64,000 nucleotides of DNA from Bacteroides sp. (GTDB lineage: Bacteria; Bacteroidota; Bacteroidia; Bacteroidales; Muribaculaceae). A program made the translations under genes and the position numbers. The notes beneath the pieces are model-generated. The model had not been told where the DNA came from, ran no database searches, and was given only the letters and a program-made list of their open reading frames with translations. Location of the stretch: positions 16,368 through 80,367 of the forward strand of contig JAAVDN010000003.1 of the NCBI GenBank assembly GCA_014801785.1, given 5' to 3'. Shown here in pieces: positions 1 through 64,000 of the stretch (position 1 is the first letter of the stretch; each line of letters begins with the position of its first letter).

Positions 1-24
1 CCCTCACCCTATTACCTGACAACC

Positions 25-1737
25 ATGAAACATCCTCAACCGATTCTTCCCCTTATCTTTACCATCATATTGACTCTCGCCTCCTGCGGACAGAGGAGAG
101 CCGGAGGCTTCGCCGACATGAAATGGGAGCCTTTAGGCAGAGAAGCCGATTCACTGAACCTCCTTCTCGAAAGTCGGTTTTATGACGCCGACCCTTATGA
201 CAGTATCCGGATGCTCATTGAGCGGCTTGAAAGCGCCCCTGTCTCCAAGGATGCAGGACGTCGGCGTCTCACGTCCCGCGTAGCGTTCTGGAAAACGCGT
301 CTTGCCGAACGCGAGAGGGGCACACCGGAAGCTGACTCCCTGCTGCGCGTGGCGTTTGAGCTTACCGACTCCGCGGCTTCCCCATATACATATAATCGGC
401 TGTTGACTATTCGCGAATCGATAGACTCCGATTCAGCAACTCTTCGTATGTCGCGCCTAATGGAGAGCCTCCGGTATTATCAGAGTGTGGGAGACCAGGC
501 GATGGAGGGGGCGACCTCCATTCTCATTGCCCATGCCCTCGCTGACTCATATCAGCTTGATTTCGCCCTTGAATATTTCTTACGTGCCGACTCACTTCAT
601 CATCTCTCCGGCCTCGACAAATATGTGTCTAAAAACCGTATCAACAGATGCTCGATATTATACAAGATGGGAAACAAGGCAGGTGGAGACTCTCTTATGA
701 GCGTAATGCTTGCTGACCCGGATATACGTAAGGATCCTTTGGCATATAACACTGTGTTGCGCAACTCCTATATCTTCAGCAATAATTTCGAAAGGCTCAA
801 AGAGGGAGCGGAGCAGATGATGACAATCGACTCCACCTCTCCGCGCAACGCGGTCTATGATATCCTGTTGGGTCAGCATTACCGTAAGGAAGGCAACGAT
901 CCGGAAGCCGATATCCATACCAGACGCGCGTTCGCCAAGCTGGACAGGATTGCGGATCAGGAGCTGCGTTGCGCAATCCTGCGGGATATGGTGACGACCC
1001 TTCGCCATGAGGGACTGTCTGACAGCGCTTCGCGCCTTCAGGAGCAGTATATCGATGAGTTCGAAAAACTTACCGATATGCGTCAGCCACGCGAGATGGC
1101 ACATCTGCACACACTCCAGATTGTCACGCGATACGAGATGGAGAGCGCCGCCGCCAGGAGCTACTATGTAGTCCGGATGCTTATCCTCTCTATCATCCTG
1201 GTGCTGGTGGGTAGTGTGGGTATCCTGCTCTTAGTCAAGGCGCGTCAGCGCCACCGTCTGCAACAACAGCGGATTATTCTCGACAGGGTGCAGTCTCAAC
1301 TTGAAAAAGAGGAGCATCAAAGGCAGTATCTGGCCCTTTCGATAGCTATGGAAGAGACGGATCGTCATCTGGAACAGATACGTGAACAGATCGAAACGCT
1401 GAATAAGGAGGGAAAGGTCAGTTACACGGAGATGACGAGTGTCAGACAGGTGCTCCAGCAGCATGCCAACAACCGGGATGACTGGAAGCAGTTCAATGAG
1501 CTCTTCAGCAAAGCCCACCCGATGTTCGACAAGAACCTCAGCGAGCGATACCCGGGACTTTCCGAAGGACAACGTAAACTTGCCGTCTATATCTACACCG
1601 GAATGAACAATAAACAGATAGCGCAGTTCCTGAACGTTCGTCCCGAGTCCGTAAAACAGGCGCGCTGGCGCCTGCGCGTAAAAATGGGACTCAGTTCCGA
1701 CGAATCTCTCGAAGAGTCTCTCCGCTGCCTCGCCTGA
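25..1737 (+). CDS. Membrane-anchored TPR protein with C-terminal LuxR-like helix-turn-helix
   Basis: 570 aa. The N-terminus is a lipoprotein-type signal with lipobox LASC (Cys21). Residues about 30-370 are helical and TPR-like. A hydrophobic membrane segment lies at about 382-404, followed by a basic, Gln/Glu-rich coiled coil to about 480. The C-terminus (about 515-560) reads as a LuxR/GerE-like helix-turn-helix (LSEGQRKLAVYIYTGMNNKQ, then IAQFLNVRPESVKQARWRLR). This is the common Bacteroidetes layout of periplasmic TPR sensor, one membrane pass and cytoplasmic DNA-binding domain. The ligand and targets are unknown. A second gene of the same design follows, then a block of secreted proteins, so local control of that block is plausible but inferred. 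The start is the ATG that gives an intact signal peptide. Confidence 0.8.
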   Translation: MKHPQPILPLIFTIILTLASCGQRRAGGFADMKWEPLGREADSLNLLLESRFYDADPYDSIRMLIERLESAPVSKDAGRRRLTSRVAFWKTRLAERERGTPEADSLLRVAFELTDSAASPYTYNRLLTIRESIDSDSATLRMSRLMESLRYYQSVGDQAMEGATSILIAHALADSYQLDFALEYFLRADSLHHLSGLDKYVSKNRINRCSILYKMGNKAGGDSLMSVMLADPDIRKDPLAYNTVLRNSYIFSNNFERLKEGAEQMMTIDSTSPRNAVYDILLGQHYRKEGNDPEADIHTRRAFAKLDRIADQELRCAILRDMVTTLRHEGLSDSASRLQEQYIDEFEKLTDMRQPREMAHLHTLQIVTRYEMESAAARSYYVVRMLILSIILVLVGSVGILLLVKARQRHRLQQQRIILDRVQSQLEKEEHQRQYLALSIAMEETDRHLEQIREQIETLNKEGKVSYTEMTSVRQVLQQHANNRDDWKQFNELFSKAHPMFDKNLSERYPGLSEGQRKLAVYIYTGMNNKQIAQFLNVRPESVKQARWRLRVKMGLSSDESLEESLRCLA

Positions 1738-1875
1738 CCCTCAAACAAGGCAACGGAGAGCTACGCACATACACTACAAACACTCCCGCCTCGCGCCAAT
1801 AGTATGCTCATTTATTTTTACCAGCTACTAAATAATTTTATTACCCGATTAATGGGACTTTTTCAAAAGAATCAC

Positions 1876-1883
1876 TATCTTTG
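1876..1883 (+). promoter_or_regulatory. Bacteroidetes-type -7 box before the second TPR regulator
   Basis: TATCTTTG matches the TAnnTTTG consensus, 37 nt before the ATG at 1921. The -33 element is not clear. Confidence 0.45.
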
Positions 1884-1920
1884 ACATCGAATTTCTATTG
1901 GAAGAATAAAACCTGACGAC

Positions 1921-3576
1921 ATGAGAAAACACAGTGCCATATATAATATTCCGCTACTCGCTATCTTCATTCTACTGGAAGTCCTGACGATCGGTTGTGG
2001 ACGTAGGAGCGAGATTCTATGTACGCTGGATCTCGCCGAGCAGCTTATGGACGAGCGGGCCGACTCCGCTCTCGCTATCCTCGACACCATCGACCCGACC
2101 CACCTCCGCACAGATGAAGAGCACGCCCTCTACGGCCTGCTCTACACTCAGGCGCTTGCTAAAAACTGGCTCCCGTTACCCCCCGACACGCTAATAGCCC
2201 GTTCGACCGCATACTATGAAGAGAAGGGAGATCGGTTGCGTTACGCAAAATCTAACTACTACCAAGGACGTACCTATTATAAGAACGCGGATTATACGCG
2301 TTCTATACTCTGCTACCTTAAAACAAAGGTAACGGCTGAGCAAGATAGCCTTTTCTTTTGGGCCGGGTTAGGTTGTCGAGGTATGGCTGACGTATACGAA
2401 CAGACTCAGAATTTCGCCGACATGAAAATTTATGCAGAAAAGAGCCTGAAATATTTTAAGAAAAGTGGTAAAATTATATATATAGATCGTGCTGTCATTG
2501 ATTATGCACGTGCGTTATGTTATACACAGGAATATATGGCTTCAAACAATCTTCTTTTTGAATTGATCGAAGAGAAAGATTCTATTAAAGATGTGGATTT
2601 GCTAAATTATGCCTATGCTGTTATCGCTAATAATTTGAATAATCAGCGAATGTACTCTGAAGCACTTCCCTGGCATGAAAAGATAATAAAGTCAGCAAGA
2701 GCCAATGCTGATGATTCCCTACGATATGCCTTTAATTTACTGGCAAATTTTAAAATAGATCAGGCACAAGAGATATTAGATAAAGTCAGCAAAAGGGATA
2801 GTAGAGTCGCTCATATCACCAAAGTCTATCTGACAGCTGAAAAAGGAAATTTTAAAGAGGCTTATAATGAATACCATAAGTATATACTGAATTTAGATAC
2901 TCTAACTATTCCTGCCAGTGTCGCTAATATATCAGGTATTATAGATGAGTACTATAATTATCGACTTGCTGTTTCCAGAGTAGAAAAAGAAAAAAACAAT
3001 ATTATTCATTGGTTAATCTTTACATTAGTACTTCTTCTTTCCAGTATTATTATATATATTTTTTTTCGTAATAATTCTCGACTTAAAGATACTATAAAAA
3101 TCCATATTGACGCTTTGGATTTACTAAAAAAGAAAATCCGGCGTCAGAAATTTCTGGTAACTAATACTTCAGAATTAGATAAATTCCATTTTGCCATTCT
3201 TGAAAAAGGAGGACAAGAGTTATTCATCTACAACGATGCAAAGGATGCAATAAAAAATTTGAAAAAAGATGTGAATCAATGTCTGACCAAATATATTGAA
3301 GAGAAACAATTATTAGAATATTTACATCAAATTCTAAATGAAAGGTACGATGGTGTTGTAGATAATTTAAAGAGAGATATTCCTACTTTAAAACAAGCAG
3401 ATATTAATTTATTCATTCTATCAGTCCTAAACTTCACTGCTAAAGCAATTGCGGGCTATCTTGAAGTTGATGACGTAGATTTGGTCTATGGGCGTAAGAA
3501 ACGACTTAAGAAAAAGATAAAGAATCTCCCAGAGGAAAGAAGAGACCTATATCTTAGATTTTTCACAACCGATTGA
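1921..3576 (+). CDS. Second membrane-anchored TPR/HTH-like regulator, with a composition break inside
   Basis: 551 aa. It has a lipoprotein-type signal with lipobox TIGC (Cys26), a TPR-like helical region at about 40-355, a membrane segment at about 361-382 (rich in Leu/Ile/Ser) and a charged cytoplasmic region. The C-terminal block at about 495-545 (LKQADINLFILSVLNFTAKA and following) resembles the degenerate helix-turn-helix found at this place in the family. The layout matches the gene just upstream, so the two are probably paralogues. The first ~420 bp are GC-rich like the neighbours, whereas from about position 2340 to the stop the gene is strongly AT-rich with a different codon choice. 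This suggests a hybrid gene or imported 3' part. Target genes are unknown; the secreted cluster that follows is the obvious candidate. Confidence 0.72.
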   Translation: MRKHSAIYNIPLLAIFILLEVLTIGCGRRSEILCTLDLAEQLMDERADSALAILDTIDPTHLRTDEEHALYGLLYTQALAKNWLPLPPDTLIARSTAYYEEKGDRLRYAKSNYYQGRTYYKNADYTRSILCYLKTKVTAEQDSLFFWAGLGCRGMADVYEQTQNFADMKIYAEKSLKYFKKSGKIIYIDRAVIDYARALCYTQEYMASNNLLFELIEEKDSIKDVDLLNYAYAVIANNLNNQRMYSEALPWHEKIIKSARANADDSLRYAFNLLANFKIDQAQEILDKVSKRDSRVAHITKVYLTAEKGNFKEAYNEYHKYILNLDTLTIPASVANISGIIDEYYNYRLAVSRVEKEKNNIIHWLIFTLVLLLSSIIIYIFFRNNSRLKDTIKIHIDALDLLKKKIRRQKFLVTNTSELDKFHFAILEKGGQELFIYNDAKDAIKNLKKDVNQCLTKYIEEKQLLEYLHQILNERYDGVVDNLKRDIPTLKQADINLFILSVLNFTAKAIAGYLEVDDVDLVYGRKKRLKKKIKNLPEERRDLYLRFFTTD

Positions 3577-3608
3577 AGTCCTAATTCACCGACCTACGCC
3601 TGCTTGCT

Positions 3609-3674
3609 CATACCCTGTTTGACTGTACGGCGCCTACCTCGTGAGGTAGGCGCCGTACAGTCAAACAGGGTATG
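3609..3674. repeat. Perfect inverted repeat, 32-bp arms, 2-nt loop
   Basis: Arms 3609-3640 and 3643-3674 are exactly complementary, separated by GT. It lies 32 bp after the preceding stop codon. No T-run follows on the plus strand, so it is not a textbook intrinsic terminator, although it could serve as a bidirectional one. A second palindrome of this kind is at 6943-7022. Confidence 0.9.
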
Positions 3675-3890
3675 GTATATATAGGGAGCTACAACGTTTT
3701 ATCGATTAATCCTAACCAAAAAGCCGAGCAACTATTAAAAAAGACAGATATTTTGTTATTTTTATATCATATCCTACTCATAATCACTACATTGATAAAT
3801 ACAAAAAGACAGATGGTTCTTGTTAAAAGACCATAAAACAACTCTACCTTTTTCCTAATTTTGTCCTCGATAACCATTAAGTAACGCCTT
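3675..3890. other. AT-rich intergenic stretch with a 12-nt direct repeat
   Basis: No gene is seen between the palindrome and the ATG at 3891. The stretch is AT-rich and carries AAAAAGACAGAT twice (about 3738-3749 and 3803-3814), possibly a regulator-binding pair. The promoter of the following secreted-protein genes should lie here, but I see no confident TAnnTTTG box. Confidence 0.4.
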
Positions 3891-4283
3891 ATGATAAAAA
3901 AACTTATTATTGTATTATCCTTGGCTCTATCGGCCCTAATAGGATATGCCGGGGACGATAAGAATAAGGGTCAACTTCCTACCGACTCCACCAGTCTTAG
4001 GAGTCGGTTGCCTCCTCCAGTAAATGTAGGAAGGCCGGATTCCTTTTCTAGTTCTCCCATAGTATGCTCCTATGGACCCGGATTCCTTGAACTCGCGCTC
4101 CCGCACGGAGTGCAGTACATCAAGGTGCGCATCTTCAACTCCTTGCAGGACTGGACCGGAATGGTGACAGTCGAGCAACCCCGTGTGGAAATCCCGTTGT
4201 TTACCGGAGAATGCAGAATTATCTGCTGGACGGACGATAACCGTCAGTACTTCGGGAAACTTAACTTTCCGAACTATCGGTAA
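3891..4283 (+). CDS. Small secreted protein, DUF3244-like
   Basis: 130 aa with a classical signal peptide (basic MIKK, hydrophobic to about residue 20). The mature part has a polar, Pro-rich linker and then one beta-rich domain (about 50-128) whose pattern resembles DUF3244-type Bacteroidales secreted domains: a short strand after the linker, a central 'ylkVrIfNslQdwtG' segment and a final 'r.icWtDdnrqYfGkL'. The assignment is by pattern only. It opens a run of same-strand secreted genes and is followed at 57 bp by the next one. Function unknown. Confidence 0.6.
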   Translation: MIKKLIIVLSLALSALIGYAGDDKNKGQLPTDSTSLRSRLPPPVNVGRPDSFSSSPIVCSYGPGFLELALPHGVQYIKVRIFNSLQDWTGMVTVEQPRVEIPLFTGECRIICWTDDNRQYFGKLNFPNYR

Positions 4284-4339
4284 TCATTAATCTCATTTTT
4301 AACTGAGAGGCTTCTTAAGTCTTTCCAAAATCTAATCTC

Positions 4340-4588
4340 ATGAAGAAACTCCTTCTGATTCTCAGCTTATTCCTAAGCTGCTTATGCGTGCCGATTTCGG
4401 CACAGACTGTGCACAAAGTTACCTTGGAAACAGCGCTTCAACTCGCCAAGAACAAGTTTTCCGACCAGGACTATGATTACTATCAGGTTCAGGATAACTC
4501 TACAAGCGTATGGACCATCTTTATCGATGCAGATCCCGGCGCCAACTGGGAGCACGATTGTTACATCTATACTGTGCAGAGCCGATGA
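4340..4588 (+). CDS. Short secreted protein, N-terminal half of a mini-paralogue of the C13 protease
   Basis: 82 aa with a clear signal peptide (to about AQ, residue 22). The mature ~60 aa match the region just after the signal of the cysteine protease at 7066: both have a 'sTSvWtiF.D..PGA.WEHD..I..VQ' block (here PGANWEHDCYIYTVQ, there PGADWEHDAVIHRVQ). The frame stops at TGA 4586-4588, which overlaps an ATG at 4585 in the -1 frame that opens the next coding piece. Either the two are translationally coupled (ATGA overlap) or this is one gene broken by a single-base change. The homologous stretch in the protease probably acts as a pro-region; that role is inferred from its position only. Confidence 0.6.
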   Translation: MKKLLLILSLFLSCLCVPISAQTVHKVTLETALQLAKNKFSDQDYDYYQVQDNSTSVWTIFIDADPGANWEHDCYIYTVQSR

Positions 4589-4905
4589 CCTACTCAGCTA
4601 CAGCATACTACGAAGACGGAACCATGGCGACCGGTTCTATTACCATCGAAGCTTCTACAGGAATCGAATCTTGGCAAATTGCGAACGACCGACAGAAAAT
4701 ATTCGTCAAGTTGTTTGGCAATATCCCTGGAAATGCCTATATTTGCCTCATATCCCTCGCCGACGGCAACAATCGGCCTTCGGAAGCAGACCATACGTCT
4801 TCAAACACGCGCTCCATTGATATATCAGACCTCCCCTCCGGTAACTATGCGGTTACATATATCATTGATGGCGTGACTATCGACCAAAAGAAGATTCAGC
4901 TCTAA
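4585..4905 (+). CDS. C-terminal part of the mini-paralogue, in the -1 frame
   Basis: 106 aa from the ATG at 4585, overlapping the previous stop as ATGA; there is no signal peptide of its own. The protein continues the kind of sequence expected after the upstream piece and ends in a beta-rich tail (NYAVTYIIDGVTIDQKKIQL) similar to the end of the C13 protease (IVISSVLDGHRIVLGKRLM). The combined 4340-4905 product would therefore carry the N- and C-terminal parts of the protease without the catalytic domain. Without its own signal peptide this part would stay in the cytoplasm unless it is fused by frameshifting, which favours a frameshifted single gene or an assembly error. Confidence 0.5.
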   Translation: MTYSATAYYEDGTMATGSITIEASTGIESWQIANDRQKIFVKLFGNIPGNAYICLISLADGNNRPSEADHTSSNTRSIDISDLPSGNYAVTYIIDGVTIDQKKIQL

Positions 4906-4914
4906 TGTTAACCT

Positions 4915-4943
4915 TTCGGGAAGGGTTTGAAACCCTTCCCGAA
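4915..4943. repeat. Perfect intergenic palindrome, 14-bp arms
   Basis: TTCGGGAAGGGTTT, one G, then the exact complement. It lies 10 nt after the stop at 4905 and is followed by AT-rich sequence with a short T-run (4953-4957). It may be a weak terminator or an mRNA-stabilising hairpin. Confidence 0.75.
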
Positions 4944-4965
4944 TATAGAAAATCTTTTTACACCT

Positions 4966-6174
4966 ATGAAATTGAAATCTATTTACACCTTTTTCTGCCT
5001 TTCGCTCTTCGCTGCCAACGTTTTCGCAGTCGGTGGCGCTGAAATGACTCTCGGCCAGGAACTTCGCTCGTGCGCTAACGACAGAGAGATGCTCCGTCAG
5101 AAAATCGCGGACAGCCGCGATGCCATCAGCTTCACACTCGCTCCCGACGTTTCCGAATGGGAGGAGGGTAGCGGAGAAAAAAAACTGAATGTCACCGCTC
5201 CCGGCACTCTGAAAGAGCTGCTCGGCGAGGAGATGCTGACTGTAGAATCGCTCACGCTGACGGGGACTCTCAGCGAGAGTGACGTCACCACTCTTTGGCA
5301 AGCTTCCCTGAACGGCAAGCTTGCGGTCATCAATTTGACCGACGCGACCATTGAAGAAAACAGAATAGCCGACTCCGCCTTCTGGCATGCGGAAGATCAG
5401 ATCGTAGACGACAACGGCTCAGGATTTGTCAGTATCTGGTATCCTAAACTCAAGACAATCAAGTTTCCGGAAACTTTGGAAGAGATCGGAAAGGATGCTT
5501 TCTCATACTGTCACGCCCTCGAAGAGATAACCCTTCCATCTGCGTTACGCGAAATCGGCAAGTATTGCTTTTACAACTGCACCAGCCTGAGTAATCCCGC
5601 TTTGAATTTTCCCGAGGGGATAACCGAGATTCACGAAGGAACATTCCAGTATTGTCAGAAACTCGCCGGGGAGGTCTCGTTCCCCTCTTCCCTGCGCAAA
5701 ATCGAGAACTTCGCTTTCTACTCAACGAGATTTACCGACATCCATTTTTCGGAAGGTCTCGAAGAGATCGGAATGCAGGCATTAATAGGATGTTACAATC
5801 TAAAGAGTATCGTTTTTCCCGCGAGCCTGAAGAAATTGGGAGAAGAATCCTGCGGAAACTGGATCAGCCTGGAGAAAGCGTACTGCGCCGCATCTGTACC
5901 CCCCGTTTGCGAGGGTAATCCCTTCGGAGATGGAATGCAAACTCCGATCCTCTACGTTCCGGAAGGGACCGCCTCTCTCTATGCCGTAGCACCTGGCTGG
6001 GATTTCTTCAAGACCATCATCGACACCGAGCCTATCCCCGGGGCTTCATTAAACGGAATCTCCAAGACCGACCTCATCCCGGATAGCCGCGTTTTCAACC
6101 TTAACGGCATCGAGATAACCGAGCCTGAGATCGGCAAGATTTACATTAAAGGCGGTAAACTCATCAAGTTCTGA
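4966..6174 (+). CDS. Secreted BspA-type leucine-rich-repeat protein with sorting-like tail
   Basis: 402 aa from the ATG at 4966, chosen because it starts a clean signal peptide (MKLKSIYTFFCLSLFAANVFA); an upstream in-frame ATG at 4927 lies inside the palindrome and would bury the signal. Residues about 150-330 hold LRR_5/BspA repeats with the pattern 'LeeIgkdaFsyCxxLeeItLPssLreIgkycFynC'. The end (VFNLNGIEITEPEIGKIYIK) is a short Bacteroidales C-terminal sorting-like motif. BspA-like proteins are typically cell-surface adhesins or binding proteins; the ligand here is unknown. It sits in the middle of the secreted cluster, 61 bp after the preceding coding piece. Confidence 0.8.
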   Translation: MKLKSIYTFFCLSLFAANVFAVGGAEMTLGQELRSCANDREMLRQKIADSRDAISFTLAPDVSEWEEGSGEKKLNVTAPGTLKELLGEEMLTVESLTLTGTLSESDVTTLWQASLNGKLAVINLTDATIEENRIADSAFWHAEDQIVDDNGSGFVSIWYPKLKTIKFPETLEEIGKDAFSYCHALEEITLPSALREIGKYCFYNCTSLSNPALNFPEGITEIHEGTFQYCQKLAGEVSFPSSLRKIENFAFYSTRFTDIHFSEGLEEIGMQALIGCYNLKSIVFPASLKKLGEESCGNWISLEKAYCAASVPPVCEGNPFGDGMQTPILYVPEGTASLYAVAPGWDFFKTIIDTEPIPGASLNGISKTDLIPDSRVFNLNGIEITEPEIGKIYIKGGKLIKF

Positions 6175-6232
6175 CCGAACGAGAAGAATACTTACCTCAT
6201 TAATCCCGCTATCCAATCAAAAAACCACGCGT

Positions 6233-6922
6233 ATGAAGAAATTAAACTTTTTTGTAGCTTTGGCCGCAATGCTCATTTGCGGGTCCAATGGGAACGCCGA
6301 ACCGATCGAGCCGGTTTCGAGCGTGCAATCAGAATGCAAGGACGGCACACATACCCGCGCCTCGAATTATAAGGAATTAAACGGGACGGTCTCCTACCGG
6401 GACGGAGTGCTGACCCTCTCTGTCACTAACCTGACTGAAAACTGCTGCGCGGACCTGCAGGTAACCGCTGACGCCGACACTCCCGGCGAAATACATTTCG
6501 CCATCCTCGACAAGGCGGGGGCTCTTTGCGACTGCATCTGCCCCTTCGACATCGAATGCACCTATGAGGGAATCCTCACTGGTCATTACGAGGTCTTCCT
6601 GGAGTACGGACCCAAGGACATCCTGCTGGAGAAGGAGATCGACATCGAGGAGGGATGCAGCGTGACGCTTGACAAGCCCGCAGGAGTGGACAGCGTATCA
6701 TCCGCAGCTGACTCGCCGCTGAGCATGGGACGCGACCACGTGCTGACGGTCAACATGCAGGGTCAGACCGAGCTGGAGATATTCGACGCCGAAGGACGCC
6801 TGATGAGCGCCATGACGCTACAGGCTCCCGCCGAGGTGTCGCTCGCCACCCTCCCCGCAGGCCTATACCTCCTGCGCGCGACAACCGCCGATAATTCCGT
6901 AACGCTTCGGACCATTAAATAA
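6233..6922 (+). CDS. Secreted Cys-rich protein A with sorting-like tail
   Basis: 229 aa with a signal peptide (to about NGNA/E). The mature domain (about 30-140) is Cys-rich with spaced motifs SECKDG, NCCADL and CDCICPFDIEC, then 'Yegil.GhYeVfL'. This pattern occurs in uncharacterised Bacteroidales secreted proteins (CC...CxCxCxxD). From residue 132 the sequence is nearly identical at DNA level to the 3' end of the gene at 9690 (6626-6899 versus 10092-10365, about 14 differences), while the N-terminal domains are much less alike. The tail (LEIFDAEGRLMSAMTLQAP, then LPAGLYLLRATTADNSVTLR) is a type A sorting-like domain. No function is known; disulfides or metal binding are possible. Confidence 0.72.
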   Translation: MKKLNFFVALAAMLICGSNGNAEPIEPVSSVQSECKDGTHTRASNYKELNGTVSYRDGVLTLSVTNLTENCCADLQVTADADTPGEIHFAILDKAGALCDCICPFDIECTYEGILTGHYEVFLEYGPKDILLEKEIDIEEGCSVTLDKPAGVDSVSSAADSPLSMGRDHVLTVNMQGQTELEIFDAEGRLMSAMTLQAPAEVSLATLPAGLYLLRATTADNSVTLRTIK

Positions 6923-6942
6923 GTAAGTAGCTGCTAAAAATA

Positions 6943-7022
6943 AAACGCTATATGGGTAATTTTCATCTTGAGCCATAAAGCTTGCTTTATGGCTCAAGAT
7001 GAAAATTACCCATATAGCGTTT
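6943..7022. repeat. Perfect inverted repeat, 39-bp arms, 2-nt loop
   Basis: Arms 6943-6981 and 6984-7022 are exactly complementary with TT in the centre. It starts 20 nt after the stop of the Cys-rich gene and ends 43 nt before the C13 protease ATG. It is longer than ordinary terminators and has only TTTAG on the downstream side. Confidence 0.92.
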
Positions 7023-7065
7023 AGTTTCTGAAAACTACTTAGATAAAATCTGCAAACCTTAAATT

Positions 7066-9630
7066 ATGAAACAGAAAATTATTTGTCTGTTCACAGTTAT
7101 CGGATTCTTCCTTACCAGCATGGGTGCTCTGACAGATCAACAGGCGGTACAGGCAGTCTTGTCTCAGCTCCCGCTCTCTCGCAGGACCAACTCGCAATTC
7201 TATGTGGGAGAACCAAATACCTCTACCTGGCTGGTCTTTGAAGATCAGGTTCCAGGGGCGGATTGGGAACACGATGCTGTAATCCATCGTGTACAGAAGA
7301 GTTCAACCTTATACAATCCTGTAATTATCTCTACAGCAACCCGTCAGTTGCCTGACGTTGACCTTTGGAAAGTAGGGGATACTTCGCACTTGCCTGCGTT
7401 TGCGGGTGCGGAAGACATAAGGACAAAAACAGTTCCAAAGCGTGATATTCCGGAAAATACAAGACAATACGTTGTCCTCATCAGTGGTGGAGTCGACCCA
7501 GCAAACAATCATCCTCATTATTGGAATAATACTTCCTATATATATCGGGTCTTTCGGAATCATTTCAATGTCCCAGAGTCAAACATATTCGTGGCATTCT
7601 CCAACGGGAATTCTTCCATTCCGGATATGAATAATAACTATCGGTCACCTAAAGATCTGGACGGAGATGGAGTTTCGGATATCTACTGTGCCGCCACCCA
7701 CGCTCAGATCAGAGGTCTTTTCGCAAGGTTGGCCACTATACTCAAACCGGACGACCACCTGTTCGTATTCGTAACGGATCATGGAGCCAAGGCTAAGGAT
7801 GAACGAGGAGCCGCCATCTGCCTTTGGGGTGAAGGCGCATACCTGTATGCGAATGAATTCCGTCAAATGATGGATAATATCCATTGTGCTTCAAAAAATA
7901 TCCTAATGTCGCAATGCTTCTCAGGAGGTTTTATCGATCACATGAAGGATGCCGAGGATGTGGTATTGGCAACTGCATGTAAAGATACTGAAGTAAGTTT
8001 CTCAAACAGATATTTTTCTTCATTTGTCACATGTTGGATAGATGCTGTTTCATTGCCTGCCATAAATGCCGATAAAAATGGTGACGGTGTTGTCAGTATG
8101 AGAGAGGCCTTCACCTATGCAACTGCGAATTTCATAGGGAATCAACTACCTCCGCCTACATTTCCCGGTAATGAAAATGGCGTTCAACGTATCATAACGG
8201 ATACGATGCAGCATCCGCAGTTTTTTACCAGCCATGACAATCTCGCCGATAACTTGTCCTTGGATTATCTTCCCGATCCCTGCAACCTGACAATCGGTGA
8301 CAACTCTCAGGACAGCGGTACCCTGAATATCAACGAGAGACTTTGGCACAGTCCGGAAATAGCGACTCGCGGCATATCTTTGGACACCTCTATGGATCCC
8401 ACAAATCCTATATGGATGGTTACCACGAAGCGAACGAACTACGTGAATGTACGCGTAAAAAACCAGGGCTGGAGATCCTTCGATCCTTCTGAGTCCAAAC
8501 CGACCTATGTAGAGCTTTACTGGGGAGTAGGTACCCCGGTCAGCATACTGGCGGACTACAAGGGAACAAACAAGATGGAATCCGGTTATCCTGCCGGAGG
8601 AAAAATCGCCAGTGTTAGATTGACCGACGCCCTCGAACCTGGTGAAGAGACTATTGTCTCTCTTCCGTGGCTTTACGACGACCAGCCGAAAGTGGCTAAT
8701 GCCAATACCCTGAATCTGCTCGCCACCGTCGGAACGAAGGATTTGCTGACCACTTATCCGAACAGCGATCTGAATGTGAACCGCTATCCCAACATAGCCG
8801 AAAGACACGCCGTCCGGCTGGCATCCAATGCCACCGCGGCCGAAATCAACATAAAGACTCCCTCCTCGGCTCCTGCCAAGGTCAACCTTCGCGTGGACGG
8901 CGACGGAAATGGATATCGGTATTACCTTCTTTCGGAAGATATCTTCGGTGATTCCGACAAGCACTATTTCAGCTCTGAGCTACTTCTGGAGAATGTCCGT
9001 CTGATCCGCAACACAAACCATACGGCAACATTCGGATACATCATACCCGGCGAACCTTATCCGGCCCTGCCGGCTACGATAGCCCTCGAAATCCTCAATC
9101 CTACCTCAGGGGACCAGCTTGGAAAATACACGTTCGAGAAACAGTCGTCATCTTCTGTTCTGCCTCCAATCATTCTCAGTCAGCACGAGGTGGACTCATC
9201 GACTGTGCAACTGATCGCTCAGGCCGAAGACGGCAATGACTGGGATATGGTATGGATGAACAATGTGTCTGAACCGATAGCTGTAGGTGACACCTACGAG
9301 GGATTGAGTACTGACATGGATGGGGGCAAGCTCATAGCTTCCTGTGCGGAGGGATATGCCGAAATTCCGATTTCTCTGAATCGTGCCATACCATCCTTCG
9401 AACTCATAGACTTCACCCAGTCTACAGCAAGAGTACAGGCCGACCGGAGTGTTCCCGACGGCACGCAGATAGAGGTCGTATGTACGGGAGAGAATCACTA
9501 CAGAAAAGTCATCGACTGGCCTATTGGGCAATTATACTGCAACGTAGACCTTACGAATGCCAACGGTCTTATCGTAATTTCTTCTGTCCTGGATGGGCAT
9601 CGTATCGTTCTCGGAAAGAGACTGATGTGA
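7066..9630 (+). CDS. Large secreted C13/caspase-like cysteine protease
   Basis: 854 aa with a signal peptide (to about residue 20). Residues about 25-75 form a pro-region-like domain shared with the mini-protein at 4340. Residues about 140-340 look like a legumain-type clan CD (family C13) catalytic domain: a strand and 'VVLISGG' start, His239 in VTDHGA, and Cys284 in MSQCFSGGF form the expected His-Cys dyad. An aspartate-rich segment (DLDGDGVSDIY) may bind calcium. The rest (about 400-854) is beta-rich, with probable Ig-like/CARDB-like domains and a tail without the full sorting motif. It is expected to be exported and to cut substrates after a specific residue (C13 enzymes favour Asn/Asp), but specificity cannot be read here. 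Flanked by the Cys-rich paralogues. Confidence 0.75.
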   Translation: MKQKIICLFTVIGFFLTSMGALTDQQAVQAVLSQLPLSRRTNSQFYVGEPNTSTWLVFEDQVPGADWEHDAVIHRVQKSSTLYNPVIISTATRQLPDVDLWKVGDTSHLPAFAGAEDIRTKTVPKRDIPENTRQYVVLISGGVDPANNHPHYWNNTSYIYRVFRNHFNVPESNIFVAFSNGNSSIPDMNNNYRSPKDLDGDGVSDIYCAATHAQIRGLFARLATILKPDDHLFVFVTDHGAKAKDERGAAICLWGEGAYLYANEFRQMMDNIHCASKNILMSQCFSGGFIDHMKDAEDVVLATACKDTEVSFSNRYFSSFVTCWIDAVSLPAINADKNGDGVVSMREAFTYATANFIGNQLPPPTFPGNENGVQRIITDTMQHPQFFTSHDNLADNLSLDYLPDPCNLTIGDNSQDSGTLNINERLWHSPEIATRGISLDTSMDPTNPIWMVTTKRTNYVNVRVKNQGWRSFDPSESKPTYVELYWGVGTPVSILADYKGTNKMESGYPAGGKIASVRLTDALEPGEETIVSLPWLYDDQPKVANANTLNLLATVGTKDLLTTYPNSDLNVNRYPNIAERHAVRLASNATAAEINIKTPSSAPAKVNLRVDGDGNGYRYYLLSEDIFGDSDKHYFSSELLLENVRLIRNTNHTATFGYIIPGEPYPALPATIALEILNPTSGDQLGKYTFEKQSSSSVLPPIILSQHEVDSSTVQLIAQAEDGNDWDMVWMNNVSEPIAVGDTYEGLSTDMDGGKLIASCAEGYAEIPISLNRAIPSFELIDFTQSTARVQADRSVPDGTQIEVVCTGENHYRKVIDWPIGQLYCNVDLTNANGLIVISSVLDGHRIVLGKRLM

Positions 9631-9689
9631 CCAACACATACAATAAATTTCAGATTTTATAGTTTTGCAAACAAATAACTTACAGATAT

Positions 9690-10388
9690 ATGAAAAAAAT
9701 GAAACTTATGATGGCCATGGCCATCGGGCTTGGTTGCTGGAGTAATTCCCAGGCTGAAGTTATACAACCGCTATGGCTCGAACAGTCAGAGTGCAAGGAA
9801 GATGTCCCGAATGCCCGATCGGAAAAGTATACGGATCCTCTTCGCGCTACGCTCTCATACGAGAACGGTGTTCTTACCCTGTCCGTATACGACTATCAAA
9901 ATCACTGTTGTCCGGACCTGCGCATTGTCGCCAACACCGATACTGAGGGGGAGATTCATTTCTTTATAACCGACGTGTCTTATTGGATATGCGACTGCAT
10001 CTGCCGTCGTGACCTCGAATGCGCTTACGAAGGAATTCTCGAGGGTCACTACAAGGTCTACCTTGATGAGGAACGCTACATAGGCCCTTTGCTGGAGAAG
10101 GAGATCGACATCGAGGAGGGATGCAGCGTGACGCTCGACAAGCCCGCAGGCGTGGAGAGCGTATCATCCGCAGCTGACTCGCCGCTGAGCATGGGACGCG
10201 ACCACGTGTTGACGGTCAACATGCAGGGTCAGACCGAGCTGGAGATATTCGACGCCGAAGGACGCCTGATGAGCGCCATGACCATTCAGGCTCCCGTCGA
10301 GGTGTCGCTCGCCACCCTCCCCGCCGGGCTTTACATCCTGCGCGCCACAAACGCCGATAATTCCGCAACACTACGCACCGTACGATAA
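9690..10388 (+). CDS. Secreted Cys-rich protein B with sorting-like tail
   Basis: 232 aa with a signal peptide (MKKMKLMMAMAIGLGCWSNS, cut near SQA). It is a paralogue of the gene at 6233: the mature domain has SECKED, NHCCPDL and CDCICRRDLEC in the same order, with a one-helix/strand 'YEGILEGHYKVYL' end. Its last ~90 codons are about 95% identical in DNA to those of the 6233 gene, far more than the N-terminal domains, which points to recent gene conversion or module copying of the tail. It follows the C13 protease by 59 bp and ends before a strong hairpin, so it probably closes that transcript. Function unknown; a partner or substrate of the protease is only a guess from the location. Confidence 0.72.
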   Translation: MKKMKLMMAMAIGLGCWSNSQAEVIQPLWLEQSECKEDVPNARSEKYTDPLRATLSYENGVLTLSVYDYQNHCCPDLRIVANTDTEGEIHFFITDVSYWICDCICRRDLECAYEGILEGHYKVYLDEERYIGPLLEKEIDIEEGCSVTLDKPAGVESVSSAADSPLSMGRDHVLTVNMQGQTELEIFDAEGRLMSAMTIQAPVEVSLATLPAGLYILRATNADNSATLRTVR

Positions 10389-10417
10389 TCCCCCCACAAC
10401 CATTTCTTAGAGCCGCT

Positions 10418-10465
10418 TATCTGATAAAACAGGCTTGATATGAGCCTGTTTTATCAGATATTTTC
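10418..10465 (+). terminator. Terminator hairpin after Cys-rich protein B
   Basis: Arms 10418-10435 and 10443-10460 (TATCTGATAAAACAGGCT and complement, 18 bp) with a 7-nt loop, followed by TTTTC. Confidence 0.75.
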
Positions 10466-10583
10466 ATTAAATTTGAGCCTATTTTTCAACGGAATGAATT
10501 AAATTTGCAGTCGGGGAGAGACGGGCCGCGAAGAGCTTACCGGCGAAGTCCCTCCTCATGTCAATTATCCTATCCATACCTAT

Positions 10584-12623
10584 ATGAAAAAAACTCTACT
10601 GACTTTGCTGGGCGCCGTGGCCGCTGTTTTCTCCTCGACAGCCCAGACCGGATCCGCCGAACAGCCTCTGAGCGTCGACGACTTCATCGAAATGGGTATT
10701 CCCGCCGCTCCCGTAGCCGACACCTATGTCCAGGGTTATATCGTCGGATATGTTCCCGGTATGACCTGGAGCGAGACTATCTTCGGCAACCCGACAGATG
10801 CCGAGGCCCAGAAGACCAACATCGTCATCGCCGGAGCAACCGGAGAAACTGACCTTAACTACTGCATTCCCGTACAGCTCCCCGCCGGTGACGTCCGAAA
10901 CGCACTTAACCTCGTTGATAATCCCGGAAACCTCCACAAGAAGGTGACCCTCCGCGGTTCCCACGAGAAATATTTCGGAGTCAACGCTCTCAAGAGCGTC
11001 ACGGCATACGCTTTTGACGGACAGCAAATCACCCCCGAGCCCACCCTCGACCCCGTCGTCTCCTCCCTGAGCGAGAACTTCGCTTCCGGAATCCCTTCCA
11101 ACTGGACCCTTTCCGGAAATCCTAATTTCTACAACACAAGCTTCTCCGGATCATACTACGCAGCCGTAACCGGATACAAGGGGACCCCTCCGTTCGACGC
11201 ATGGCTCGTCACTCCCGGTCTGAAAGTGGACGCCAACGCCAAGACATTCTCTTTCAGCACGCAGGTAAACGGCTATTCCTCCACAACCTCCAAGTTCCAG
11301 GTCTACCTGCTTGACTCCGCCAATCCGGCGACCGCAAACCGTCTCGCTACCATCGAGTGCCCCCTCGCTGTCGCTCCCGAAAGCGGCTACAGCGGATGGG
11401 TCGCTTCCGGTGATCTCGACCTCTACGCACTGGCAGGAAACAAGAGCGGCACATTCTATGTCGGCTTCAACTACACCGCCTCTGAAGATGCCAACTACGC
11501 AACCTGGTGTCTGACCGATGTCCTCTTCAATTCTACTTCAACCCCGGAACCCGTCCTCCCCGGTGACACCGGCACTCTCCAGAACCCGCTCACCGTCTCC
11601 CAGCTCCTGACCCAGGACACTCCCTCCTCCGACATCTCCGGATATTTCGTCAAGGGTGTCATCGTCGGTTTCGTTGACGGCATGAATATCTCCGGTGCAA
11701 CCTTCGGAACCGCCGCAAACGCTTCCAACACCAATATCCTGCTCGCCGACAACGCCGATGTCAAGGATGTCAACCTCTGCATCCCCGTACAGCTCCCCTC
11801 AGGTGCCGTCCGCAATGGTCTTAACCTCGTCGAAAACCCCGACAATCTCTTCAAGACCGTGACCCTCGAAGGCTCTTTCGCCAAATACTTCGGTGTAAAG
11901 GGTCTCAAGAGCGTCAAAAGCTTCACTTTCGACGGTGGCGAGACTCCCGACCCGCAGCCCTCTACGGTTATCTTCGAATCTCTCTCCAGCAATGCCAACG
12001 GATGGAGCGAAGAATTCGGCGCTCCTCTCCCCGAAGGTCTGACCTACGTCTGGAAATGGGACAGCAGCTATAACAACTATAAGGCTTCCGCCTACGCCAA
12101 CAATACCGACTACGCTGCCGACGCTACCGTCATATCCCCCGTCATCACTCTCCCGGCCGAAGCTGAACTGAAGCTCTCATTCGAACACGCCGGCAAGTTC
12201 TTCTCCTCCCTGGAGGCAGCCGAAGAGGAGTGTCAGCTTCTCGTCCGCAAAGAGAACGGCGCATGGGATCAGCTGACAATCGAAAACTGGTTCACCAACA
12301 CTGACTGGACCTTCGTCTCCACCGCCAACACCCTTAACGACTACGCAGGAGAGAATATCCAGATCGGTCTCCGCTACATCTCCACTTCCAAAGCAGGAAC
12401 TTGGGAAGTCCGCAACCTCAAGGTCGAGCGCACCGATAACACCGCCCTCCGTCAGATCGCAGTCGAGGGAATGCAGATCCGCGTAATCGACGGAACCATC
12501 ATCGCTCCGGCCGATGCCGAGGTCTACACCCTTTCCGGAATGCGTGCAGGTCGCGAGAACCTTCAGAAAGGTATCTATCTCGTCCGCTCCGGCAACGAGG
12601 TCCGCAAAATCGCCGTCAAATAA
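10584..12623 (+). CDS. Secreted multidomain protein, duplicated DUF6359-like and jelly-roll domains
   Basis: 679 aa with a signal peptide (to about STAQ). Two homologous ~125-aa units at about 25-150 and 330-455 share 'QPLsVddfi', 'GyiVGyv.Gm..s...fG....a...Ni..a', 'nlCIPVQLPsGaVRNgLNLV.NP.NL.K.VTL.GsfaKYFGVkgLKSV..f.fDG'; they resemble DUF6359. Between them (about 165-315) and after them (about 465-620) are 'choice-of-anchor'/jelly-roll-like domains typical of surface or carbohydrate-binding proteins. The last ~35 aa (AEVYTLSGMRAGRENLQKGI and following) are a sorting-like tail. It has its own transcript, set between the terminators at 10418 and 12666. Ligand unknown. The base composition is C-rich and biased like highly expressed genes of this genome. 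Confidence 0.75.
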   Translation: MKKTLLTLLGAVAAVFSSTAQTGSAEQPLSVDDFIEMGIPAAPVADTYVQGYIVGYVPGMTWSETIFGNPTDAEAQKTNIVIAGATGETDLNYCIPVQLPAGDVRNALNLVDNPGNLHKKVTLRGSHEKYFGVNALKSVTAYAFDGQQITPEPTLDPVVSSLSENFASGIPSNWTLSGNPNFYNTSFSGSYYAAVTGYKGTPPFDAWLVTPGLKVDANAKTFSFSTQVNGYSSTTSKFQVYLLDSANPATANRLATIECPLAVAPESGYSGWVASGDLDLYALAGNKSGTFYVGFNYTASEDANYATWCLTDVLFNSTSTPEPVLPGDTGTLQNPLTVSQLLTQDTPSSDISGYFVKGVIVGFVDGMNISGATFGTAANASNTNILLADNADVKDVNLCIPVQLPSGAVRNGLNLVENPDNLFKTVTLEGSFAKYFGVKGLKSVKSFTFDGGETPDPQPSTVIFESLSSNANGWSEEFGAPLPEGLTYVWKWDSSYNNYKASAYANNTDYAADATVISPVITLPAEAELKLSFEHAGKFFSSLEAAEEECQLLVRKENGAWDQLTIENWFTNTDWTFVSTANTLNDYAGENIQIGLRYISTSKAGTWEVRNLKVERTDNTALRQIAVEGMQIRVIDGTIIAPADAEVYTLSGMRAGRENLQKGIYLVRSGNEVRKIAVK

Positions 12624-12665
12624 TAGATCCTGACGATTCGTCCGCGACCATTCCGGACAATTCGT

Positions 12666-12721
12666 AAAAATAAGAGAAGCGCCGAATCGGTTTGTCCCGA
12701 TTCGGCGCTTCTCTTATTTTT
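12666..12721. terminator. Bidirectional terminator between the 10584 gene and mscL
   Basis: Perfect 25-bp arms 12666-12690 and 12697-12721 with a 6-nt loop. The A-run on one end and T-run on the other serve both converging genes. Confidence 0.9.
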
Positions 12722-12764
12722 TCCCGCTCAACTCTATCAGGAGTTCAGCGGAGGGTGGATCATA

Positions 12765-13202
12765 TTACTTCTTGCTGACATCCTGTTTCAACAGGTCGCG
12801 GATTTCGGTCAGCAGGGTCTCCTCCTTAGTCGGCTCGGCGGGAGCTTCGGGAGCAGGTTCAGCCTCTTTCTTCTTAAGTTTCATGGCCATGCGGATAGCG
12901 ATGAAGATAGAGAAAGCGATAATGATAAAATCGACGATATTCTGGATGAACATACCGTAATTAAACGTCACGGCCTCCTGTATCACCTCACCCGCCGCAT
13001 CCTTCACCGGCTCGCGCAAGGTTGTCGACAGATCGCTGAATTTGGCAGAGCCCGTAGCCAGCGAGACAATAGGCATGATGATGTCGTTGACAAGAGAAGA
13101 GACGATCTTGCCGAAAGCACCACCGATGATAACGCCGACAGCCATGTCGACAATATTCCCCTTAAGGGCGAATTCCTTGAAATCAGTTAAAAATTTTCCC
13201 AT
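12765..13202 (-). CDS. mscL: Large-conductance mechanosensitive channel MscL
   Basis: 145 aa, the usual size for MscL. The N-terminal amphipathic helix and TM1 are typical ([40 protein letters not shown]), followed by a periplasmic loop, TM2 (about 90-112, [20 protein letters not shown]) and a C-terminal helix after an acidic/Pro-Ala linker. The protein forms a homopentameric inner-membrane pore that opens on membrane tension to release solutes during hypo-osmotic shock. It is a single gene converging on the secreted protein at 10584, with a shared terminator between them. Start chosen at the first ATG, which gives the conserved [12 protein letters not shown]. Confidence 0.96.
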
Positions 13203-13332
13203 TTGGATAAATTCCTCAGTTTAGTTTGTTATAGATATGTGGAACAGCCGCCGGAACCATTCGTATTCCCCGACTGTTTTCCATATAAAGGTTAAAATAG
13301 GGGAAAAAGTTTTATTCTCGGATAAAATTTAT

Positions 13333-13340
13333 TAAATTTG
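13333..13340 (+). promoter_or_regulatory. -7 box of the gapA promoter
   Basis: TAAATTTG followed by C, an exact TAnnTTTG match, 134 nt before the gapA ATG. The long A-rich leader (13341-13474) has no clear Shine-Dalgarno. Confidence 0.6.
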
Positions 13341-13459
13341 CTGATTGAAAGAGTGACATATCTCTTCAATCTGACAAAAGTCCGACCAGGGAAGGGCCCC
13401 ATAACCAAAATCAAGAGAGTAGACAGGTAAAGATAAAATAAAGACTATCACCAAAATAA

Positions 13460-14485
<1,026 letters not shown>

Positions 14486-14503
14486 TCAAAACCGAACCCA
14501 AAC

Positions 14504-14538
14504 AAAAAGGGACGACTCCTGCGAGTCGTCCCTTTTTT
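14504..14538 (+). terminator. Intrinsic terminator of gapA
   Basis: AAAAAGGGACGACTC, loop CTGC, complementary arm and a T-run. The hairpin begins 18 nt after the gapA stop and could also serve ychF from the other strand. Confidence 0.92.
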
Positions 14539-14594
14539 ATTTGTTTTATTTTGTAAAACTGCCCGGCAGCCTGATGGCGGAGCATATACCGTTA

Positions 14595-15698
14595 TCAGAC
14601 ATTGAAACGGAAATGCATGATATCGCCGTCCTGAACGATATATTCTTTACCTTCGACAGCCATCTTTCCCGCCTCCTTGACTGCCGTCTCGGAACCGAGA
14701 TTGACGAAATCATCATATTTGATAACTTCGGCGCGGATGAATCCTTTCTCGAAATCGGTGTGAATGATACCGGCCGCCTGAGGAGCCTTCGTCCCGCGAA
14801 GAAAAGTCCAGGCGCGCACCTCATCCGGACCGGCCGTGAAATAAGTCTGGAGGTCAAGCAGATGGTAGGCCGCGCGAATCAGACGCGAAACGCCACTCTC
14901 TGTCAGACCGATACTCTCCAGAAATTCCTGACGCTCCTCCCAGGTGTCGAGTTCGGCTATTTCGCTTTCTGTCTTGGCGGCGACGACAAGTATTTCCGAA
15001 CCTGTTCCCTCGACAGCCTTGCGGACCTCCTCGACATAATGGTTTCCGTTGGCGGCGGAGTCATCATCGACATTGCAGACATACATCACCGGCTTGTTGG
15101 TCAGCAGGAAAAGGTCATGGGCCACGCGCTGCTCATCCTTAGTCTCGAAAGAGACGCTGCGCGCAGGACGCCCCTGTTCGAGAGCTTCCTTATAAGCCAG
15201 CAGGACATCCGCTTCCAGACGAGCCTGTTTGTTTCCCCCCGTCTGAGCTGCCTTGAGAGTCTTTGACAGACGGTTCTCGACAGTCTCCAAATCCTTTATC
15301 TGAAGTTCATAATTGATTATCTCCATATCGCGGACCGGATCGACGGTGGTGTCGACATGGGTTATGTTGTCATCGTCGAAACAGCGCAGGACATGCAGGA
15401 TAGCATCCGTCTCGCGGATATTGGCCAAAAATTTATTGCCGAGTCCCTCACCCTTGGAAGCCCCCTTGACAAGACCGGCGATATCCACTATCTCGACAGT
15501 CGCGGGAACCGTAGACTTTGGCTGACACATCTCGACAAGCTTCGTCAGGCGGTCATCGGGAACTGTGATGACTCCCACATTGGGTTCGATAGTGCAGAAA
15601 GGAAAATTGGCCGACTGAGCCTTAGCATTGCTCAGACAGTTGAAAAGAGTCGACTTGCCGACGTTCGGCAACCCGACGATACCACATTTTAATGCCAT
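14595..15698 (-). CDS. ychF: Redox-regulated ATPase/GTPase YchF (OLA1 family)
   Basis: 367 aa, the standard length. The P-loop is GLPNVGKST, switch and G3 region [20 protein letters not shown], and the C-terminal TGS domain ends with the conserved '[18 protein letters not shown]'. YchF is a cytosolic Obg-family protein that prefers ATP, binds ribosomes and influences translation and stress responses. It stands alone on the minus strand between gapA and the oxoacid oxidoreductase operon. The start ATG is close to the upstream intergenic region and gives the canonical [16 protein letters not shown]. Confidence 0.96.
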
Positions 15699-15890
15699 AA
15701 TACTTACCCCCTATCCCGCAAGACTTGTTTTCTGATGCAAAAATAGTAAAAATCCGCCGCATAAAAAAACTCCGCGCCTCCGGAAGAAGCGCGAAGTCTG
15801 TTGTTTTCAAAGCTTGCTGCTGAGGTGTCGGTCGGAAGAAAGAACTTTCTCCTTCACGGCGGAAATCCGGAGACCGCGCTCCGGAAATAT

Positions 15891-16433
15891 TTATTTCTTC
15901 AGCAGGGAGCGTCCTTTCTCGATAGCCGCCTCGTTGAGGGGGATGAGCTTATGGTGGCGCTCAGGCAGGGATTTCTTCAGTCCCTTGATGACATTCTCCA
16001 TCGGCAGTTTGTAAGGCATGGCTTCGAGCAGGGCGCCCATGACTACCATGTTGTAAGCCTTGGAGTTACCGATTTCGACCGTAGCGTCCATCGCATCGAT
16101 GGGATAGATCTCTATATCGTCGCGTTTGGGATGGTTGTGGATACCGTTGGTATCGTAGATGAGGATACCACCCTTCTTCACCTTCGGAGCGAACTTGTCG
16201 AGAGACTGCTGGTTGAGGGCGATGACGATATCGTAGGAGTCGAGAACCGGGGATGAGATTTTCTCATCGGAGAGGATGACGGTCACGTTTGCTGTTCCGC
16301 CGCGCTGCTCGGGTCCGTAGGAGGGCATCCAGGTGACCTCCTTCTCGTCCATCAGGCCTGAGTATGCCAGAATCTTGCCCATCGAAAGGACTCCCTGGCC
16401 GCCGAAACCGGCTATGATGATTTCTTCTTTCAT
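15891..16433 (-). CDS. korC: 2-oxoacid:ferredoxin oxidoreductase, gamma subunit
   Basis: 180 aa. Typical gamma domain: starts KEEIIIAGFGGQGVLSMGKI (nucleotide/CoA-region glycine motif) with later GPEQRGGTANVTVILSDEKI. Family enzymes oxidatively decarboxylate a 2-oxoacid with CoA and pass electrons to ferredoxin; this gene order and sequence are usually annotated in Bacteroidales as 2-oxoglutarate or branched-chain 2-oxoacid (Vor) enzymes. The substrate cannot be fixed from sequence, so the symbol is tentative. Last gene of the minus-strand operon, 63 bp after the beta subunit. Confidence 0.88.
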   Translation of the reverse strand: MKEEIIIAGFGGQGVLSMGKILAYSGLMDEKEVTWMPSYGPEQRGGTANVTVILSDEKISSPVLDSYDIVIALNQQSLDKFAPKVKKGGILIYDTNGIHNHPKRDDIEIYPIDAMDATVEIGNSKAYNMVVMGALLEAMPYKLPMENVIKGLKKSLPERHHKLIPLNEAAIEKGRSLLKK

Positions 16434-16496
16434 TGTTGGTCTGTTGTTTTTTTGAAACCTTTCTTCGGGAGAGTCCCGGCGTCAGGTTCCGGAGAT

Positions 16497-17261
16497 TCAC
16501 TTCACGTCTTTCAGGTCTCCGAGCGGATATTTCGGGAACATGTTCTCAGCCATCCAGTCGTTGGCCTTTTCGGGGCTCATCTTCCAGCCGGAGTTACAGG
16601 TTGCTACGACCTCGACAACGGAGGTTCCGCGCTTTGCAATCGCATTCTCGAAAGCCTTCTTCAGCGCAGCCTTGGTCTTGCGGACAGCGGCCGGAGTGTG
16701 GACGCTCTGGCGGGTGACATAGCAGGTGCCGTCAAGGATGGCCATAAGATTGGTGATTTCGAGGGGATGACCGTTGAGGTCAACGCGACGGCCGTAAGGA
16801 GTAGTCGCGGTCTTCTGGCCGACGAGGGTTGTCGGGGCCATCTGTCCGCCGGTCATACCGTAGATAGCGTTGTTGACGAAGACCATGACGATATTCTCTC
16901 CGCGGTTGGCGGCATGGATCGACTCAGCGGTACCGATAGCCGACATATCGCCGTCGCCCTGATAAGTGAAGACGACATTCTCGGGCCAGAGACGGCTTGC
17001 GGCGGTAGCGACTGCCGGTGCGCGACCGTGGGCGGCCTCGATCCAGTCGACATCGATGTAATTGTAGGCGAAGACAGCGCAACCGACCGGAGAAACGCCG
17101 ATAGTGCGGTCAGTCAGACCCATTTCGGCAATGATTTCGGCCAGGAGTTTGTGGATGACCCCGTGGCTGCAACCGGGGCAATAGTGCATGTGGACCTCCT
17201 CGAGAAGCTCGGGCTTGGTGTAGACCTTGTTTTCGGGGCGGATTATATCTTTGATATCCAT
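16497..17261 (-). CDS. korB: 2-oxoacid:ferredoxin oxidoreductase, beta subunit (TPP-binding)
   Basis: 254 aa. The N-terminus has MHYCPGCSHGVIHKLLAEII and the thiamine diphosphate motif region is YQGDGDMSAIGTAESIHAAN with VFVNNAIYGMTGGQMAPTT, as in beta subunits of KorB/VorA type. It holds TPP for decarboxylation of the 2-oxoacid. It lies 24 bp after the alpha subunit gene and before the gamma subunit gene. A ~270-codon open frame on the opposite strand is only a shadow of its codon bias. Confidence 0.92.
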   Translation of the reverse strand: MDIKDIIRPENKVYTKPELLEEVHMHYCPGCSHGVIHKLLAEIIAEMGLTDRTIGVSPVGCAVFAYNYIDVDWIEAAHGRAPAVATAASRLWPENVVFTYQGDGDMSAIGTAESIHAANRGENIVMVFVNNAIYGMTGGQMAPTTLVGQKTATTPYGRRVDLNGHPLEITNLMAILDGTCYVTRQSVHTPAAVRKTKAALKKAFENAIAKRGTSVVEVVATCNSGWKMSPEKANDWMAENMFPKYPLGDLKDVK

Positions 17262-17285
17262 AGGATTCAGTAGCGTTTTTCAGGG

Positions 17286-18368
17286 TTATTTGATAACTTT
17301 CTCTTCCAGGGCCACTACCACTTCCTCCGGGCTCGGGATGATACCGCCGAGGCGTCCGAAGTGTTCGACGGGGATGGAGTCATGAACGGCGAGGCGGACA
17401 TCCTCGATCATCTGTCCGGCGTTGAGCTCGACGCAGAGGATACCCTTCTTTCCCTGGGCGGCTTTTTCGATAGCCTCTGTCGGGAAGGGCCAGAGGGTGA
17501 TGGGGCGGATGATACCGACCTTGATACCTTTTTCGGCGGCCATCTCCTTGGCCTTGGTGCAGATACGGGCGATCGAGCCGAAAGCAACGATCAGATAGTC
17601 GGCTCCTTCGACATCAATCTCCTCCCAGCGGGTCTCGTTCTGCTCGATGGTGCGGTAACGCTCCTGGAGCTGATGGTTGATGACCTCCATCTTGGCGCTC
17701 TCAAGCTCCAGGGAGGTGATGACGTTGCGCTTGCGGCCATCCTTGCGGCCATCGGCTGCCCAGGGGCACTGACGGCGGATCTCCTCGTCGGTGCGGCGCG
17801 GACGCTGCTCGGGAAGGACGACTTTCTCCATCATCTGGCCGACGATGCCGTCGGCGAGAATCATCACGGGGTTAGTATATTTGAACGCGAGGTCGAAGCC
17901 GAGACCGACGAAGTCAACCATTTCCTGGACTGTCGAGGGAGCGAGGACGATCAGATGATAGTCGCCGTGGCCGCCTCCTTTGGTAGCCTGGAAATAGTCT
18001 GCCTGCGAGGGCTGGATGGTGCCCAGGCCCGGACCGCCGCGCATAACGTTGAGAATGAGTGCCGGCAGAGAGGCTGCGGCGATATAGGAGATGCCCTCCT
18101 GCTTCAGGCTGACGCCGGGGGAGGAGCTGGAGGTCATGACCGCCTTGCCGGTGGCCGCGCCGCCATATACCATGTTGATGGCAGCCACTTCCGATTCAGC
18201 CTGCAGGACTACCATGCCCGTCGTTTCCCAGGGCATCAGTTCCTCAAGCGTCTCAAGCACTTCCGACTGCGGGGTGATCGGATAACCGAAATAGCCGTCG
18301 CAGCCGTAACGGATGGCGGCGTGCGCGATGGCTTCGTTACCCTTCATGAGTCTTACCTCTTCTTTCAT
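17286..18368 (-). CDS. korA: 2-oxoacid:ferredoxin oxidoreductase, alpha subunit (VorB/KorA type)
   Basis: 360 aa. Starts KGNEAIAHAAIRYGCDGYFG YPITPQSEV (the pyrimidine-binding and YPITP motifs); contains TSSSSPGVSLKQEGISYIAA and the C-terminal transketolase-like domain ending with PSPEEVVVALEEKV. It pairs with the TPP subunit. Ahead of it (134 bp) is the small ferredoxin-like delta subunit. The split alpha/beta/gamma/delta order is that of Bacteroidales Vor/Kor operons. It links amino-acid or TCA-arm carbon to reduced ferredoxin in an anaerobe. Confidence 0.92.
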   Translation of the reverse strand: MKEEVRLMKGNEAIAHAAIRYGCDGYFGYPITPQSEVLETLEELMPWETTGMVVLQAESEVAAINMVYGGAATGKAVMTSSSSPGVSLKQEGISYIAAASLPALILNVMRGGPGLGTIQPSQADYFQATKGGGHGDYHLIVLAPSTVQEMVDFVGLGFDLAFKYTNPVMILADGIVGQMMEKVVLPEQRPRRTDEEIRRQCPWAADGRKDGRKRNVITSLELESAKMEVINHQLQERYRTIEQNETRWEEIDVEGADYLIVAFGSIARICTKAKEMAAEKGIKVGIIRPITLWPFPTEAIEKAAQGKKGILCVELNAGQMIEDVRLAVHDSIPVEHFGRLGGIIPSPEEVVVALEEKVIK

Positions 18369-18502
18369 ATCTTTTCAGGATGTCAGTTTTAGGGTGGGTG
18401 GGTGCGGCCGTATGCTAATATGCTCCGGGCCGCGGTTTGATTGTAAGTGGGGGTGTGTCTTTCAGCGGAACACGATCATTGTCTTCTTACGAAGAGAGGG
18501 AT

Positions 18503-18733
18503 TCAGTCGACCTTGACGCGATATACCTCTATGCAGGCGTCCGGGCAGACCCAGGCGCAGGAACAGCATCCCGTGCAGTTATCGGGATTGGCCATAAATG
18601 CATAGTGGTAGCCGCGGTCGTTTACCTCGTTGGGCTGGAGTGCCAGAGTGTTGGTCGGACATGCAACCACACACAGGTTGCATCCTTTGCATCTCTCGAC
18701 ATTGACCGTTATAGCTCCTTTTACTTTTGCCAT
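18503..18733 (-). CDS. korD: 2-oxoacid:ferredoxin oxidoreductase, delta subunit (2x[4Fe-4S] ferredoxin)
   Basis: 76 aa. Two cluster motifs are complete: CKGCNLCVVACP and CTGCCSCAWVCP, each supplying Cys ligands for one [4Fe-4S] cluster. It transfers electrons from the TPP subunit to external ferredoxin. It is the first gene of the korDABC-type operon, preceded by a long leader and a good promoter on the minus strand. The start gives the usual MAKVKGAITVNVERCKGC. Confidence 0.92.
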   Translation of the reverse strand: MAKVKGAITVNVERCKGCNLCVVACPTNTLALQPNEVNDRGYHYAFMANPDNCTGCCSCAWVCPDACIEVYRVKVD

Positions 18734-18889
18734 ATATGTTAGGAATTAAATTGGTGTCGGTTTTCTATGGTCGTCCTCTTTCCGGAGACCCGGAACGGGA
18801 ACAGATTCAAGGTGTCGCAGGTCCGTAAAACTCTGTTCTGACACCCACACACAACGGGGTGAAGGACCGGGTGCGGGCCATTGACTCCA
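18734..18889 (-). promoter_or_regulatory. Long leader of the kor operon
   Basis: About 150 nt of GC-rich untranslated leader lies between the putative start of transcription near 18883 and the korD ATG. A weak stem (GGTGTC 18811-18816 with GACACC 18840-18845) and several short GC repeats are visible. I recognise no known riboswitch, and I looked for a TPP-type one without success. Confidence 0.35.
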
Positions 18890-18920
18890 CAAAAATAAAT
18901 TTTTTATTTCGCTCTCACAA
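18890..18920 (-). promoter_or_regulatory. Promoter of the kor operon
   Basis: Read on the minus strand: TTG (18918-18920), 20 bp, TATTTTTG (18890-18897), matching the Bacteroidetes -33/-7 pattern. Confidence 0.55.
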
Positions 18921-19010
18921 CATTTTTTCAAAAATCTTTCTGCTTTTGATTAAACCTTAACTCCATAATGAGGTTTATTAATCTATAAAAACCCTATTTT
19001 GACCTTTTTT

Positions 19011-19475
19011 ATGAAGACTATACACTACCTGGCCGCCTCCCTCTTTTCTCTCCTCTCTCTCGGAGCGCTGACCTCTTGCGATACCGACGACTATACATGG
19101 GCCCCGGGTCCTCCCTCGGGATGGTATGACTATTTCTCTGACCAGCGTCTGAACGGTTGCTGGCAGTTGATTCAGGCAAACGGTCGTCCTGTCGGCGGTT
19201 ATGATGTCAATTACATGGACTTCTACGGCAACGGTCGTGGTCGGTATTATTATTTCAGCGCCGGACGTCCAACTTCGGAAAGAATGGCTTACTGGTGTGA
19301 GGAAAATTGGGGTGGTGTCTCGGGATATGTGATGAATATACAATATGAATACTCTAATCCTGCGACGGTAGATTATTGGTTCACTGACGGCAACCGACGC
19401 CTGTGGCTGCAATGGTCAACCGGCGGAGGGGTTGTCACATACGTCTACGCGCCCTCCGCCGATCCCGGATGGTAA
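19011..19475 (+). CDS. Small Tyr/Trp-rich lipoprotein
   Basis: 154 aa from the ATG at 19011 (an upstream frame extension to 18999 would only add four residues). The signal ends in lipobox LTSC (Cys23), followed by an Asp-rich start (DTDDY). The mature region is rich in Tyr, Trp and Gly with 'LnGCWqLiQaNGrpV', 'vNYMDFYGNGRGRYYY' and a C-terminal 'WLQWSTGGGVVTYVYAP'. This looks like a small lipocalin-like beta barrel of the kind seen in Bacteroidales lipoproteins (stretches 'GtWqL...y.F..dG.g'). No defined function. Single gene, converging on cdd. Confidence 0.68.
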   Translation: MKTIHYLAASLFSLLSLGALTSCDTDDYTWAPGPPSGWYDYFSDQRLNGCWQLIQANGRPVGGYDVNYMDFYGNGRGRYYYFSAGRPTSERMAYWCEENWGGVSGYVMNIQYEYSNPATVDYWFTDGNRRLWLQWSTGGGVVTYVYAPSADPGW

Positions 19476-19480
19476 CATTT

Positions 19481-19501
19481 TCTGAGGGATGAGGCCTCAG
19501 A
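19481..19501. terminator. Short hairpin between the lipoprotein gene and cdd
   Basis: TCTGAGG and CCTCAGA with a 7-nt loop in the 37-bp gap between converging genes. No T-run; weak. Confidence 0.3.
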
Positions 19502-19512
19502 TGGACTTCATC

Positions 19513-20013
19513 TCAGAATTCCGTGAAGCAGAGCGGAAGCAGGTCCGCGACGGAACGGACACGATATATGCGGTCGCGCCCGTAGAGCAGCAGCTCTATG
19601 GGCGCGCCGCTTTTCGTCTCATATTCAAGCAGTGCCTGGCGGCAGAGGCCGCAGGGACTGATGGGATCTCTCTGAAAATAATATTCCCAATCCATCCCTT
19701 CCGGTTTCCCCTCGGAAGTCCAGGCGGCGATAGCTAATTTGCGGAAGGGTACATCAGGATAGCGAGCGCCGGCATAAAAACAGGCAGAACGCTCGGCGCA
19801 AGTGCCGGAAGTATAGGCAGCGTTCTCCTGATTGGAGCCTTCAATAATTTCACCGTTGTCAAGAAGCAGAGCAGCTCCGACATGGAATTTGGAATAATCG
19901 GCCATCGAACGGCGGGTCGCCTCCTTAGCGCGATTGACGAGCTCACGCTCCTGCGGACTCAGCTCCTCCGGCGTCAGCTCCTCGATTCTGGTCTGAATGA
20001 TATGTTCTTTCAT
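19513..20013 (-). CDS. cdd: Cytidine deaminase
   Basis: 166 aa. Zinc-dependent CDA motifs: FHVGAALLLDNGEIIEGSNQ-ENAAY, TCAERSACFY (zinc ligand Cys plus catalytic Glu in C-A-E) and PISPCGLCRQALLEYE (PCxxC zinc ligands). It deaminates cytidine/deoxycytidine to uridine forms in pyrimidine salvage. The N-terminal ~30 residues are a helical extension. The start ATG lies at the end of the nonamer repeat tract at 20027-20144, which therefore forms its leader or promoter region. Confidence 0.94.
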   Translation of the reverse strand: MKEHIIQTRIEELTPEELSPQERELVNRAKEATRRSMADYSKFHVGAALLLDNGEIIEGSNQENAAYTSGTCAERSACFYAGARYPDVPFRKLAIAAWTSEGKPEGMDWEYYFQRDPISPCGLCRQALLEYETKSGAPIELLLYGRDRIYRVRSVADLLPLCFTEF

Positions 20014-20026
20014 AGTTTTATTGGAT

Positions 20027-20144
20027 TTTTCGAGATTTTCGGGATTTTAGAGATTTTTGGAATAATCGAGATTATCGAGATTATCGAGACAAACGAGATT
20101 TATCAAGATTATCGGAATAATCCGGATTATCGGGATTATCAAAT
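20027..20144. repeat. Thirteen degenerate tandem nonamers, consensus TTATCGAGA
   Basis: Consecutive units from 20027: TTTTCGAGA, TTTTCGGGA, TTTTAGAGA, TTTTTGGAA, TAATCGAGA, TTATCGAGA (twice), CAAACGAGA, then a 10-nt unit TTTATCAAGA, TTATCGGAA, TAATCCGGA, TTATCGGGA and TTATCAAAT. They begin 14 bp upstream of the cdd start codon (minus strand). A related 10-nt array is upstream of frr. Confidence 0.85.
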
Positions 20145-20204
20145 TTTTCTTCCGTCCTCTTCCCGCATCGGCATCAAAGATAACGAATTTTTTGCTAATT
20201 TTGC

Positions 20205-20370
20205 CCATCCCTCCCTCAAGCCCCTGCAATTCCCCAATTTCCGCCCCTCTCCCCTTTCCTTCCTCCCTCCTCTCTCCCCTCCTCCGATTCTCTCTTCCCC
20301 CTCCTCTCCTTCCATCCCTCCCCTCTCTTCTCCTTCGATCCTCTCTTCCTCCTCTCCTTATCCCGCAAGT
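20205..20370. other. Pyrimidine-rich low-complexity tract
   Basis: About 160 nt almost entirely C and T on the plus strand (repeated CCTCC, CTCTC, TTCCC). No credible gene; open frames here are low-complexity Ser/Pro/Leu strings. Confidence 0.8.
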
Positions 20371-20408
20371 TCAGAATTTTACGGGGGCAGGTTTGTATAA
20401 GTGTGGCT

Positions 20409-20483
20409 CGCTTGCGAGCCTCCTCCTCAATCTCGCTTGCGAGCCTCCTCTTCTATCCCGCTTGCGAGCCTCCTCCTCTATCT
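20409..20483. repeat. Three tandem 25-nt repeats, each with a small hairpin
   Basis: Units 20409-20433, 20434-20458 and 20459-20483 share CGCTTGCGAGCCTCCTC(C/T)TC. The junctions contain CTCGCTTGCGAG, a self-complementary hairpin. They lie 28 bp before the glucosaminidase ATG, probably in its 5' leader. Confidence 0.85.
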
Positions 20484-20510
20484 TCGTCGCTCTTTTTAAA
20501 AGCCTTATAT

Positions 20511-21377
20511 ATGAGACTTGCTTTCGTTTCCATATTCCTCCTGACGCTCGCATCTCTCCGGGCGGACCGTTATTCCGATTATATCGACACCTATCATCCT
20601 CTCGCAGTCGCCGAGATGGAGAACTACGGCATCCCGGCCAGCATCACGCTGGCACAGGGATTGCTCGAAAGCGCCGCCGGCAATTCAACTCTCGCCCGCG
20701 AAGGCAACAATCATTTCGGTATCAAATGCCACAGCGGATGGGAAGGGGCGACAATGCTCCGCTCCGATGACGCTCCCGACGAATGCTTCCGCGTCTACGA
20801 TAATCCGGCCGACTCCTTTCGCGACCATTCCCTTTTCCTGTCGCGCAAGCGCTATTCATCCCTCTTCGATCTCGAACCGACCGACTACGCCAGCTGGGCA
20901 AAGGGGCTGAAACAATGCGGCTATGCTACTGATCCTCATTACGCCGACCGGCTGATCGCGATTATCGAGCGTTACAATCTGTCGAGTTATGACGGCGCAG
21001 GCGCCGCCGAAGGGATTGCAGAGTTCATCCGCTCACAGTTAGGCAGTTCCCACCGCATCTGCCGTTACCGCGGGCTGCATTATGTTGTCGCCGTGCCCGG
21101 CGACACTTATCAGACACTGGCCCGGGAATTGAACTGCGATGCAGCACGCCTCGCATCCTTCAACGATGCCACCGCCGACAACGAGATCCGCGCCTGGGAA
21201 GAAGTCTACCTCCAGCCCAAACTGACGGATGCACCCCAGGAGATGAGCCGCATAACCATCGGCGAGGACGAGACACTGCGCAGCGTCGCCCAGCGTCTGG
21301 GAATGACCGTCGAGAGCCTCCGCGCCCTTAATCCCAAGGCAAAAGACCAACCGGGCACACGACTCAAACTCAAATGA
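20511..21377 (+). CDS. Secreted N-acetylglucosaminidase (GH73) with LysM domain
   Basis: 288 aa from the ATG at 20511, which starts a normal signal peptide (MRLAFVSIFLLTLASLRA); an in-frame ATG at 20403 would place the repeat tract in the protein and is less likely. Residues about 25-165 are a FlgJ/GH73-type glucosaminidase: IPASITLAQGLLESAAGNST with the catalytic Glu, NNHFGIKCH, and 'RDHSLFLSRKRY'. Residues about 190-240 are a variant LysM-like unit, and about 245-288 a clear LysM (ITIGEDETLRSVAQRLGMTV). Expected to cut the glycan strands of peptidoglycan in the periplasm or at the surface during growth or division. Confidence 0.9.
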   Translation: MRLAFVSIFLLTLASLRADRYSDYIDTYHPLAVAEMENYGIPASITLAQGLLESAAGNSTLAREGNNHFGIKCHSGWEGATMLRSDDAPDECFRVYDNPADSFRDHSLFLSRKRYSSLFDLEPTDYASWAKGLKQCGYATDPHYADRLIAIIERYNLSSYDGAGAAEGIAEFIRSQLGSSHRICRYRGLHYVVAVPGDTYQTLARELNCDAARLASFNDATADNEIRAWEEVYLQPKLTDAPQEMSRITIGEDETLRSVAQRLGMTVESLRALNPKAKDQPGTRLKLK

Positions 21378-21514
21378 ACCCCGTAAACACCCCCGCAGGA
21401 CGTTAAGCCCCATTCCGCAATAACTTTTCGCCCACATTCCAGCAAAAACTCATTTGGGAACTCCCTATGCAGTCCCTAACATTTTTTATCTATTTTTAAA
21501 TTCATATTATCTTG

Positions 21515-21542
21515 TTGATTTCAACGATATTTATTAAATTTG
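21515..21542 (+). promoter_or_regulatory. Promoter of tRNA-Arg (and perhaps the M6 protease)
   Basis: TTG (21515-21517), 17 bp, TAAATTTG (21535-21542), then C; a second TTG at 21512 gives 20-bp spacing. Good match to the Bacteroidetes pattern. Confidence 0.65.
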
Positions 21543-21627
21543 CATTTGTAGCGGCATACCTCCTGTCAAAAAGGAGCAGACACCTATGACTCCTGACAGA
21601 TTTCAAGCATTGCCGACTCTCAAAGCC

Positions 21628-21699
21628 GCCTCTGTAGTTCAACGGATAGAATAGAAGTTTCCTAAACTTTAGATAGGGGTTCGATTCCCCTCGGAGGTA
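21628..21699 (+). tRNA. tRNA-Arg (anticodon CCT)
   Basis: The cloverleaf fits: acceptor GCCTCTG pairs with CGGAGGT, the anticodon loop reads TTCCTAA, and the T-arm is AGGGGTTCGATTCCCCT. No CCA is encoded. It decodes AGG. The M6 protease ATG follows 27 nt later, so one transcript could hold both. Confidence 0.95.
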
Positions 21700-21726
21700 C
21701 CGAAATCTATAAAAACACATCTGCAA

Positions 21727-23865
21727 ATGAATTTCAAATCTCTACTCCCGCTCCTCGCGCTCGGGCTTCCCTTAATCAGCCTGGCGCGTCCGGCTGTCCC
21801 GACTCCGATCGAGTCCAGGAATCCGGACGGTTCTGTCCAGATTATCCGTCTGTTTGGCGACGAGGGTTTCTCATATACTACCGATGAGGGATGCACCCGT
21901 ATTCTTGAACGCGACGCCCGCGGATTCTGGCAACCCGCCATGCGCAACGGTCGTCTGCTGACCCCCAACAGCGCCGATATAGAACTGCTCCGCGCCGAAA
22001 TGCCCGACAAGGTGGAACTTATGCCCCAGCACGCTGCCCGTGCCGCCGGCGCCCAGCGAATGGCATCCATCGACAACATGGGTCAGACCCTCTTCCCCAC
22101 TATCGGAGAGGAGATCCATTCTCCGGTCGTCCTCATCGAATTCGCTGACAAGCCTTACACCGTCTCCACCGCCTCCTTCGAGAATATGCTCAACGGTGAA
22201 AACTACACCGAATATGGCGGTCACGGCTCCGTAAAGAAATACTACTCCGACTGTTCACAAGGAAAGTTCAACATCACCTTCGACCTATACGGCCCGGTGA
22301 AGGTTTCCCAGACTTCGGAATATTATGTAGCGGCCGGTAGCAGTCTCCCCAGCGCCGGTAAGTACGGTCGTTTCGGCGAGGCTCTCTACGAGGCCCTCAA
22401 CAAGTTGAAAGCCGATGGCGCCGACTTCTCGAAGTATGACTATGATGACGACGGAATAATCGACAGTATCTACTTCTTCTATTCCGGATATGGTCAGGCT
22501 GACACCGGTGACCCGACGACGATCTGGCCCCACCAGTCGAATCTTATATACTTCACCTACGACTATTTCCTCAACCTTGACCCGATTACCTTCGGCGACA
22601 AGCAACTCGGTCCCTACGCCTGCTCCAACGAGCTTAACGGATATACCGTTCCAGGCGTTGTCGGTCCGGCTCTTGACGGCATCGGTGCTTTCTGCCATGA
22701 GTTCGGCCATGTTATCGGTCTGCCCGACTTCTACGACGCCCAGGCTCAGGCCGGTCAGTCTACAATCAAGACAAAGACACCCGGACGCTGGAGCGTCATG
22801 GACTCCGGAACATACAACGATTTCGGCACCTGCCCCCCGATTTTCAGCTCCTACGAGCAGTGGGTATGTCGCTGGCTTGAGATGGACGAGCCCGAGGTCG
22901 GCACCCATGTGGAACTCCGCCCGCTCGTTGACGACGACCGTAACGCTGCCTGGCTCCGAGTCCGTCGTAACACGGCTGCCGTCCAGTATGCCCCCACTTC
23001 TTTCTATATCGAAAACCGCGCTCCAAAGGGTTGGGATGAATATCTGCCCGATAGCGGTCTGCTGGTATGGAGAGTGAAGTTCGACAAATCCCGCTGGACT
23101 TCCAACAGAGTCAATACGGGTGGCGTCTCCAACGTCGAGGTCCTCGGTGCCGATGAAGCTGCTGACCAGTGGACTTATCCGGGTAAAAAGAATAACTACA
23201 CATACATTATCCCCTCCTCTTCAGGCGCCCTTCTCCCGGGTATCAATACTCCTTACTTCAATTGCTTCATCACCTCGATCGAAGTTGACCCGGAGACCTA
23301 TAATGTATCGTTCGACTACAATGTCTACAACGAGCAACCCACAGACGTAACCGTCCTGCATGACGACCCAAAACGCGATGCTACGAAACGTAACTTCCTT
23401 CTGAAATGGGATAAAGTAGAAGATGCCGAATATATACTGACTCTTAAGCGTTTCGACTCCTCCGGCCGCGAAATAATAGTCAACGGCTATAACGAGACCG
23501 AAATAGGAAATAAAACCTCTATTCTCATCTCCAATCTCTCCAGCGCCGCTTTCAAACAGCGTTTCGAGGCTTACGTTCGAGTGAAGAAAGGAATTCCCTC
23601 CTCAGAGATCTCTAACGTTCTCTCGTTCGTTCCCGAAAATCTCGAAAAAGTGGAGAATCTTCAGGAGGAGGATGGAACAGATTCCATCTCTGAGATTGGA
23701 CAGGATAGCGACTTCTTCGCTTATGGTCTCAATGGTTGCATCGAGGCTTCCGAAGGCGCCCGCGTCTACAATCTGAATGGCATCGAGACCGGAAAGGAGA
23801 ACCTTCCCGCCGGAATCTACCTCGTTCGCCTCGGCCAGCAGGTCCGTAAAGTTGTCGTCCGCTGA
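21727..23865 (+). CDS. Secreted M6-family zinc metalloprotease with sorting-like tail
   Basis: 712 aa with a signal peptide (to about ARPA). The M6 (immune inhibitor A-like) catalytic domain includes HEFGH at 324-328 (His324, Glu325, His328) in AFCHEFGHVIGLPDFYD, and an upstream calcium-like DYDDDGIIDSIYFFY. 'GRWSVMDSGTYND' is the conserved Met-turn-like part of the family. A fibronectin-like domain is at about 535-640 and the end (VYNLNGIETGKENLPAGIYL) is a sorting-like tail. Predicted to degrade proteins outside the cell. It lies directly behind tRNA-Arg and is ended by a hairpin at 23905-23960. Confidence 0.88.
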   Translation: MNFKSLLPLLALGLPLISLARPAVPTPIESRNPDGSVQIIRLFGDEGFSYTTDEGCTRILERDARGFWQPAMRNGRLLTPNSADIELLRAEMPDKVELMPQHAARAAGAQRMASIDNMGQTLFPTIGEEIHSPVVLIEFADKPYTVSTASFENMLNGENYTEYGGHGSVKKYYSDCSQGKFNITFDLYGPVKVSQTSEYYVAAGSSLPSAGKYGRFGEALYEALNKLKADGADFSKYDYDDDGIIDSIYFFYSGYGQADTGDPTTIWPHQSNLIYFTYDYFLNLDPITFGDKQLGPYACSNELNGYTVPGVVGPALDGIGAFCHEFGHVIGLPDFYDAQAQAGQSTIKTKTPGRWSVMDSGTYNDFGTCPPIFSSYEQWVCRWLEMDEPEVGTHVELRPLVDDDRNAAWLRVRRNTAAVQYAPTSFYIENRAPKGWDEYLPDSGLLVWRVKFDKSRWTSNRVNTGGVSNVEVLGADEAADQWTYPGKKNNYTYIIPSSSGALLPGINTPYFNCFITSIEVDPETYNVSFDYNVYNEQPTDVTVLHDDPKRDATKRNFLLKWDKVEDAEYILTLKRFDSSGREIIVNGYNETEIGNKTSILISNLSSAAFKQRFEAYVRVKKGIPSSEISNVLSFVPENLEKVENLQEEDGTDSISEIGQDSDFFAYGLNGCIEASEGARVYNLNGIETGKENLPAGIYLVRLGQQVRKVVVR

Positions 23866-23904
23866 TAAACGCCTTCCCCGGGTTCCTCATACCGAACCCT
23901 CTAC

Positions 23905-23960
23905 AAAATAGATCCCAACGTCGGGACGCACGCCTGCGACGCGTGCGTCCCGCTCTATTT
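23905..23960 (+). terminator. Terminator hairpin after the M6 protease
   Basis: Core arms 23922-23933 and 23941-23952 around a 7-nt loop, with outer AAATAG/CTATTT pairing. Confidence 0.7.
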
Positions 23961-24034
23961 AACCCCCACCCTATACGAAATGTTAACTTCCGGAGAGCTT
24001 AAGCAAGCGGATCCGCCAGTAACTTTTTCAATGA

Positions 24035-25090
24035 ATGACCGCGATGGAAGATAATTTTGATATCCGTTCCGGAGGACAGGCACCCTCCGGAAGCGAAAAA
24101 GAGATAGAGAAGGCGTTGCGTCCGCTGAGTTTCGGTGACTTCAGCGGACAAGCGAAGATCACAGCAAACCTGCGTATATTCGTTCAAGCCGCACGCCTGC
24201 GCGGGGAGGCTCTTGACCATACTCTGCTCCACGGCCCCCCGGGACTTGGAAAGACAACTCTCAGCAATATCGTGGCCAATGAACTGGGAGTCGGTTTCAA
24301 GGTCACCTCCGGACCTGTCCTTGACAAACCGGGGGATTTGGCAGGTATTCTCATGTCGCTCGAACCTCATGATGTGCTCTTCATCGATGAAATCCACCGT
24401 CTCCACCCGGTCGTCGAGGAATATCTATATTCGGCGATGGAGGATTATCGTATCGATATACTGCTTGACAAGGGACCGGGTGCTAAATCGGTTCAGCTTA
24501 CTCTCTCCCCTTTTACTCTCATTGGCGCAACCACACGCTCCGGTCTGCTGACAGCGCCTCTGCGTGCCCGCTTCGGTATTAACTGTCATCTGGAATATTA
24601 CGACCATGAGATTCTGAAAGGGATTGTCTGCCGCTCCGCCGCTCTGTTGAAAAGCGGGATAGCCGATGATGCGGCTCTCGAAATCGCCATGCGCTCCCGG
24701 GGAACGCCGCGTATCGCCAATTCCCTGCTGAGGAGGGTCCGCGATTTCGCTATGGTGAAAGGAGATGGATTCATAGATCTCGCTATCGCCCGCCATGCCC
24801 TCGAAGCACTCAATATCGACCGTTTCGGACTCGATGAAATCGACAACCGTATTCTGACTACTATAATTGATAAATTCAAAGGAGGACCTGTCGGACTGAC
24901 AACCATCGCCACCGCTCTCGGCGAGGATGCCGGAACTATCGAGGAGGTCTACGAACCTTTCCTGATAAAGGAGGGTTTTCTGAAGCGGACACCACGCGGA
25001 CGTGAGGTCACGGAACTGGCCTATCGTCATTTAGGACGCACACCCGGCCCACGACAGCTCTCCCTATTCGATGATGAGGAACCGGGATAG
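24035..25090 (+). CDS. ruvB: Holliday junction branch-migration helicase RuvB
   Basis: 351 aa, the usual length. Features: [19 protein letters not shown] near the N-terminus, Walker [14 protein letters not shown], Walker B FIDEIHRL, sensor [19 protein letters not shown], and a C-terminal winged helix ending '[20 protein letters not shown]'. The hexameric ring drives branch migration together with RuvA, and RuvC then resolves the junction; ruvA and ruvC are not in this window. The start is 24035 or the in-frame ATG at 24044; the sequence [11 protein letters not shown] favours the second. Confidence 0.97.
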
Positions 25091-25203
25091 ACCGGAGATA
25101 AGTCGCAGATAACCAGAGGCAACGAATAGAAATAAGCCTCCTCCAACAAGAGCAAAAAATTACCAACGACCTTAGGAACCGAACCAGCAAGTCGTTATCC
25201 ATT

Positions 25204-26706
25204 ATGTCAGCAATCAAATCCCTGCTTAAGGACACAGCCGTCTACGGTCTGAGCTCGATTATCGGGCGTTTCCTGAACTGGTGTCTCGTCCCCCTATATG
25301 TCTATCTCTTCGCAGCCGAAGAGTATGGCATCGTCAGTTATCTTTACAGTTTCACTGCCGTCGCGCTCGTAATCCTCAACTATGGCATGGAGACGGGCCT
25401 CTTCCGTTTCGCCTCCAAAAGCGAGACGCCCAACAGCGTCTACCGCACATGCCTCGAAGCCGTCGGAACAACTTCCATCATCTTCATTCTGCTTCTTTCA
25501 TGCTTCATCCGCCCTATATCGGATGCTATTCTGATGAAAGGTCATCCGGAGTATGTATGGATGCTGGGGGTCACCGTAGCGCTTGACGCTTTCTCCAATA
25601 TTCCTTTTGCGTGGCTTAGGCTAAAGAATAAAGCGTGGCGTTTCGCCGGAATCAAAATCCTGAATGTCCTCCTTAATATATCGCTTAACCTATTCTTCCT
25701 GCTCCTTTGTCCGAAACTGGAGATGTCGGCTCCGGGAGCCATCGACTGGTTCTATACTCCATTGGGGGGAAAAGGATTCGGAATAGGCTGGATTTTCGTT
25801 GCCAATCTTATATCGACTGTCGTTGTCCTCCTGTGTCTCCTTCCCGAACTCAGGGGAGCGGCGAAAGGTCGCTTCGATATGCCGACGCTCAAGCGTATGG
25901 TAGGCTACAGCTGGCCTCTGCTGGTTCTGGGGGTAGCCGGAGTGCTGAGCCAGAATATGGGACAGATTCTAATCCCTTATATTTTCTCCGGACATGAGAC
26001 AGAAGCGCGCGCAATGGTCGGCATCTATGGCGCGAACATCAAGATTGCTATCGTTATGGTCATGTTCACCCAAGCTTTCCGTTATGCCTACGAGCCCTTT
26101 ATCTTCGCCCGTGCCGGAAAAGAGGGTGAGTCGAAAAAGCAAGCCTATGCCGATGCTATGAAATTTTTCGTCATCTTTGCCTTCTTTATCTTCTTAGGGG
26201 TAATGTTCTTCCTGCCGGTGCTCAAACATTTCATCTCACCCGGATATTGGGAGGGGTTGAGAGTAGTGCCGATCATGATGGGGGCGGAGATATGCTTCGG
26301 AATATACTATAACCTGTCACTTTGGTACAAACTGACAGACCGCACCTCCTGGGGGATGTATCTTTCGCTGACCTGCTTCGTCATTATGCTTTTGCTCAAT
26401 CTATGGCTTGTCCGCCTCATCGGTATTCCCGACGGTTACCTGGGATCGGCCTGGGCTGCCCTGGGAAGTTATTTCCTGGTCATGCTCCTCAGCTGGATAT
26501 TAGGACAGAAATATTATCCGATACGCTATCCGTTAGGACGAATTGCCCTCTACGGTATTGTCGCCATACTGCTTTGGATAGCCGGCGAGAAACTCTGCTT
26601 CGAGTCAGCGATGTGGCTGACATATATCGCGCGATCCATACTCCTCATCGGTTATCTCGGTCTCATCATACTGACCGAAAGGCGACCGAAAAAGAAACTT
26701 TCATAA
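25204..26706 (+). CDS. Lipopolysaccharide/polysaccharide flippase, Wzx (RfbX) type
   Basis: 500 aa with about 12-14 hydrophobic segments and the N-terminal signature of the MATE/MOP superfamily: LLKDTAVYGLSSIIGRFLNW, then 'PLYVYLFAAEEYGIVSYLYS'. Members flip lipid-linked oligosaccharide repeat units across the inner membrane before polymerisation or export. It is alone on its strand between ruvB and the AraC-type regulator, not in a visible glycan gene cluster. The terminator hairpin after it overlaps the end of the convergent gene. Confidence 0.85.
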   Translation: MSAIKSLLKDTAVYGLSSIIGRFLNWCLVPLYVYLFAAEEYGIVSYLYSFTAVALVILNYGMETGLFRFASKSETPNSVYRTCLEAVGTTSIIFILLLSCFIRPISDAILMKGHPEYVWMLGVTVALDAFSNIPFAWLRLKNKAWRFAGIKILNVLLNISLNLFFLLLCPKLEMSAPGAIDWFYTPLGGKGFGIGWIFVANLISTVVVLLCLLPELRGAAKGRFDMPTLKRMVGYSWPLLVLGVAGVLSQNMGQILIPYIFSGHETEARAMVGIYGANIKIAIVMVMFTQAFRYAYEPFIFARAGKEGESKKQAYADAMKFFVIFAFFIFLGVMFFLPVLKHFISPGYWEGLRVVPIMMGAEICFGIYYNLSLWYKLTDRTSWGMYLSLTCFVIMLLLNLWLVRLIGIPDGYLGSAWAALGSYFLVMLLSWILGQKYYPIRYPLGRIALYGIVAILLWIAGEKLCFESAMWLTYIARSILLIGYLGLIILTERRPKKKLS

Positions 26707-26712
26707 CACGAT

Positions 26713-26768
26713 ATGATTCCTCAACCCTCTTTCAAACCGAGACAGTTGAGGAATCATTATTTTTTTTC
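26713..26768 (+). terminator. Terminator of the flippase gene, overlapping the converging gene
   Basis: ATGATTCCTCAAC (26713-26725) pairs with 26745-26757, loop 19 nt, then TATTTTTTTTC. The right arm and T-run lie inside the last codons of the AraC-type gene. Confidence 0.8.
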
Positions 26769-28468
26769 AAAAGCCTGATATATTCAGAAGGGAGCATCCC
26801 TATATGCAGTCTGAATGCCTTGGTGAAGGTAGACCTCGTATTAAACCCTACACTCTCGCTTATGGCCTCAATAGTAAGATTTCCATAGTTCTCCATATCA
26901 CCCATTCTTCGGCATGCTTCCTGAACACGACACCTGTTGAGAAGATTACCGAAAGAGATTCCATAGTGTTCGTTTACAATTCGGGAAATATAACTGGTGT
27001 TCGAGCCGACAAGAGAGGTCAGACGCTGAAGGGAGAAATTCTTATCACAAATCTCATTTATATCCCCAAGCACCTCCTCAATCTTTACAATAAGGTTTTG
27101 ACGCGTCTCGTATGTCATTGAACTGTCGCGATATTTCTCGGGCTGAGAGACACAGTCAACATCACACGTTTCCTGTTCCTCTCCGATTAATGGCTCATTT
27201 GTTATCGCGCTCTGACCATCAGTCTTTGACGTCTCCTGCATAAGGGATTGCATCTGGTTGAATATCACGATATTTTTAAGATTCAGCAACCGGTTCTTAC
27301 GGTATACGACAATAGCAACTCCGGCGAGAACAAGAACTATAAGTCCGACGAATATCAGCCATAATTTTATCTTGTGCCGTTCGGCATCTATATGTCGGGC
27401 GTTTTCGCGCACATTCTCCAGTTCCATCCCTATGCGTGTAGGCTCTATCGCAATAATTTTATTTGTCAGACTGTCCCTGGTCTCATAAAATTTTATACGA
27501 TAAAATTGCGACAAATCTTTATTTCCGGCCAGCCCATGAAATCTGGACAGAAAGTCATAGACCTCCATGTGTACATCAATATCATTGATGCCGCTATTGT
27601 CATGAAAGACTCCTTCAAGACACTCAATCGCCTCCGGATAGTTTTTGGTTGCTAACGATACAGAAGAGAGACATACATTCGCCATATATTTCTCGCGAGG
27701 CGCCGTCAGACCCACAGAATCCCGGAGAGTCATCATTGCCTTCTTAGCTACGGCATAGTCCTTATTGGCCAGAGCCTCGGAACCGTAACAGAGTTGAGAA
27801 GAAAGGGCATAGTCGGCGACAGACGGAGGTATGGAATCTTTCAATAGAATACTCATGCGATTATTGATCTCCTTGTTGACCCTGAATGGGAGATCAAGCA
27901 TCGACATATTAATATAAGCCGAACATACCATATCCCAATCCTCAGTCTCGACTCCGAGATCCATAGCCTTCTTATAGTATTGGCGACTACGTTCCATATT
28001 AGCCCCATTGTTCTGCGGAAAGATGTAGTCATACATATTGAACAGATTACCGAGATTAAGCAACACCGTGGAATATGCCTTTTTGTCATTATCCTGAACA
28101 AATATTTTCTCGGCTTCGGTAAAACAACGGAAAGCACCTGCATAATCCGTATATCTTACATAATACAGTTGCCCCATCTCAGACAAAGAGCGTCCGACAA
28201 GATTACGGGTATCTCTATCATTAGAGTCGCGATAAGTCTCTACCAACCACGAAAAACATATAATGGCACTGTCGAGTTTTTCATTATCCAGATATCTCCT
28301 TCCTTTCTCAAACAGTTCATCCGGCTTATCATTTCCGAAAGGAGTGAGAGCAAGCTCTGATTTCAGAGCCGCACATAGAGTCTGAGGCAATACCATGACA
28401 AATACAGCAATTGCAATCACACTACTAACCGCATCCGATAATATACCGATGTTTTTCAGCTGTTTCAT
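26732..28468 (-). CDS. TPR-transmembrane-AraC type regulator
   Basis: 578 aa from the ATG at 28468 (a possible start at 28483 would put the N-terminus inside a promoter-like box). The signal or first membrane helix is at about 10-33 (SSVIAIAVFVMVLPQTLCAA). Residues about 45-340 are TPR-like with the pattern 'AlrcFteAekiF'. A membrane segment is at about 368-389 (KLWLIFVGLIVLVLAGVAIV). Residues about 466-570 form an AraC/XylS DNA-binding domain: NFSLQRLTSLVGSNTSYISR, 'IVNEHYGISFGNLLNRCRVQEA', and 'LTIEAISESVGFNTRSTFTK'. This is a third TPR-membrane-HTH sensor in the window. It is divergent from the secreted-protein gene at 28679, which is its most likely target by location. Confidence 0.85.
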   Translation of the reverse strand: MKQLKNIGILSDAVSSVIAIAVFVMVLPQTLCAALKSELALTPFGNDKPDELFEKGRRYLDNEKLDSAIICFSWLVETYRDSNDRDTRNLVGRSLSEMGQLYYVRYTDYAGAFRCFTEAEKIFVQDNDKKAYSTVLLNLGNLFNMYDYIFPQNNGANMERSRQYYKKAMDLGVETEDWDMVCSAYINMSMLDLPFRVNKEINNRMSILLKDSIPPSVADYALSSQLCYGSEALANKDYAVAKKAMMTLRDSVGLTAPREKYMANVCLSSVSLATKNYPEAIECLEGVFHDNSGINDIDVHMEVYDFLSRFHGLAGNKDLSQFYRIKFYETRDSLTNKIIAIEPTRIGMELENVRENARHIDAERHKIKLWLIFVGLIVLVLAGVAIVVYRKNRLLNLKNIVIFNQMQSLMQETSKTDGQSAITNEPLIGEEQETCDVDCVSQPEKYRDSSMTYETRQNLIVKIEEVLGDINEICDKNFSLQRLTSLVGSNTSYISRIVNEHYGISFGNLLNRCRVQEACRRMGDMENYGNLTIEAISESVGFNTRSTFTKAFRLHIGMLPSEYIRLLKKNNDSSTVSV

Positions 28469-28472
28469 TCTG

Positions 28473-28480
28473 CAAAGATA
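28473..28480 (-). promoter_or_regulatory. -7 box directly before the AraC-type regulator start
   Basis: On the minus strand TATCTTTG is followed by CAGA and then the ATG at 28468. Transcription would start at or next to the start codon, suggesting a leaderless mRNA. The -33 is not evident. Confidence 0.4.
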
Positions 28481-28564
28481 CATTAAATTTATAAATTTGA
28501 TGGTTTTATGACGCTGAACACTGCTCAGATTTATAAATAGTGGTAATCATCATAGGTAATTTTA

Positions 28565-28595
28565 TTGATTAGGAACTATTTCTATTCTAAATTTG
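28565..28595 (+). promoter_or_regulatory. Promoter of the secreted Ig-repeat gene
   Basis: TTG (28565-28567), 20 bp, TAAATTTG (28588-28595), then CC. Clear Bacteroidetes match. Confidence 0.65.
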
Positions 28596-28617
28596 CCGAA
28601 AACCCTATTCTACCCAA

Positions 28618-28653
28618 TAAGAAATGCAATCAGTCCGGACAACCCATTTCTTA
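28618..28653 (+). promoter_or_regulatory. Hairpin in the leader of the 28679 gene
   Basis: TAAGAAATG (28618-28626) pairs with CATTTCTTA (28645-28653) around an 18-nt loop. It falls in the untranslated leader, 25 nt before the ATG. Confidence 0.55.
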
Positions 28654-28678
28654 GGGTAAGGGATAAAATCAAAACAGC

Positions 28679-30268
28679 ATGAAACAAATCTCTGACAATC
28701 TATCCAGGTTCCGACAGAATCGCCACGCTCTGCATGTAACAATGACGCTGATGGCCTCAGTTCTCTTCGCCGCTACCGCCAATGCCACTACATCTTCTAT
28801 TCCGGAAGACTACAGAGTAGAACCTGCCCCCGGCTCTACTGTAGAAGCGATTGACCGAATCACGGTCATAAACAAAGAAGGTGATGAAATCTCCAACTCC
28901 GGAAATACCATATTGATCAACGATGTGGAGTATGCTACCATTACAACCACGGACTACAATAGGGTTATCTTCGAACTGGAGACTCCAGTCACAGCATCGG
29001 GTGAATACGAAATCGTAATCCCCGAAGGAAGAATCAATGACGGTTGGTTTGGAACCGATGAGTTCCGTTTCTCACTCAATATCGCAGGGAATAATCCCGG
29101 CGATGAGCCTGGGCTCACACAAACCATTATTCCAGACGGTTTCACACTCTCTCCCGCTCCCGGCTCAGAAGTGGAAACACTAAAAGATCTCAAGTTGACT
29201 TATTATGATGATTGGACTGACCTGACTCTCGTCAACAAGGTTATCATGATCAACGGAGAAGAAGTAGCCATAAACGGCTATGGAGACTTTGGGGAATTGA
29301 CAATCACCCTTATAAACCAAATTACCGAAGCAGGAGAATATTCTATTGTTATTCCGGTCGGCACATTTAGACTTGATTCTCTGGATGATAATGAATTGTT
29401 CAGTTTCTCAATAACCGTAACAGGAACCGGCAACCCTGACACTCCGGGAGATGATGACGATGATGATAACATGGATGAGCTGGCAGGTATTCCGGCTGAC
29501 TTTAGTGTAACTCCTGTAGAAAACGCCAATATCGATGAATTGTCCGTAATAAGGATAGTTGACGACTATTACGGTTATATACGAGTATCAGAAAATGCTC
29601 GCCTTTATATCGATGGTAAAAGCGTCAGCTTTACTACTGAGGTCGGCGGCGATGATGACAATACTCTGACAATCACTCTTGATACTCCCGTAACCGAGGA
29701 AGGCGAACACACAATCCAGATGCCGGAAGGATTCTTTAGATACATGATTTATAATAGTGAGGAATTCGGATGGAGCGTTGTTATAGGAAACGGTTCCGAT
29801 GACAATCCGGAACCTGGACAGACTATCGTTCCCGAGGGCGTCACTATAAATCCCGAGCCCGGTTCCAAGATAGAATCGCTGACATCCTTATCAGTTGCGG
29901 TGGATGATATGGAGGAGCTTTATTGCAAGAATGACAACATCTTCGTCAACTATGCTAAGACCTCTATATCCCCGAAATACGGTAATCCTATCGAGCTTAC
30001 GTTAACCGATCCAAAAACAGAATCCGGAATATATTGGATCACGATTCCGGCAAATACCATAATGGATTCCTATGGCACTTATCTTGAAAATCCCATTCAG
30101 TTCTGGATCGAAGTTGACACAACTGTAGGTCTCAACCAGACTCCCGAAACTATGAACGAAACTATCGAGATTATGACAATAGATGGCATACGCGTAGACC
30201 ATATGGTAAAAGGCAACTTATATATAGTCCGTAATGGATCCAAAATCTCCAAACATCTGGCCAGATAA
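28679..30268 (+). CDS. Secreted protein with four Ig-like repeats and sorting-like tail
   Basis: 529 aa. The N-terminus is a long signal (hydrophobic from about 20 to 38, ending ANA). Four ~115-aa repeats start with 'IPEDYRVEPAPGSTVEAIDRI', and the matching units at about 147, 270 and 385 carry 'sPaPGSeVetlkdLkl', then 'teaGeysivIPeGtf' near their ends. They resemble SbsA-type Ig-like domains. The last ~35 aa (IEIMTIDGIRVDHMVKGNLY) are a sorting-like tail. The gene at 39732 carries the same kind of repeats. Probably a surface-exposed or secreted binding protein; ligand unknown. It is divergent from the AraC-type regulator and followed by another large secreted gene. Confidence 0.75.
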   Translation: MKQISDNLSRFRQNRHALHVTMTLMASVLFAATANATTSSIPEDYRVEPAPGSTVEAIDRITVINKEGDEISNSGNTILINDVEYATITTTDYNRVIFELETPVTASGEYEIVIPEGRINDGWFGTDEFRFSLNIAGNNPGDEPGLTQTIIPDGFTLSPAPGSEVETLKDLKLTYYDDWTDLTLVNKVIMINGEEVAINGYGDFGELTITLINQITEAGEYSIVIPVGTFRLDSLDDNELFSFSITVTGTGNPDTPGDDDDDDNMDELAGIPADFSVTPVENANIDELSVIRIVDDYYGYIRVSENARLYIDGKSVSFTTEVGGDDDNTLTITLDTPVTEEGEHTIQMPEGFFRYMIYNSEEFGWSVVIGNGSDDNPEPGQTIVPEGVTINPEPGSKIESLTSLSVAVDDMEELYCKNDNIFVNYAKTSISPKYGNPIELTLTDPKTESGIYWITIPANTIMDSYGTYLENPIQFWIEVDTTVGLNQTPETMNETIEIMTIDGIRVDHMVKGNLYIVRNGSKISKHLAR

Positions 30269-30300
30269 GATCTAAAACACCAGCCTTAAACTTCTTACTT

Positions 30301-30378
30301 AGACCCCGTCCCACAAGAAATATTAAAAGCGGATATTGGAAATACCATTCAAACGCATGGACATGTGAGACGGGGGCT
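30301..30378 (+). repeat. AGACCCCGTCCCACAA element, copy A
   Basis: The 16-mer 30301-30316 begins a 78-nt segment whose ends pair (CCCCGTC 30304-30310 with 30369-30375, extended by CACA/TGTG). It lies 38 nt before the ATG of the giant secreted gene. Copies B and C are at 34915 and 38169. Confidence 0.6.
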
Positions 30379-30415
30379 TGAAAGTCCTCGGCAAACCTAC
30401 CATAATTTCGTGATT

Positions 30416-33400
30416 ATGAAAACATTTTATAAATATTTATTGTCGATTATCACTGGCACCGCTGTCATCGGCGGAGGATACATCGGCATAAGCGGTAAAA
30501 ATCTGAGACCTGATTTTCTGCCTAAAAATGCGTCTGGCGAAAAGTCACGAAGCATCCCCGAATTTCTGAACAAGGCCCACAGATCAAGAAGCGGTAAACA
30601 TGCGGACAGTGCTTCCCTGAAATCCAAGGCAAAGGTTTCACCGGCCCAAACTCAGAACTTCCAATGTGTAGTGACTTATTCCGACAGCTGGACTGAACTT
30701 AGCCAGGAACCGGGAGTCTACACATTCGACACAACAACGCCCATTTCTCTGAGACAGGCATTCGTCAGCGATGAATACATTCCCTCCGGAGGTGCGTTTT
30801 TCACTGACAACTATTACATCCTCACCACTGTATCCCAGGATTGGTTCTCAGGGGAAATAGATGTCTACAGCTATAAATACACCCGTAACGACTGGGAGGA
30901 GATTAGCTATGCTGTTCAGGACCTGTATTCCCTTTATAACTGTATATGCTATGACCCGATTGATAATCTGGCATACGGTTACTTCTTCAACGATGAGGTT
31001 GGAGACTGGGGATATATGGATGTGAACACTCTGAAAGTGACACATCTCTCCCCAATGTCGCTGCAGCTCGTTGCCCTTGCCATCAACGAGAAAGGTGAGG
31101 CCTATGGCGTAGGAACCGATGGAGTGTTCTATTCCGTTGATAAAAAAACCGGAGACCTCTCAAAAATAGGAGACACCGGCCTTGCGCCTGAATATATGCA
31201 GAGCGCTGCGTTCGGTCAGGACGGCACTCTCTACTGGGCAGCCTCGGAAGCGGAATCTTCCGGTCTGTATACCATCGATGTAGCAACGGGTAAAGCCTCT
31301 CTTGTCGGAGCCTTTCCGAATAATGAAGAGATTAGTGCGCTATACTCCGTATATAGCGCCTCCAACAACCGCGTTCCGGCCATGGCTACCGATCTGAAGG
31401 CGGATGTGTCTGGAATCGATCTAACGTTCCCATTCTCCTTCACGGTTCCGACAAGAAACTACGGAGGAAGTTCCCTTTCCGGAGAGGTGGAATATGTGGT
31501 ATCTATTGATGGTATCACAGCCGCCAAAGGTAATGCGGAGCCAGGTGCCGAAGTCTCAATTTCCCTTACGGTCGAAAAACCCGGTTATCATCTCTTCAAG
31601 GTTGACCTCTCGAATGCCGACGGCCAATCCGAACCCGCGACCTTAAGAAGTTGGATCGGTGTCGATCAGCCGAAGGCCGTGCGTAACGCTAAAATTGAAA
31701 AATCCGGCGACTCCTCGATAACCATTTCATGGGATGCTCCTTCGGGAGGCGTCAACAACGGTTATTTCGATGCGGATATGCTAACCTACACTGTGACTCG
31801 CCTGCCGGAAAGGAAAGTGGTTGCGGAAAATCTGAAGGCCACCTCTTTCACCGACAACATCGAGCTTACGGAGGGACAGAGCTTAATCCGCTATCTTGTC
31901 ACTCCGGTCGCCGACGGGATCGAAGGTCCTGCGACAGAGACATCGGGTGTGGTGATCGGCAAGCCTTATCAGGTTCCTGTCGAGTTCACGTTCGATAACG
32001 AGGAGGATTACAATATCTTCACTGTCATAGACAACAACGAGACCGTGACCCTCGATTCCGGTCTCTGGCAGTTCACTCCTTCGGGGGAAGCCGCCGGATA
32101 TGTTGGCGGAACTAAAGACGGAGATGACTGGCTGATAACTCCTTCCGTATATCTCAAAGCCCGCACTGAATACATGCTCAGCCATGACGTTCTCTGTTAC
32201 GCCGACAACTGGCCTGAGGAATATTCCGTCTATCTCGGAACTTCTCCGGATATAGACGGTATGACCCGACAGCTCGTCGCTCCGACTACAATCTGGTGGG
32301 ACGAATACCGAACCAAGACCGAAACCTTTACAGTAGACCAGGATGGAATCTATTATATTGGATTCCACGCAACTTCCGACGCAGGCAGTGCTTTCTTCCT
32401 GCTTGATAATATCAAACTTAGGGAACTCTACAGTGTGGACTCTCCCGCTGCTGTCAAAGACCTGAAGGTCACTGCCGGAGAGCTGGGCGCCGCTTCCGCT
32501 TTTATTTCCTTCACAACTCCTGCCAATACAGTCGGAGAGGCTCAACTCGACGGACAGTTCTCTGCCGAAATCATGCGCGATGGTATCCTGATTGAAACCA
32601 TTACCGGCCTTAATCCTGATGAGGAGGTAAGCTATGAGGACAAGAATCCTAAGGATTGTCAGATGAACAGCTATACGGTCGTTTGCTTGAACTCCTACGG
32701 AAAGGGTCCTGAAGAAAACGCTGCTGTATGGGTTGGACTGGATACTCCTTCCGAGCCTGTCGATGCCGCAGTCACACTCGATGCCTCCGGACATCCCGTC
32801 ATATCTTGGAAGGCTCCGGAAGGACGTGGAGTCCATGGAGGATACGTCGATAATGAGGACCTGAGCTATACTGTGGCTATAGTGAAGGATGGCGCGCTGA
32901 CTCCGGTTGCCGAAATGATTGACGCCCTGTCATGTGTCGATGAGGGAACGGTACTCGAAAACACCGGCACGCAGATGATGCATCAGTATTTCATTGTGCC
33001 TTATTCCAATGCCAAAGGTGAATATGGAAACAACGCCTCTCCTCTCTACATCTCCGGAAAACCATACGCTCTTCCGTTCAAGGAGTCTTTCGCCGGAAAA
33101 ATGCCGACAAACTTCTGGGCGTTTACAGGAACGAATGGAGAAAGCTGGTACATAGGAGATGACTGGAGCGTCGGCTCCCAGGACAATGACGATGGTGTTC
33201 TTTCTTATCTGCCGGCTGTTCCGGAGGTTACGACAACCGCCATGTCAGGAAAAATCGATATTTCCACAGCCGTAGATCCGAAACTTACCTTCTATCTGCG
33301 GAAGATGGGAATCTCAGATAATGGTTTCTATGATACTGACCCTTCCAAAGATATCCTCAATATAAAGATTGGAGTCGATGGATTCTCTCTCAAGACCATT

Positions 33401-34906
33401 GAATCTATCAGACTTGCCGATATCAAGAAAATGGGTGAATATATCTATTATTCCATTCCCCTGGCAGAAATCGGCGCTAAAGACTTCATTGTCATTGCTT
33501 TTGAATATGAGGCTGTCAGCGACCGCACTCCTATTATGATCGATAACATCCAGGTAAAGAATGCATGTGCGTATAACGCTGTCGCTGGAGAAGTGACAGC
33601 TCCGGAAGCTGTCGAGGTCTACGAGCCGTTCAGCGTGAATGCCGCAGTAACCAACGCAGGCGATAATGAGCTTGCCGAGGTGAAGGTGTCCCTTATGCGC
33701 GGTGAGACCGTAGAGGCGGAAACCACAGTGAGCAACTTAGCCCCTGACCAGTCGGCTACAGTCACGCTCGAAGCCGAAGCCACTCCGGAGTGGGGTGATA
33801 CAGCAGAGCTGACTATCCGTGTTACGTCAGATGGTGATGAAGTGGAAGCCGACAATATGTCTGATCCTTTCAGTGTCCGCATTATCTATCATGACAGACC
33901 TGCCGTCAATGACCTGACCGCCGAAATCTCGGGCGAAACCCTGACGCTCAGATGGTCGGAACCTGAAGGCCTGGAACAGCTCGAAACTTCAGTGACAGAA
34001 TCTTTCGAATCCTATAAGCACGGTGACCTTTCTTTCGGAGACTGGAAGAGCGAGGATAAGTCCTTCTGGGGATTCGAGGGAATCAAGACAGTGACCGTCG
34101 ATGGTAAAGTCATCGAGATTCCCAATTCTGACGACGCGCAGGCATTCATGGTGTTCAATCCCGCGATGGCCGGTATTGATTTCGATGAAAGCCCCGAATG
34201 GGAGCCGGTATCGGGAGATAATCTGATCGTATCTTTCGGCGATGCCGCCAATGATGAGCTGGAGGCGAACAATGACTGGCTGATCTCACCCGAACTCTCG
34301 GGCAAATCACAGACCATTTCGTTCTGGGCCCGCACAGCTGCCAAGAAAGGGAAACCGGACGATATCCGCGTGCTCGTAGCCTCTGAGATTGAGTATAACA
34401 ACAACGGCACCGTGAAATCATCCTGCTTCACCCCCCTGCAGAACGGAGACATCAACTTGACCCGCGAATGGGTGAAATATGAGTTCACTCTTCCGGCAGG
34501 AACTAAGTATTTCGCTATCCAAAATATTTCCGACGATGGTTTTGCAGTGATGATTGACGATATTACCTACGAACCGTTCCTGGAAAAGACCAATGCCAAC
34601 TTCATCGGATATAACATCTATCTGGATGAAACACGCCTTAACGCGGAACCTATTACTGACACATTCTATACTATCTCCGACTTCCAGACCGGCAAGTATA
34701 TGGTCAGAGTAGTCTATGATGAAGGAGAGTCTGCTGACTCTAATATCGTGAATCTCAACAGTGATGGTGTGAGAATAATTAGTGGTGAAGAGACAGAAGG
34801 AATCCTCTATGACCTTCATGGCTACCGCGTCACAACTCCAGAACCTGGAAGAATCTACATCCGTCGAAAAGGGAATTCTTCCTTTAGAGTCATGATCCGG
34901 AAATAA
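30416..34906 (+). CDS. Giant secreted multidomain (Fn3/anchor-J/CARDB-like) protein
   Basis: 1496 aa from the ATG at 30416, which gives a signal/anchor (MKTFYKYLLSIITGTAVIGG); in-frame sequence upstream to 30365 has no signal character and runs into repeat element A. The first ~330 aa form a beta-propeller-like or periplasmic-binding-like region with 'GtlYWAaseaessGLYtIDvatG'. Fn3-like domains follow (for example 'VRNAKIEKSGDSSITISWDA'), then jelly-roll 'choice-of-anchor' domains (GDDWLITPSVYLKARTEYML), a CARDB-like domain around 1080-1180 and a second jelly-roll near 1240-1400. The end (YDLHGYRVTTPEPGRIYIRR) is a sorting-like tail. It looks like a large surface adhesin or binding protein. 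The substrate is unknown. Confidence 0.75.
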   Translation: MKTFYKYLLSIITGTAVIGGGYIGISGKNLRPDFLPKNASGEKSRSIPEFLNKAHRSRSGKHADSASLKSKAKVSPAQTQNFQCVVTYSDSWTELSQEPGVYTFDTTTPISLRQAFVSDEYIPSGGAFFTDNYYILTTVSQDWFSGEIDVYSYKYTRNDWEEISYAVQDLYSLYNCICYDPIDNLAYGYFFNDEVGDWGYMDVNTLKVTHLSPMSLQLVALAINEKGEAYGVGTDGVFYSVDKKTGDLSKIGDTGLAPEYMQSAAFGQDGTLYWAASEAESSGLYTIDVATGKASLVGAFPNNEEISALYSVYSASNNRVPAMATDLKADVSGIDLTFPFSFTVPTRNYGGSSLSGEVEYVVSIDGITAAKGNAEPGAEVSISLTVEKPGYHLFKVDLSNADGQSEPATLRSWIGVDQPKAVRNAKIEKSGDSSITISWDAPSGGVNNGYFDADMLTYTVTRLPERKVVAENLKATSFTDNIELTEGQSLIRYLVTPVADGIEGPATETSGVVIGKPYQVPVEFTFDNEEDYNIFTVIDNNETVTLDSGLWQFTPSGEAAGYVGGTKDGDDWLITPSVYLKARTEYMLSHDVLCYADNWPEEYSVYLGTSPDIDGMTRQLVAPTTIWWDEYRTKTETFTVDQDGIYYIGFHATSDAGSAFFLLDNIKLRELYSVDSPAAVKDLKVTAGELGAASAFISFTTPANTVGEAQLDGQFSAEIMRDGILIETITGLNPDEEVSYEDKNPKDCQMNSYTVVCLNSYGKGPEENAAVWVGLDTPSEPVDAAVTLDASGHPVISWKAPEGRGVHGGYVDNEDLSYTVAIVKDGALTPVAEMIDALSCVDEGTVLENTGTQMMHQYFIVPYSNAKGEYGNNASPLYISGKPYALPFKESFAGKMPTNFWAFTGTNGESWYIGDDWSVGSQDNDDGVLSYLPAVPEVTTTAMSGKIDISTAVDPKLTFYLRKMGISDNGFYDTDPSKDILNIKIGVDGFSLKTIESIRLADIKKMGEYIYYSIPLAEIGAKDFIVIAFEYEAVSDRTPIMIDNIQVKNACAYNAVAGEVTAPEAVEVYEPFSVNAAVTNAGDNELAEVKVSLMRGETVEAETTVSNLAPDQSATVTLEAEATPEWGDTAELTIRVTSDGDEVEADNMSDPFSVRIIYHDRPAVNDLTAEISGETLTLRWSEPEGLEQLETSVTESFESYKHGDLSFGDWKSEDKSFWGFEGIKTVTVDGKVIEIPNSDDAQAFMVFNPAMAGIDFDESPEWEPVSGDNLIVSFGDAANDELEANNDWLISPELSGKSQTISFWARTAAKKGKPDDIRVLVASEIEYNNNGTVKSSCFTPLQNGDINLTREWVKYEFTLPAGTKYFAIQNISDDGFAVMIDDITYEPFLEKTNANFIGYNIYLDETRLNAEPITDTFYTISDFQTGKYMVRVVYDEGESADSNIVNLNSDGVRIISGEETEGILYDLHGYRVTTPEPGRIYIRRKGNSSFRVMIRK

Positions 34907-34914
34907 CGAATCTT

Positions 34915-34930
34915 AGACCCTGTCCCACAA
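34915..34930 (+). repeat. AGACCCTGTCCCACAA element, copy B
   Basis: The 16-mer lies 8 nt after the stop of the giant gene and just before the terminator hairpin. Unlike copies A and C, it does not close a visible longer stem. Confidence 0.6.
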
Positions 34931-34940
34931 TTCCTAAAAC

Positions 34941-34978
34941 TAAAGCCCCCATTCAATAGTAATTGAATGGGGGCTTTA
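34941..34978. terminator. Bidirectional terminator between the giant secreted gene and frr
   Basis: Perfect 17-bp arms 34941-34957 and 34962-34978, loop AGTA. Confidence 0.85.
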
Positions 34979-35059
34979 CATTATTTACATTATAAGTAAC
35001 AACTTAACTGATGATCACGGCTACATATACCAGATGCAAGTTATGGCCGGAAAGCAAGC

Positions 35060-35617
35060 TCAGACGGTCAGAATCTCCTTCTCCTTCTCAGCATAGAGAT
35101 CATCGATTTTCTTCATGAAGCGGTCGTGAATCTTCTGGACCTTGGCTTCGGCGTCCTTCTCGATATCCTCGCTAAGACCATTCTTGATCTCCTTCTTCAA
35201 TCCGTCGATAGCGTCACGGCGGGCGTTACGCACGGAGACTTTTGCCTGCTCAGCCTCTCCTTTACACTGCTTGGCGAGACTTTTGCGGCGATCCTCGGTC
35301 AGCGGCGGGATGCTGAGGCGGATTACCTCTCCGTTATTCTCCGGTGTGATTCCGAGGTCCGAGTTGATGATAGCCTTCTCTATCTCCTTGAACATCGACT
35401 TCTCCCACGGGGTGATGGCTATGGTGCGAGCGTCCGGAACACTGATGTTGGCTACATTGGATACCGGGGCTGCCGTTCCGTAATAATCCACGCGGATTCC
35501 GTCAAGCAGACGGGCCGAGGCCTTTCCTGCCCGTATACGGGAAAGGGTCTCGTCAAGATACTCCACTGCGAGCTGCATGGAGTCTTCTGCATTCTGCAGA
35601 TATTCGTTAACTTCCAT
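35060..35617 (-). CDS. frr: Ribosome recycling factor
   Basis: 185 aa, the usual length. It has the three-helix-bundle domain features [20 protein letters not shown] and [20 protein letters not shown], then [14 protein letters not shown] and '[11 protein letters not shown]'-type sequence ([20 protein letters not shown]), with the C-terminal helix ending [14 protein letters not shown]. With EF-G it splits the post-termination ribosome. It follows pyrH on the same strand (82-bp gap), the classic order pyrH-frr. That gap holds six tandem 10-mers, so the two genes may be controlled separately. Confidence 0.97.
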
Positions 35618-35630
35618 TATATATAGTTTT

Positions 35631-35690
35631 TCTCGATTTATCTTGATTTTTCTCGATTAACCTCGATTAATCCCGATCTATCTTGATTTA
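35631..35690. repeat. Six tandem 10-mers, consensus TCTCGATTTA
   Basis: Units at 35631, 35641, 35651, 35661, 35671 and 35681: TCTCGATTTA, TCTTGATTTT, TCTCGATTAA, CCTCGATTAA, TCCCGATCTA, TCTTGATTTA. The tract starts 13 bp upstream of the frr ATG, in the pyrH-frr gap. On the other strand it reads TAAATCGAGA, close to the nonamer at 20027. Confidence 0.85.
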
Positions 35691-35699
35691 TCCGAGGAC

Positions 35700-36410
35700 T
35701 CAGGCATGGACGAAAGTTCCTATATCCTCTCCATCAAGCATCCGGTTGAGATTCCCCTCCTTATCCATATTGAAGACATAGATAGGCATCCCGTTCTCCT
35801 TGCAGAGGGCGGTCGCCGTCAGATCCATAACCTTAAGTCCACGCGCCATAACCTCGTCATAACTTATGTCGGAGAACTTGGTTGCTGTCGGGTCCTTCTC
35901 CGGGTCAGCGGTGTAGACACCGTCAACGCGTGTTCCTTTGAGCATTACATCGGCTTCCGTCTCTATGGCGCGGAGTGCCGAACCGGTGTCGGTGGTGAAA
36001 TAGGGGCTACCGGTGCCACAGGCGATAATCGCTACCTTCCCCTCCTTCATAGCCTCTATCGCCTTCCATTTGGAATAGGGCTGACCGATAGGGAACATCG
36101 GAACGGCCGTGAATAAATCTACCCCCTGTCCGATAGCTTCAAGCGCCGAGGAGAGCGCCAGGGAGTTGATGACTGTCGCCAGCATTCCCATCTGGTCTCC
36201 CTTAACGCGATCATAGCCGCTGGCCGCGCCGCTAAGTCCGCGGAAAATATTTCCGCCTCCGATAACAATAGCCACTTCTACACCCTTGCATACAGCCTCT
36301 TTGATCTGACGGGCGTAGGAATCAAGACGTTCGCGGTCAATCCCATGTCCCTGAGCCCCCATCAGGGATTCCCCTGACAATTTTAATAGTATTCTTTTAA
36401 ATCGTGTCAC
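35700..36410 (-). CDS. pyrH: UMP kinase
   Basis: 236 aa. Starts KRILLKLSGESLMGAQGHGI; glycine-rich VAIVIGGGNIFRG and 'YDRVKGDQMGMLATVINSLA' follow, with AFFTTDTGSALRAIE-like sequence (GSPYFTTDTGSALRAIETEA) and 'MLKGTRVDGVYTADPEKDPT'. It phosphorylates UMP to UDP as a hexamer and is feedback-inhibited by UTP in relatives. Located upstream of frr. The minus-strand start ATG gives the standard N-terminus. Confidence 0.97.
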   Translation of the reverse strand: MTRFKRILLKLSGESLMGAQGHGIDRERLDSYARQIKEAVCKGVEVAIVIGGGNIFRGLSGAASGYDRVKGDQMGMLATVINSLALSSALEAIGQGVDLFTAVPMFPIGQPYSKWKAIEAMKEGKVAIIACGTGSPYFTTDTGSALRAIETEADVMLKGTRVDGVYTADPEKDPTATKFSDISYDEVMARGLKVMDLTATALCKENGMPIYVFNMDKEGNLNRMLDGEDIGTFVHA

Positions 36411-36503
36411 GTTTTTTTCTGTTTTCGCAAATTTAATCCTTTTCCCTCAACCCTCCAATTTTTTTCCAATCATCATACTTCAAATTCCCGCCCCTCACCG
36501 CTT

Positions 36504-37367
36504 TCACAGACTCTTTCGGATATGCCGCAGATAATAGAGATACCCGTCGGCAATCAGCCGGAACGCACGGAAAAAAGGAGCCGGTGAACGCCAGGCTTCC
36601 AGCGGGAGGCGCAAAAGCACACCTAAAGGAGTATTGAGGGATCCTATTACGGCCCCTTTGGAACGTATGACATCAGACCGCAGAGCATTGCGGACAGAGG
36701 TTGTATTTCCCGGATGCCGAACAATGACCTTCGGGAAAAACCGAATGCTGCAACCTCTCTTGCGTAGGCTGGCCATCATCATCTCCTCCTCACCGGCCCC
36801 CATTCTCGGAGCCCCGATACCGACCAGTTCGCAGAAACGTATTCCGTAACGCCTGACCGTCTGCAAGCGCAACGCGATCTCAAAGTTAACCGGGGAATGA
36901 AATCGCCAGGGCTTCCGCAGGTCAGCTTCCCCGGGAGGGAATACCCGTTTCTCAGGAATATCGGCGCGGAAAAGAGCGCAGTCGAGCTCCGGATTCCGTT
37001 CCATTGTCGAGATAATCGTCCGGAATCCATCGGCACTGAATTCCAGGTCGTCATCCGCTATATATATATAAGGAGCGGAACTCATGTCAAGAGCATGGTT
37101 ACGGTTTTTTGTCACACCACGGTCACGGAAGAGCCCGAAGCGCAGGTCAGCACGCCCGGAGAACTCCGGAGGCACATAGTCATCGGGCAACGTATGTTCC
37201 GGATCCTGACAGGCCACAATATATCTCACCCCCTCAACCTCGGGAAGGGCGCCGGCAGACAGTAGGTGGTCCATACGTCCCGCCATCGAGACAATCATCA
37301 CATCCAGCTTCACCCGGGAAGGTTGAGCAACTAAAGAGGCAGAAGAAGAGTCGTCAGGTGAAAACAT
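36504..37367 (-). CDS. Family 2 glycosyltransferase
   Basis: 287 aa. The GT-A fold start is DVMIVSMAGRMDHLLSAGAL and the nucleotide-sugar-binding motif is the triple Asp in APYIYIADDDLEFSADGF (DXD). It resembles the GT2 family with a C-terminal short tail and no membrane helix. The acceptor and sugar are unknown. It is separated from pyrH by 93 bp on the same strand. The N-terminal ~20 residues (SPDDSSSASLVAQPSR) look dispensable, so the true start could be a later codon. Confidence 0.72.
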   Translation of the reverse strand: MFSPDDSSSASLVAQPSRVKLDVMIVSMAGRMDHLLSAGALPEVEGVRYIVACQDPEHTLPDDYVPPEFSGRADLRFGLFRDRGVTKNRNHALDMSSAPYIYIADDDLEFSADGFRTIISTMERNPELDCALFRADIPEKRVFPPGEADLRKPWRFHSPVNFEIALRLQTVRRYGIRFCELVGIGAPRMGAGEEEMMMASLRKRGCSIRFFPKVIVRHPGNTTSVRNALRSDVIRSKGAVIGSLNTPLGVLLRLPLEAWRSPAPFFRAFRLIADGYLYYLRHIRKSL

Positions 37368-37440
37368 ATCGCAAAGATATGAAAAAAGAGGGAGAAAAAG
37401 AGTGAGAAAGCAGATATTCCCAGATTTTTAGCCAATATAT

Positions 37441-37471
37441 TTTGCCGATACGAAAAAATAAACTACCTTTG
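37441..37471 (+). promoter_or_regulatory. Promoter of the tRNA-Glu/rpsT/tRNA-Glu unit
   Basis: TTTG (37441-37444), 19 bp, TACCTTTG (37464-37471), then C. Textbook Bacteroidetes sequence and spacing, 39 nt before the tRNA. Confidence 0.8.
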
Positions 37472-37481
37472 CAGTCGCAAA

Positions 37482-37497
37482 GCCCCATTCTATGGGA
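37482..37497 (+). other. Possible collapsed tRNA-Glu remnant
   Basis: GCCCCATTC directly joined to TATGGGA reproduces the 5' end and 3' acceptor end of tRNA-Glu with the interior missing. It sits between the promoter and the first intact copy. Could be chance or a leader hairpin. Confidence 0.3.
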
Positions 37498-37510
37498 CTA
37501 CTTGCATGAT

Positions 37511-37582
37511 GCCCCATTCGTCTATCGGTTAGGACGAGAGATTTTCATTCTCTAAAGAGCAGTTCGACTCTGCTATGGGGTA
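37511..37582 (+). tRNA. tRNA-Glu (anticodon TTC), copy 1
   Basis: Acceptor GCCCCAT pairs with ATGGGGT, anticodon loop TTTTCAT, T-arm GCAGTTCGACTCTGC. No encoded CCA. Identical to copy 2. Confidence 0.96.
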
Positions 37583-37618
37583 CAAAAAATTAAAACAACA
37601 AGACAAGATTTTAACCCA

Positions 37619-37876
37619 ATGGCAAACCATAAGTCATCGTTAAAGAGAATACGCCAGGCTGAAAAGCGCAAAATAGAGAACCATTACTGGGCTAAGACTG
37701 CTCGCAATGCCGTCCGTAAGGTTCGCAAAATGACTGACGCAGCAGAAGCCGAAGCAGCATATAATAAGGTCAGCGCCCTTCTTCAGCGTCTTGGCCGCAA
37801 GAACATCATTTCCAAAAACAAGGCTGCTAACCTCTGCAGCGGAATGATGCTTCATATCAACAAACTCGGCAAGTAA
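37619..37876 (+). CDS. rpsT: 30S ribosomal protein S20
   Basis: 85 aa. Typical basic S20: MANHKSSLKRIRQAEKRKIE, then 'NHYWAKTARNAVRKVRKM', and the Lys/Arg/Ala-rich C-terminus 'NIISKNKAANLCSGMMLHIN'. It binds 16S rRNA in the small subunit body. It is enclosed between two identical tRNA-Glu genes, which suggests one transcript processed by RNase P and RNase Z type enzymes. Confidence 0.95.
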   Translation: MANHKSSLKRIRQAEKRKIENHYWAKTARNAVRKVRKMTDAAEAEAAYNKVSALLQRLGRKNIISKNKAANLCSGMMLHINKLGK

Positions 37877-37894
37877 TTATTTGCCACACTTTCC

Positions 37895-37966
37895 GCCCCA
37901 TTCGTCTATCGGTTAGGACGAGAGATTTTCATTCTCTAAAGAGCAGTTCGACTCTGCTATGGGGTA
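37895..37966 (+). tRNA. tRNA-Glu (anticodon TTC), copy 2
   Basis: Same sequence as copy 1 across all 72 nt, including the start of the A-rich flank (TACAAAAAA). Followed by a terminator. Confidence 0.96.
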
Positions 37967-37967
37967 C

Positions 37968-37999
37968 AAAAAAGCCTTCCTGTTCAGGAAGGCTTTTTT
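37968..37999 (+). terminator. Terminator after tRNA-Glu copy 2
   Basis: AAAAAAGCCTTCCTG, loop TT, complementary arm ending in TTTTTT. Confidence 0.92.
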
Positions 38000-38126
38000 G
38001 TTTATATCACTCCGTCACTGTCCGCCACACGGGCTCCCTTTCCGGTATCAATTCTTGAAATTTCACTCCACTGCAATAATTTTGCAGTGGAGTAATAATT
38101 GTTAAGCAATATTAATACCGCTTCTA

Positions 38127-38158
38127 TTGCTTTTTATCACGCTAACATATTATCTTTG
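38127..38158 (+). promoter_or_regulatory. Promoter of recA
   Basis: TTG (38127-38129), 21 bp, TATCTTTG (38151-38158), then CA. The leader then contains element C. No clear LexA-type operator was recognised. Confidence 0.6.
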
Positions 38159-38167
38159 CATCAGAAT

Positions 38168-38221
38168 AAGACCCTGGCCCACAAGATATGTTAACAGCCG
38201 GGTCGCAGAAACGAGGGTCTT
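38168..38221 (+). repeat. AGACCCTGGCCCACAA element, copy C, in the recA leader
   Basis: The 16-mer is 38169-38184. AAGACCCT (38168-38175) pairs exactly with AGGGTCTT (38214-38221), enclosing 38 nt. It ends 22 nt before the recA ATG. Confidence 0.65.
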
Positions 38222-38243
38222 CCCTCCAACAACTTAAAATATA

Positions 38244-39458
38244 ATGGCAAAGAAATCTGCTAAGAAGACAGTCAGCGTCGGCCAGATAACCGATGCTGAA
38301 GAGAAGAAGAAGGCCCTCGATGTCACTATGGCCCACCTGGAGAAAAACTTCGGGTCAGGCGCTATCATGCGCCTCGGAGATGACAAGATTCAGGATATCG
38401 AGGCCATATCGACAGGTTCTATCGGGCTTGACTTCGCGCTCGGTGTAGGCGGGGTTCCCCGCGGACGTATCACCGAGATATTCGGTCCGGAATCCTCCGG
38501 TAAGACAACCCTCGCGATCCATATCATCGCCGAGGCTCAGAAACAGGGAGGAATTTGCGCTATCATCGACGCCGAACATGCTTTCGACCGCTTCTATGCC
38601 GAGCGTCTCGGCGTTGACGTCAACAATCTCTGGATTGCCCAGCCCGACAACGGAGAACAGGCGCTCGACATTGCCGAGCAGCTCATCAATTCCGGAGCCA
38701 TAGATGTTCTGGTCATTGACTCTGTCGCCGCCCTCACTCCGAAGGCGGAGGTCGAAGGGGTAATGGGTGATAAGAACGTCGGTCTCCATGCCCGTCTGAT
38801 GTCCCAGGCTATGAGAAAGCTGACAGGCACTATTTCCAAAACACGCACCTGTTGCATATTCATCAACCAGATACGCGAGAAGATCGGTCTGATGTTCGGC
38901 AATCCCGAAACGACTACCGGTGGTAACGCCCTGAAATTCTACAGCTCCGTGCGTATCGATATCCGTCCGGCTCAATTCATCAAGGAGGGTGACAACCCTG
39001 TCGGTCGCATAGCGAAGATAAAGGTTGTCAAAAACAAAGTCGCTCCACCCTTCATGAAAACAGAAGTCGAGATGCTCTTCGGACAGGGAATATCCCGCGC
39101 AGGAGAAGCTCTCGATCTGGCGGTCGAATATGATATCGTCAAGAAATCCGGGGCCTGGTTCTCCTATAACGGAGCCAAACTCGGTCAGGGGCGCGACTCC
39201 GTGCGCAACTCTATCGCCCAAAACCCGGAACTCCTCGAAGAGCTGGTGTCGAAAGTGAAAGCCAAAATAGAGGAACTGCGCAAGGATAACAAGATAAAGC
39301 GCGCAACCCCCATCCTCTCAAGCAAGAAAACAGAATCTTCCGCTGATGAGGAAGAGGCAGAAGAGAATTTGGAATATGATCCCGACGAGACTCAATACAG
39401 CGACTCCGACGAGGATAACGCCAATCTCTTCAACGACGACTTTGAATTAGAATCCTAA
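38244..39458 (+). CDS. recA: Recombinase RecA
   Basis: 404 aa. Core: [15 protein letters not shown], Walker [21 protein letters not shown], Walker B '[11 protein letters not shown]', L2 region '[20 protein letters not shown]', 'GIDIRPAQ'-like and '[20 protein letters not shown]'. It forms ATP-dependent filaments on single-stranded DNA and drives strand exchange and the SOS response. The C-terminus after about residue 345 is an unusually long acidic tail (Asp/Glu/Ser-rich, about 55 aa) beyond the usual end. Own promoter, and a strong terminator at 39479. Confidence 0.97.
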
Positions 39459-39478
39459 TCCTAATATTGACTCTCCGG

Positions 39479-39514
39479 CGGCTCCCTGTGCGTTAACAGG
39501 GAGCCGCTTTTTTT
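39479..39514 (+). terminator. Terminator of recA
   Basis: CGGCTCCCTGT pairs with ACAGGGAGCCG around GCGTTA, then CTTTTTTT. Confidence 0.93.
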
Positions 39515-39596
39515 ACCTTTTTATCTGTTTTTGCTCTTTCTCGAAATTATTTTCACACTTTTTTATCCATAATGATGGTTTGTTAAATATATTTTG

Positions 39597-39604
39597 TATC
39601 TTTG
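39597..39604 (+). promoter_or_regulatory. -7 box of the 39732 gene
   Basis: TATCTTTG then CGG; TTTG at 39579-39582 lies too close (14 bp) to be a standard -33. The 127-nt leader contains CATTATTCA-like repeats. Confidence 0.45.
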
Positions 39605-39731
39605 CGGTGTGAGTCATTTCGCGACTAAACTCTACATCTGTTAAGGAATACTCTACAAATAACATCATTATTCATTATTTGAACTTTAAATCAGGAAAAA
39701 ATCATTATTCACAAAATAAAACTTGTTGTCT

Positions 39732-41396
39732 ATGAACTTTTCTACATCATTAATTCTGTCAGGCGCGTTCGCTATCTCCGCCCTGAGCGCTATGGCTCAG
39801 AACGAAGCGACCGTCTCAATCTCTCCGGCTCCGGGCGACTATGAGGTGCTCCCCTCCGAATTCGTTCTCACAATCGACGGCCCCTCCAAAATCGCCAAGA
39901 ACATCACCGGCGGCAATCCCCTGCTCCTCACCTCTCCGAGCGGCGCCACCCAGCAGCTGACAGGAACCGTATCAGGCAACACCGTAAGTTGCAAACTGAG
40001 TTCCACCTCCACCTTCCCCCTCAATGAAGCAGGAGAATATAAGGTGACCTTCCGTAATAAGGCTATAAAATACACATGGCCCGACGGAACCCCTTCATAT
40101 AATGAACTCACTGACTTCTATTATAACGTAGCCGGCGAAGGTGGCGGCGAATCCAACGAGCCTCAGGAGGTCGTCTATGACATTGAGCTGCAGAAGACCG
40201 TCCCCTCTCTCAAGCCGCTCGATCTTGAGATGAAGACAATCGAAACTCTTCAGATCTATTTCAACATGGGCAACCTGGAGATTGCTTCCGATGTTGACGC
40301 TACCGTGACTATCTCCGGTCCCAACTATAAGCAGACAACTATCCTGCGCCCCAATATGGTTATGGAGACCGCCACCTGTTTCAAGGCGCTCTTCACCGAT
40401 CCTGAATACAACGGAACCTATACTCTCACTATCCCGGAGGGAATATTGGGTGACAAGACTTGGATTGAGAATCATGAATACGGCCATGCCAACGCCGCTG
40501 TCAACTATGAATTCACCGTCGAAGGAGGAAAAGATCCTTCCGAAATCACCGTTGACCTTACCTTCAATCCTTTCGTCAACCCGACTGTAGGAACCAAGGT
40601 CGGCAGTCTCTCCGAGGTCTCCCTCCTTTTTGACACCACTCCCTACTGGAACGCTGATACCGAACTGAAGGTCGGTTACAAGGCTGATCCTCAGTCTCTC
40701 TCCTTCTCTTCCTTCACTACTGCGAAGATCGAAAAAGGGGAAGGCAACGAGGTCAAGCTCGTACTTGACAAGAAAGCCGTCAACCGCGGTGAGTATTCGA
40801 TAACTCTTCCGGAGGGCACTTTCTGGAACGCCGACCACGAGGCCGACGTAAATACAGGCTCCCTCAACTCCGCCATGAACCTTTACTGGAATGTGTCTCC
40901 CGTCATCGCTGAGGTCAATGTCACAAGCCATGTGCCCGCAACCGACGCAAAGGTAGCATCTTTCCCTGCCGGTCAGCCCGGAATCATCATCAACACTGAC
41001 AACAATGACGCGGTTGCAGAACTCAGCATCCAGGTTGTCTCCTACGCTCTTGACAGCGATTCCGCAACACCCGTGACTCTTATCAGCACTACTTCCTCGA
41101 CTGAAAAGACCGAGGATGGCGCTCCCTGCTGGGTCAACAACACCGGCGCCGATATACCCCTTTCCGAGTCCAAGTATTACGAAGTAACCTATTCTCTGCT
41201 TGACGCTGATGGAAATGTCCTCGCAGATGGCCTCTTCGAGTTCTACGGCGACTACGAGACCGGTATCAACTCAATCGAAAGCGAGAAGCAGGTTGTCATC
41301 TACAACCTCCAGGGGATCCGCATCGACAAAGACGCCAACGCTCTTCCCGCCGGATTCTATATCATCAACGGCAAGAAGACCCTGATGGTCAAATAA
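39732..41396 (+). CDS. Secreted Ig-repeat protein with sorting-like tail
   Basis: 554 aa from the ATG at 39732. The nearby TTG at 39723 could extend it by three residues but gives no benefit. It has a signal peptide (to about AMAQ). Repeats of the same family as in the 28679 gene follow, for example 'SISPAPGDYEVLPSEFVLTI' with 'LNEAGEYKVTFrnKAIKYTW', and again around residues 170-260 and 280-400. The tail (QVVIYNLQGIRIDKDANALP) is of sorting type. Probably a surface protein; the two related proteins lie 11 kb apart. Strong C bias in codons suggests good expression. It ends in a hairpin at 41433. Confidence 0.72.
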   Translation: MNFSTSLILSGAFAISALSAMAQNEATVSISPAPGDYEVLPSEFVLTIDGPSKIAKNITGGNPLLLTSPSGATQQLTGTVSGNTVSCKLSSTSTFPLNEAGEYKVTFRNKAIKYTWPDGTPSYNELTDFYYNVAGEGGGESNEPQEVVYDIELQKTVPSLKPLDLEMKTIETLQIYFNMGNLEIASDVDATVTISGPNYKQTTILRPNMVMETATCFKALFTDPEYNGTYTLTIPEGILGDKTWIENHEYGHANAAVNYEFTVEGGKDPSEITVDLTFNPFVNPTVGTKVGSLSEVSLLFDTTPYWNADTELKVGYKADPQSLSFSSFTTAKIEKGEGNEVKLVLDKKAVNRGEYSITLPEGTFWNADHEADVNTGSLNSAMNLYWNVSPVIAEVNVTSHVPATDAKVASFPAGQPGIIINTDNNDAVAELSIQVVSYALDSDSATPVTLISTTSSTEKTEDGAPCWVNNTGADIPLSESKYYEVTYSLLDADGNVLADGLFEFYGDYETGINSIESEKQVVIYNLQGIRIDKDANALPAGFYIINGKKTLMVK

Positions 41397-41432
41397 TCAC
41401 GCCTCTCAACAATTGATGAGATAATGACAATA

Positions 41433-41469
41433 ATGACGCCCGGATACAGCAGTGTGGTCCGGGCGTCAT
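41433..41469 (+). terminator. Terminator after the 39732 gene
   Basis: ATGACGCCCGGA pairs with TCCGGGCGTCAT around 13 nt. Confidence 0.75.
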
Positions 41470-41563
41470 CATTAGATATATTTTAATTCAGTTGTAAATG
41501 GTCGTGAACTCTCTCTCCAAAGAAAGCATCAATTCTTCAAACCGTTCAAATCGATTTCCGTTT

Positions 41564-41586
41564 CCCCGCGTCAATAAGGCGCGGGG
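41564..41586 (-). terminator. GC hairpin after the efflux operon
   Basis: CCCCGCG and CGCGGGG with a 9-nt loop, 20 bp downstream of the last permease stop (minus strand). No good T-run on that strand. Confidence 0.4.
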
Positions 41587-41605
41587 ATTTTCATTGATGA
41601 CAGTG

Positions 41606-42787
41606 TTATGCGGGATTTGCAAGTCGCTCGGCAGGACGGACAACCCATTTCTGGATTCCCCACGCCAGGAGCGTATAGATGGCGGCCAGTCCCCATTCCC
41701 AATAATACGCATCGCTGACCTGCGTCAGGCTCGCTCCATTACTATTCATCTTTATGAATCCCTGCACACCCCAGGTTGCCGGAACCATATCGCTCAGGAA
41801 ACGCCAGAACCCGTGGATGGCATACTGCGGCCAGGTCAGTCCCGACAGGAACAGGAAGATGACCGAAGTGACGACCCAGATGATAAAAATATTCTCGCGC
41901 TCCGTCACGAAACCTTGAATACAGAATCCCAACATGATGGAGGCCAACACCATCGGAAGAATGAAACAGAAGATTTCCAACATATTGCCGGCCATCGGAA
42001 AAGAGAATATAAGCGGTATATAATGGAGCAACCAGATGCTCGGAAGAATCATCAGCGTCAAATAGCATCCTGCCTGTCCGAGCATGGTCATCAGAACAGA
42101 AGGTTCCATATTGACAGCATTGTATCCGGTCAGACGCCTGCGCTCACGCTTGGCTCCACCAGCCATTCCAATCGCCAGAATAATAGACTGCTGGAGAATG
42201 AGGACAACGATACCCGGCATGACGAAAGAGTCGAAGCCATTTGAGATATTTCCCATCGAGACGTTATTGATAGGCATGATGTCGCCGGGCATGAGCGACC
42301 CTCCCATCGGAACGACTCTGTTGAGATTCTCATCAAGCATCTCAGCCCCCATCTCGGTCATGACATTGGTCGAGGCAACCAGGAAACCGCGGTAACGCAG
42401 AAGGAGCGACATATCGGAATAAATGACCGCCGGAGCCTGCTCCCCCCGCCCTATCTTTCGTCCGAATCCTTCGGGTATCTCAAGGATGCCGAAACATTCG
42501 TGGGAGTGCATAGCCTCCTTTCCTTCTCCCATATCGGCAGCATATCCTATTACATTGATTTCCTGGCACGCATCCAGGTTGCGGACCAGCTCGCGCGACT
42601 TTTGGGAACGGTCATGGTCCACGACAACCATCCTGACCTCCCTGACAAGTTCCGGATTATATATCAGCGAATATATGACCGGATAGCCAAGCGGAAGGAA
42701 AAGAAGGAAGAGAAGGATTCCCTGATCGGAGAATACAAGCTTGAATTCCCTGACATAGACTTCTATGAATTGACGCCAGTATTTCAT
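41606..42787 (-). CDS. ABC-2 type permease (efflux, subunit 2)
   Basis: 393 aa. The first membrane helix (QGILLFLLFLPLGYPVIYSL) is followed by a large extracytoplasmic domain and five C-terminal helices, the ABC-2/YhhJ-YbhR layout. It is the last gene of a minus-strand operon, 50 bp after a second permease, with a HlyD-type adaptor and a TolC-type channel upstream. Together they should form an export path for a small molecule or drug. No ATPase gene or domain is seen in the operon. Substrate unknown. Confidence 0.85.
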   Translation of the reverse strand: MKYWRQFIEVYVREFKLVFSDQGILLFLLFLPLGYPVIYSLIYNPELVREVRMVVVDHDRSQKSRELVRNLDACQEINVIGYAADMGEGKEAMHSHECFGILEIPEGFGRKIGRGEQAPAVIYSDMSLLLRYRGFLVASTNVMTEMGAEMLDENLNRVVPMGGSLMPGDIMPINNVSMGNISNGFDSFVMPGIVVLILQQSIILAIGMAGGAKRERRRLTGYNAVNMEPSVLMTMLGQAGCYLTLMILPSIWLLHYIPLIFSFPMAGNMLEIFCFILPMVLASIMLGFCIQGFVTERENIFIIWVVTSVIFLFLSGLTWPQYAIHGFWRFLSDMVPATWGVQGFIKMNSNGASLTQVSDAYYWEWGLAAIYTLLAWGIQKWVVRPAERLANPA

Positions 42788-42837
42788 TTATAATTATTTG
42801 CTATTCAATTATTTACATCTAAAGACCAGTTGCATCT

Positions 42838-44004
42838 TCAGGGGACGTAGACCTGTTGTCGCAACGCTTTCCTCAGACGTCCTAAGAAGGGAAGGGGCGC
42901 GAGGATGAAAATGAAGTAGGCGACAAACCACCAACGGGAATAATATATATCTATTCCGTTTAGAGCCTGGTCTATATAGATAAGGAAGTTATAACGAATG
43001 GGAAGAATCCAACTGAAGACCGCTATTCCGCCATACATGCTCTCATACGGAAACGAGAAGGCCGCGATTGAGAAGGAGAGGATTCCTGTCAGAGCGCATA
43101 ACGAGAGTGAAAGGCGAAGGTTGGGGAAAATCGAGACGATGAAGAGTCCGAAGGCCTGTGAGGAGAGGACAAGGAGTATATTGTTAAGGGTCATCCAAAG
43201 CCAGGAACCGTGCATCGGATACCCCATCCAGCCGTAAAGCCAGCTCTCCATAAAGACTATCAGCAGAATCCATATCAGGGTCTGCGGAAGAAGACGTGCC
43301 CCTATAAATTTAAGGACCGACCCGTCGCATATCTCCAGCAACCGCCGGGAGAATCCATGCTTGATGGTTTCTCCAATAGAGAAACAGGTCATCAGGAATA
43401 TCATCAACTGGAAAACGGCCGGGACAAACGAGTTGCAGAGATAGATGGCGTAGTTCAGTCCCGGATTTCCAAGACCCCGCACCTGGATATTGACCGGCAT
43501 CATCATGGCCGAAGCATTCGCGGTATCGACACCCGCATCGGCAGCTACCATCGAGACCACACCGGCCTTAGTATAGACAGCCGTTGTCTTGAAGGCCTTG
43601 AAAAGAAGGGAGCCGGGTACGAAATAGGTCATGTTCGTATAGAACGTAATTGCAGGACCGCGCCCGGCAAGCAGGTCGCTCTCGAAATTCTCCGGAATGA
43701 GGAAATAGCCGAATATCTTTCCCTCCTGCATCTTATGACGCGCTTCGGTGAAGTCGGAACAGTCTTCGGTAATGTCGACCATCTCCATACTTCCAAGACT
43801 CTGACTGACCTCACGCGAGAGGGAGGTTCCGTCGTTATCGATCAGTCCGGCCGGAACCTTGATTGGAAGGCCATCCTCCATCTCGGTGGTCAACAGAAGG
43901 GTGCAGAACAGGGGCAGCAACAGAATCCCCACCCAATAGATCGGACGGCGGAGAATCTGGAGCGCGCTGCGGCGGAATCCCTCTCTGAAACCATGACTGT
44001 TCAT
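42838..44004 (-). CDS. ABC-2 type permease (efflux, subunit 1)
   Basis: 388 aa, same topology as the next gene: helix 1 near residues 20-42 (RPIYWVGILLLPLFCTLLLT), periplasmic domain, then about five helices with 'GYPMHGSWLWMTLNNILLVL'. The start codon overlaps the end of the adaptor gene by four bases (ATGA on the minus strand), which indicates translational coupling. It pairs with the downstream permease as a probable heterodimer. ABC-2 permeases need a nucleotide-binding partner, which must be encoded elsewhere. Confidence 0.85.
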   Translation of the reverse strand: MNSHGFREGFRRSALQILRRPIYWVGILLLPLFCTLLLTTEMEDGLPIKVPAGLIDNDGTSLSREVSQSLGSMEMVDITEDCSDFTEARHKMQEGKIFGYFLIPENFESDLLAGRGPAITFYTNMTYFVPGSLLFKAFKTTAVYTKAGVVSMVAADAGVDTANASAMMMPVNIQVRGLGNPGLNYAIYLCNSFVPAVFQLMIFLMTCFSIGETIKHGFSRRLLEICDGSVLKFIGARLLPQTLIWILLIVFMESWLYGWMGYPMHGSWLWMTLNNILLVLSSQAFGLFIVSIFPNLRLSLSLCALTGILSFSIAAFSFPYESMYGGIAVFSWILPIRYNFLIYIDQALNGIDIYYSRWWFVAYFIFILAPLPFLGRLRKALRQQVYVP

Positions 44005-45029
44005 TTCTCTACACCTTCATATATGACGGACATTCCGGGACGGAAATTCTCAATCTTCTTCTCGGGACGGGCCTTGACCTGGAAAGTGCGTGCATCGTAG
44101 TCGCCGGTAGACTTGGTCGCCTGCCAGTTGGCATAAGTGCCGAGATCCTTGATATAGAATATCTTCATTGTCTCGTGGCGGTCAAGGGCCGGAATGAAGA
44201 CCTTTATCTTCTCCCCCTCCTTGAGGTCTCCGATAAGATTCTCCCGCATGTTGAAGACAGCCCAATGATCATTCTTCTGGAGCGTCATTATAGGAGCGCC
44301 GAGAGCTACCAGCTCGCTGACATTGGGATAGATAACGGTTATGGTTCCGTCGCAGGGAGCCGTCAGATACTGGTCTTCGAGGATGGCACCGACCTCGCTG
44401 ACTCCTCCTTTGGCGACATTGACCATCGCGGCGGCAGCCTCCTTGTCCTCACGTTGCGGTCCGGCGACTGCGAGCTCATACTGGCTCTTGGCGGCAGCCT
44501 CGGCGGCCTTGGCTGCCTTGTAGGCGGCTGAGGCCTCATCGCGCTTCTGCTCCGACACCACTCCTTTAGAGAACAGGTTCTCCATACGGTCGTAGGTCTT
44601 GCGGGTTATTTCAGAGGCGGCCTGGGCCTGAACCCAGAGATCCTTGGCCGCGGAGATTATCTGACTGCGCGTTCCGGCGTCAACCTTCCGGTCTGTGGCC
44701 TTGGCCGCGTTCTCCATAGCCTGCGCCTGCTCCATGCGCGCGTCAGCAAGGGAGGAATGGATATGGACCAGTGTGTCGCCGGCCTTGACTTCCTGACCCT
44801 CCTCGACATAAAGTTCGGTGATACGTCCCGGAAGTTTACCGGAGATTCTGATTTCCGTAGCGTCTCCCTGACCCTGTATTGTGTCCGGACCCTGTTTGAT
44901 AGAGAGGAATCCTATGATGGCCATACCGCAAATGATGACCATTACAACGAGAATTGTCAATACCAGACCCTTGTCTTTCTTCGTTACCGCCATCGGGTCC
45001 TGAACAGCGTTTTTATTTTCTTCGCTCAT
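44001..45029 (-). CDS. HlyD/EmrA-type periplasmic adaptor
   Basis: 342 aa. A single N-terminal membrane helix (about 20-44, LVLTILVVMVIICGMAIIGF), then barrel/lipoyl half (GKLPGRITELYVEEGQEVKA GDTLVHIH), a coiled-coil hairpin (about 95-200, Ala/Lys/Glu-rich, 'AKAAEAAAKSQYELAVAGPQ'), and the second half with 'APCDGTITVIYPNVSELVAL'. It bridges the inner-membrane permease and the TolC-type channel. Between tolC (25 bp upstream) and the permeases. Confidence 0.92.
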   Translation of the reverse strand: MSEENKNAVQDPMAVTKKDKGLVLTILVVMVIICGMAIIGFLSIKQGPDTIQGQGDATEIRISGKLPGRITELYVEEGQEVKAGDTLVHIHSSLADARMEQAQAMENAAKATDRKVDAGTRSQIISAAKDLWVQAQAASEITRKTYDRMENLFSKGVVSEQKRDEASAAYKAAKAAEAAAKSQYELAVAGPQREDKEAAAAMVNVAKGGVSEVGAILEDQYLTAPCDGTITVIYPNVSELVALGAPIMTLQKNDHWAVFNMRENLIGDLKEGEKIKVFIPALDRHETMKIFYIKDLGTYANWQATKSTGDYDARTFQVKARPEKKIENFRPGMSVIYEGVEK

Positions 45030-45054
45030 AGTTGTGAGTTGTGTGTATTATACT

Positions 45055-46509
45055 TTAATAGAGTTTGCCGGCGACCTTGGCCAGATAAGTGTTGCATAGA
45101 CGCAGACCGATTCGGGCATCGATGTTCTCGGAATTGGCGAGTAGCCACGCGGTCTGGGCTGCCATGACATCGTCTGCTGTCAGGACTCCTTCCTTGAAAC
45201 CATATTGGGCATTCTCAAGATTGGCCTGTGCTGACTTGAGGTTGTTGTCGGTCATCTCCAGAGTCTTCGTGGCCTCGGCAAGCTTATATTTTGCCTGACT
45301 CAACTGAAGGTCAACTTTCTCTTCAAGATCCTCAAGCATCAGCCGTGTGGCGGCTGTGTTGGATTTGGCGGCACGATATTTGTTATAGTTGCCTCCCCAG
45401 TGCCAGATAGGTATGCTGAGAGTCGCACCGACACTGAAACCTCCGCCGAAACGTTTCTCGAATCCATGTATGACATTAGGATTGGAGAAGCTCCAGGCGC
45501 CGACAGCCGCTATTTTGGGAAGCATGGCGCCCATAGAAAGTTTCTCGCGATGTTCCAGAACGGAGATGGACTGACGGACAGCATCCAGATCCGGACGCGA
45601 GGCGACAACTTCTGACAGCGTATAGTCAGGAGCAGCCTCGGGAAGCATATCCTTCCCTTCTTCCGCCGGTTCGGGATTGGAATCTACCGGCAACCCGCAT
45701 ATCTGGGCCAGATTCATCCGCGACAGGCTAAGTCCGTTCTCTACTTTGGTCAGCGCTATGCAGGCTTCGTTATATTTGACCTCGACACTGAGAAGGTCGC
45801 TGCGGGTCGCCACCCCCTCCTTAAGCATCTCCCCGACATTATAGCGCAGCGAGTCTACGAGATTGGCGTAACTGCGGGCCAGTTTCTCCTTCTCCCTGAG
45901 GGAGACGACCATCCAGTAAGCTTCATCGACACTGAAAATAACATCCTGAAGAGTCGAGTTGCGTAGCGACTGCGCCATCTTCTCGGCATACTTCGTTATC
46001 TGATTCATCGCGCGGATAGTTCCACCCATATAGACGGGCTGGGTCAGGGTGAAGGCGCCTGCGAAGACATTACGAGTGTCGTAAGCCATCGCTTCCTTGG
46101 GAATGACAGCAACCTCGGTCGGAATCAATGAGCCTGTCTTGGGATCGGTGACCGGTGTGCCGTTGGGTCCGACAAGGATGTTGGGGGTATATGACATTGT
46201 CGTCGGATCGAAACTCATTGTCGGAAGTTTGGCGTCGGCGCCCAGGAGTTCGATCTGATGCTGATTATGGATATAGGTTCCATTGAAGTCAATACCCGGA
46301 AGATAGGCGGCAAAAGCAGCCTTTTTCAGATAGCCGGCCCCACGGATATTCTCGTCGGCAATCCGGAGTGCCTTATTGTTGGCCAATGCCATCTGACGGC
46401 AGGAGTCGAGACTTACTACTCCCCCCTGGGCCAGGGCGCAGCCAAGAATCAGTGTGGCAGCCGTGACGGTATTTCTGTATCCCGCCAATACGGTGTGTTT
46501 ATGTCCCAT
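45055..46509 (-). CDS. TolC-family outer membrane efflux channel
   Basis: 484 aa from the ATG at 46509; a TTG upstream at 46533 is the only way to extend it and would overlap promoter-like sequence. Signal peptide up to about ALAQGG. Two TolC/OEP repeats with long helices: DSCRQMALANNKALRIADEN near the N-terminus, and later 'YTLSEVVASRPDLDAVRQSI' and 'GVLTADDVMAAQTAWLLANS'. It makes the trimeric outer-membrane exit duct for the tripartite pump. First gene of the efflux operon. Confidence 0.93.
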   Translation of the reverse strand: MGHKHTVLAGYRNTVTAATLILGCALAQGGVVSLDSCRQMALANNKALRIADENIRGAGYLKKAAFAAYLPGIDFNGTYIHNQHQIELLGADAKLPTMSFDPTTMSYTPNILVGPNGTPVTDPKTGSLIPTEVAVIPKEAMAYDTRNVFAGAFTLTQPVYMGGTIRAMNQITKYAEKMAQSLRNSTLQDVIFSVDEAYWMVVSLREKEKLARSYANLVDSLRYNVGEMLKEGVATRSDLLSVEVKYNEACIALTKVENGLSLSRMNLAQICGLPVDSNPEPAEEGKDMLPEAAPDYTLSEVVASRPDLDAVRQSISVLEHREKLSMGAMLPKIAAVGAWSFSNPNVIHGFEKRFGGGFSVGATLSIPIWHWGGNYNKYRAAKSNTAATRLMLEDLEEKVDLQLSQAKYKLAEATKTLEMTDNNLKSAQANLENAQYGFKEGVLTADDVMAAQTAWLLANSENIDARIGLRLCNTYLAKVAGKLY

Positions 46510-46684
46510 AGTCGTTATGCTATACTTGAACAAAGATCGTATGCGTAGACGCTGATCTATAGTAGAGTGGAATTTGTTTTTTTATAACAATAAATGTCCT
46601 TTATAGGATTTTAAGATTTAATAATTTCGGACAATATATCCCCTAAGATTTGGCCAAATGATTTTTTCAGATTAATTTAGCCGT

Positions 46685-47761
46685 ATGAATATCCGGATAT
46701 TTTCTTCTTTCAGACGTTGCTCCATTTTGCGCAGACGCGCTGCGGCTGGTGCTTTCATCGTTTGTCTGTTGATGACAGGTTGCCGTCGCCAGGAATTTTC
46801 CATAGACGTCTCGTTGCCGGCTGAAATATGGGGAAACTATCATATATCATATTATGCCTCCGATGGCAAGGGGGGACTTTGGATCAACACCACTATTCCG
46901 CTCGAACAGGGGCATTTCACACTCAAAGGAGCCTCCAGGACTTCCTCTCCTTTATATATACGGGATGACAGGCAGAACGAAGCCATGTTCTTTATCTCTC
47001 CCGGTGACAAGCTGGCGCTCACAGGGGATGACGCCAATCCTACCGGGTGGAGCGCCACCGGAAACGAAATCAGCGAACAACTCGTGGAATATCGTAAGTC
47101 CGGGGAATCAATCGAAAATTTCGTAAAGTCCAATCCTGATTCACCTGTCTCTTCCCTGCTTCTGCTGACCTCCTTCCCGCGCCGGGAGAATCCGGCCGGT
47201 TTCGTTGAGCTCTGGAATTGTCTGGGGAAAAAGGCCCGGCGTCTTGAGATGGCCGGAATTGTCGGAACCCCCGATATAGGAGCCAACTCTCCATTCTTGC
47301 TCGATAAAGAGGGAACAGCGCGACTGAGGGGGAGCGCCGCGAAGGTGACAGCTATAGCTTTCTGCTCCACAAACGGATGGAGCGACACTCTGCGCACCAA
47401 CGGCCGCCCCACTCTCATATATTTCTATGAGCGTTCCGGCGAGGAGCGTTACCTCGAAGCCACAGACTCGATACGCCGTCTGGCCAAGGCTTTCCCGGAT
47501 TCCGCCAAAAGGAATCTGGCCATGTTCTCTTTTCAGTCAGACTCCCTGTCATGGAAGTCGCAGATTCGGCAGGACTCGCTGAAAAAGATAACCCATGCCT
47601 GGGTCCCGTTAGGGCAGGCCGACAAAAGGATGCAGGCGCTCGGAGTCCCCTCTTCACCCTGGTTCATCGTCATCGATGGAAAAGGGATTCAGCAATACCG
47701 GGGTGACGACCCGGCGAAAGCCGCGGCCTCTTTCCGACGTCTGGCTGAAAAAAAGAAATAA
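46685..47761 (+). CDS. Thioredoxin-like lipoprotein lacking CxxC
   Basis: 358 aa with lipobox MTGC (Cys33). Residues about 40-130 resemble the DUF4369 domain common in front of TlpA-type proteins (a strand-rich part with 'GHFTLKGASRTSSPLYIRDD'). Residues about 230-355 look like a thioredoxin fold: GRPTLIYFYERSGEERYLEA at the place where WCxxC would be, and a cis-Pro-like GVPSSPWFIVIDGKG near the end. The redox Cys pair is missing, so thiol-disulfide activity is unlikely. It is divergent from tolC and lies 30 bp before comM. Confidence 0.72.
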   Translation: MNIRIFSSFRRCSILRRRAAAGAFIVCLLMTGCRRQEFSIDVSLPAEIWGNYHISYYASDGKGGLWINTTIPLEQGHFTLKGASRTSSPLYIRDDRQNEAMFFISPGDKLALTGDDANPTGWSATGNEISEQLVEYRKSGESIENFVKSNPDSPVSSLLLLTSFPRRENPAGFVELWNCLGKKARRLEMAGIVGTPDIGANSPFLLDKEGTARLRGSAAKVTAIAFCSTNGWSDTLRTNGRPTLIYFYERSGEERYLEATDSIRRLAKAFPDSAKRNLAMFSFQSDSLSWKSQIRQDSLKKITHAWVPLGQADKRMQALGVPSSPWFIVIDGKGIQQYRGDDPAKAAASFRRLAEKKK

Positions 47762-47791
47762 TACTGACCGGACGAAACTTCAACCTGACAG

Positions 47792-49393
47792 ATGCTGACC
47801 AAAATATTTTCTGCCTCCATCTCCGGAATTGATGCGATTCCGGTCTCCATAGAGACTTCCTCGACCAACGGCGCCTCTTTCATGATTGTCGGGCTTGCCG
47901 ACACCGCTGTCAAGGAGGCTTATCAGCGCATAACGACCGCTATCGAACATTCAGGCCTTTCCTGGCCTCACCGTCGTATGGTCATCAATCTCGCTCCGGC
48001 TGATATCAAGAAGGAGGGAGCGCATTTCGACCTCCCTATGGCTATCGGAATCCTTTCGGCCAACGGTATGATGGAAGGAGCGGATCTGGAGGCGACGATG
48101 GTGATGGGTGAACTCTCACTCGATGGAAGTGTGCTTCCTGTCAGAGGTGCGTTGCCGGTAGCTATTCTCGCCCGCTCGATGGGGCTGAAGAGACTTATTG
48201 TCCCGGAGGCGAACGCGACAGAGGCGGCCGTGGTCAACAACCTGGAGGTCTATGGGGTCAAGAGTCTCGGTGAGGCGACTGCTATCCTGACCAATAACTC
48301 CGATATCTCGCCGACGAATATAGACACACGCCGGATTTTCGCTGAAAGCGTTGACCGCTTCGACTTCGATTTCGCAGAGGTTAAGGGGCAGGAGAGTGTC
48401 AAACGCGCCTTGGAAATAGCCTGCGCCGGAGGACATAATATTCTCTTGGTCGGTCCTCCGGGAGCAGGAAAATCCATGATGGCCAAACGTATCCCATCTA
48501 TCCTTCCCCCTTTCTCGATGGCCGAGGCTCTGGAAACTACAAAGATTCATTCCGTCGCAGGAAAACTCAAGAGGGGTTCGATGCTGATGACAAGCCGTCC
48601 TTTCCGTTCCCCGCACCATACTATTTCCCCTGTCGCCTTGGTCGGAGGTGGTCTCTCCCCTATGCCCGGAGAGATATCGCTGGCCCATAACGGAGTGCTG
48701 TTTCTGGATGAGTTTCCGGAGTTCCCCCGCACAGTCCTGGAGGTCCTGCGCCAGCCGATAGAGGACCGGGTGATAACTGTCTCGCGTTCCAAATATACGG
48801 TCGATTATCCTACTTCCTTCATGCTTGTCGCCTCCATGAATCCATGCCCATGCGGATATTACGGACACCCTACGCGCAGATGCACCTGCCCCACGGGGGC
48901 TGTTGCCAAATATATGGGTCGTATCTCCGGACCATTGCTTGACAGAATCGATATTCAGATTGAAATCGAACCGGTGGAGTTTGACGCTATGGCGTCCCGT
49001 GCCCCGGGGGAAGGGAGTATGGAGATACGTCAGAGAGTGATGTTGGCGCGTGGAGTCCAGAGCGCCAGATACCGGGAGGAGAAGGGTATCTACAACAACT
49101 CCCAGATGAACTCCCGCCTCCTCCATAAATATGCCTGGCCTGACGAGGCGGGAATGGCAAAACTAAAGGAGCGGATGACGCGACTCAATATGTCGGCGCG
49201 TGCGTTCGACCGTATTCTAAGAGTGGCCCGCACGATCGCTGACCTGGATTATTCAACTCGCCGGAATCCGGACGGTTCTTTCTGTCATACCCCGGAAGAG
49301 GTAGTGGCGATCCCTGTCTCGACAGCTCATCTGGCAGAAGCCATCGGGTATCGAAATCTTGACCGGGGAAACTACGGAACAACTTTCGGCTAA
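47792..49393 (+). CDS. comM: YifB/ComM-family Mg-chelatase-like AAA ATPase
   Basis: 533 aa. The N-terminal ChlI-like domain starts MLTKIFSASISGIDAIPVSI; the AAA core has Walker A LVGPPGAGKSMMAKRI, 'RPFRSPHHTISPVALVGGGL', Walker B 'GVLFLDEFPEFPRTVLEVLR' and MNPCPCGYYGHPTRRCTCPT with Cys pairs. The C-terminal domain ends with 'VARTIADLDYSTRRNP'. In other bacteria ComM helps branch migration during natural transformation and recombination; its role here is assumed the same. Terminator at 49432. Confidence 0.92.
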   Translation: MLTKIFSASISGIDAIPVSIETSSTNGASFMIVGLADTAVKEAYQRITTAIEHSGLSWPHRRMVINLAPADIKKEGAHFDLPMAIGILSANGMMEGADLEATMVMGELSLDGSVLPVRGALPVAILARSMGLKRLIVPEANATEAAVVNNLEVYGVKSLGEATAILTNNSDISPTNIDTRRIFAESVDRFDFDFAEVKGQESVKRALEIACAGGHNILLVGPPGAGKSMMAKRIPSILPPFSMAEALETTKIHSVAGKLKRGSMLMTSRPFRSPHHTISPVALVGGGLSPMPGEISLAHNGVLFLDEFPEFPRTVLEVLRQPIEDRVITVSRSKYTVDYPTSFMLVASMNPCPCGYYGHPTRRCTCPTGAVAKYMGRISGPLLDRIDIQIEIEPVEFDAMASRAPGEGSMEIRQRVMLARGVQSARYREEKGIYNNSQMNSRLLHKYAWPDEAGMAKLKERMTRLNMSARAFDRILRVARTIADLDYSTRRNPDGSFCHTPEEVVAIPVSTAHLAEAIGYRNLDRGNYGTTFG

Positions 49394-49431
49394 TTCCGAT
49401 ATAGATAGTCGGCAGAGATCAATCATCACAC

Positions 49432-49473
49432 AAAACCGAGTCTTCTTTAGACATGAAGAAGACTCGGTTTTTG
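49432..49473 (+). terminator. Terminator after comM
   Basis: About 14-16-bp stem AACCGAGTCTTCTT/AAGAAGACTCGGTT with 8-nt loop, then TTTTT. Confidence 0.88.
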
Positions 49474-49538
49474 TATGCTTTCATTGCTGAATGGTAATAT
49501 CCTAATGCAATGACCGCAACTCCAAACCAACATTTACC

Positions 49539-50015
49539 TTGTCAATAACCTGTCAATAACTTGACAATAACAGGTAGATAACCCCGCAAAAACCTGTTGA
49601 AAACCGGTAGGCAACTTGTTGATTCTTTTATATATTATGGATTTGGTCAATTCAAATTTATTATTAAGGCAGAAAGGAATTGGAATATGCAAGAGCTCCC
49701 GCTATTTTTCTATTGACAAGTTGCCGACATCTTTTTCTACAACTTTACGGGGGTTTATCATCAGGTTAGCGGGATATTTAGTAACTTTGCCTAATATTTC
49801 AGACATTATTGTAGACAATTCCTGCAATTATCTGATTATCAAACATAAAGCTTGTAGACAACTCTGTTGATAAATATGTAATCACACCTTGTTTTCAATT
49901 AATCAAGGTCTTAGTTACAGAAGTTATTGACACTTATCAACACCCTTTATTGTTGTTGTTTATTCTTTTTAAGAATTAATTATTTTAAATCTAACCATAA
50001 ACCAAAAATAAAAAA
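49539..50015. other. Candidate chromosomal replication origin (oriC)
   Basis: No credible gene is found between comM and nadA. From 49539 seven consecutive 11-nt units end in AAC (starting TTGTCAATAAC, CTGTCAATAAC, TTGACAATAAC, AGGTAGATAAC, then CCCGCAAAAAC, CTGTTGAAAAC, CGGTAGGCAAC). Read on the other strand most resemble DnaA boxes (TTATTGACA twice, TTATCTACC, TTTTCAACA; consensus TTATCCACA). More boxes: TGTTGATAA 49865-49873, TTATTGACA 49925-49933 and TTATCAACA 49935-49943. A very AT-rich stretch (about 49945-50015) directly beside the last boxes could be the unwinding element. I could not prove it by strand skew, and an 84-codon open frame at 49616-49870 is probably spurious. Confidence 0.6.
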
Positions 50016-51002
50016 ATGGGCGCCCGCAAAGAGGAGTCAGTCTGCGAGAACTATACCGCAACGACTGACCCGGAGAAGAGAGAGAACACAGTCGAAGCGA
50101 TAAATCGTCTTCGCCGCGAGAAGAACGCTGTCATAATGGCCCACTATTATCAGCGTGACGAGATTCAGCAGATTGCCGATTTCATCGGCGACAGTCTGGC
50201 TTTGGCCCGCAAGGCGGCCGAGACCGATGCCGACATCATCGTTATGGCCGGAGTTCATTTCATGGGGGAGACGGCGGCTATCCTCTGTCCCGGAAAGAAG
50301 GTACTGGTTCCGGATCTGGAGGCCGGATGCTCGTTGGCCGACAGCTGCCCGGCCGATGAGTTCGCCGAATTTGTCGCCGCGCATCCCGACCATACGGTCA
50401 TCAGCTACGTCAATACCTCGGCGGCTGTCAAGGCCCATACCGACATTGTGGTGACCTCCGGGAACGCACGCAAGATTATCGATTCTCTTCCCGCCGACGA
50501 GAAAATAATCTTCGGTCCGGACCGGAATCTGGGCGACTATATCAATCGTGTCACGGGACGACAGATGCTTCTCTGGAACGGTTGCTGCCATGTCCACGAC
50601 CGTTTCTCTCTCGAAGCTGTCCTCGACATGAAGAAGGAGCATCCGGGCGCGAAGATTCTTGTCCATCCGGAATGCCGGCGTTCCCTGCAGCTGATTGCCG
50701 ATAAGGTCGGCTCCACGGCCGCGCTGCTCGATTTCGCCCGCAATGATGAGGCCAAGGAGTTCATCGTCGTGACCGAGAGCGGAATCTTGTTCGAGATGCA
50801 GCGTAACTGTCCCGAGAAAGTATTCCTGCCGGCTCCGGCCGAGGATGCGGAATGCCAGTGTAACAAGTGCGAGTATATGCGTCTCAACACCCTGGAGAAG
50901 ATTCGTCTCGCCTTGGAGCAGGAGGCGCCCGTTGTCAGCGTCGATGCCGAGACAGCCCGGAAGGCCCTGCGTCCCATAAAACGGATGCTCGAACTCTCTT
51001 GA
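50016..51002 (+). CDS. nadA: Quinolinate synthase A
   Basis: 328 aa. Conserved start: INRLRREKNAVIMAHYYQRD, then 'ADSCPADEFAEF', 'NTSAAVKAHTDIVVTSGNA', 'PDRNLGDYINRVTGRQM', and the C-terminal CQCNKCEYMRLNTLEKI with cluster Cys. It condenses iminoaspartate with dihydroxyacetone phosphate to quinolinate for NAD synthesis, using a [4Fe-4S] cluster. First gene right of the candidate origin; nadB and nadC are not in the window. The start at 50016 has a run of A upstream and fits the family, although the first ~20 aa are variable. Confidence 0.95.
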   Translation: MGARKEESVCENYTATTDPEKRENTVEAINRLRREKNAVIMAHYYQRDEIQQIADFIGDSLALARKAAETDADIIVMAGVHFMGETAAILCPGKKVLVPDLEAGCSLADSCPADEFAEFVAAHPDHTVISYVNTSAAVKAHTDIVVTSGNARKIIDSLPADEKIIFGPDRNLGDYINRVTGRQMLLWNGCCHVHDRFSLEAVLDMKKEHPGAKILVHPECRRSLQLIADKVGSTAALLDFARNDEAKEFIVVTESGILFEMQRNCPEKVFLPAPAEDAECQCNKCEYMRLNTLEKIRLALEQEAPVVSVDAETARKALRPIKRMLELS

Positions 51003-51065
51003 ATCCTGAAATCAGATTCGGGCGAAAAAGGGTGTGGTTTTCCTCCGTAGAATCGCTGGTCTGAT

Positions 51066-51611
51066 ATGCTATATGATATGCGAGAGAAAAAAAATATAAT
51101 CGAACTGACCCGTCTGAGCGTTGAAGAATATAAGGAGAGTGCCAAACTCCCCCTTATCGTGGTGGCTGACAATGTCCGGTCTCTCCACAATGTAGGCTCG
51201 CTGTTCCGGACAGCCGATTCGTTCGGATTGGCCGGGATAGTGCTGGGGGGGATAAGTGGTACTCCTCCGCATCCGGAGCTGAGCAAGAGCGCGCTCGGAG
51301 CGGAGGAGAGCGTCGACTGGATACATGTCGATTCCGCGTATGACTATTGTGTCGCCAAGGCTGCCGAGGGGTGGAAGGTGCTGGCGCTTGAGCAGGCCCA
51401 CGATTCGGTGCGTCTCGAAGAGCTTGAAATCGGACCTGAGGATGCTCTGGTGCTTGTCGTCGGCAACGAGGTGACGGGTGTTGACCAACGTATCGTCTCT
51501 ATGGCCTCGGCTGTTGTCGAACTGCCGATGAGAGGCGTCAAGCATTCCCTCAATGTCTCTGTCAGCGCCGGGATAGCGATGTATTCGCTCGCCCTCCGGT
51601 TAGGGCTTTGA
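51066..51611 (+). CDS. SpoU/TrmH-family RNA 2'-O-methyltransferase
   Basis: 181 aa. SPOUT motifs: LIVVADNVRSLHNVGSLFRT (motif 1), 'LVLVVGNEVTGVDQ' (motif 2) and 'LPMRGVKHSLNVSVSAGIAM' (motif 3). It methylates a ribose 2'-OH in tRNA or rRNA; the site is not determined by sequence alone. It lies 63 bp after nadA and 75 bp before rsmA. Start at 51066, or the ATG at 51078. Confidence 0.9.
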   Translation: MLYDMREKKNIIELTRLSVEEYKESAKLPLIVVADNVRSLHNVGSLFRTADSFGLAGIVLGGISGTPPHPELSKSALGAEESVDWIHVDSAYDYCVAKAAEGWKVLALEQAHDSVRLEELEIGPEDALVLVVGNEVTGVDQRIVSMASAVVELPMRGVKHSLNVSVSAGIAMYSLALRLGL

Positions 51612-51686
51612 GTCCCTGTCGGCGTTTCCCCTGGCAGGCAGGATTTCCTATGGCGCCTCTCCAGTCTCATAGAAAAAAATAAAATT

Positions 51687-52541
51687 ATGAAAGAAGTAAA
51701 GGCTAAAAAAGCTCTTGGTCAGCATTTCCTCGACAATCTCGATACCGCGCATCGGATCGCGATGACCATCTCCGAGGAGGAACTCCCGGCCGGAAGCGGC
51801 TATTGGGGAACTCTTCCGGTAGTCGAGATAGGTCCGGGGATGGGGGTGCTGAGCCGTTTTCTCCTTGAAGAAGGGAGGCGTCTGAAAGCTGTCGAGCTGG
51901 ATGGTGAGAGTGTCGTGTGGTTGAAGAAACATCTTCCGCAGTTAGAGGTTGTGGAGGGTGATTTTCTAAAGACCGATCCCGCTTCGCTGTGGGACGAGCC
52001 GATGGCCCTCATCGGAAATTATCCGTATAACATCAGCTCCCAGATATTCTTCAAGGTTCTTGAGAACCGCGAGAGATTCCCGGTGGTCGCCGGAATGCTT
52101 CAGAAAGAGGTTGCCGAGCGTATATGCGCCCGTCCCGGCGGCAGGGTCCGCGGGATTCTCTCAGTGTTGCTGCAGGCTTGGTATGACTGCGAATATCTGT
52201 TCAGTGTCGGTCCTGAGAACTTTACTCCTCCGCCAAAGGTACAGAGCGGAGTGTTACGCCTGACGCGCAACGGGCGTCAGAGTCTCGGATGCGACGAGCG
52301 TCTGTTCAAGAGCGTGGTCAAGACAGCTTTCGGACAACGCCGGAAGATATTGCGTAACTCCCTGTCAACGCTTGTCCCGGACCGTGAGAGCGAGGCCGGA
52401 CGCGCTTTTCTTGCCGATGAGCTGATGATGTTGCGCCCCGAACGCCTCGATGTCGAGGATTTCATCCGTCTGACCCGCAGCCTGCAGGAGATGCGCGGCA
52501 ATATCCCGGTCGAGGAGCCGGAGGTCGTTGAGGATCCCTGA
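51687..52541 (+). CDS. rsmA: 16S rRNA (adenine1518-N6/1519-N6) dimethyltransferase
   Basis: 284 aa. Starts EVKAKKALGQHFLDNLDTAH; SAM-binding VVEIGPGMGVLSRFLLEEGR; catalytic GNYPYNISSQIFFKVLENRE; and VQSGVLRLTR. It dimethylates two adjacent adenines in the 3' hairpin of 16S rRNA during ribosome maturation. The C-terminal tail (EVVEDP) is acidic and short. Precedes the sigma-54 regulator by 9 bp, so probably the same transcript. Confidence 0.96.
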   Translation: MKEVKAKKALGQHFLDNLDTAHRIAMTISEEELPAGSGYWGTLPVVEIGPGMGVLSRFLLEEGRRLKAVELDGESVVWLKKHLPQLEVVEGDFLKTDPASLWDEPMALIGNYPYNISSQIFFKVLENRERFPVVAGMLQKEVAERICARPGGRVRGILSVLLQAWYDCEYLFSVGPENFTPPPKVQSGVLRLTRNGRQSLGCDERLFKSVVKTAFGQRRKILRNSLSTLVPDRESEAGRAFLADELMMLRPERLDVEDFIRLTRSLQEMRGNIPVEEPEVVEDP

Positions 52542-52550
52542 TAGTCTAAA

Positions 52551-53762
52551 ATGCCGATGGAAGAAGAAATAACGAAAGTCAAACAACGTTTTTCAATAAT
52601 AGGGAACGCTCCTGCGCTCAACGAGGCGATAGAGCGGGCCGTCAAGGTCGCGCCTACAGATCTCTCAGTATTGGTGACCGGACCGAGTGGAGTCGGAAAA
52701 GAGTCTTTTCCGAAGATTATCCATCAGTATGGAGCTCGTAAACACCGGAAGTATATTGCCGTCAACTGCGGTGCTATACCGGAGGGAACCATCGACAGCG
52801 AACTCTTCGGACATGAGAAAGGATCTTTCACCGGCGCCGTCGCCGCCAGAAAGGGTTATTTCGAGGAGGCTGACGGAGGAACCATTTTCCTCGATGAGGT
52901 TGCCGAACTCCCATTGACAACGCAGGCGCGGTTGTTGCGTGTGCTTGAGAGCGGGGAGTTTCTGAAAGTTGGAAGTTCGGATGTCCAGAAGACTGATGTC
53001 CGTATTGTGGCGGCCACGAATGTGGATCTGCGCAAGGCGGTTGAGAAAGGTAAGTTTCGCGAAGATCTGTATTACCGTCTTTCGACGATAGGTATCGAGG
53101 TGCCTCCACTCTCGGAGCGTGGCGACGATCTCTTTTTGCTCGCCCGCAAGTTCGCGTCCGATTTCTCTGGAAAATATATGACGGCGCCAATCAGCTTTTC
53201 CGAGGATGCGCGGCGCCTCCTTCGTCTATACAGCTGGCCGGGCAATATCAGACAGCTGAAGAATGTGGTCGAACAACTGGCTCTTTTTGAAGCCGGCAGC
53301 GAGATTTCGCGTCACACCTTGATGGAGGCTCTCCCTTCGGTCGCTTCTGAAGCGGCGCCCCCGGTGCGTCAGCAGGGAGCGAGCTACGAAAGCGAACGTC
53401 AGTTGCTATGGCAGATGCTCCTCTCTCTGCGGCAGGAGGTCGAGAACTTGCGGCGCAGGTTGGGGGGATATGGCGAATTGCCGGCTCCCTCCTCCGCTAC
53501 CTCTGCAGGAGGTGCGCCTGAAGGTCGTATGACTCGCGCTCTCGCTCCCTGGATTCCGGAGCCGGGTCCTATATTCGGGTCTCCATCCGCCACAGTGGAG
53601 GAAACTCCGCCGCCCCCTACCTCTCTTGAGGATGCCGAACGCGAGGCGGTAGCAGCCGCCCTTGTCCGGAACCGGGGACAGAAATCGAAGGCTGCCGCTG
53701 AACTCGGAATCTCCCTGCGCACCCTCTACCGCAAGATCAACGAATACGGTCTCAACGAATGA
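52551..53762 (+). CDS. Sigma-54-dependent AAA+ activator with Fis-type HTH
   Basis: 403 aa. No receiver domain: the AAA+ module begins within ~20 aa. Walker [12 protein letters not shown], '[20 protein letters not shown]' (the GAFTGA loop reads GSFTGA), Walker B '[14 protein letters not shown]', arginine finger '[11 protein letters not shown]'. A Pro/Ser-rich linker is at about 300-350. The C-terminal HTH is '[37 protein letters not shown]'. It should activate RpoN-dependent promoters; signal input is unclear. Overlaps lptE by ATGA and forms a conserved Bacteroidales order with lptE and secG. Confidence 0.88.
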
Positions 53763-54268
53763 AACGTCATTTCAAATACCTCCTTCCGGGACTCGCGCTT
53801 ATTCTCTGCGCCTGTTCGATAAGCGTCAAGTTCAATGGCTCGGCCCTGAACTATGATATTTACAAAACAATCAATATATCCGAGTTTCCGATCCGCGCAG
53901 CTCTCGTCTATCCTCCCTTGCAGCAGACGTTCGAGAACAAGCTGATGGACGCCGTCACTCGCCAGACTCGCCTTCAGGAAATCGACGGAAAAGCTGACTT
54001 GTCGATGAGCGGCGAGATTACGGGCTATTCCCTTACCCCCCAGGCTGTCGGTGAGGACGCATACGCGACCGAGACGCGCCTGACGATTACGGTTCATGTC
54101 AAATATTCCGACAGCAAGAATCCGGCCAATGACGTTGACCAGAGTTTCTCGGCTTACCGTCAGTTCTCAAGCTCGCTGTTGCTGACAGATGTGCAGGAGG
54201 AGCTGTGTCAGGAAATTTCAGACGAATTGGTTGATCTTATTTTCAACGCCACGCTCGGAAACTGGTAA
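53759..54268 (+). CDS. lptE: LPS-assembly lipoprotein LptE
   Basis: 169 aa. Lipobox LCAC (Cys19) after a hydrophobic leader. The mature beta-alpha fold includes 'SISVKFNGSALNYDIYKTIN' and 'LSMSGEITGYSLTPQAVGED', the usual LptE-like 'ysltP' region, and ends 'QEELCQEISDELVDLIFNAT'. LptE forms the plug in the LptD barrel that inserts LPS in the outer leaflet. The start overlaps the previous stop by four bases (ATGA). lptD is not in the window. Confidence 0.88.
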   Translation: MKRHFKYLLPGLALILCACSISVKFNGSALNYDIYKTINISEFPIRAALVYPPLQQTFENKLMDAVTRQTRLQEIDGKADLSMSGEITGYSLTPQAVGEDAYATETRLTITVHVKYSDSKNPANDVDQSFSAYRQFSSSLLLTDVQEELCQEISDELVDLIFNATLGNW

Positions 54269-54302
54269 TGATGGAAAAAGGAGCAGGCAAACTTCATACA
54301 GA

Positions 54303-54860
54303 ATGAAAGCAGACTACTACATAGTGCCCTATATCGAGGAACTGGCGACAGTTACCGATCCGGAACGGGAACAGTGGCTGCGCCGACGCATATCGGCCAA
54401 TATCGGTAACCAGGAGGCGCTCGGGCGCATCCTCGGCCTTACTGATGTCGATGGGGCCTCCCTTTATTCCCCCGACACCTCCCCGACCCTCTCGACGTCC
54501 GACACCATAGACGCGTTCCTGGAGAAGTTCGGCCCCAAGGAACGCGGAGCCTCACAACCCGCTCCATCCGCTCCCGAAGGGGCGGGAGTGGTTCCTGTTG
54601 TGCCGGCGATCGACTATATGGCTATGACGGAACTTGAGAAGATTCCCGCTTCCGAGGAGCCTTCTCCCTCCGAGGAGCCGCAAAGCGCGGAAACTCCGGC
54701 TCTGACCGAAAGTTTTGCTAAGATACTGATTAAAAATGGGAATTATGAGCGGGCGATGGAAATATTGACGGATGTAAATTTGAAAAATCCGGAAAAAAGT
54801 ATTTACTTTGCAGACCAAATGCGATTCTTGCGTAAACTGCAACTTCTGCAGGGTCGCTGA
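54303..54860 (+). CDS. Uncharacterised TPR-like protein between lptE and secG
   Basis: 185 aa from the ATG at 54303; sequence upstream in frame is out of place (derived from lptE in another frame). Starts MKADYYIVPYIEELATVTDP. The middle part is Pro/Ser/Glu-rich and low-complexity. The end is one TPR-like unit: ESFAKILIKNGNYERAMEIL, then 'dvNLKNPEKSIYFADQMRFL'. It is carried in the same place in Bacteroidales genomes, to my knowledge without an assigned job. Cytoplasmic, no signal. It follows lptE by 34 bp and precedes secG by 62 bp. Confidence 0.68.
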   Translation: MKADYYIVPYIEELATVTDPEREQWLRRRISANIGNQEALGRILGLTDVDGASLYSPDTSPTLSTSDTIDAFLEKFGPKERGASQPAPSAPEGAGVVPVVPAIDYMAMTELEKIPASEEPSPSEEPQSAETPALTESFAKILIKNGNYERAMEILTDVNLKNPEKSIYFADQMRFLRKLQLLQGR

Positions 54861-54922
54861 CAGCGCGCCATCTCTCTTTGGGGTCGTGGCGCCAGGAAAT
54901 ATCAAAATCAACATCAACTGAA

Positions 54923-55324
54923 ATGTATATATTTCTCAGCATTCTGATTGTCATCGCATCGCTGCTTCTTATCGGTGCGGTCCTGATACAGAAATCCAAG
55001 GGAGGCGGTCTGGCCTCCGATTATTCGAGCGGCAACGCTGTGATGGGTTACCGTAAGACCACAGACTTTATCGAGAAAGCAACCTGGGGGCTGGCAATCT
55101 TCATCTGCATCGTCAGCATCCTGGCGACTTTCGCTTACCGTCCCGCCAAGAACGTCAGTTCCATGGCTCCCGCTCCGGTTCAGACCGAGGCTCCCGCAGC
55201 CGCTCCGGCTTCCGCTCCTGCTGCTGCCCCGGCTCCTGCACCCGCCCCTGCTGCAACCTCCGCTCCCGCTGAGGCTCCTGCGGCAGCCGCTCCTGCTCCT
55301 GCCCCTGCAGAGCAGGGCAAGTAA
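54923..55324 (+). CDS. secG: Preprotein translocase subunit SecG
   Basis: 133 aa from the ATG at 54923 (the frame is open back to 54878 but only through a TTG). Two membrane helices: about 2-22 (YIFLSILIVIASLLLIGAVL) and about 50-72 (ATWGLAIFICIVSILATFAY), with the SecG-type GGGLASDYSSGNAVMGYRKT between them. The C-terminal ~55 residues are an Ala/Pro repeat tail, typical of Bacteroidetes SecG. It assists SecYE in protein export. Last gene of the four-gene operon, with a terminator at 55372. Confidence 0.93.
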   Translation: MYIFLSILIVIASLLLIGAVLIQKSKGGGLASDYSSGNAVMGYRKTTDFIEKATWGLAIFICIVSILATFAYRPAKNVSSMAPAPVQTEAPAAAPASAPAAAPAPAPAPAATSAPAEAPAAAAPAPAPAEQGK

Positions 55325-55371
55325 AGGCTTCTATTGACATACACTACAACAACTCCTTATACCCACCGACG

Positions 55372-55407
55372 GACTGATTCTCTGTGAAGAGGGTCAGTCT
55401 CTTTTTT
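55372..55407 (+). terminator. Terminator after secG
   Basis: 12-bp stem (two G-T pairs) with loop GTGA, then TCTTTTTTG. Confidence 0.8.
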
Positions 55408-55530
55408 GTATTTGTATAAGAGTGTGTTTGGTTTTAAGCAGATGATAAAAATAAACACACTCTATAACCCTCCGATTCCTGAAAGAAGGATTGTCGCTCC
55501 TCAGACCAGGAAAATCATTCATCCGTTAGG

Positions 55531-55557
55531 TTGTCGGCGGAAAATTAACTATCTTTG
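55531..55557 (+). promoter_or_regulatory. Promoter of lysS
   Basis: TTG (55531-55533), 16 bp, TATCTTTG (55550-55557), then CC. The 347-bp gap from secG holds this, the secG terminator and no credible gene. Confidence 0.55.
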
Positions 55558-55671
55558 CCATAGCGTTCTCCGAATCCCATTTTCAAACAGTTTCTTATAA
55601 CCCGCAGGAATGTAAACGGTCCGGACGCCGGGAAGCTGGGAAAATTCAGAAAAAAGTAAAATGATGATATA

Positions 55672-57252
55672 ATGGCTCAAAAAGAATTGAACGAACAGGA
55701 GATTATACGCCGCCAGAGTCTTGAAGCTCTGCGTCAGCGTGGAATTGATCCTTATCCCGCAGCAGAATATGTAGTCACCGGCCATTCGGCTGAAATCAAG
55801 GAAAATTTTTCCGATGACCTGCAGCCTCCCCGCGAGGTGAGCGTCGCAGGGCGTATCATGAGCCGTCGTATAATGGGCAAGGCCTCATTCATGGAACTGC
55901 AGGACGGCGAAGGTCGAATCCAGGTATATGTCTCCCGCGATGACTTATGCCCCGGTGAGGACAAGGAGTTTTACAACATCGTCTTCAAGAAACTGCTCGA
56001 TATAGGAGACTATATCGGGGTCAAGGGGTATGTTTTCCGTACCCAGACCGGCGAGATTTCTGTCCATGCTCAGGAAATAACCCTTCTGTCGAAGAGCCTC
56101 CGCCCGCTCCCTATCGTCAAGATGAAGGATGGCAAGGCTTACGACGCCTTCACCGACCCCGAACTGCGCTACCGCCGCCGCTATGTAGACCTGGTCGTCA
56201 ATCCCGGTGTCAAGGATATTTTCGTCAAGCGTACGCGTATGTTCAATTCCATGCGTGAGTTCTTTAATTCTCACGGTTATATGGAGGTGGAGACACCGGT
56301 GTTGCAGGGGATTCCCGGCGGCGCTTCTGCTCGTCCTTTCGTCACCCATCACAACACTCTTGACATTCCGCTCTATCTGCGTATCGCCAACGAACTCTAT
56401 CTGAAGCGTCTAATCGTCGGAGGTTTCGAGGGAGTCTACGAGTTCTCCCGCAATTTCCGCAACGAGGGTATGGACCGCACTCATAATCCCGAGTTCACTG
56501 CAATGGAGATATATGTCGCTTACAAGGACTATAACTGGATGATGGATTTCACCGAGCGTATGCTTGAGAAGATAGCGCTCGACGTCAACGGAACAACCAA
56601 GGTCATGGTCGGCGACAATGAGATAGATTTCAAGGCTCCCTATCCGCGCATCACCATGACACAGGCTATCCTCGACAAGACCGGATTCGATATAACGGGA
56701 AAGAGCGAGGAGGAACTCCGCGCCTTCTGCAAGGAGAATGGCATAGAAGTTGACGAGTCATTCGGAAAAGGAAAACTCATCGACGAGATTTTCGGTGCGA
56801 AGTGCGAGGGCACATATATTCAGCCGACCTTCATCATCGACTATCCTATCGAGATGTCGCCGCTGACCAAGAAACATCGCGAGAATCCGGAGCTTACCGA
56901 GCGTTTCGAGCTGATGGTCAATGGCAAGGAGCTTGCCAACGCCTATTCCGAACTTAACGACCCTATTGACCAGTATGAGCGTTTCGTCGAGCAGATGCGC
57001 TTGGCCGACAAGGGAGACGATGAGGCGATGATCATTGACGCCGACTTTATCCGCGCTCTCGAATACGGTATGCCCCCGACATCGGGCATGGGTATCGGTA
57101 TGGACCGCCTCGCTATGCTCCTGACAGGACAGACGACAATTCAGGAGGTCCTCTTCTTCCCGCAGATGCGTCCTGAAAAGACAGCCTCTTCCGGCGAGGA
57201 GAAGAACGAGGAGGAAGAGACGACGGAGGAACAGGCTAAGACTAAAAAGTGA
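55672..57252 (+). CDS. lysS: Lysyl-tRNA synthetase, class II
   Basis: 526 aa. OB-fold anticodon-binding region: [20 protein letters not shown]. Class II motif 1 '[20 protein letters not shown]', motif 2 '[20 protein letters not shown]', motif 3 '[16 protein letters not shown]'. It charges tRNA-Lys with lysine. The last ~25 aa are a Glu/Lys-rich extension beyond the usual end. The gpsA ATG overlaps its stop by 1 bp (TGATG). Confidence 0.97.
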
Positions 57253-58259
57253 TGGAAAACAGCCTTGGCCGTATAGCGGTTCTTGGAGGCGGGAGCTGGG
57301 CGACAGCTCTCGCCAAACTCCTGCTGAACAATACGGACCGCATAAACTGGTATATGCGTCGCGACGACCGGATCGAGGAATTTCTCAAATGCAGCCATAA
57401 TCCGGTCTATCTCAGTGATGTCACCTTCGACACCGACCGTATAGACTTTACCTCCGACATTAACCGCGCCTGCGCCGATGCGGACACTATTGTGGTCGCT
57501 GTCCCCTCCCCCTATTTCAAGGGTCATGCCGACAAGATCAGCGTTGACCTCAGCGGAAAGAATATAGTCTCGGCCGTAAAGGGTATTGTCCCGGATGATA
57601 ATATGATAGTGACCGACTATTTCGCCTCCCGTTTCGGAGTGGCGGAGGATAACCTTCTGGTTATCGGCGGTCCCTGCCACGCCGAGGAGGTGGCGCTTGA
57701 CCGTCTGTCATATCTGACTATCGGATGCCATAAGACTTCCAAGGCCCGCGAGTTCGCTTCGCTTATTGCAGGAAAGCGGATGAAGACTATCATATCGCGC
57801 GATGTGGACGGTATCGAATACGGCGCTGTGCTCAAGAATGTCTATGCGATAGCCGCCGGAATAGTCTCCGGTCTCAAGACGGGAGATAATTTCATGGCGA
57901 TGCTGGTCTGCAACGCTATCCGCGAGATGGGGCGCTTCGTAGACCGTATCTCTCCGATGGATGACCGTGACATTGACCGTTCCGCCTATCTTGGAGACCT
58001 GTTGGTCACAGCTTACAGCCGTTTCTCCCGAAACCATAATTTCGGTTCAATGATAGGAAAGGGTTACAGCGTAAAGGTCGCCAAAATGGAGATGGAACAG
58101 GTCGCCGAGGGGTACTACGGCACTAACTGCATCCACCAGATCAATTCCCGCGAGGAACTGCGTGTCAGTATGCCTATCCTCGATGCCGTATATTCAATTC
58201 TCTACGAAGACCGCAATCCCCGCAAGGCAATCAATGCGATAACCAATACCTTCTCCTGA
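57252..58259 (+). CDS. gpsA: NAD(P)-dependent glycerol-3-phosphate dehydrogenase
   Basis: 335 aa from the ATG at 57252, which shares its A with the lysS stop. The dinucleotide motif is AVLGGGSWATALAKLLL, with 'CVAAVKGIVPDDNMIVTDYF'-like sequence (NIVSAVKGIVPD) and 'GPCHAEEVALDRLSYLTIGC'. The catalytic Lys is in 'GAVLKNVYAIAAGIVSGLKT'. It reduces DHAP to sn-glycerol 3-phosphate for phospholipid synthesis. Coupled to lysS. Confidence 0.95.
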   Translation: MENSLGRIAVLGGGSWATALAKLLLNNTDRINWYMRRDDRIEEFLKCSHNPVYLSDVTFDTDRIDFTSDINRACADADTIVVAVPSPYFKGHADKISVDLSGKNIVSAVKGIVPDDNMIVTDYFASRFGVAEDNLLVIGGPCHAEEVALDRLSYLTIGCHKTSKAREFASLIAGKRMKTIISRDVDGIEYGAVLKNVYAIAAGIVSGLKTGDNFMAMLVCNAIREMGRFVDRISPMDDRDIDRSAYLGDLLVTAYSRFSRNHNFGSMIGKGYSVKVAKMEMEQVAEGYYGTNCIHQINSREELRVSMPILDAVYSILYEDRNPRKAINAITNTFS

Positions 58260-58300
58260 GCCGTTGAACAAAAGGGGCTCCATGAGTGGTTATATTATAT

Positions 58301-58363
58301 AGGGACGTTTCAGCGGACCCGCGTTGCGTGTGGTCCGCCTACAGGTAAAGACATGGTGTCCCT
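58301..58363 (+). promoter_or_regulatory. Structured leader before pgi
   Basis: An inner hairpin GCGGACC/GGTCCGC (58313-58319, 58332-58338) is enclosed by AGGGAC/GTCCCT (58301-58306, 58358-58363). It ends 30 nt before the ATG at 58394. No known RNA family is recognised. Confidence 0.4.
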
Positions 58364-58393
58364 GACCAAAACTCAGAAGTACAATAGATTATT

Positions 58394-59737
58394 ATGGATA
58401 CACTTAAATTAGACATTACCCACGCATATTATTTTGCGGAGAATCAGTTCGAGTCCAATAAGGATGCAGCCGTCGAGGCTGTCACGGATGTCAATACCGG
58501 CCGCGCCGCCGGTTCCGATTTCCTCGGTTGGGTCAACCTTCCCAAGGAGATCTCAGCTGACCTCCTCGGCCAGCTGAAGGCTACTGCCGCGCGTCTGCAG
58601 GAGAACTGCGACTATGTTGTCTGCATTGGCATCGGAGGTAGCTATCTTGGAGCAAAGGCCGTTATCTCGGCTCTTTCCAATAATTTCGCTGACCTCGTGG
58701 ACCCGGCGCCCAAGCGCCCGCGTGTCCTTTTCGCAGGTCAGAATATCGGCGAGGAGTATATCTCGGAACTCCAGGAGCTCCTTAAGGGTAAGCGTTTCGG
58801 CATCATCGTTATCTCCAAGTCCGGAACGACCACTGAGCCCGCTATCGCCTTCCGTATCCTGAAGGCCCAGCTTGAGGAGGCTGTAGGAAAGGATAAGGCT
58901 AAGGATCTCATCGTGGCTATCACTGACGCTCAGAAGGGCGCTCTGCGCACTATGGCAAACCAGGAGGGCTACGAGACGTATGTAATTCCTGACAATGTCG
59001 GAGGTCGTTTCTCCGTTCTGACTCCGGTCGGCCTGCTTCCGATAGCTGTCGCCGGTTTCGACATCGAGAAACTCGTCGCCGGAGCCGTAAATATGATGGA
59101 GACTACTCTCCATCCCGGTCCCGACAATCCCGCAGAGACTTACGCCCGTATGCGTAACGCCCTTTATCAGAGCGGAAAGAAGATTGAGATTCTGGTCAAC
59201 TATAATCCTAAGCTCCACTATTTCTCGGAGTGGTGGAAACAGCTTTATGGCGAGAGCGAAGGTAAGGATGGCAAGGGTATCTTCCCCGCTTCCGTCGATC
59301 TGACCACAGACCTGCATTCCATGGGACAGTGGATTCAGGAGGGTGAACGGACAATCTTCGAAACCGTTATCAGTGTCCGTAAGCCTTCTGTTACTCAGCG
59401 TATTCCTGAAGATGCGCAGAACCTTGACGGTATCAACTATCTTGCCGGAAAGCGTGTCGATGAGGTCAATAAGATGGCTGAACTCGGAACTATGATCGCT
59501 CATGTCGAGGGTGGAGTCCCCAACATGAAGATCGAAATCCATTCCCTGGACGAGTACACTCTCGGACAGCTCATCTATTTCTTCGAGAAGGCTTGCGGTA
59601 TCTCCGGATACATGCTCGGAGTCAATCCGTTCAACCAGCCTGGTGTCGAGGCATACAAGAAGAATATGTTCGCTCTTCTCGAAAAGCCCGGCTACGAGAA
59701 GGAGACGGCTGCTATCAAGGAGAAGCTCTCCAAGTAA
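58394..59737 (+). CDS. pgi: Glucose-6-phosphate isomerase
   Basis: 447 aa, the short bacterial form. Sugar-phosphate-binding segments: [20 protein letters not shown] and '[20 protein letters not shown]'; then '[20 protein letters not shown]', '[20 protein letters not shown]' and '[19 protein letters not shown]' with the catalytic Lys near the end. It interconverts glucose 6-phosphate and fructose 6-phosphate. Monocistronic, with a bidirectional terminator shared with polA. Confidence 0.97.
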
Positions 59738-59790
59738 TTACCCGATAATCCTGTTTTCCGACCTTTCCGAGTCGGACATTATTGAAATAT

Positions 59791-59829
59791 AAACAGCGGT
59801 CGAAGTTCGATAAACTTCGACCGCTGTTT
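59791..59829. terminator. Bidirectional terminator between pgi and polA
   Basis: 17-bp perfect arms 59791-59807 and 59813-59829, loop CGATA. Confidence 0.9.
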
Positions 59830-59847
59830 GTGTTTATTTGTCAATGA

Positions 59848-62691
59848 TTAATGGGCGTCCAGCCAGTTCTCGCCGACACCGACCGATACCTCCAGACATA
59901 CCGCCCCGTCCCATGCTCCCTCCATCTGCCGCTTTACTATCTCGCGGAGCAGATCCAGCTCCTCGGGAACGACGTCGAAGTTAAGTTCGTCGTGAACCTG
60001 CATTATCATTTTAGACCGCAGACCGCGCTCGCGCATCTCTCTGTCGATGCGTATCATGGCTATCTTCATGATGTCGGCGGCCGATCCTTGAACAGGGGCG
60101 TTGATGGCGTTGCGCTCCGCAACTCCGCGAACCACCGGATTGCGGCTGTTGATGTCCGGCAACCGCCGTTTACGACCGAAGCGAGTCAGCGTGTAGAGAC
60201 GTTCGCGGGCCTCCTCGACGCTGTCGCTCATATATTTATGTATAGTCGGGAAGGTCTTGAAATAGTTGTCTATCAGATCTTTCGCCTCCCCGCGCGGAAT
60301 GCCTAACCGTGAGGCCAGTCCGAAAGCCGATATGCCGTATAGTATGCCGAAATTAGCCGTCTTGGCGTTGCGTCGCTCGTCAGAAGTCACATCCTCCTGA
60401 TCTTTATGGTAGATTCGCGCGGCGGTGATGGCGTGGATATCCTTTCCTGTGCGGAAAGCGTCGATCATTACCTCCTCCCCCGCGAAATCGGCTACGAGGC
60501 GAAGTTCAATCTGACTGTAGTCAGCCGATAGGAAGAGATTTCCGGGATCAGCGATGAAGGCCCGCCGAATCTCTCTCCCTATATCGTCGCGGACAGGTAT
60601 GTTCTGAAGATTAGGCGCCGAGGAGGATATGCGGCCTGTCGCGGTGACTGTCTGGTTATAGTTGGTGTGGACATGACCCGTCTGAGGGTTGATGGATTCG
60701 GGAAGGACGGTAAGATAAGTGTTCAGAAGTTTCTTGACCTGTCTGTATTCCAGAATTTTACCTACGATAGGATTCTTGTGGGCCACTTTCTCCAGTATAT
60801 CCTCCGAAGTAGAGTATTGTCCGGTCTTTGTCTTCTTGGCTTTGGTGTCCAACGCAAGCTTTCCGAACAGTATCTCTCCGACCTGCGAGGGAGAACCGAC
60901 ATTGAACTCCTCGCCCGCCAGCGTCCATATCTCTTTTTCCAGTTCCCCCATTCGTTCCTCCATCGTCACTGCCGCCTGACGAAGTGCCTCTACATCGATG
61001 CGTACCCCCGTCAGTTCCATTGAGGCCAGGACCCTTACGAGCGGAAGCTCTATCTCGGTCAGCAGTTTCTCCAGTCCCTCCTCCTTCAGTTCGCGATCGA
61101 GCAGCGGTCGCAATTTCAGCCCTGCCTCCGCGAGTGTCACGGCGCGTTTCGCCGTCTGCATTCTCTCTTCCGGGTCGTCAAATAATGACGCCTCCCGTTT
61201 CCCCTTCCCTTTTCCCTTCGGAGCCTCTGCCGCAACATCATAACCTAATTCAGTTGACAGATAGGTCTGGGTCAGTTGGGAGATGGAATGGCGCATATCG
61301 GGCTGGAGAAGATAATGGGAGAGGGTGACATCCTGGAAATTGACCAGAGAATCAGCCTCGTCAGTCCGTTTGCGTGCCGCTGTCACCATATCCCTTTTCG
61401 CCGACCCTGTAACCTTTTTTATATCCGGACGCGCCATGAGGTCGAGTACGGCCTCCTCCCCTTCGGCGAAGGAGGAGGGAATATACCATCCCTTGCCGTT
61501 GCCGTCCGCAATCGCGGTGCCGAGCCAGCGGGCCTCCATGTCGTTCTCTCCGACGGTGACCAGATGTAGGCCACAGCTCGTCAGCCCCGCCATAGCCTCC
61601 TGCATCTTATTCAGGTCTCCCCTCTCTTCGACAATAAATAATTCCATATTCTCCGGATTCCAGTCCGCTGTCGGATGAGGAGCGGCTTTCGGCTGCTCTC
61701 TCTCTTCCTCCTCCGGTTCCTCCTCCAGTCCGTCGAACAGTCCGGGAAATCCTCCCGGCGCAGGTGCGCCTTCCGGTTCTTTTCGGTAACTGTCTTCGTG
61801 AGGTTTCTCATCTCCAAGACGGCGTGCGACCCTGTCGGCCAGACTCTTGAACTCAAGCTGACGGAAAAGCTCGAAGAGGGCCGGGCGGTCCGGTTCCTGG
61901 CATTTCAGCGAGTCGGGTGTCTCGTCGATAGGAACATCCGTGCGGATTGTGGCCAGGAATTTGGAGAAGCGTATCTGTTCGGCGTTCTCCTCCACCTTTT
62001 TGCGTATCGCTCCCTTGAGTGCGTCGGTATGCTCCAGCAGATTCTCGACATCGCCGAACTCCTGAATAAGCTTGACAGCCGTCTTTTCCCCTACTCCCGG
62101 ACAACCCGGTATATTGTCGATCTTGTCTCCCATAAGAGCCAGCAGGTCGATGACCTGTGATGTGCGTGCGATGCCGTATCGTCCGCAGACCTCCTCTTCG
62201 CCGCGGAGCTCGAAATCCTGGCCGCGGTAGGCAGGCTTGTATTGCAGCACCGATGGGGAGACCAGCTGTCCGAAATCCTTGTCCGGAGTCATCATGTAGG
62301 TTGTGAATCCCTCCTTTTCTGCCTTACGGGCCATAGTTCCTATGACGTCATCTGCCTCGAACCCTTCTACTTCGAGAATAGGAATGCGGTAGGCGCGTAT
62401 GATATCCTTTATGAACGGGATGGAGAGTTTTATATCCTCGGGGGTAGCGTCGCGCTCCCCTTTGTAGTCTTCGTATGCTTCGGAACGGAACGTCGGGCCC
62501 TGAGGATCGAAACAGACCGCCAGATGAGTCGGCTTCTCCTTGCGAAGAAGTTCCTCAAGCGTATTGACAAAACCGAAGATGGCCGATGTGTTGAACCCCG
62601 ACTGGGTGATTCGCGGCATCTTTATCAAGGCGTAGTAGGCCCGGAAGATAAGGGCGTAGGCATCAAGGAGGAAAAGTCTTTTTTCTGTCAT
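59848..62691 (-). CDS. polA: DNA polymerase I
   Basis: 947 aa. The N-terminal 5'-3' exonuclease has EKRLFLLDAYALIFRAYYAL, GVEGFEADDVIGTMARKAEK-like sequence (LEVEGFEADDVIGTMAR) and 'DKDFGQLVSPSVLQYKP'. The polymerase domain is complete: DYSQIELRLVADFAGEEVMI (motif A), 'RRNAKTANFGILYGISAFGL' (O helix, motif B) and 'MQVHDELNFDVVPEEL' (motif C). The middle 3'-5' exonuclease-like region (about 345-490) lacks the DTET motif (the place reads LHLVTVGEND) and the last Asp (RHSISQL), so proofreading is probably lost. Acts in DNA repair and Okazaki fragment processing. A charged Pro-rich linker is at about 290-345. Confidence 0.95.
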   Translation of the reverse strand: MTEKRLFLLDAYALIFRAYYALIKMPRITQSGFNTSAIFGFVNTLEELLRKEKPTHLAVCFDPQGPTFRSEAYEDYKGERDATPEDIKLSIPFIKDIIRAYRIPILEVEGFEADDVIGTMARKAEKEGFTTYMMTPDKDFGQLVSPSVLQYKPAYRGQDFELRGEEEVCGRYGIARTSQVIDLLALMGDKIDNIPGCPGVGEKTAVKLIQEFGDVENLLEHTDALKGAIRKKVEENAEQIRFSKFLATIRTDVPIDETPDSLKCQEPDRPALFELFRQLEFKSLADRVARRLGDEKPHEDSYRKEPEGAPAPGGFPGLFDGLEEEPEEEEREQPKAAPHPTADWNPENMELFIVEERGDLNKMQEAMAGLTSCGLHLVTVGENDMEARWLGTAIADGNGKGWYIPSSFAEGEEAVLDLMARPDIKKVTGSAKRDMVTAARKRTDEADSLVNFQDVTLSHYLLQPDMRHSISQLTQTYLSTELGYDVAAEAPKGKGKGKREASLFDDPEERMQTAKRAVTLAEAGLKLRPLLDRELKEEGLEKLLTEIELPLVRVLASMELTGVRIDVEALRQAAVTMEERMGELEKEIWTLAGEEFNVGSPSQVGEILFGKLALDTKAKKTKTGQYSTSEDILEKVAHKNPIVGKILEYRQVKKLLNTYLTVLPESINPQTGHVHTNYNQTVTATGRISSSAPNLQNIPVRDDIGREIRRAFIADPGNLFLSADYSQIELRLVADFAGEEVMIDAFRTGKDIHAITAARIYHKDQEDVTSDERRNAKTANFGILYGISAFGLASRLGIPRGEAKDLIDNYFKTFPTIHKYMSDSVEEARERLYTLTRFGRKRRLPDINSRNPVVRGVAERNAINAPVQGSAADIMKIAMIRIDREMRERGLRSKMIMQVHDELNFDVVPEELDLLREIVKRQMEGAWDGAVCLEVSVGVGENWLDAH

Positions 62692-62764
62692 GGTGAATCT
62701 GTTTATAAAGGGTTCCGCACAGCCCGGAACCCTTATCCGGAGCGCGTCGAATGTGTAAAGATAA

Positions 62765-62772
62765 CAAATATA
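62765..62772 (-). promoter_or_regulatory. -7 box of polA (minus strand)
   Basis: TATATTTG on the minus strand, 74 bp before the polA ATG. The -33 is not clear. Confidence 0.4.
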
Positions 62773-62807
62773 TTTTGCCCGAATGTGTCAGTAAGCGGAT
62801 TTTTAGT

Positions 62808-62815
62808 TAATTTTG
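62808..62815 (+). promoter_or_regulatory. -7 box of the polyprenyl synthase gene
   Basis: TAATTTTG, a TAnnTTTG match, 41 bp before the ATG at 62856. Confidence 0.45.
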
Positions 62816-62855
62816 TAGTCGCGGTCATATCCGCCCCTTCACGAAGCCTCGAGAA

Positions 62856-63830
62856 ATGAACATCCTCGCGCAGACACAGCAGACCCTTGATAAGGAGCTG
62901 GATGAGATGAACGCTCTCATCCGGCGATATCTCCATACATCCAATCCGATGATGAACGAGGTGGTGGCCCACTACCTTCAGACCAAAGGAAAGCAGATCC
63001 GACCTCTGCTCGTGTTGCTGAGTGCCCGGATGTTTGGCGGAGTGACCGAACATACCATCCATGCCGCCGCAGCGCTGGAGATGCTCCATAACGCCTCCCT
63101 GATTCATGACGATATCGTCGACGAGACGAAACTGCGCCGGGGTATGGCGACTCTGAACGCTATCTGGGGAAATCATGTCGCTGTCCTTGTCGGAGACTTT
63201 TTCGTCTCCAATGCTCTCGCCGCGGGTATCGCGACCGGCAATATCCAGATTATCCGCGCTCTGTCGGATCTCGGCACTGAGCTGTCGCTCGGCGAGATAG
63301 ACCAGATCTCGAATGCCCGCGACCATCGTTTCGAGGAGAAGGCCTATCTCGGCATGATCAACCGCAAGACCGCTTCCCTGTTCATGAACTGCGTGCGTAT
63401 AGGGGCCCAGACGGCGGGGGCTTCCGATGAGGAGTTGAAAGGAATGGACCGTTACGCGGAGTTGCTCGGTCTCTGTTTCCAGATAAAGGATGATATCTTC
63501 GACTATTTCCCTGACTCGCGTATCGGTAAGCCGACGGGGAATGACCTGCGCGAGGATAAGGTGACGCTTCCGCTCATATACGCGCTTCATAATGCTCCGT
63601 CGCCCGATGCGGCTACGGCTCTCGAACTGCTGAAGCGCGGCAATCTTTCGGAGGAGGAAATTCAGGAACTCCTTCTGTTCGCCCGTGAGAATGGTGGTAT
63701 AGACTACGCTTTCGCCCGTATGCGCCAGATGCAGGATGAGGCTGACGCCATTATCCTGACATATCCTGAAAGTGAATGGCGCGAGCGTTTCCGCTCCCTC
63801 TTTGATTTCATAATATCGCGCGACCGATGA
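62856..63830 (+). CDS. ispB: Polyprenyl diphosphate synthase (octaprenyl/solanesyl type)
   Basis: 324 aa. First Asp-rich motif in [20 protein letters not shown], second '[20 protein letters not shown]'. Other signatures: '[20 protein letters not shown]' and '[20 protein letters not shown]'. It elongates an allylic diphosphate with isopentenyl diphosphate to make the menaquinone side chain; chain length cannot be told for sure. Overlaps rnhB by ATGA. Divergent from polA. Confidence 0.9.
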
Positions 63831-64000
63831 GCGCGCGAAAATCAGAGACCTCTCATTGCGCGAGTCCCCTTGCCCGTTTCATGCAGGAGGGACGCATAGA
63901 GGCCGGATGTGACGAGGCCGGACGCGGGTGTCTCTGCGGCCCTGTCAGCTGTGCGGCCGTGATCCTTCCCCCGGACTTCGATATTCCCGGACTTAATGAT
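63827..64000 (+). CDS. rnhB: Ribonuclease HII, N-terminal part (cut by window end)
   Basis: 58 codons from the ATG at 63827, overlapping the ispB stop as ATGA, with no stop before the window ends. The RNase HII start motif is [20 protein letters not shown] (Asp and Glu are the first catalytic acids). It removes ribonucleotides from DNA. The usual Ala in 'GxLAGPV' is Cys here (LCGPV), a mild change. Confidence 0.93.

Follow-up and report, generated by a model that had tools for sequence, protein, structure and literature searches.

A probable chromosomal replication origin upstream of nadA in a Bacteroidales genome, with a likely opening module whose triplets lack guanine

The stretch of DNA analysed here (hereafter the window) is 64,000 nucleotides long and corresponds to C3:16368-80367 of a 31-contig assembly that is 75.6% complete, and its nearest named relatives are assemblies of Muribaculaceae and other Bacteroidales. 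Within the window, a comM-like gene and nadA are separated by a gap of 622 bp, and this gap carries numerous sites resembling DnaA boxes, a phased array of 11-bp units and, close to nadA, a module of tandem boxes, spacer and triplets (49924-49964 overall) which was absent from the initial annotation of this DNA. The genes and features of the locus are listed below.

47792..49393, + strand: comM-like gene of the Mg-chelatase family (PF01078); a neighbour that is not conserved
49432..49471, + strand: terminator-like hairpin between comM and the candidate origin
49539..49615, - strand: seven in-phase 11-bp units, read directly; four have DnaA-box-like 9-mers with at most two mismatches
49733..49741, + strand: DnaA-box-like TTTTCTACA; a + strand box at about -220 is also present in relatives
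49782..49789, + strand: promoter-like TAACTTTG (TAnnTTTG), directed at the opening module and nadA
49810..49873, - strand: DnaA-box-like sites at 49810-49818, 49853-49861 (TTGTCTACA) and 49865-49873 (TTATCAACA)
49924..49942, + strand: tandem co-oriented DnaA boxes TTATTGACA (49924-49932) and TTATCAACA (49934-49942) with one C between them; anchor of the putative opening module
49943..49946, + strand: GC-rich spacer CCCT; among the 79 loci called automatically, 73 have a spacer of 3 or 4 nt
49947..49964, - strand: trio tract, reading TTA TTG TTG TTG TTT ATT on the + strand, that is, 3'-NAN-5' triplets without guanine
49943..50015, no strand: AT-rich stretch (82% A+T), presumed to be the region opened first
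50016..51002, + strand: nadA, quinolinate synthase (PF02445); the usual right-hand neighbour

From our analysis of the gap, 11 boxes with no more than two mismatches to TTATCCACA were counted, compared with a mean of 3.0 in dinucleotide shuffles. None of 1000 shuffles matched this number (the highest had 10), and the next densest 622-bp bins of the 64-kb window contain 8 and 7 boxes. The seven consecutive 11-nt units described earlier at 49539-49615 were borne out by direct reading, each with AAC at its + strand end, and so was the resemblance of four of them to the box on the opposite strand, since exactly four minus-strand 9-mers within the array (49540, 49551, 49573, and 49595) have at most two mismatches to TTATCCACA. 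Three further boxes had been reported as well; all of them are present, but two were placed one base too far to the right (49925 and 49935 instead of the true starts, 49924 and 49934). A chain of four boxes with a period of 11 bp and at most three mismatches each occurred in 0 of 1000 shuffles and, under a looser limit of four mismatches, in 28 of 1000, and a chain of five boxes with a period of 9 exists elsewhere in the window. The motif TTATYNACA is not enriched genome-wide (140 copies in the 2.05-Mb assembly versus 133 for the reversed control). Five copies of it lie within 403 bp in the comM-nadA gap, and no other stretch with three copies within 1 kb was found among the matches listed (100 of the 140). 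The AT-rich DNA of about 70 bp that had been noted just before nadA was also recovered, adjoining the box cluster at 49943-50015.

We then examined the remaining content of the gap. An RNA element in the origin region was considered and rejected, as no match to Rfam at the gathering score was obtained within 49000-50700. The 84-aa ORF at 49616-49870 has no Pfam match; it was rejected as a gene and treated as a chance frame. The promoter-like TAnnTTTG was found between -330 and -120 of nadA in 70 of 77 loci, where shuffles would give 10, and it sits mostly near -193 from nadA in a nearly fixed place, the copy of the window being at -234. We suggest TAnnTTTG as a candidate promoter of nadA, and a transcript started from it would run across the presumed opening site.

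To describe the conservation of the element, DNA upstream of nadA was taken from 76 of 80 loci (the remaining four have too little upstream sequence), which together with the window makes 77 rows. These rows carry a mean of 8.7 boxes per ~600 bp versus 2.4 in simple shuffles. The commonest same-strand box spacings are 10-11, 21-22, and 32 bp, in a count that has no shuffle control and enters related loci repeatedly; the peaks agree with the 11-bp phasing that had been put forward for the array. Many relatives share a group of minus-strand boxes near -390 to -335, as counted from nadA, and other boxes recur on the + strand near -220, near -180 and -120, and again on the + strand near -46 to -58. 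Similar clusters are conserved upstream of nadA across Bacteroidales. A search for the array at the comM-nadA junction of related genomes had been proposed as a check, and its outcome is divided: box clusters beside nadA are conserved, but comM is not the partner. A comM match within the fetched flanks was obtained at only 1 of the 80 nadA loci, and at another place, so that comM was rejected as a conserved neighbour; nadA is the usual neighbour of the element.

A wider survey of DNA upstream of nadA started from 40 genomes and rests on 38 of them, from 32 families, as the sequence of the other two ran into the end of a contig. A box followed by a spacer and a triplet tract was seen beside nadA in about 27 of the 38 (judged by eye, some of them weak), and nadA stands without such a module in about 11 of the 38 (also by eye). 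Adjacency of the module to nadA is not universal. As for the other genes, trmH lies to the right of nadA in the window and in many of the closest relatives. In many other Bacteroidales loci, it is found to the left of the presumed origin and is mostly encoded by the minus strand. The genes around the presumed origin are shuffled, while the pair it forms with nadA often stays together.

BUS origins are described as having one DnaA box or two in the same orientation, followed by a GC-rich spacer and, no further than 16 bp away, three or more 3'-NAN-5' triplets (PMC8287927), and the window has a DnaA box no more than 16 bp from at least three such triplets. The preference for 3'-GAT-5' trios is not seen in the window: there is no C on the + strand of 49947-49964 and hence no G on the trio strand. 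The register of the triplets is ambiguous by one base (there are TT runs), but the lack of guanine is certain because the + strand of the tract is without C. A reading of the triplets as TTG on the + strand with the middle A changed was rejected. In the published system, bases of the trio strand are numbered upward toward the boxes, which places the boxes 3' of the trios (PMC10721633). The trio strand of the window must accordingly be the minus strand, and its triplets retain the middle adenine. The box-spacer-triplet string of the window, TTATCNACANNNTTTATTGTTGTTG, is unique in the genome even when up to three mismatches are allowed. Judged from its sequence, 49924-49964 is likely a BUS-type opening site.

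Our first triplet test was anchored on the best single box, and it often picked an upstream box and scored poorly. With at least four triplets, this test succeeded in 6 of 36 loci of the family set (shuffle mean, 1.7) and in 30 of 76 named loci (shuffle mean, 9.4). A joint score of boxes and triplets was adopted after the result of the single-box test was known. With the joint score, 15 of 39 loci were reached by at most 10 of 200 dinucleotide shuffles, although two of the 15 (L184 and L199) are considered spurious. The other 24 loci fail this strict test, some of them with interrupted triplets and some with nadA but no module. Automatic calling found a module in 79 of 117 loci, some rows of which are likewise considered spurious. 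Conceivably, the gap could be an origin which opens at another place, for example in the stretch 49620-49700 with its 70% A+T, the triplet tract being merely AT-rich, and the 24 of 39 failures would agree with that. We nevertheless consider such an arrangement unlikely, given that a box, a spacer of 3-4 nt, and NTN triplets recur beside nadA in divergent families, that the window outscores all 200 shuffles, and that 49943-50015 is the more AT-rich of the two stretches.

We then sampled GC skew in twenty 20-kb stretches of each of three single-contig genomes (G174, G158, and G249), which are Bacteroidales from three other families. In all three, the skew is minus in the stretch next to the start of nadA on its left (centre 10-17 kb away) and plus in the one next to it on its right (centre 9-14 kb away), and the cumulative minimum lies there; G249 is weak in that it has several other sign changes. 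The dnaA gene stands at the contig start in G174, G158, and G249, at 1.15-1.24 Mb (on the circle) from the skew minimum. An origin beside dnaA was rejected, as dnaA is on another contig (C9) in the window's genome and is far from the skew minimum in the three single-contig relatives. The strand bias of long open frames in single-contig relatives gave no clear pattern. Over the named loci with full flanks in which the module was counted, skew to the right of nadA exceeds skew to the left of the region in 33 of 43 (signed-rank p 2.6e-6, relatedness ignored), with only two module-less loci comparable in this respect. Among the closest relatives with full flanks, the right side is higher in 7 of 8, L075 being the opposite. 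Within the same family, G150 has nadA without a module, and its skew is weak and irregular, with no clear switch at nadA on its 1.59-Mb contig; as a same-family test, it is uninformative or a weak negative control.

Chance matches were frequent when 16 genomes were searched with the loose module pattern, and the reversed control gave a similar number in several of them. Among the matches listed, a match with zero mismatches lies directly upstream of nadA in G271, and another with zero mismatches lies away from nadA in G235. The latter module (L308, 1331-1918) is situated between dut-like and rfaE-like genes, named by eye, and the skew minimum is there. G235 was chosen for skew sampling on the strength of this perfect match, again with twenty stretches, and its skew switches between centres 11.5 kb to the left and 10.5 kb to the right of the match, where the cumulative minimum also falls. 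The switch from minus to plus is therefore found at the element in 4 of 4 single-contig relatives sampled (G174, G158, G249, and G235). As the switch in G235 is at a module away from nadA, it is the module that the switch goes with, whether or not nadA stands beside it.

The window's own contig gave a different picture. The initial annotation had set the position of the skew minimum as a check, and this was run for the window's genome on its own contig only: over C3:1-240367 of this 249,389-base contig, cumulative G-C is lowest at C3:199169. This point lies 133 kb to the right of the array, so that the check, within its range, speaks against the origin. Skew is clearly negative to the left of the site (-0.076) and is -0.032, with swings, to the right as far as C3:180367, so that the slope at the site goes from clearly negative to nearly flat with no clean switch. 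Further along C3 of G000, at about 140-240 kb (L177, L178, and L219-L221), skew is mostly negative from 140 to 200 kb, positive from about 200 to 230 kb, and then negative. The strong swings to the right of the window may reflect a rearrangement or a misjoined contig. In our view, the own-contig result stems from weak skew, from rearrangement, or from misassembly of a genome in many fragments, and it is not decisive because the contig belongs to an incomplete assembly. The minimum at 133 kb is the reason for which our confidence in the origin, although high, is held short of certainty.

What is directly seen, namely the box cluster, its spacing, the box-spacer-triplet order, the conservation, and the skew switches at the element in relatives, indicates that the comM-nadA gap is very probably the chromosomal origin, oriC. 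The earlier proposal of a chromosomal origin at this place gains support from the conservation and from the skew of the four relatives. It could be argued that the boxes form a DnaA-controlled or other regulatory region of nadA and not an origin, as the module is so often directly upstream of nadA and as the promoter-like TAnnTTTG within it is aimed at this gene. We find this explanation very improbable: in G235 the skew minimum goes with a module that is away from nadA, some genomes have nadA with no module, and tandem boxes followed by triplet tracts would not be expected of a promoter. A datA-like cluster, a reservoir of DnaA-titrating boxes at some distance from the true origin, would account for dense boxes far from dnaA and for the distant skew minimum of the own contig, but we give it scarcely any credence, as neither a box-spacer-triplet opening module nor a place at the skew switch, as in the four relatives, is expected of a reservoir.

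If the gap is the origin, DnaA would bind the strong boxes and fill the phased 11-bp array at 49539-49615, and the co-oriented boxes at 49924-49942 would then load it onto the triplets of the minus strand (49947-49964). The triplet tract and the AT-rich DNA up to nadA would then open for loading of the helicase, as in a BUS-type mechanism. The growth of a DnaA filament, the capture of triplet bases, and the opening of the strands at this element are transferred by analogy from work on B. subtilis and may proceed here in the same manner. A further step of inference is that this lineage could read the triplets mainly through the middle adenine and the shape of the neighbouring bases, because the triplets have no guanine and the initiator has no guanine-contacting residues.

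In B. subtilis, the guanine of the first position is reported to be hydrogen-bonded by Arg202 and Glu228 of DnaA and the middle adenine by Asn187, and origin function suffers when all trios are 3'-AA-5' (PMC10721633). In the alignment of the B. subtilis sequence of 8btg with DnaA of the window's genome, this region is free of gaps, and the residues of the latter are Ile (position 202), Ala (228), Asn (187), and Ala (190). The alignment was extended to 57 Bacteroidales, counting the window's genome (60 genomes were queried, and three gave no match), and to 30 of the 74 genomes in which DnaA was matched in other orders of Bacteroidia. Arg202 and Glu228 are absent from all 57 Bacteroidales and all 30 other Bacteroidia (87 of 87), and both are kept in the three non-Bacteroidota sequences of the alignment. 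Asn187 is kept in 20 of the 57 Bacteroidales; with so few, other contacts must have changed too, and, as judged by these sequences, reading of the middle adenine by Asn187 is too simple a model for the order as a whole. Position 183 (Glu in B. subtilis) is R, N, or H in 52 of 57 Bacteroidales and E in 23 of 30 other Bacteroidia, and Ile190 is kept in 1 of 57 and 22 of 30, respectively. In G310 (the genome of L014), DnaA was matched in two pieces at C13:3345-4670, perhaps due to a frameshift or an assembly error.

On the side of the DNA, a C at the first place of the + strand triplet, which equals a guanine in the trio, was found in 14 of 384 triplets versus 57 of 384 for the third place (from the 79 of 117 automatic calls). 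The contrast between the two places indicates that the rarity of guanine is not only a matter of low G+C. In the 13 joint-test loci without L184 and L199, C is at the first place in 3 of 71 triplets and at the third place in 20 of 71; with these two loci included, the first-place count is 5 of 80. It is an evenly poised question whether Bacteroidia have recoded the DnaA-trio, such that the first (box-side) guanine became rare, the Arg/Glu pair was lost, and the triplets and the pocket changed together. We infer the link between guanine-free triplets and the changed DnaA pocket from sequences of genomes which all share ancestry, the triplets being those of Bacteroidales. If true, a recoded trio would be a second reading code for origin melting.

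These observations suggest that, for a large group of gut bacteria, the box-spacer-triplet module could serve in place of dnaA or nadA to locate the origin, a location on which estimates of growth rate from read depth in metagenomes rely. The locus is also a naturally occurring example of a joint difference in trio sequence and DnaA pocket, and it is open to testing in vitro. In E. coli, oriC has arrayed weak DnaA sites about 11 bp apart and an opening element 3' of the outer box; that element consists of 13-mers, and there are sites for IHF and Fis. The window resembles it in having weak DnaA sites in an array of about 11 bp and a presumed opening element 3' of an outer box.

Among Bacteroidetes, the oriC of Prevotella intermedia OMA14 was predicted with Ori-Finder at a GC-skew transition with several boxes, and its authors state that oriC is commonly far from dnaA in this group (PMC4755523). 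Our locus is like that of OMA14 in combining a box cluster at a skew transition, as in the relatives, with a large distance from dnaA; unlike in the window, no opening module and no nadA neighbour are named in the account of the OMA14 prediction that we consulted (PMC4755523). It is likely that the Bacteroidales origins described here have been predicted earlier. The BUS survey covered the predicted origins of 2070 species and found a candidate BUS in 1755; its main text names no Bacteroidetes, and its supplementary tables may well include some (PMC8287927). The authors of the BUS papers had themselves surmised that some trios deviate and that more sequences can be read (PMC8287927, PMC10721633). 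In the literature, taken as titles and the starts of abstracts with subscription journals little covered, no description of a guanine-free trio variant was found among the matches listed.

The closest comparison is with the BUS of B. subtilis oriC (DnaA-boxes #6/#7; PMC8287927, PMC10721633), which the window resembles in its two co-oriented boxes, its short GC-rich spacer, and its three or more 3'-NAN-5' triplets on a strand with the boxes at its 3' side. The window differs in that the published consensus is 3'-GAT-5', which is a preference and not a requirement of the search, whereas its own trio strand is without G, and in that the DnaA of its genome has I and A in place of Arg202 and Glu228. 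In essence, we read the origin as such as one of a known kind, and the guanine-free triplets together with the changed DnaA pocket as its new part.
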